Assembly (NCBI GenBank): GCA_000827205.1 | Contig: KN832565.1 | Span: 158,088-186,105, forward strand | Length of the DNA: 28,018 nt | Source of the DNA: Plicaturopsis crispa FD-325 SS-3 | Taxonomy: Eukaryota; Basidiomycota; Agaricomycetes; Amylocorticiales; Amylocorticiaceae | Direction: 5' to 3' | In this document: positions 1-28,018 of the stretch, piece by piece | Layout of the letters: each line of letters opens with the position of its first letter | Numbering within the stretch: the first letter of the stretch is position 1 | Made by a program: the position numbers and the translations under genes | Notes under the pieces: generated by a model | Told to the model about the DNA's origin: nothing | Databases searched by the model: none | The model's input: the letters and a program-made list of their open reading frames with translations, nothing else

Positions 1-259
1 GTGGAAAGTGTTTCACAAGGTGCAGGAGCTCAATATCCTCAAATTCGATGCTGACCGCGATGGAAACGATGCCACAAAAGCGACGGTCGACATCTTGAAG
101 TCCGGGGAGCAGAAACTCAAGAGCTCGACGCTCGGAACATTCAATAAAAAACTGAAAGCGTTCCACACAGGTGTCAGCATTGATGATAACGAGACGGATG
201 AGCTGCCAGCAGTTGCAATCAACGTCGCGAGCAATGACGAAGTACTCTCGGAGGCGTAG
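1..259 (+). CDS. 3' end of an unrecognised protein (5' truncated by the window)
   Basis: The open frame runs from the first bases of the window, reading in from upstream, to a TAG at 257-259, giving about 85 C-terminal residues. The first in-frame codons visible are tgg aaa gtg, and there is no convincing ATG, so the true start lies outside the window. The peptide is hydrophilic and lysine/aspartate-rich (KFDADRDGNDATKATVDILK), with a predicted helical Lys-rich middle and an acidic tail. There is no transmembrane segment, cysteine cluster or motif I recognise. It could be the last exon of a larger gene, or an ORF by chance. The gene downstream on the opposite strand converges on it. No function is proposed. 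Confidence 0.4.
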   Translation, partial: WKVFHKVQELNILKFDADRDGNDATKATVDILKSGEQKLKSSTLGTFNKKLKAFHTGVSIDDNETDELPAVAINVASNDEVLSEA

Positions 260-875
260 TAAATATCACAGGAGTGGCACTAGCTTGTAGTAACTATTAT
301 CTTGATCATCCTCAAAGATGCTTGCGTAACAAGTGGGGGCTCATTTGCTAAGGTATAATGGATGAGGAATTGTAGTCTTCTGTATCAAATGGAGCTGCCT
401 GCACGATATCGTATGCCTATCCGAGAGCTTTCGGTCAAGACGGACACTTCACTACCAGTGTACCACAGCGGACGCCGCCAGCGTGTAATCACGTGGTCCT
501 GGTTGAGGGTAGGTTTTCCTGTATAATCCAAATCGAGACGTTTGTCGCGGTCAGCCAAATTAGAACTCAGATCGGCCAGTCTGGATATCGACGCTTGCTC
601 ATTATCCAGAGTGGTCACCAGTCTAGTCGGAAAACCCTTGGTAATGGGCTTGGGCAATTGCGGTTCGGAAAGTGTACTGATTATGTAAGCACTTTACCAG
701 TAAACGCGACTTTGAAAGTGACGCGCCTCCGGTCCTCAGCCCAAACGCAGTCTACAACATGGGTATTGCTCGCAAGCGCGCAAGCATTGGCAGTAGGTAT
801 GGTAGGTACGTTGAATGCTAGAATAGATGGTGAATAAAAAGATTAGCTATGATTAAAGTGTTCAATATCGTATTG
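260..875. other. Intergenic stretch between convergent genes
   Basis: About 616 bases between the stop of the partial forward gene and the stop of the reverse transposase-like gene. Open frames here are short and resemble no protein I know. An AATAAA-like stretch lies near 833-838. I looked for terminal inverted repeats matching the far side of the neighbouring transposase-like gene and found no convincing pair. Confidence 0.5.
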
Positions 876-3800
876 TCAATTGTCCATGGCCGTGTCCGAG
901 TCACCCCCGTCCCTGCCAGTATTATTATATGGCGAATTCGATCTGTCCTCCTGCAGACGTCGTTCAGCATCGGCACCATCATGCCCCCCCTCCGTAATAT
1001 CAAGATCCAAGTCATCGGAATGGCGTGCAATTGCTGCGGTTAGTGCAACAAGTTTCTCTGCTTTGAGTCTTGAGTCTTTCTTCTTCGGGATCTCCTGGTC
1101 GCCAAGTTCACGATGCTTATCCAGCTGCTCTTCAAGCTGCCCGCATGTGAGAGACCCGAGAGTGGACACGTCGAGGTGAAGTGCAAGGCTCGATAGATGT
1201 GCGCTTTTGTCGGCTTGCTTCTGAGCCCTGGCCGCGTCCTTCGAGCGCTTCTCCGCGACGATCCTCTCATCGTACTCGTGCTGGGCTTTACGTTGCTGTG
1301 CTGCAAGGCCGCTCGCATCCTCCTCTCGTGCCTTTCGTCGAAGGTACTGGTGGTCTTCATCAACAAACATGGCATCCATGAACTCGCCGGTGCCGTTGTG
1401 ATTGTAAGTTGCCTGTGCATTGTAGGCGTAGACGGTCGTGTTGGGTTTCATACGGGCATGCAGCCGGAAGGACCCTAACGATCCCTCATTCGCATCGTTT
1501 GTTGCAGGCATCCATGCGCGCTGCCGCTCGTCAGCCGTCGCCTCGTCGATCAAGCCCCCCGGAGCAAATTCTGACGTGAATCGCTCCCACGTCGCAAGCG
1601 CCCCGATAAAAAAGGCAACCGTTATCGGCCGGACGTGCGGGAGGGTGGGGGCGAGTTCGTGGATTGCCTCGATGACGTCGGAACGCGCCCATTCCTGGCC
1701 GTCCATGGTTGCCGTCTCGAAGCTGGCCTCAGGTGAGAGCAGGAGATCCACATTGTCGATTATCTTCTGACAGTGGTTCTTTACGCGAACGTGAAGAGGG
1801 CCCAAGTCTAGCATGTTTGCGCCGTGTCCTTCCAGTCCCCGCACACAGCACATGTAGGGATATGTGACCGCGAGGGCGTATAACGCAAGCGCGACGAGCT
1901 CGGTGAGTGTTGCGAGGTCATGCAGCGCGTCGAGAATGTTCTGTTCCATGTGGTTGAGCTTCCGATTCGATTTCTTATCGCGCTCCGTCTTCAGCAGCTG
2001 AATGATGCCCAGGATGTAAACCAGGGCTTCCATTGCCGCGTCACAATGCGACTGGTATCGGGTGTTATTTGTGTCTGGGAATTTCGAGAGGCGGCCGTAT
2101 AATTCATGTACGTGGATTCGGTATAGGTCCTGATAACCCTTCTTATCATCCTTGTGGTTCAGCAGCGCACCGAGGAGTTGTGTCAGTTTAACGCCACCAC
2201 GCGAGGAGATTTCGAACGCGCGTTTTTCGGCAGCCGTGGTGTAACCCGATGAGGATGCTCCGTCGAGCGTCGCAGCGTTGTCGCGGTTTGCAAGCAGCAG
2301 GGGCCCGACAATGTTATTTGCGATCCACCATTCCTGCATCGCACGATTCCCCCCTTTGACCGAATTTAACTCCTTGTGCATGCAGCACCCGCACCAAATG
2401 AAAAGGTCCAGCTCGCGCTTCCTCTTCTCCGGTAGGTCCGCGTACGCTTCCTTTCCTAAGCGCACGGACAGCTCCGTCATGGCTTTGACCTCGAGCACGG
2501 TCTGGGCCTCCGGGGAAAGGGCCTCCCATGCGTCGTCGCCTCCCGCTTCCGCAATTTTGCGACGGTTCGTATCGAGGAGCAGTGCAAGGAGCTCGTCCGT
2601 AGGCCGTGCGATCAGCTCTTTCCGGCCGAGTTCAGCCTGCATGCACTCCGCTTTCCACAAGCATGCAAGCCGGTACAGCTTCTTTTGGTCCTCAGCATGG
2701 TCCGTATTCATCCCCGAGAACTTCGCGACGATCTCCTCGGCCTCCAGTGTTATAGCTTCACGTCTCGCGAGGGGGCTCTCATTATAGGCGATGCGGATGC
2801 TCTCAAGGTCTTCCTTCAAGCCCGACAGCTGACTTTCGCTCGTATGGTTCACGGAGGTTCGTATCGACAGCAAACGCACACGTTGAGAAGGGCTTTCATG
2901 ACCGGTACCCGGCGCGTAGGACCTAGCCTTGAGTGCGATGTGACGCGACTCGTACTGGAGGCTCTTATGAGACGTTCCGTCCGTGCTCACGGTAAAGCCT
3001 GTTACGGTAAATTCTATTAGTGCAGTTCCCGGGGAAACGACGAGGACACTTACTCTCCGAGTTCTTCACTTCATGACCGAGCTGAATTCTAGATGCTATG
3101 CCTCCCTCACGGAGCGCCCGAGCGACCGTACGCCTGCTGATCCTTCCTTTAACAGAAATTCCTAGCATCGACGCAATGGATGCGATCGTTGGCCCCACAT
3201 GGTCCTGCGAGCAGCCTGCTTTCACTAACTTCCTCGCAAGCGATCGGACGCATGGCGTATATCCACCCTTATGCGTGAGGCGAAAGGTATGGGCGGTGGT
3301 ATGGGATTGTCGTTGTGCGCGTGCCGCGGCTTTTGCGATCCGCTCAGGTATTCGGTCGCATTTTATCTTGTATTTCTTGATGGTCTGCTTGCTCACGACA
3401 TCCTTCCGCTTGTAGAACGACGCGGTGGACACCGCCTTCTCCATGAGGTGATCGATAAGGTCCTGGCGGGCCTCATTGTCAAGCCGCGCGGACTCTAGGC
3501 GTTGCTCGGTCTCGTACAGCCTTGTCGAAGCGGCTGGGAGCTGAACAAGCTCCAAGTCCCGCACGCGCCCGGCAAAATCTTTGCGAGCGGCCTTAGCCCG
3601 CTCGACTTTCCGTCGCTCATTGCGGTATATCCGGTGCACGTCCCGCAAACGCTGCTGCGACGCTGTGCGCGCGTCTTCACTCGCGGCGAGCCTCCTGTGT
3701 GCCTCAGCAAGTGCAGAGCGCGTCGCGTCATGGCGAGCCCTCTCCTTAGCAGCCTCCATGCGACTCGCAGCCAGTTTCTGACGAGTGGCCTTGAGGCTCG

Positions 3801-4011
3801 CATTTAAGGCTGCCATTTCGCGTTTTGTCGCGCCTGCTCGCGTTATGCGGGTAGACGATGCTGGTGCGGGGTCTGCATTCTCTTTATCGGTGTCGTTCGC
3901 ATGCAGATGGTGAGTGCCGGAGTGGGAAAGATTGTGCAATAATGTAGATTTATTTTTGAGTGCCGAAAATCGTTTCGTGGGTCTCCGAAGTGCCCGTTGC
4001 TTTGCGGCCAT
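876..4011 (-). CDS. Uncharacterised Agaricomycete family protein with N-terminal coiled coil and a transposase-like D-D-CxxH-E pattern
   Basis: Two exons, 4011-3054 and 2998-876, joined across a 55-base intron (2999-3053; GTAAGT donor, CTAAT branch, ACAG acceptor), give 1026 residues. The junction restores KNSESFTVSTDGTSHKS. Residues about 65-210 are a charged coiled coil. Residues about 250-315 are a helix-turn-helix-like segment ending RRTVARALREGGIASRIQLG. The C-terminal body carries D326 (STDGTS), D419 in MNTDHAED, C524-x-x-H527 in CGCCMHKELN, a long helical segment, and E824 in ATNDANEGSLGSFR. From memory these blocks are conserved in a large, functionally unassigned basidiomycete family. 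The order D, D, CxxH, helical insert, E matches RNase H-fold DNA transposases, so I infer a transposase or a domesticated derivative. I saw no terminal repeats. The tail is Lys/Glu-rich and probably unstructured. Confidence 0.82.
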
Positions 4012-4864
4012 GATCCAGTACTGAGTACTGCCCTACAGCGAAGGCCACCGGAGAAACTCCATGTCTGTAAGATACTACAACTGATTGTGTGTGAATTAGC
4101 ACGAAAGTCTGCCATATATTTGAAAGACCACGCACCGAGTCCGACTCCTCAGCCTATCTGTTCAACTCCACCCCGACCCACGAGCAAAATATTGAAACGC
4201 GATTAAGTATTTTAAATGTCCTTAACAGACGAGAGGAGGAAACAGGAAAGAGGAGAGGCGCTATGCGCCAGTGAGCGTTAACGGGGGCAGGAGGTCGAAA
4301 GGCAAGGAAAATCCGCGGCGCGTCAAACGCGCTTGTGGCTGAGATCTTACCGTGTCTGTACACTCAGCACGGAAACATGCACGGAGGTCGCTTCGCTCGC
4401 TGGATTGCTTCAATTACCACAGCAAAAATGCTCGTAAAGAGTATATCTGTGATATCATTGCTACAGATTTTTCTTGCTCTCGAATTTACTCTTGATCCAC
4501 TCAGTGAACGCGTCCATTAAACCGAATAAAACATAACAAAGCAAATCCTTTGCAATCATATCACAGAGTAGGTATATACCCCCAATTCCTTCTCTCAAAG
4601 TTGTTGCCAAAGTGAATGTACGAAGATGCATGCATGTTTCCGTGAGCTGTACCGTTTAGACGCGTCCGAATGGCTGCATCCCAGCACTGCCACAATCGTG
4701 CGAACTTATTTTGATAACAGGGAATTGCCCAAGCCCATTGGTAAAGTTTAGATGAGGTTTATGCAAGTTAAGGACCGATTTTAATCCACGTGGCACATGT
4801 CTTCCTTCCGGCAACTGCTCGCAGCTCAGACTCTGCCCGAAATTTATTATTTTTCTGCTCGACG
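4012..4864. other. Intergenic stretch between divergent genes
   Basis: About 850 bases between the start of the reverse transposase-like gene and the start of the thioesterase gene, so it should hold both promoters. It is more AT-rich than its flanks. A small palindrome (CAGTAC-TGA-GTACTG) lies just upstream of the reverse gene near 4017-4031. No convincing coding frame or RNA gene is seen. Confidence 0.5.
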
Positions 4865-5970
4865 ATGTGGACGACGACGACGATGCTCGTGCGCCCCGCG
4901 ACCAGTAGCCTAGCTGTGCGTTTCCCAGCGCACGCACGCTCGCTGTCCCGGCTCGCACCTCCCCACCACCGGCCACATCGACACACGGCACGCAGACTCA
5001 CCTACGGCCTCGCCGCCGCCCTCGGACTCGGCGCATCCTATACCCTCGGCTCCCTATACCCCCACGACACATTCACCCTCATCTCCCCGCGCGCAGCGCC
5101 CGCACCGCCAGCCGTCTCCTCGCCCGAAGCGCTGGCGGCCCTCGAGAACGCGCTGCTCAACCTGCCGGTGCTGCAGCGCATGCGCGCGGCGCCCGACGCG
5201 GACGAGTGGTACGAGACGCGCCCGTACGCGAAGTTCCCGGAGGAGCGGCGCGTGAATAATTTGACGGCGGGCGCGCTGAGGGGGCAGGGGAAGCTGGGGG
5301 TGATCCCGCTCGCGCGGGTGAAGAAGGACGAGAGCGAGAGCGCGGTGTTTATACATGTCGGGCGTGGACTGTGCGGGCACGACGGCATTGTGCACGGTGG
5401 GCTGCTTGCGACGCTGCTGGACGAGACGCTTGCGCGAACGGTACGTGGAACATGTCTTCGCGATTCCCTCTCAATCTTTTGCTTATGGTGTATGGGTGCA
5501 GGCAATCAATAACTTACCAGAGAAAGTGGGCGTCACCGCCAAACTGTCCCTAAACTACCGCGCGCCCACGCGTGCCGACCAGGTACGGCCCTCCTCGCTA
5601 CCCATATTCCTCTAGCTGACCACCATTCACGACCCGCAGTTCATAGTCATCAAAACAAAGATCCTCGAACAACGCGGCCGCAAAGCCGTCGTCGAGGGCC
5701 GCGTCGAGGACCTGGATGGCTCGGTACTAGTCGAAGCAAAGTACGTTCTCTATCTCTCATCACATCCTCATCCTGCTTTAAACACTACTCTGACGCCACC
5801 TATCTTGCAGCGCGACATTCGTCCAGCCGCGGTACGCGAAGCTCCTGAGCGCGGGAGCGCTGCGCGAGGCGATGGGCGAGCCGATGTCGATCCCGCCGCC
5901 GCCGTCCGGGGAGGAGGGCGTGCACCTCGCGGATGGGGTTGATGTGGTTGCTGTGGGGAAGCAGAAGTAG
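4865..5970 (+). CDS. Mitochondrial hotdog-fold acyl-CoA thioesterase family protein
   Basis: Four exons (4865-5440, 5502-5582, 5640-5740, 5811-5970) with introns of 61, 57 and 70 bases (GTACGT or GTACGG donors, CAG acceptors) give 305 residues. The N-terminus (about 1-44) is Arg/Ser/Thr-rich with almost no acidic residues, as in a mitochondrial presequence. A hydrophobic helix follows at about 45-65, suggesting inner-membrane anchoring. The 4HBT thioesterase domain is marked by GHDGIVHGGLLATLLDE around H177 and by the later strand LNYRAPTRADQ. The family hydrolyses acyl-CoA thioesters; fungal members of this architecture, such as yeast Fmp10, are mitochondrial but poorly characterised. The ATG at 4865 was chosen because the targeting peptide begins there; the frame is open further upstream (another ATG at 4790), and an ATG at 4883 is an alternative. 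Substrate is unknown. Confidence 0.88.
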
Positions 5971-6500
5971 TCTTAGACGGGTTAGAGGGTTAGACGGCTA
6001 TGTGGTATTTATGTTGTGGGGATATACTTACGGATACTTATGAGGATTGTCCTTGCTTATAGATCGCGATTCGCCAATGACAATGATGTCGGTATAGACC
6101 TTATCGTACGTAGAATTTGAGGCTGCGCAAGGGTAGAGTAACGAAGCGTCTGAATCCGTTCAAAATCTAGCGCGTTTGCTGCTGGAAGGCAGCCGCATTT
6201 CTTCAATCCTACTTAAATAATAAATACTCCAGTGCTCCAGCAGAAACGTTTACTGTACATGCATACATTGATAGGTATAAATAGATAGATAGGGTGAGAG
6301 GGATGGAATCCAAACAGTCGAATTACGGGTGTAGGGGAGGGAACGAAACGGTATGTAGGAGGAGCCTTGCCGCGAAGTCCAGCAGTCAATCGATGCAACT
6401 GCGCCCCGAACATCTGCGCGAGCGGGGCAGCTTGGGGGCAGCCACCTATACAGCGAGCACGGTGTGCCCCGAGCCGCAGCAGCCCACCCGCCTCTCAGAG
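5971..6500. other. Intergenic stretch between convergent genes
   Basis: About 530 bases between the stop of the thioesterase gene and the stop of the reverse F-box gene, so it should carry both 3' ends. AT-rich segments with AATAAA-like words occur near 6210-6225. No coding or RNA feature is visible. Confidence 0.45.
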
Positions 6501-7826
6501 TCACATATCCTCCTCCAGCGTGACGCGCACGCCAGTCCCACTCTGCCCCAGCAACCACCGCATCGCCCCCGACTCCTCAAAATGAGCCATCCCATGCGCC
6601 GCCACCGCCACGCTCTCGAGCGTCCCCATGCGCGACGCGACCATCGCGCGGAGCGTCTCGTTCGGGTCGTAGTCCGGTGTATCGAGCGCTACGGCGGTGC
6701 TCCAGCCGTGGACGAGTGTCACCGAGCGCAGGGCGGGGAATATCACCTCTGCGGCGGCGGTCGAAGGGGGGAGGGTGAGCAGCTGGAAGATGTCTGGCTC
6801 GTAGAGTTGGTACTGGTGCTGGACCATGAGGTCGGTGATGCCCGGGAGGAGGCGGAGGACGTCGAGCCCAGGGGGCGCAGAGTCGATGTGCAGCGTCTTC
6901 AAGGTTTCGCCAATTCGGCCACTACGCAGGAAGTCAACGAAGGCACTGCCGTACGGTTGTGCTCCCTCTTTGAATGATACGTGCAGTTTCTCGAGGGACG
7001 GCGTGTCGAGCAGGCGGCAGAATCGGGCGAGATAGAGATCGTCCCGGTCGGTCAACAGGAGCCCGAGAGACTTTAGTGAGTGAAGCGGGATGGGGGGACG
7101 CGGCTCTTCCATGCCTTCGACGAATTTGAAATGGAGCCGCAGCAGGGTGAGTAGCGGCGTCGATGCGAGCGCTGAGATGATCTCGTCGATGCGGACAGTG
7201 CGGTGGTAGCAGGTGACGTTCAGCGTCTGCAAATGCGACAGCGGAGCGATACACGAGTCGAACGAAATGCCATGCAGCCGCAACGAAGTAAGCGCCGGAG
7301 CGCCGTTGGAGAACAACGACAAAACCGCCTGCCCATCCCCCGCGCGCTCCGCAGCATTCCCAATCGACACCTCGAACACCTTCAGCGCAGGCGCCCGCAG
7401 GGGTACCAGGGTCTCCAGCATCGGGTACGGGTTAGCGATGTCGAGGTTGACGACAGACCAGCGGTCGATGTACCGCACGAGCGTGTCGAGCATGCTTGGG
7501 TCGTCGTCGGCGTACGCGATGGTCAGCGGGCGCGCGCACGAGCGCTCGAGGTGCAGGTGCAGGAGCTTGCGCGAGACCCAGCTGCGCACGATGAGGGTGT
7601 CCCAGAGCTCGGTGGTCCCGAGGGCGACGCGGCGCCAGGCGTGGGAGACGTAGGATACGACGAACTGGGGCGGGGTCTTCTTCTTTCGCCAGAACGGCAT
7701 GCGTAAGAGGAGGAAGATGGCGCCTAGTATCTCTGGTGGGAGACGCGAGATTGGTAGTCCGGCGTTTTTTTGGCGTTTGGCCTCGAGTTGGGCAGTTTCT
7801 TCCTGCGACTGGTCTCCCATGGTCAT
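6501..7826 (-). CDS. F-box / leucine-rich repeat protein (tandem paralogue 1)
   Basis: A single uninterrupted coding exon of 441 residues. An F-box-like segment at about 25-78 (ISRLPPEILGAIFLLL, then VSYVSHAWRRVALGTTELW) has the Leu-Pro-x-Glu-Ile core that binds Skp1. The rest is irregular leucine-rich repeats (TSLRLHGISF, LETLVPLRAP, EKLHVSF). Such proteins usually select substrates for SCF ubiquitin ligases; the target is unknown. It is clearly paralogous along its length to the gene at 9630-10916: both have SRLPPE, SHxWR, ERSxARPLT/KRSRALPLT, RWSVV, LDTPSLxxL, a xRGMVASR/LRAMVASR block and an ALRWL/AMRWL end. A GTATGT...CCGTAG intron (7832-7881) with a CTGAC branch lies in the predicted 5'UTR immediately before the ATG, and no ATG precedes it in frame. 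Confidence 0.85.
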   Translation of the reverse strand: MTMGDQSQEETAQLEAKRQKNAGLPISRLPPEILGAIFLLLRMPFWRKKKTPPQFVVSYVSHAWRRVALGTTELWDTLIVRSWVSRKLLHLHLERSCARPLTIAYADDDPSMLDTLVRYIDRWSVVNLDIANPYPMLETLVPLRAPALKVFEVSIGNAAERAGDGQAVLSLFSNGAPALTSLRLHGISFDSCIAPLSHLQTLNVTCYHRTVRIDEIISALASTPLLTLLRLHFKFVEGMEEPRPPIPLHSLKSLGLLLTDRDDLYLARFCRLLDTPSLEKLHVSFKEGAQPYGSAFVDFLRSGRIGETLKTLHIDSAPPGLDVLRLLPGITDLMVQHQYQLYEPDIFQLLTLPPSTAAAEVIFPALRSVTLVHGWSTAVALDTPDYDPNETLRAMVASRMGTLESVAVAAHGMAHFEESGAMRWLLGQSGTGVRVTLEEDM

Positions 7827-7831
7827 GACCT

Positions 7832-7881
7832 CTACGGCATTCGTCAGCGGAGACGACAGTTTGGACAGACGCGCGACATAC
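7832..7881 (-). other. Predicted 5'UTR intron of F-box paralogue 1
   Basis: On the reverse strand, a GTATGT donor, a CTGAC branch-like word and a CCGTAG acceptor enclose 50 bases and end five bases before the ATG. The same arrangement is seen in the paralogue at 10929-10989, which supports it. It is predicted from sequence only. Confidence 0.5.
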
Positions 7882-8799
7882 CGGATGCGTTTACAGAGTA
7901 GGACGTCTATGCTACAAACTCAGAAGTAGCAATCAGGTAGTACTTCTGAAGACGACGGTTTCAGCACTGTACGACTATAATCAATGAGTGATTGTACTAG
8001 CCTGAAGTCTCTGAATCCCTCGACGCCGCAGGGGGACAAGGCCCAGATGATGAGAGGAATGAATGTGTTGAAGCTTTGGCATTAGTAGCATTGATGATTG
8101 AGATGAGATAGCAAAGCGTGATCAATGACAAACATGATGTGACGCCGACGGTCGCCACATGTCTGAGACCCCGTGGGACCCTGATATCCCTGACCCCCGG
8201 CACCCAGAATGAGGAGAACGCGTTCGTAGGCTTGTTGACCACCGTTACAGCACTTTTTCGCGGCACTTCAAGGTGCAGGCGAGAGAATGAGGCTTAGAAC
8301 ACAAACTCGCGGTTACGCTATACGCCACGACATAGCCACCCTTGACAGGGAGTCGATAGGCTCCCAAGTATGGGTCCAATGCTGGCTCACGTTCAACTTC
8401 GTCCGAGGAAAGGACGAATTGCGTACCACGCCGTACCAACGTTCAATACACCAGGAAAACATTCGTACCGAACGCATTTGAGAGTCTGTGCGCGCGGATG
8501 ACAGCACTCAGAAACGGAGACACACCTCCGATGGTATCGATGCCCAGTTCCACGTACATACCATCTCTCTTGGCCAGCGAACTTGGTTTTCGTTCGGCAT
8601 GCTAATTCCACTGTAACTGCGCAGAGAAACTTTGTTGGCAGGACACTCTGTGCCGGCTCGGCTCACAATGAAGTCGCACAACGAGGTATCAGGACCGCCG
8701 TCCGTCAGACCGCGATGCGCGGTGAGCGTGTGCAACTGGACCCAGCACCAGTCTGAAGCAGGAGGCCACCCGCATAGACAGCGAGAGTTTTTCGATCGT
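7882..8799. other. Upstream region of F-box paralogue 1, probably decayed sequence
   Basis: About 900 bases with only short frames. Part of it may be the degraded 3' end of the F-box pseudogene that continues upstream to about 9540, because leucine-rich reverse-strand fragments appear in several frames. I could not align them convincingly to the paralogues. No RNA gene is seen. Confidence 0.35.
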
Positions 8800-9540
8800 G
8801 GAACTTGAGGTAGCCAGAAAGGGTGCTTCCCCGTTCGAGCAGGAGCGTCGGGTGCGATCCGCGGGAGTGCACGGCCATGAAGTCGATGAACGCGTTTATG
8901 CAGTCGATAGTTGGAACGACGACACCTGAGAGAGTCTGATGGTGTAGACAGGGATGCCGCGTGGGATACTGCTCGTCGGGAGCAGAATCCGCGAAAGTTT
9001 TTGAAGGGAAAGGAGCGGTGCGGTACGCGTATATCCAGGGACGTCAGCGCGGAAGTTGTGGGTGATAAAGCAGATGCGGGGCAGCCATTCGTTCTCCCTC
9101 CATGGCAGCGATGTGCACGAATTCCAGCCGAGGAAGCGTGACAGGCTTCCGTACTGTATGGATTTCAGGCAATTTGTAGATGGAAAGAACGTGGTGCTTC
9201 GGCAACTGCGCCGACCTGAGTACTCGGAGCATGCGAGGAATGTCGATGGCAGAGAGTATATAGACGATATCGAGTGTCGTGACATTCGCAGGCGAGATGT
9301 CGAGGAGGCTGAAGATTACGCCTGAGACGGTGGGAAGGTAAGCGGGCGTTAGCTACGTCGAAAATAGGAGGATGCAGTCGACTTTTCGCGGCAAACGCAC
9401 ATGGTATGAAGGCAAAGAGCTCCATGTAATTGAGACGAGGTGCTCGGTGGTCGCCACAGATTCTCGCCACGGTTTCTCCCTCTATATGAAGCGAGGGGAT
9501 GCAGCGCCAAAACGACCGACCTAACTTTAATAGAAATGAA
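8800..9540 (-). pseudogene. Degenerate F-box/LRR paralogue with frameshifts
   Basis: The reverse strand carries leucine-rich segments in the order expected of the flanking F-box genes, but in different frames. One frame reads LDISPANVTTLDIVYILSAI and then VTLPRLEFVHIAAMEGER before a TGA near 9050. Another frame resumes at once with SALTSLDIRVPHRSFPFKNF. A further change of frame near 8930 continues VPTIDCINAFIDFMAVHSRG. The first block aligns with the LDITSSRTTSTTEMLSALKQ region of the gene at 9630-10916. No F-box segment or start codon survives at the 5' end. It sits between two intact paralogues on the same strand, which suggests a dead middle copy of a three-gene tandem array. Introns in a still-living gene are a less likely explanation, because no GT-AG pairs bridge the frame changes neatly. 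Confidence 0.6.
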
Positions 9541-9629
9541 GCTTGGTTAGTGTTGGCATTGGCGTAGAAAGACAAATGATAGCTTGCCACATGCGCCAAG
9601 AGAACTCCGCTTGTTTGAACATACCAACC

Positions 9630-10916
9630 TCAACTTTCCTCCATCACAACGTTTAGGTGCTCTCTCAACCACCGCAACGCATCGGTATCGTATACCTCGT
9701 TGGGAGGCGATACCACACGCACTTCTGTGAGTGGATGATTGGTCTGTTCGCGGGAGGCTACCATGCCCCTGAGGGACGCGTTGGGGTCCCTTCGGCTTCC
9801 ACGAGTTATGCGAGATCCCATATTGTGGATGAGAGTGACCTTTCGAAGGCCCGGTAACAGTAAGCCTGTCGGAGATGCAGAGGCAGTGGTGCCGAGCAGA
9901 GCGAACATAATATCCGTTCCCATGACGCGGTAATTGTGCACAAGGTCGGTGACTTCGTCAAGCCCATGCAAGAAATGAAGATCCAATATCATCCCGTCAA
10001 GGTGGAGCGTCTTGAGGGCCGGGTATCTAGAATTTCCTTGGTCGTCGCGCGCGAAGTCACTCGAGGGAGAGCTCCCCTCTTCCCGCTCGGCGATTTGCAG
10101 AGTTTTTAGTGACGGTGTATCCAATGAACGGAGGAAGGGCGGAAGATTGTTGCCGTCAACGAATGAGATTGCAAGCGAAGTCAACAGAGGGAGCGTGACG
10201 GCAGGTAGAGGGGCAGAGGGGCTGTGGTACACGGAACTGTAGAAAAGCCGCAGTCGGGTGAGCAGCGGCGCCTGTTTCAGCGCGGACAGCATCTCGGTAG
10301 TGCTGGTAGTCCGCGACGACGTGATGTCAAGATCGCGCATGGCAGATAGATTGATGACGCAGGACTTCACAGAGAGGTCAGTCAATCGAAGAACGGAGAG
10401 CATCGATGCGCCGCTGGAGAATAGGTGGAGTGACGGCTGGTAAATGTGTTCGTAGCCGTCATTTGGCAGCGCAATTTCGAGCGATCGGAGAATGGGAGCT
10501 CGAAGAGGAATCATCCGAGGAAGAATATCATTAGGTTTGTTTGTCCGAATCGTGACAACGGACCAGCGCTCGACGTGCTCGATCAGCTTTGTGAATAAAT
10601 CCTCGCGACTGGATGTGTCTCGCACGGTGAGCGGAAGGGCCCTCGACCTTTTCAAGAAGAGGTCTAATAGTTCTTTGTTGACCCAATCACGAACGGGGAC
10701 GCGGTTCCAGAGCTGCGGAGTGCCAATCGCGGTGGTCCGCCAGAAGTGAGATACGTGTGAGACCACGACAGGAAAGAGTCCGGATTTCCCCCCTCGGAGC
10801 CAGAACCAGGACGAATCGTGTAGGGAGGCAAATACAGAACCCAAAGTCTCTGGAGGCAGTCGAGACACTGGAAGCCTGTTGTTTTTCAGGCGTTTTGCCA
10901 GAATATCATGGTCCAT
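9630..10916 (-). CDS. F-box / leucine-rich repeat protein (tandem paralogue 2)
   Basis: One coding exon of 428 residues, starting at the ATG of MDHDILAKRLKNNRLPVSRL (10916); the frame extends two codons further to a GTG but not to another ATG. The F-box-like region at about 15-75 has SRLPPETLGSVFASL and VVSHVSHFWRTTAIGTPQLW, followed by leucine-rich segments such as LRSLEIALP, LSVLRLTDL, LTRLRLFYS and LKTLHLDGM. The expected role is a Skp1-Cullin-F-box substrate adaptor; the target cannot be predicted. It shares the whole domain plan and many exact short motifs with the gene at 6501-7826, and differs most in the loop regions and in a central insertion. A predicted 61-base 5'UTR intron lies directly upstream, as in its paralogue. 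Confidence 0.85.
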   Translation of the reverse strand: MDHDILAKRLKNNRLPVSRLPPETLGSVFASLHDSSWFWLRGGKSGLFPVVVSHVSHFWRTTAIGTPQLWNRVPVRDWVNKELLDLFLKRSRALPLTVRDTSSREDLFTKLIEHVERWSVVTIRTNKPNDILPRMIPLRAPILRSLEIALPNDGYEHIYQPSLHLFSSGASMLSVLRLTDLSVKSCVINLSAMRDLDITSSRTTSTTEMLSALKQAPLLTRLRLFYSSVYHSPSAPLPAVTLPLLTSLAISFVDGNNLPPFLRSLDTPSLKTLQIAEREEGSSPSSDFARDDQGNSRYPALKTLHLDGMILDLHFLHGLDEVTDLVHNYRVMGTDIMFALLGTTASASPTGLLLPGLRKVTLIHNMGSRITRGSRRDPNASLRGMVASREQTNHPLTEVRVVSPPNEVYDTDALRWLREHLNVVMEES

Positions 10917-10928
10917 GAGCACCCGCTG

Positions 10929-10989
10929 CTATTGACCGAGGTGATAAATAACTTGGCGTCATATATTCAGTTAAGATCGATTCGCATAC
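10929..10989 (-). other. Predicted 5'UTR intron of F-box paralogue 2
   Basis: On the reverse strand a GTATGC donor, a CTTAAC branch-like word and a CAATAG acceptor enclose 61 bases, ending 12 bases before the ATG at 10916. It matches in position, though not in sequence, the predicted 5'UTR intron of the paralogue at 7832-7881. Confidence 0.5.
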
Positions 10990-11304
10990 CTCGTATGCAC
11001 CGAAATACGGAGCTGACATCGGGCTAGTGGGTTTGTATCTCGACAAAGCTGACGTCGTAGGCTAGGAGAAGATGCATGCCAGTTTCATTTCGGTTTCTTG
11101 TCCAGGAACGAAGCCGCAGTCGCGTGGCGCCCGCGTGGCGGCACTTTCAATATTGAGCAGTACTTGCTCAGGCTGCGCCGTAACATACCCTAAAACTCGA
11201 GCATTCTCCACGATTGAGCGACTCTTTGCAACATTTCACGAGTCCAGCGTTGTGTGTTGTCAACAGGTCGCGACGTTAGCGGCTCCAACACCACCAGTGT
11301 CGAC
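10990..11304. other. Divergent intergenic region
   Basis: About 315 bases between the 5' end of F-box paralogue 2 (reverse) and the start of the phosducin-like gene (forward). It should contain both promoters. The short forward frame at 11072-11311 has no recognisable protein features and overlaps the predicted 5'UTR. No TATA box stands out. Confidence 0.45.
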
Positions 11305-12508
11305 ATGGTGAGCACTTACGTTGAATGGTCCAACATGCATGGGCGGTCAATACCAGATTACTAGGACGCAGACATCGAGGAACTAGTGCTCTCTGGCAAA
11401 CTGTTCGGCGGAGGCGAGCGATCGAATTCGCCCGCCCGTTCCCCGTCGCCCGACTCAGGCTGGCACGACGATGAGCAATCCGGCAACGACTCCGACACCG
11501 ATCGAAATGCCCAGATCGAGAAATCACTGGGCAGCGCGCAGCAGGGCTCGTCAATAGGCATGGGCCCGGGACGTACGGGCGTCAAGGGCGTCATCCGCGA
11601 CCGCAACGAGGCCAGTGCGATCAGTCGCTCACAGCGCGCGAAGGAACTCGAGGAGATGAATAGGCAGATGGAGAAAGCGAGTCTAGGCGGGAAGACGTTC
11701 TTGGAGGAGGAAAGGGAGAAAAACATAGAGAAGGCGCTTAGAGAAGGTGGTGCGCCCAGGATTCGGGAGGACGTGTTCGGCCACAAGATGCGGGGCAAGT
11801 TTGGGCACCTGCGGGAAGTTGGTGTGAAGGGATTCGTATCTGCAGTGGAGGAGGAAGAACGTGGTGTTTGGGTTGTGGTGCATTTATATGACCCCGTACG
11901 TTATTCCGGTCTTTCCATCTCTCATTGCTAGAGACTCACGCCTGCGACAGTCCCTCGAACGATGCTATTTCTTAGACGAGAAATTGGCACGGCTAGCAAG
12001 AACATATCCCAACACCAAATTCCTCCGCGCTCGGGCGGTAGCCCTCGGTTTCGCGTCAAAAGCGTCGTCCTCATCGCGAGCACCGAAGTCGTCTTCTCGG
12101 CTCAGCTCAATACCTGACGACGAAGAGGACCCATATGGCGATGGCGACGCCCATGATGATACCGCTGGCTCACAACAGGGCGATGTCGACACCGACATGC
12201 TTCCAACGATGCTCGTATACCGTGACGGTGACCTAGTACAGAACTGGGTCCGCGTGGACTGGGAGGCCGAGAAGGCTGGTATCGAGGAACTGCTTGTGAG
12301 GTACGTCAAATTTCTTCATGCATCTGGACGCCCCCGCTTTTTTCTGCCGATATCCTCGTGAGGTCATTGCTGTTCGCTGATTGCGTTGATCCAACGTCCA
12401 CACAGTCATCACATACTTCCTCGCGGCTTCTCAGCAAGTGCTGCCGGCTTCGCGTCCGACGAGGAGGACCTCGTGTGGAGCGATGAGGACGAAACGTTCG
12501 GCCTCTGA
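11305..12508 (+). CDS. Phosducin-like protein (Gbeta-gamma assembly co-chaperone)
   Basis: Four coding exons: 11305-11307 (the ATG only), 11365-11895, 11951-12300 and 12406-12508, with introns of 57, 55, 105 bases, give 328 residues. The spliced N-terminus is MDADIEELVLSGKLFGGG. Residues about 60-125 contain TGVKGVIRDRNEA and a Glu/Arg-rich helix (RAKELEEMNRQMEKASLGGK), the Gbeta-gamma-binding part of phosducins. The thioredoxin-like domain follows, with VVHLYDPSLERCYFLDEKLA, YPNTKFLRARA, and LPTMLVYRDGDLVQNWVRVD at about 262-281. A Ser/Asp-rich low-complexity loop sits between the two halves. The acidic C-terminus (DEEDLVWSDEDETFGL) is typical. In fungi the family helps CCT fold Gbeta and is needed for G-protein signalling (for example BDM-1). 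A later ATG was not chosen because the start exon gives the family N-terminus. Confidence 0.88.
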
Positions 12509-13400
12509 GTCTTGCTGGATATCCTGGACGCCTACGCACATCAGGAAACCACTTTGCCCGGGTGTATTTTTTTCTGAGGAGATGTAAAATCGATCTATGT
12601 ATATGTTAGGACTCGAGCTGCCTCCATTAGCTCGCCGTAATGATACCAGGTGCGTTCTACGCGATCCTCGTCGATCTTTGGGACTCGGTCATATACTAAC
12701 ATTACTCATCCTAGCAGTTTAAACATGTGTAGCGTCGCCTTGACGAATTCGTGCAGTTCAATTTCTCCGGACTAAGACCCACAGATTTCCACACCACTAT
12801 GCCAAGAACTTCCAGCAGAGACCCTGGCTAACTCACGATATCTCGCAGACACACGCGTCGTCGCAAAGATTCGTTGAGCTCAACCAATGATCTCACCGTA
12901 TCTACGGCGAACCTTGACTGAAGTATGTCCCCCATTTCTCCAGATCCGACGTCACTCCGACAATCCCAATGCAAAGGTTGAAAGCATAATGTTCCATACT
13001 GGGTGTAATTCGTCGCTGATGGATGGGGCTTCCTTCTGTGCCGATAATAGCCCTTCAAGATGGTCTTCCTCTCACAATCCTAGGGGCAATTCGACTGGTA
13101 AGCCGTGCTCCATGCGACTTCTCTGCTCATCTCGAACATCTGGCTTGGTTGTAGATATGCGTCTACTGCTGCAGTCTTTTTTTCCGAAATTCTTCCCCCG
13201 GTTTTCGCTTCGAAATAATATTCCGCGCCGTGCTGCACTATCTCGGGTTTTCCTGTTCTCTCAGCAGCAGGCTGTAGCGCTGTTGACCTTTCTCCGACAG
13301 CTGAGTACAGTCAATACCGGTGCATATAAAATGGACGACGTACCCAAGACGTCTACCAATTACCCAACGGTTAATTCCCTTCCATTTACACACAACGACA
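12509..13400. other. Upstream region of the AA9 gene
   Basis: About 890 bases between the phosducin-like stop and the AA9 start. Forward frames here do not resemble proteins. A CCCCGG word at about 13197-13202 fits the CYCCRS form of the CreA/Mig1 consensus, but one such word is weak evidence. A clear TATA box follows. Confidence 0.4.
13325..13331 (+). promoter_or_regulatory. TATA box of the AA9 gene
   Basis: TATAAAA lies 76 bases before the ATG at 13401, inside a T/C-rich to A-rich upstream region ending in ACACACAACGACA. The spacing suits a strongly inducible basidiomycete promoter for a secreted enzyme. Confidence 0.6.
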
Positions 13401-14527
13401 ATGATTGCATTTGCCGCCGTCCTCGCTCTGGCCTCGGCTACCCAAGTCTTCGCTCACGGAGGCGTCCTCTCGTACGGTATCGGCGGGACGATCTACCAGG
13501 GCTGGGCTCCGTACAACTCCGCCGTCGGCCAATCCACAATCCAGAGGCCTTGGTCATCATAGTGCGTGCAGTACCACATCGAGCGGGGTGCTGGATCCTC
13601 CTGATGATGTGTTCTTTTTTCACGCAGCAACCCTATCACGGATGCCACTGATGCGCAGCTGGCGTGCAACGACGACGGGACTGCAGGCGCGGGGCAGCAG
13701 ACCGCCACAGTCGCCGCCGGTGACGCGATCACGGCGTACTGGAACCAGGTCTGGCCGCACCCGTACGGCCCCATGGTTAGTGCCTTTCCGTTCCGCGTCC
13801 CCACCCGTTCTAATACCTGATCATGCATCCCTTTACAGTTGACATACCTGGCGAATTGTGGCGGCGACTCCTGCGATGGTGTAGACGCCACGTCTTTGAA
13901 ATGGGTGAGTGAGCACACATTGCACAATGATGGTGAGGCGAATGAGGTACGGTTACTGACATCCTTTTCGTCGCTGCAGTTCAAGATCGACCAATCTGGT
14001 CTGATCAGTGGCACCGTGTACGATGGCTACTGGGGTGACGGAAAGATGATCGACAGTACGCCACCAAGTCATCACTTCGGTCATGAACATTGTTACTGAT
14101 GCATCTACTCGCTGAAGACAACTCGTCATGGACTACCACCATCCCGAGCAGCGTTCCCAGCGGCAACTACCTCATCCGGTTCGAAACGATCGCCCTTCAC
14201 TCGCTGCCCGCGCAATGTACGAGATCTTCTTCCTCCCTATACCGCGTATACGCTAACCTAGAAAAACCCGCGTGTGCAGTCTACCCCGAGTGCGCGCAGA
14301 TACAGATCACGGGCGGCGGCTCTCTTGCCCCGACGGCCGACCAGCTCGTGACTTTCCCTGGTGGATACAGCAACTCTGACCCCGGCCGTGAGTGTCTCTC
14401 CGGGCTATACACGTACATGAAACTGATCGTCCTGTCCTGTGTTGCAGTCACCATCGACATCTACTCCAACGATGCCCAGAGCGAGACGACCTACCCGATC
14501 CCCGGTCCGCCCTTGTACGGTGCCTAA
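13401..14527 (+). CDS. AA9 lytic polysaccharide monooxygenase (former GH61), secreted
   Basis: Seven exons (13401-13561, 13628-13775, 13839-13904, 13980-14055, 14118-14216, 14280-14387, 14448-14527) separated by introns of 60-75 bases give 245 residues. An 18-residue signal peptide (MIAFAAVLALASATQVFA) leaves His19 as the mature N-terminus, the first copper ligand. The second ligand is H98 in VWPHPYGPMLTYLANC. Y185 in AQFYPECAQIQITGGG is the axial Tyr; H178 (ALH) and Q183 are the second-sphere pair. C67 with C188 and C110 with C115 are likely disulphides. AA9 enzymes oxidatively cleave cellulose, and sometimes hemicellulose, outside the cell with an electron donor and peroxide or oxygen. No CBM1 or linker is present. 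The loop between ALH and QFY is short, and the usual RHE is RFE here. The length is normal for a single-domain AA9. Confidence 0.93.
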
Positions 14528-14948
14528 TCGCGGCCTGAAAGCTCTGGGAATATGGTAGTAGTAGGATAGGAATCTGTGATCCAGCTTTGAGCATGTAACC
14601 TTCTGAAATCGCTACCTACGGCACAGTCTGAGTAGTATGAATATTTTTTCTCAATTTTGTAAAGCGCGTAGTCGGATTATCACGTGGTCGTACTCCCTCG
14701 GACTTCGGCTACACCGCGGTCCCAAGGGTAATCGGATACCGGAAGCCAGACCGATTTCGACCAAACGACCAATTTGAGGCACGTGATCTCAATTCGGTCG
14801 CGCGGAACGCGTTCCTGCTCGCCCTTTACTATCCGCATGTATGCTAGCACACTGGCAGACTCAGAATGAGTAGGAATAACCCAGATGAGAAGGCTGGAGC
14901 CACTGATGATGAATAAATTGAGCCCCAACGGTCAAAAGTCCGAAAATG

Positions 14949-14972
14949 CGCGAAAAACTGTGTTTTTCCGCG
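14949..14972. repeat. Imperfect hairpin
   Basis: CGCGAAAAAC and GTTTTTCCGCG face each other across a three-base loop, with one bulge. Confidence 0.5.
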
Positions 14973-15050
14973 ATTTGGAACACACTGAGGGCGCCGCAGG
15001 CCCCAGAAAAGAACGCGACGCAAAGAGTGACTACTTGTAAGCAAACTTAT

Positions 15051-15084
15051 GAGCTGTAGGTCATAGGAAGCCTATGCACAGCTC
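15051..15084. repeat. 34-base interrupted palindrome
   Basis: GAGCTGT pairs with ACAGCTC at the outer ends, and CATAGG pairs with CCTATG inside around an AAG loop; only a small internal loop is unpaired. Confidence 0.6.
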
Positions 15085-15318
15085 GCAAAAATAAGCAGAG
15101 ACGCGAAAATAGACATTTTTCGGACATTTTCGTCACTTTGCAAGCGCCGCAGGCCCCGAAAAAATCAGGGACTTTTCACACATGCTAGTACGAAGTATTT
15201 GCACTAAATCGCGCTCGAAATTGATTTTTTGGGGCTCTCTACGATGGGTGCAAGCCAAGTGCAAGCCATCTCCGGGGAAAACCCTGGGCAGCTGACTTTG
15301 AAAATGGCCCAAAAGCGG

Positions 15319-15335
15319 CGCGCCGCCTTCGGCGG
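15319..15335. repeat. GC-rich perfect hairpin
   Basis: CGCCGCC and GGCGGCG form a perfect seven-base-pair stem around TTC. On its own this could be chance in GC-rich DNA; it lies among the other hairpins of this stretch. Confidence 0.45.
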
Positions 15336-15735
15336 CGAAAACCCTTGGAATGACCGATTTGCCCGGACTTCCGAATCCAATTTCGCAACCTTTCGCTTGA
15401 ACGTCAACATTTCTCTGAGTGCACACGTACCGACGACCGTGAAACTATCCTTTGACGAAACAAGTAGGCCTACAATTGTGCGTGGAAGTGGTTACATTGC
15501 ATAGGTGTGTCCTAGTGATTGGCTATAAGTCCGATCTTCAATGTCGCGTTGATGATTTGAACAGAAGAGTGTTTTGCGACGCGTTGTCAGTCCAAAGATT
15601 CGACAACTGTGCTGCAGTGTAGGCATACAGCGTACTGGTGCGTACACTATGTAGTGTTGCGTAAGCTAAGACCTGACCCTCATGTATGGTTCCGATATCC
15701 AGGACTTCGACATCGAAAAGGAGGACACCGTTAAG

Positions 15736-17447
15736 ATGCATCGATGCCTGAATATCAGCGAGATCCTCACCATGATCTGCACCGAGCTGCTCGTGTGTGA
15801 ACATTCTTTGAAACTCGTGCATTGTAACCACGACCGCGACGTCGCCTGGTTCGCGCGCACCTGCCGCGCCTTCCGCGACCCCGCTCTCGACGCGCTGTGG
15901 CACACGCAAGCCTCGCTTGGGCCCCTAGTACGCACATTCCCAGTGGATCTCTGGGAGCAGCGCTACGCTGAAGACGAAAATGGAGACGGCATCTTCGAGC
16001 TGGTGGGTCCGTCTAGTCAGATAGACTACAATCAATTCAAACATACCACCATCACCTTTCTAACAAGGCAACCAATTAGTTCCTCTTGCGGGAGATACGC
16101 CCCAGAGACTGGTTGCGGCCCCTCGGCTACGCCAAGCGCATACGCGTATTGGACCTTGCGGCCGACACCCGCTGGTTATATGGCCACCACATGGTCGGGG
16201 ACGTCATGACCGCCCTACACGCATGCGCCCCCTCGCTCCCCCTGCTCCCCAACCTACGTGAGCTCAGTCTGGACAGCAAAGACACTGAAGGCGTTGTCCC
16301 CCATGTTGCCCGCATGCTACTGCACCCGGCGCTCTCCAGGGTGCTCGTCAGGATCGACGAGGCCGACCCGGTGCGGATGTCTATCATAATGGCGCTCCCG
16401 GAAACGTGCCCTGCCCTCGATGCACTGCGTATCGAATCCCACGAGAGCGGACACCCGATACTGTCGGCGACCGTGAGTAGGATAGTGGGCACGTGGAGTC
16501 GTCTAACCAGACTGAGCGTCCCGCGACTGCCCCGGGAAGCTATGGCTACCGTCGCTGCACTACCCGCCCTGAGTGGGCTGGAACTTTCGAGCTTGACGCT
16601 CGAGGACGTTGAGAACGTACCCTCCCCGTCATTTCCTGCCCTTCGAACGGTCGACATAAGCGGACCCACCACCATCAGAAATTGCACGGCATTCCTCTCG
16701 CTGCTCGCGTGCGGGCACCCGCTACGCTCTATCAGTCTGTACCTGCAGGAGAAACAGCCTGCCCCTATGCAGTGGCGTGAATTCTTCAAGTCCGTGGCCG
16801 AGCATTGCTCCCCGGCTACGCTAACATCTGTCTGCATCGATGACGATACCAGTGACACTGGGCCCCCATATCTTCGGGGCAGCCTTATCCAGGACATCAT
16901 CAGGCCGATGTTTGCCTTCCCCCACATCACGACGTTCGCGCTTACCTTCCCGGTCGGCATGGTCGTCGACAACTTTGTCTTGCAGGCGATTGCGAAGGCG
17001 TGGCCGCGCCTCGAGCATCTCGACCTACACCCGCAGGTCGCCCCTGATGATCGGCCATGCCCCAACAGAGTCAGCACGGGGGGCCTTGCTTCCCTCGTGT
17101 CGACCTGCCGCAACCTGCGCACCCTCGCTGTGACGTTTGCCGCCAGCACAATCCAAGGCCCGCGCATGCCCGCCCTGCCATCGGGCCAGCCTTGGAACAC
17201 CAACCTCCGTTCTTTGCAGGTTGGGCAGTCGCTGGTGGCGGATGCTCCTGGGACCGCTGCATTTTTGTCCGCACTATGCCCGAATCTTGAGGAGCTGTGG
17301 GCGGACGACAAGCGTCCGGGGACTACGGATGAGGCACGGAAGGCAAACCGCGAGCGGTGGAAGGAAGTCCACAAGCTCATACCTTATTTCTACGCCACCC
17401 GCGCGCAGGAGCGGAGAGCGGCAGAGTCGGCGGGGACGAAAAAATGA
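15736..17447 (+). CDS. F-box / leucine-rich repeat protein (separate subfamily)
   Basis: Two exons, 15736-16002 and 16080-17447, with a 77-base intron (GTGGGT donor, ATTAG acceptor) give 544 residues. The N-terminus MHRCLNISEILTMICTELL, followed by WFARTCRAFRDPALDALW, is the common Agaricomycete F-box form. A long leucine-rich region follows (LPNLRELSLDSK, LTRLSVPRLP, LSGLELSSLTLEDVE, LRTVDISG, LEHLDLHPQV, LRTLAVTFAA, NLEELWADDK), ending in a basic tail. The expected role is a substrate receptor of an SCF ubiquitin ligase. The start at 15736 has a purine at -3 and gives the family N-terminus; the frame is open to an earlier ATG at 15682, which would add 18 residues. It is only distantly related to the two reverse-strand F-box genes nearby, so it is not part of that tandem array. 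Confidence 0.85.
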
Positions 17448-18677
17448 AAGTGCATTTCCTTGTTGATTTTTGGTTTGTGGGACCGCTCACATTGCGTGCG
17501 TCCACCTTTGCACTGGCCTGTGAACGGACAGACCGCGAGCGTTCCCTTTCACGCTTCAACAATCAGTCCTTAGGTTCCTCAACACAGTATATAGCGTCGA
17601 CGTCCAAGCAGGATCGCTTCTGCCGCCTTTCTCTCCCGGATATGTACGGCGCCAAGGTGCTTTCGCACCTCTTTTGAAAATGGTCAAATGAGATGCTGCG
17701 CCTCCGTGGCCCCAGCAAGAGCTTCCGCGTATATGGTTTCGACTTTGGGGCAGACGGCGGAGAGAAACATGCGCGTCCTCCCCCGTCTATCGCGCGTCCC
17801 ACCTACCTACGGGATTCGAGTGGTTCGCGTGCGTACCCATCTCGTGCAATGGCCGTGCTTGTTGACCTTCGGCCGGCAGGTTTGATGCAGAGCATAGTTA
17901 CATATGCCATCGCGCAGACAGTGGTCGACCTGGCTCGCGGACACGCAGCACGTTCTTGAGGAGGGTACGAGAATGCGACCGCGCTCGTCTCAGGCGTGCT
18001 CGCCATGCCCTACCTCAATGCACCCATGCCCTACATCGGTGCACCCATGGTCCTTGTCGCCAACCCATACGCGTTCACCGGCCATTTCGGTGGGCTGCAG
18101 GAGCATGGTCTGAGAAGGCGTGGTACTAAGAAGCAAATAGGATCTGTGGATTCGCGACTCCGGGCGTCTTTGATCCGGGGACGCTGTAGACGCGACCACG
18201 GCTGGCGCAGCGATCTCGGGTGGGCTATGTGGAGACGCTGCGACCCCGGGCCTGGGATGTATGTTCTCCTGTATCACTATACTACTAACCGCCGTTGCAG
18301 AAGCAATGCTACATATCGAAGTAGCTTGTCGACGTCAAACATATGGACTCTGAGTCTCTGTCCAATTATGGGGACACGCGGCTGCCAGTCACAGTTTATA
18401 CCGTCGCGCTTCGATGGGTTCGAGCCGCCCCGCGGCGTTATGCATCACAAGCTGTATGTATATACTGTTTAGAGATCCACAAAGGCTAGTAAATTTCCAG
18501 AAAACCGTGACACAAACAACACAGAAGAATGCCGGTTGTTACACAGTACGTCCAGCGTACTACTTGCCCACATGAAAGCTAGTTGAACCGTCGTGCAGTA
18601 GGCAAGATAACTGTCAATAAAAGAGGTGTCAGCTTAGCAAAACCAGACGCAGTAGATATCGCACTCACAATCCTCCT
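17448..18677. other. Intergenic stretch with possible remnants of a decayed gene
   Basis: About 1.2 kb. The forward strand around 17970-18110 reads NATALVSGVLAMPYLNAPMP and onward to PYAFTGHFGGL without a stop, but neither the upstream nor the downstream part holds a single frame. Near 18258-18300 an intron-like pattern (GTATGT, a CTAAC word, TTGCAG) is present, though it would be shorter than every other intron in the window. I do not recognise a family. The rest shows nothing. Confidence 0.35.
18005..18046 (+). repeat. Two-copy 21-base tandem repeat
   Basis: Two tandem copies of an ATGCCCTAC...GCACCC unit differ at a few bases and read MPYLNAP then MPYIGAP; a third, diverged start (ATGGTC) follows. 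It keeps the reading frame because the unit is a multiple of three. Confidence 0.5.
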
Positions 18678-20121
18678 TTAATTTTCCTCCCAGAGGGTTC
18701 TGTATACGCTCCACGGTATCCACTTGTCTTCAATCAAGTCTACCATCTTGTAGACGATCTCCTGGCGATCGGACTCGTTAAGTAAAACAGGCATGGCCCA
18801 AGACGCAGGGACCGGGTCATTCTGGCCCACAACAACCCTCGCCTCAAATGGCGTAGTGCCCGTACTCCGCGCTTGCGCGTGGAGGTACGTTCGGCAGAGA
18901 CAGCACGGCGCCGAGGACGTCCCGATGTAGGAGAAAGGGTGGGTTGAGTCCCGATTGTTGCGGTGATACGCCGCGAGCGTGCACACGCCGTGCGCCGGGG
19001 CGTGCATCACCCAACGCTCAGTAGTAGCAGAGGCGGACTCTCCACCGCCGCTGTCTACACCCGAGTCGGAAGGGCGTACTGAGGAGTCGCCTGCCAATCG
19101 TCTTTCCGCGATTCGCTCCGTGATTCGGGTCGCGATGAGGTTGTAATCGTAGTGTTCCCGGTTGACGCCGAACATGCGCACTGCGTTGAGGATGGTCGGG
19201 AAGCTTACATCGATGGACGTGGGCGGCAGCTCGGGCAAGGGCACGGACACGATGCTGTGCGGGCCCTGGAGGAGGCCTACGTATTTACTGCGGGAAGTCA
19301 AGGGCTGGAACGCGTTGTAGTACCGCTGTGTGACAGTCAGCTTCTTGATAAATCGGAGGAACGAAAAACCATCTGTTTGTAGGTGGGTGTTACGATTAGC
19401 GCAGCGGCCTCACTTGTCCTGTGAACAAAATGATATACATACCAATGAGCTTGTCCCATCGCCGAAACTGCGACTCCAAGAGTGCAAGCGAGCTACTTTC
19501 GGACGTGTCGATGTCGTCTTTCCACATGTGGAGCAATTGCACCGTGATGGCCGCAATGCGCTTGACCGTTGCATGCGACGGAGGGTCTTCGGGTGTAAGA
19601 TGTTCCTCATAGGATCCGACCAATTCAGCAGTCTTCTGGAACCTTTCGCGGTCCTCGGGTGTCGTTGCAGCATCAGCCATAACAGCTGGGACGAACTGCT
19701 CGAGAAAGCAGCTCCTCCGCTTGAAGTAGCGTCGACGGATCCTAGCGTACGTGAATTCGTATAGTGAAAGATTAAGGTTGTACCGCATTTCCAGAGAGGT
19801 GTCCTGTCCACTTGCAGACGCCTTGTCCGCTACGCGCATGACAGCAATGCGGTGCAGGGACGCGAGCGTTTGGAGGAGGTAGGTTTTCGCATGGTCGGAG
19901 AGGGCGTCGGGCTCCTGGGCGATGTATATGGTGGTCCCGCGCGCGTGCAGCTCTAGCGAGACGGCTACCTTCTGGTGCTGCGCTCTGTGCACGAGCATGC
20001 CTGCAACGGCGTCCAGGAATTTGGTTAAGCGCGAGTCGAGCTCGGTCGGGTCGGGTCCGAGCCTTGGCCAACAGTCGCCGACACACACTATGGCGAGTAA
20101 TGTCTCTAGGGATGGCTGCAT
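18678..20121 (-). CDS. OTT_1508-like deaminase-fold protein, probably catalytically dead
   Basis: Two exons, 20121-19443 and 19372-18678, joined over a 70-base intron (GTATGT donor, AAACAG acceptor), give 457 residues. The junction restores WDKLIDGFSFLRFIKKLTVT. The N-terminal half (to about residue 230) is helical and unassigned. The C-terminal half carries the deaminase-like core: AHGVCTLAAYH around H354, then YIGTSSAPCCLC with C383 and C386. As I recall it, this fungal family usually has HAECTL at the first site; here it is HGVCTL, so the zinc ligands remain but the catalytic Glu is Val356. Family function is unproven; nucleotide or nucleic-acid deamination is assumed from the fold. The ATG at 20121 was chosen because the in-frame extension to 20241 contains a GTAAGC...CAG intron-like stretch and does not look like protein. 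Confidence 0.78.
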
Positions 20122-21280
20122 GGGACTGGATGTGTAGAATACGATTAGCTGTGAGGAAAAGGGTGTGCAGTTTTGCTTACCCCACTTCGTCTCTTTATTC
20201 ACGGCTGCTGCTGTGGAACTTGTGCTGTGCAGACAAGTCACTCCTTACTGTAAGGTTGAATGAAATGCGCTGCCGCGCGCGAGCCGCGCGGCGGTGAACG
20301 TGCTGCCAGCCTTGTGAACGTGGAAACTGAGCGATTCGGCAAATCGTCAGAACATGGAGGATGCGACCACGTGGTCGCCCAAATAAGCAACCGAGTAAGT
20401 TCGCCAGTTCAAAGAGCTTTAACGCTCAACTGGAACTTTTCCCTACCCAGCTTCTCTTATCGTGCTGTTTTTTCTGTTCTGAGCCTTGGAAGGACGGCAT
20501 GATACCTCGCTTTTACGCACAGACCATACAAGGACCCTCAAAAACCCAACTGCAGCTATTTCCTGAGAACGGTTTTTGACTCGGACACAGGCTCGCCGCG
20601 CAGTGTTCCGACGCCAGGCGACTGCTACCGGTTTCTGCCCCCGTTTAGAGAACGGTAGTGTACTAGGCATCACGGGCATCATGGTGCGCCCAACGCGCTG
20701 CCTAGACGCCTTTGCTGCATACCCCTTGGCTCCTCGTCGCGGGCACCGTCTCCAGCAGCGATCTATCGACATCCTCGAGCGGTGTAGAATGCGTTTCGTA
20801 TCGCGTGGAGCACGATCCAGCGTGCGGCTGTACCCTGAGGTTTCGTTCTTGCTGCTGACTCTCGTATTACGGGCGGCAAGCACTGCACGTCCGCCCGTGC
20901 ATTGACATGCCTTTTGCACATCGCACAATCGGACGGCATACACGAGAGACATTCCAGACGACCATACAATTCCTCCACTTTTTCGCATCAGCTGAAACGT
21001 GCATGGCCTGCACGTACACCAAGCCGCAAACGCGCAGACGTACCGACCGGACGCTCGTTGGTGAACGGTCGCGTTTCGATGCTTCCCCCGCGGCCGAGAG
21101 TTCCCTCCCCATTGTGTCAATCTGCCTCCGAAGATCACGGCGTATGGCTTCAAACAACTAGTGGCACTCGACGTGCTCGTGGCAGCTGATCAACCGACGA
21201 GGAGGGGCACGACCGAGATAGGCTGCCTACCGTGGAGTTTTGGATGCCAGAGATATGCGGGATAACCACTGGCCGCGCGG
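20122..21280. other. Gene-poor stretch upstream of the deaminase-fold gene
   Basis: About 1.2 kb. Several open frames overlap on both strands, the longest on the reverse strand at 20443-21153 (236 residues), but they are Arg/Cys/Trp-rich, share no recognisable motif and shadow one another. A 5'UTR intron of the deaminase-fold gene is possible: GTAAGC donor near 20190 on the reverse strand, with an ATCCAG acceptor about 55 bases on. Confidence 0.4.
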
Positions 21281-21368
21281 TGCATCGGTGAGCGAGATTG
21301 TATGCATCGATGAGCGAGATCGCATGCATCGATGAGCGAGATTGCATGCATCTATGAGCGAGATTTCA
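21281..21368. repeat. Four-copy 22-bp tandem repeat
   Basis: Four head-to-tail units of TGCATCGATGAGCGAGATTG plus two bases (21281, 21303, 21325, 21347), differing at one to three positions each. ATGCAT at the unit junctions and ATCGAT inside the unit are palindromic. The unit is not a multiple of three, so it is not maintained as protein. Confidence 0.9.
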
Positions 21369-21419
21369 TGCTAGCACACCCCCGGGCCCGATCACGACGT
21401 GGGGGTCTGCACTCGGCCC

Positions 21420-22300
21420 CACGACGCAGACGCGTTACGAGAGCGAAACAATGCTGAATGCTTTTGCTGCTGGCTGCACGTCTCTTCTGCTGCTGCATTC
21501 CGCATATCTACAGCCGTTACTGCCCCCGTCTTGCTGCTGCTTCACGCGTTTCCACAGCCCGCATCTCCACAGCCCGCATCTTTGCTGCCCGCCTCTCTGC
21601 CGCTGTCGTCTCTCACGCTGTTACGCGCGTTTCCTGCTGCGTGGGTCCCCACTGCCCCCGTTGCTGCCTGCGTCTTGCTGCCACACGCGTTTCCCTGCCT
21701 CTGTCGCCTGCTGCTGCTGTCGACGTCTCTGATACTGTACCACGTGTGTCTAGCTCTGCTGCTCGGCGCGCCTCCGTGTTTCTTCGCTACTCGGTGGATC
21801 TCTGCTGCTGCTACTTCACACGTGCGTCTTTGCGTCTTTGCGTTTCTCAGCCGCCGCTCTACCTGTCTCTACTTATCACGGCGTCTGCTTCACGCGCATC
21901 TTTGCTTCTGTCACGCGCCTTTTTGCTTTTGTGGCCACCCGTCTGCTGCTGCTGCCAGTTTTAGTGCTGTCCACGGCTCCACGGCCTGCGTGTATCTCCC
22001 TGCTGCTCGCGACTCTGTGGTCCTGCTGCCCGCGACTCTGTGGCCATGCTACCCGTGACTCTGTGACTGCGTCCCTGTCCATGCTACCCGGCGCGACTCT
22101 GTGGCTACATCTCTGCCACTGCCACTGCTGCCCGTTTTCTCCCACCATGTGGTCCTCCGCTGCACGCGTCTCTCGTCTGCCTCTCACCTGTCCTCGCGTG
22201 CGTGCACCTGTGCTGAAAACGACGGGCACGCAGACAGCGGAGCCAGGACGTCCGCAGACCGCCAAGTCAGGACACTCATGCTATAAGTATGCGCGACGGC
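21420..22300. repeat. C/T-rich, CTG-rich low-complexity tract (degenerate minisatellite)
   Basis: About 880 bases rich in TGCTGC, CACGCG and TCTCTG words. All three forward frames are open over most of the stretch and would encode Leu/Cys/Ser/Pro-rich peptides, which is expected when the strand lacks TA-rich stops rather than from coding selection. Near 22008-22105 a GCGACTCTGTGG word recurs about every 23-36 bases, showing imperfect tandem duplication. I do not call a gene here. Confidence 0.65.
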
Positions 22301-22396
22301 TATGAACCCACACGCTAATCCATTCCGCCCAAATATGATATATGATACATTTAAAGAAACAAGCAGCATGCGACGTATGACGATACAGGTGTGCGA

Positions 22397-22418
22397 TCCT
22401 CCTCCTCCTCCTCCTCCT
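22397..22418. repeat. CCT microsatellite
   Basis: A run of about seven CCT units follows a GCGAT and is followed by GGGG. Confidence 0.85.
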
Positions 22419-22489
22419 GGGGCAATGCACTATCTTCCTTCTATCCAATATTTCCCAGTTCAGCCAGCGAGAATAGATAGCGCAGTCCA

Positions 22490-23446
22490 GTGGTGAGATG
22501 CGAGAGGGTAGAGGGATGAGAGCAGACGGAGAGAGCAAGAGTAGAAATGCATAGCGTGAAGCGAGCGTTGGGAGGAGAGAGTAGAGATACAGTCTTTGAG
22601 TGCGAGAGACGTGCGTCGATCGCGGATATACCACGGCGTATGCGAAATACGAAATATGAATGGCGACGCCCGCTCGTCCACCGTCCCTGTTATTTTTTTG
22701 TGTACGAGTCCATGCCTTCAGAAACCTACCGCAACGCCCTCAGTCTTCTCTGCATCTCCCGCATACTCAACTCCCCATCCACTTCCCCTTTCCGCGCTTT
22801 CTCACCCTCGCGAGGATACGTGCGCCAAGCCTCGACCTAACTCTGCTTCTTTCCCGCCGCCGCAACGAGCTCAGCGCGCGGGGAAATGTCCATGAGAAGG
22901 GTTCGTCGGGGGGTGTTAGAGAGCGAGAGTGACAGGGCGTAGGTGAGTGTGAAGAGGACGGAGAGTGGGAAGGAGGGGACAGCGGATGCGGCAGACGGAA
23001 GGAGGTGGGTGAGGCCGGACGCGACAAGTACTACAAGAGAGCACACAGCAGACACTTCAGGACTTCGGCGGCGGCGACAGCAGCGTCCAACGTGCAACCT
23101 CGGAGGTTGTGATATTTCTGTAAGCTGGCGCGGCGACGCGCGGTATCCTGACTCCAGAGACTGAGAGTTCGCCGTCGCCGGTCAAGCAAGATGCGTGATT
23201 GAAGAAACCGAGGAACCTAGGCAGCTTGGTGAGGAAGAAACAACGATAACGCCGTCTGAGTTGCGTCGTACTCGTCCGTCGTAGCAGTCAAGGACAAGTG
23301 CTGGCCGCCGTCTGTACTGAGTCTCCAAATATTCACAAGTCGCGAGCGCCTGTTCCGACTTCGACCGGATCGCCCCGCTCAAAGAAGGCTGTGCCGGCGC
23401 CTCGTTATCGATCTTCATCGCCTCGTTCGGCTCTTGTCTTTCAACC
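22490..23446. other. Purine-rich intergenic DNA up to the hAT insertion site
   Basis: About 950 bases. Positions 22490-22620 are strongly AG-rich (GAGAGGGTAGAGGGATGAGAG), followed by a C/T-rich part near 22740-22860 and another AG-rich part near 22890-23000. A reverse-strand frame at 23182-23446 is open into the transposon and is discussed among the findings. No clear gene is supported. Confidence 0.4.
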
Positions 23447-23454
23447 ACCACGAC
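23447..23454. repeat. Left 8-bp target-site duplication of the hAT element
   Basis: ACCACGAC directly precedes the left terminal repeat and is repeated exactly after the right terminal repeat. Eight bases is the duplication length typical of hAT insertion. Confidence 0.93.
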
Positions 23455-23466
23455 CAGTGTTGTCAA
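23455..23466 (+). repeat. Left terminal inverted repeat of the hAT element
   Basis: CAGTGTTGTCAA, the exact reverse complement of 26842-26853. Beyond these 12 bases similarity between the ends is limited to CGG-type words. Confidence 0.93.
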
Positions 23467-23750
23467 CGGATCGTCCGCCGTCAATCCGAATGCGGACGAT
23501 TACGGTTTTGACGCGGTCTGACGGTCGGAATTACGGTCGTCAAGTTTCCGTCAAGGATCACGGGGTCTGAGAACCGGTACCACTTGCCTTGAGCGGCGTC
23601 GCAAGTCGCGACGCCGCCGACGCGCACTGAAGCGACGCTCACCATGGCCACTGTGATATATGAGCCTCAAACTAAATGTAGCGAGAATAAATAAATAAAT
23701 GAGATAACATTGGCAGGAGCCTGACAATTTCTACCCCCTCCGAGTCCCCT

Positions 23751-26593
23751 ATGCCAAGAGGGACACGACGTCTTAACATCTGGGACGAGTTTATCTCAGA
23801 TGGCACAAAGTACCGCGACAACAAATCACACAAGAATGCGTGGTGCAAGGCATGTGTCACGGCGAAAGCCCGGGTTCTCGAACAAAAGGATCACGACGCG
23901 ATTATGAACGGAGAGGGGCGACATTCCCGCTCCGAGGGGGAGTACCTGGAAGACGGTATGTCAATAGTGATAGTGGAATGGATTGTACACTTACTTCTCT
24001 GATAATGCAGCTCGGATACATCATGTTACGCCCATCAGCGGACGGCCCAGCGAGACCATGCTCAATCATATTCTTAGATGCGCGCATGTCCCCGAGTCTG
24101 TCCGACAGCAATATCAGCGCACGGAACCCAGTGGGGCGGAAAAGGAGAACGTACCTGCACTGGGTTCGAGCCCCGCTTCGACGAGTACCGCCCAGATCGC
24201 ACGAAACCGTGGCTCCGAATCACCTCTGAAAAGGCAACGTACCGGCGCATCATCCTCGACCGCCACTTCATGGGCCGCCGCCGCACCCGCACCTGTTCAA
24301 GCCAGAACCTGGTCAAATGCAGAGCAGAAAGAGTTCGAGAAAGACTTACTTCAAGTCTTTGTTTCGTGCGGATTTGCATGGAATGCGGCAAATAACATCG
24401 ATTTTCGTTGGTTCATGCACAAGTGGCTAAATGGACTCCACGTTCCCGATCGTCGCACGCTGGCTGGCCGGTTACTCGATGCAGAGGTTGAGGCAGTCGA
24501 TGCCAAGGTCAAGGAGGCTGTGAGGGGGAAGCTCGGGACCGGACAATGTGATGGGTGGAAGAACATTGCGAAGGTGTCCCTACTGGCCTCGATGGTGACC
24601 GTCGAGGGACAGGTCAGTCTGAAGTTATTCGGTTATTTTGCGATTGCTTACAGGCTCTTAACCTATTCAATAGATCTATGTTCTTCATGCTTTCGACGTT
24701 TCTGGCGAGCGTAAAACGGGCGAAAACGCGTTCGCACGAATGGAACAGGAGGTCGAATACTGCGAAAAAATCCTCCGCATTGAGGTCATTGCGTGGGCGA
24801 GCGATAACGGTCCAGATTCAAAGAAAGGACGCCGTTTGCTGATTCGCGTACGACCGTGGATGATTGGAATTGAATGCTGGGGACACCAGGTAAGCACTTC
24901 ACTGTAGACTTTGCGAGATGCGACGTACTCACCACGGATACCAGACATCTCTGATCCTCGGTGACTACCTCAAGGCCAACCCTCGGTTCATCATCATTAT
25001 AGACATCGCAATCGACATCGTCAAGTGGTTCAATAACCACAGCGTCGCATTAGGGATCCTCCGCGAAGCACAGAAGGCAGGGCCACTGGAAAAGGTCCTT
25101 GCCCTCATTCTACCAGTGATCACTCGATGGACTGCACACCTGTGCACCGTTTCCCGCCTTCTCATTGTTCAGGTGCCTCTTCGGACATGTGCTATCCGAT
25201 ATCACGAACAACTGCTGGGGGCAGCTGGGACAAAAGCAGAGCAGAAGGCGAAAGCGGGCGAGATTCTGGGACATGTGGGTAATCCCGCGTTCTGGAACGA
25301 CTTGGCGATGTGAGTACTAGCTCTAACTTTGTTACCGGCTTCGAGATCTCATCGTCCGTGTAACAGAATTGAGAAACACCTCACCCCTCTTGGCATTGCC
25401 ACAAATGTTGCACAGGCTTCCAGTACACGCCTCGATCATGTCCTCCTCATGCTCGCCAACCTGTACCGTATTTACGGAAAGCCAGACATGGGAACCGAAG
25501 CACGGACCACTATGCACGCGAGCCTCGAGAAGCGATGGGCTCAATGCGACCGCGACATCTTCATTTTGGCTGTCTTCTTCAACCCTTACATCCGTGCTCG
25601 TGCCTTCGCCCCTGGGAACGATTTAACGACGTCGGCCGGCCTTTACGCGATGGCAAAGAAGGCATATATTCGCGTTTACCGTGGTACGAAGCCAGGCGTG
25701 GATTTCCTCAACGCATTCCACGATTATTTCCACGGACGCGAACAGTTTTCAGCCGACTACATGCAGCTCGACGAGATTATGGAACTGTCCGCTACGGAGG
25801 CAAGTTGCGACCTTAATTCATCACACACAATCTTCTCACACATGCTTTTCAGAATAAAACTGTCGATCTAGTTCGGGTTTGGCAAACGATCGACACCGGC
25901 TTAAATAGTGGGCGAAACGCACTGGTGAAGCTTGCTATTCGGATCCTTAGCATCATCGCCAATTCCGCCGGCTGCGAACGACTTTTCAGTCAGATGGGCA
26001 TCACGCATACCAAGCTTCGCAACCGCCTCGAGGCCGAAAAGACTCGCAAAATCGTCGTGGTAAAGCAGGATCGGGCGCGCGTGCACGCCGAGGCAGGACT
26101 TGCCCGTCCACGAACAAAGCGCAAATTTGGCGCATCCGGCCCATCTGCATCCGAGTTAGGCGACGCCGATGCTGCGAGTAGCAGTGCTGTCCCCGATATA
26201 CCGGAGGACACAGCACATGCCGACGATCATGGCGAGGACGCCAGCTTCGCCCGAATCGCCGCTAATCTCACGGAATCGGCGACCGCGGACGACGAGGCAG
26301 CGCCAGAGGGCGATGTATCCGACGACGAGCTTCCCTCGAACCCGATTGCTAGCACACCTCGCACCCAGGCTACTACTTCGGCTGGACCGTCACAACCGGC
26401 GGCGCCTGCTCCAGCAGCCCCACCGCGCGGAAAGGAACAGTATCTCCTCAAAAATTTATTTGACTACGAGTCGGGAGGTTTGCTTAAGTATGGTATTGAT
26501 TTTTATTGGAAGGATGGCAAAGACAATTTCGAGCATGAAACCGCCGTCCATGATGCCTTCGCACAGTTAGACTTAGATACTTCATTCTCATAG
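23751..26593 (+). CDS. hAT transposase with BED zinc finger
   Basis: Six exons (23751-23955, 24011-24612, 24674-24889, 24945-25309, 25367-25799, 25853-26593) give 853 residues with no stop. Introns are 55, 61, 55, 57, 53 bases; the last has a GC donor (GAG|GCAAGT). A BED finger spans the first junction (WCKAC at about 31-35, then HILRC). Catalytic acids are D249 (GQCDGWKN), D313 (WASDNGPDSKKG) and E649 (NSAGCERLFSQMG); C337-x-x-H340 (CWGH) and the TRWTAH motif of the hAT core are present. The helical dimerisation region ends THTKLRNRLEAEK. An acidic, Ser/Ala/Pro-rich linker follows at about 680-790, then a short aromatic C-terminal block (FDYESGGLL, DFYWKDGKDN). The protein cuts and pastes DNA by binding the terminal repeats. 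All key residues are intact. Confidence 0.92.
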
Positions 26594-26841
26594 TTTTCCC
26601 CCTCATTCGGACTCGTTGGACTGATCTTCATTTTATTCTCCCTTAGTAGTAAATACGTTATGTTCCTCACTAGTCTTACTTGTACAGCACATAGACTTGA
26701 CTTGACTTTATATTCTCAATCTCGTCTATCCGGTCTACTGGTGCAGCGACCGTATTGACGGTTACTCGACGCCGTCAATGACGCCGTCGAAAAACCGTCA
26801 AAACGGATTTCCCAGGATAATCCGCCGTAATTACGGCCGTA
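26594..26841. other. 3' non-coding and subterminal region of the hAT element
   Basis: AT-rich sequence after the transposase stop, then a repeated-motif zone: TTGACGG at 26755-26761 and CCGTCAA at 26772-26778 and 26795-26801. The left end has CCGTCAA at 23481-23487 and 23548-23554. Confidence 0.7.
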
Positions 26842-26853
26842 TTGACAACACTG
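26842..26853 (-). repeat. Right terminal inverted repeat of the hAT element
   Basis: TTGACAACACTG on the forward strand, the exact reverse complement of the left 12 bases. Confidence 0.93.
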
Positions 26854-26861
26854 ACCACGAC
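26854..26861. repeat. Right 8-bp target-site duplication of the hAT element
   Basis: ACCACGAC, identical to the eight bases before the left end. Confidence 0.93.
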
Positions 26862-27001
26862 CACTTCGACTACTGTACAACCTTGCAAACATCTCGAAGA
26901 TATCTCACTCAGTAAGAGCTCATCTATGATGCTATGATGCTATAAGTTACACTTGCTAAACCTGATTCATCCTGCTGTCCGACAGAAAACCAACATCAGA
27001 T

Positions 27002-28018
27002 ATGGCCTCAGTGCATAATGCTGCGACCTCTACTCAGCAATCAGTTAGGATCCATCCCGGTATGTGCTTATTCTATAGTGTTTCATCATAGTAAGCTGAT
27101 ATCTTTGCTCATCAGAACAGCCTATGCCCTCCAATATGTGAGTTGCCCTGTATGAAAAAAAAATCCTTGGAAACCCCTAAACATATACAAATTAGGCTTG
27201 CCCTTTCAAATGCACCCCCTCCTGCTCCCAAGAATTTTCATGGCAGGGATGAGTATGTGAACAAGGCAGCAGAGCTCATCTCCACTGCTGCTCCCACAGA
27301 TCCTGTCCGCCTGGCCATTCTTGGCTCTGGTGGCATAGGCAAAACATCTGTTGCACTCGCCATTTTGAATCATCCACAGATCACACAGAAACTCCGCTAC
27401 TTTGTGCCTTGTGATGCATTCACAAGTGCCTCCATGCTTGTTGCTGGGATTTTGCGGGTATTTGGCATGCATAATTACCCCAAAGAGGATCCGTTGCAGG
27501 TTCTTCAGAACAGTGTTATCCGTGCAGCTCCTATGCTGCTGATTCTAGACAATTTTGAGACTACCTGGGATAGCAGTGAATCTCAGACTGCTGTTCGCGG
27601 TGTCCTGCAGAGACTTGACATACCTACTGTTACTTTGATCATCACCATGAGGGGAACTTCAAGTCCCATGGGAATACAGTGGAATCCACATCCTCTGTTC
27701 CTACCTCTGGGAAAGCTGTCACTAGATGCTGCTAGCAAGGCCTTTGTGGGAGCCAACCCCCAGGCTGCATCTGCAGAGTCTGACGAGGATATTAAGGCCT
27801 TGCTCAATGTGGTTGAGTGTATTCCGCTGGCAGTAATTTTGATGGCACAGCTATCCAAGACTGAAAGTTGCAAGAGACTGCTAATGCGATGGGAAAAAGA
27901 GAAGACATCTCTTGTGGAACTGCATAGCAGGTCCAAAGACCGCTTAAACAGCCTAGATGTTTCTATATCATTGTCTATAATGTCTCTCCATGATGAGCCA
28001 GAAGCTTTGCAGCTTTTG
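27002..28018 (+). CDS. NB-ARC (NLR-like) protein, 5' part; runs off the window
   Basis: Exons 27002-27059, 27116-27137 (22 bases) and 27196 to the window end, with introns of 56 and 58 bases (GTATGT and GTGAGT donors; ATCAG and ATTAG acceptors), encode 301 residues and continue beyond the window. After a short N-terminus the sequence reads PPPAPKNFHGRDEYVNKAAE and then the P-loop ILGSGGIGKTSVALAIL (K76). Walker B is MLLILDNFE (D145), a sensor-like LIITMRGTS follows, and VECIPLAVILMAQL is the GxP-type motif. This is the nucleotide-binding switch of STAND ATPases. In basidiomycetes such proteins carry TPR or other C-terminal repeats and are thought to act in non-self recognition or signalling; the repeat part is not seen here. 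Codons are visibly more AT-rich than in the other genes of the window. No N-terminal effector domain is present. Confidence 0.85.

Follow-up and report, generated by a model that had tools for sequence, protein, structure and literature searches.

Transposases of the hAT superfamily contain, in this order, two aspartates, a CxxH motif, a long helical insert and a glutamate, and a BED finger is usual. Their target-site duplications (TSDs) measure 8 bp, or 5-7 bp in named subgroups, and hAT termini begin with YARNG. Elements of the P superfamily generate TSDs of 7-8 bp (7 bp in Galileo) and have termini that start with CA, while their transposases possess a coiled coil and an HTH before the core, a GTP-binding insertion domain, and a block with the catalytic glutamate that is followed by a PN.T-like motif. 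Hypothetical proteins of animals include some that have TN...E and PNAT..EA...NKT blocks. Finally, a 7-base duplication also accompanies Abr1, a small element of Agaricus bisporus.

The D-D-C/DxxH-E signature is ascribed to hAT, Kolobok, P, MuDR and Dada (PMC3706591). Several groups that make 7-base duplications occur in fungi: hAT7 elements of Pucciniales have 7 bp TSDs, and Kyakuja, with hosts in the Agaricomycotina, combines a 7 bp TSD with CA..TG ends and no terminal inverted repeats (TIRs) (PMC12730594). Dada transposases carry D, D and E plus C/DxxH, create TSDs of 6-7 bp and are known from the fungus Laccaria too; the families described there are without TIRs, target tRNA and snRNA genes and contain zinc fingers (PMC3706591). 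In Agaricus bisporus, Dada is listed with 15 families, and Abr1 is named beside hAT (PMC7473861). A non-autonomous hAT-type element has likewise been linked to ABR1 in the literature. Within the portions of the literature searched, with Repbase outside the scope of the search, no description of the element family reported below was recognised; Abr1 could be a relative of it, or not.

The window analysed here is a stretch of 28,018 nucleotides from Plicaturopsis crispa, and it contains an element of 4,093 bp at positions 645-4737, oriented on the minus strand after its gene. Both ends, read inwards, are TGGGCTTGGGCAATT, giving 15-base TIRs at 645-659 (plus strand, the gene-3' end) and 4723-4737 (minus strand, the gene-5' end). 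TTGGTAA directly abuts both TIRs, at 638-644 and 4738-4744, as a perfect 7-base duplication. An earlier note on this DNA had found no terminal repeats, which these TIRs and their abutting duplication now correct. A subterminal GCGGTTC at 660-666 (plus strand), recognised by eye, lies at the same offset in four elements (the window copy, C1a, C16 and C5), and variants of this block occupy that offset elsewhere, namely CCGGTTC in C23 and GCGGGTC in C1b, C10 and C14. The C labels denote genome contigs, the window being C12:158088-186105. We read the locus as a complete cut-and-paste DNA transposon whose single recognised gene encodes its transposase, belonging to a lineage unmatched by the catalogued models tested, and assign this reading a probability of roughly 0.87.

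Further copies of these termini were found in the genome (33.2 Mb, 49 contigs). An exact search for the 14-base terminus located 12 occurrences, as opposed to none of the reversed pattern; allowing up to two mismatches, 69 matches were obtained compared to 27 for the control. The exact termini comprise five exact pairs, one end on C16 and an unpaired end on C27, whose partner was not found within the stretch examined. The partner end on C16 differs by two mismatches in 15 bases, and one C16 end reads GGCAT. Six elements are thus paired, and 11 of their 12 ends carry all 14 bases of the terminus unchanged: the window copy (4,093 bp), C1a (4,090), C1b (1,521), C10 (995), C14 (1,002) and C16 (1,006). 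Copies are few in this genome. Together with the relatives on C5 and C23, eight both-ended elements were available for comparison.

Exact 7-base direct repeats flank seven of these eight elements (TTGGTAA, CTCCTCC, CAAACTT, TCTTTCG, CTTATTC, CAAGAAG and TTGTTCT), with 7 being the longest abutting length. C23 is the exception, as its flanks agree at 4/7 bases and form no exact duplication despite perfect 13-base TIRs. In a control in which the two ends were moved by up to 30 bases (8 elements with 3,720 shifts each), only 2 of 29,760 pairs gave an exact 7-base match. The 15-base TIRs and the fixed 7 bp TSD, from which C23 alone departs, are shared with class II cut-and-paste elements of the TIR type. 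Scans of the eight loci holding the both-ended elements for tRNAs and Rfam families returned 0 tRNAs and 0 Rfam matches.

The four short copies resemble the window element at their ends. C1b, C10 and C14 align to its first 78-102 and last 400-480 bases, all outside the gene, with an additional weak 52-base match within the gene for C1b; C16 is alike over about 50 bases at each end and nothing more, and the middles of the short copies do not align with the window element. The four copies are non-autonomous. Over their aligned pieces, C1b and C10 share 98.7-99.2% identity, yet each occupies its own site between perfect duplications, a sign that non-autonomous copies have moved recently. At the ends, both are about 82-85% identical to the window copy, which is therefore unlikely to be the element from which they directly derive. 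C1b (C1:586416-587936) also contains two copies of a piece of about 240-320 bases from the gene-5' end region, one of them internal.

The gene of the window element lies on the minus strand, with an ATG at 4011 and a stop at 878-876. Exon 1 (3054-4011) encodes residues 1 to 320 (in part), and exon 2 (876-2998) encodes the remainder of residue 320 to residue 1026 plus the stop codon, and carries every motif of the D/D/CxxH/E series. The predicted intron between them (2999-3053) has 55 bases and the form GTAAGT...ACAG; the predicted intron of the C1 copy is placed at the identical site. Removal of 3053-2999 leaves a single open frame and a product of 1026 residues, in agreement with the spliced protein proposed in the earlier note. 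The exon-1 part includes a conserved block, KGxYT...VGP.I..IA...G...R.TV...EGG.AS..QL..E, at 3082-3279 (minus strand; about residues 245-310), which appears HTH-like by eye from the window and C5 sequences, the exon-1 matches in the genome protein search being weak. A scan of the region 3900-4800 for bacterial promoters and terminators gave no signal, with 0 promoters (1.1 in shuffles) and 1 terminator-like site (0.7 in shuffles).

Relatives of the protein were identified by a genome protein search, the copy counts of which are lower bounds. Compared exon by exon, the close copy on C1 is 85% and 69% identical. C5 reaches 43% and C23 39%, and C10 holds a split copy (39 and 42%). In an exon-2 alignment of 732 columns, the identities of C1, C5 and C23 to the window protein are 84, 42 and 38%. 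A single TGA in C23 sits upstream of the open frame of exon 2, in a stretch that by eye is likely to hold an intron. The C5 element ends with TGGGGACCGGCAATC and TGGGGACAGGCAATC and C23 with TGGTGATGGGCAA, all of which fit the pattern TGG.....GGCAA. These termini and a GCGGTTC-like subterminal block are thus common to diverged families, and since ends and protein are shared across such distances, they appear to form one transposon lineage. About 2.1 kb past the C23 element, a further terminus of the C23 type, TGGTGATGGGCAAAGGTCCC, is present at C23:178595. In the split relative on C10 (C10:1239074-1253419), about 12 kb separate the two pieces and a KDZ match (C10:1248900-1249683) lies between them, an arrangement of apparently nested mobile elements.

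It might be asked whether the gene is a passenger in an element that is moved in trans by another protein, as catalysis by the 1026-residue protein is putative. This would be very surprising: antisense open reading frames of up to 186 residues that overlap the coding exons aside, it is the sole gene recognised inside the element, and its homologues lie within elements with related ends in the diverged C5 and C23 families.

The candidate catalytic residues of the transposase are D326 (STDGTS; codon at 2979-2981), D419 (MNTDHAED; 2700-2702) and E824 (TNDANEG; 1485-1487), with C524xxH527 (CGCCMHKELN; 2376-2387) between the second aspartate and the glutamate, all on the minus strand. These residues had been named in the earlier note and are found at exactly those positions of the spliced protein. 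Variation of the D/D/E positions among homologues had been suggested there as a way to refute the transposase reading; D326, D419, C524xxH527 and E824 are invariant in 4/4 aligned proteins (window, C1, C5 and C23), which leaves that reading standing. Furthermore, the fifth, broken copy on C10 retains D326, D419 and E824 in their motif blocks. However, 20 acidic residues are invariant across the four proteins, the triad and 17 others, and invariance by itself cannot pick out D326, D419 and E824. The local conservation of E824 lies at the 98th percentile, that of D419 and of CxxH at the 95th and that of D326 at the 72nd, while D603 and E796 also reach the 95th percentile in blocks conserved equally to that of D419. 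The choice of the triad follows from the motif order and from analogy with D-D-C/DxxH-E transposases; the RNase H fold, which the earlier note had likened to the hAT/KDZ type, is a putative one. A crude propensity plot, which is weak evidence, places a strand-like stretch ahead of CxxH and helices around it.

In the mechanism that we propose, the transposase would bind the TIRs and the conserved subterminal blocks via its N-terminal part, and a putative DDE-type active site formed by D326, D419 and E824 would cut and rejoin the DNA. A staggered 7-base cut of the target, followed by repair, would then produce the 7-base duplication. The non-autonomous copies, about 1-1.5 kb in length, would be mobilised in trans.

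Profile searches did not place the protein in a catalogued family. At E<=10, Pfam (hAT models included) returned 0 families, both for the full protein and for 4/4 exon-2 proteins (window, C1, C5 and C23). The one NCBIfam match, in 1/4 members at E 1.2, was taken as chance, and sequence searches of the PDB gave single matches at E 2.3 and 3.3. A genome search with PF21787 gave 0 matches, its control being equally silent. Scans of viral contigs and of bacterial and archaeal genomes with a few short peptide patterns provided no relative confirmed by tblastn, although with so few patterns distant relatives could escape these scans.

Kyakuja shares the 7 bp TSD of the window element (PMC12730594), and KDZ transposases are common in this genome, as suits an Agaricomycete, with 43 matches to the KDZ model (exon by exon), 42 of them above the cut-off. 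A distant KDZ branch near Kyakuja is nevertheless improbable. The working KDZ model matches neither the full transposase nor any of the 4/4 exon-2 proteins, the motif blocks of KDZ proteins are unlike those of the window transposase, and an hhalign comparison with seven KDZ proteins of this genome yielded a probability of 0.1%, both profiles being shallow. These proteins represent seven of eight KDZ loci, L077 being left out as its longest frame is not KDZ. In addition, Kyakuja ends in CA..TG and is without TIRs (PMC12730594), whereas the window element has TGGG..CCCA ends with 15-base TIRs and no second gene recognised. KDZ membership was rejected on the termini, the missing profile match and the hhalign result. 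Dada resembles the window family in its D, D, E and C/DxxH residues, and the 7 bp TSD falls within the 6-7 bp of Dada. However, the described Dada families have no TIRs and target tRNA and snRNA genes, as opposed to TIRs and no tRNA or Rfam family at the eight loci here; with no profile match either, Dada membership was rejected as well.

A highly diverged hAT element is an unlikely but more serious alternative. The D..D..CxxH..E order is the same as in hAT transposases and the distance from CxxH to E, 297 residues, is similar to that of Hermes. The cut-and-paste mode and 7 bp TSD are likewise those of hAT7 from Pucciniales (PMC12730594). No hAT model of Pfam matches any of the 4/4 proteins, though; in the rest of the genome, the hAT dimerisation model has 13 matches. 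The TGGG...GGCAA termini, beginning TGGGC, are at odds with the YARNG start of hAT elements, no BED finger was recognised, and the 105 residues from D419 to C524 far exceed the Hermes spacing. Alignment to a fragment of the hAT transposase in the window by hhalign gave a probability of 0.1%, a weak test as it used a single short sequence.

A transposase of the P superfamily or of a related animal type, its THAP domain lost or replaced, is another candidate: P elements and Galileo make 7-8 bp and 7 bp TSDs, their proteins have a coiled coil and HTH ahead of the core and a PN.T-like motif after the E block, and TN...E and PNAT..EA...NKT blocks occur in hypothetical animal proteins. We consider this origin rather improbable, since Pfam models are unmatched in 4/4 proteins, THAP was not recognised and the window terminus differs from the CA start of P elements.

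Among the known 7-base groups (Kyakuja, hAT7, Dada and Galileo), none fits in both ends and protein. On its sequence, the element is a TIR cut-and-paste transposon whose family has been mobile recently and whose putative transposase is uncatalogued; we do not assign it to hAT, KDZ, P or Dada. The lineage may represent a superfamily of its own or a remote offshoot of a known one; superfamily status would be plausible, and a diverged hAT or P-type relative is possible. The fuller proposal of an undescribed eukaryotic cut-and-paste superfamily, defined by TGGNNNNNGGCAA termini, asymmetric conserved subterminal blocks, strict 7-base duplications and a putative coiled-coil/HTH-like D-D-CxxH-E transposase of about 1000 residues that current family models do not recognise, is tentative, at somewhat less than even odds. 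The earlier note had raised a possible undescribed transposase lineage, and this gains substance from a complete element with TIRs, 7-base TSDs, non-autonomous copies, diverged relatives that share its termini, and no Pfam match.

Comparison of exon 2 between the window copy and C1a gave dN 0.098, dS 1.42 and a dN/dS of 0.07, a rough value because dS is near saturation; it indicates that the transposase has been kept by purifying selection over a long time. Such selection, together with an intact frame and the finding of two close full-length copies (a lower bound), could also be expected of a host gene domesticated from a transposase, as the earlier note had suggested. This is hardly credible for the window gene, the TIRs of which are intact, the TSDs perfect and the ends shared with other elements, while C1a sits inside a methyltransferase gene. 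With ends, duplications and reading frame all intact, domestication was rejected in favour of the complete transposon.

When the flanks of C1a (within C1:1444500-1454400) are joined with one copy of the TSD, the reconstructed empty site has a continuous frame, in which a 229-residue stretch matches Methyltransf_33 (Pfam E 7.8e-32). C1a thus appears to interrupt a coding exon of a methyltransferase gene, which indicates that the element is able to insert into ordinary genes. We take the split gene to encode a histidine-specific methyltransferase of the EgtD/Egt1 type, which by family knowledge would act in the ergothioneine pathway; absent any other intact Methyltransf_33 copy, the strain may be without this enzyme. 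With a host gene split by one of its copies, the family acts as a source of mutation, and mutagenesis with an intact member could be tried. The earlier note had known such proteins only as hypothetical ones; placing them in transposons with defined ends would turn their annotations into those of a family of mobile elements. For annotation, the termini together with the 7-base footprint can be searched for directly, and they allow superfamily membership to be tested.

Two other features were observed in the window. A separate hAT-type transposase gene lies at about 23700-26600 (plus strand), in which the hAT dimerisation model matches C12:184003-184158, equivalent to about 25916-26071 of the window; two other pieces of this gene gave no Pfam match. 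The start of an NLR-like gene is located at 27308-28018 (plus strand), where it is cut by the window end. It contains an AAA/NACHT/NB-ARC P-loop, LAILGSGGIGKTS, and its matches to NACHT (E 6.6e-5) and to AAA_22 (E 8.2e-6) fall slightly short of the curated cut-offs.
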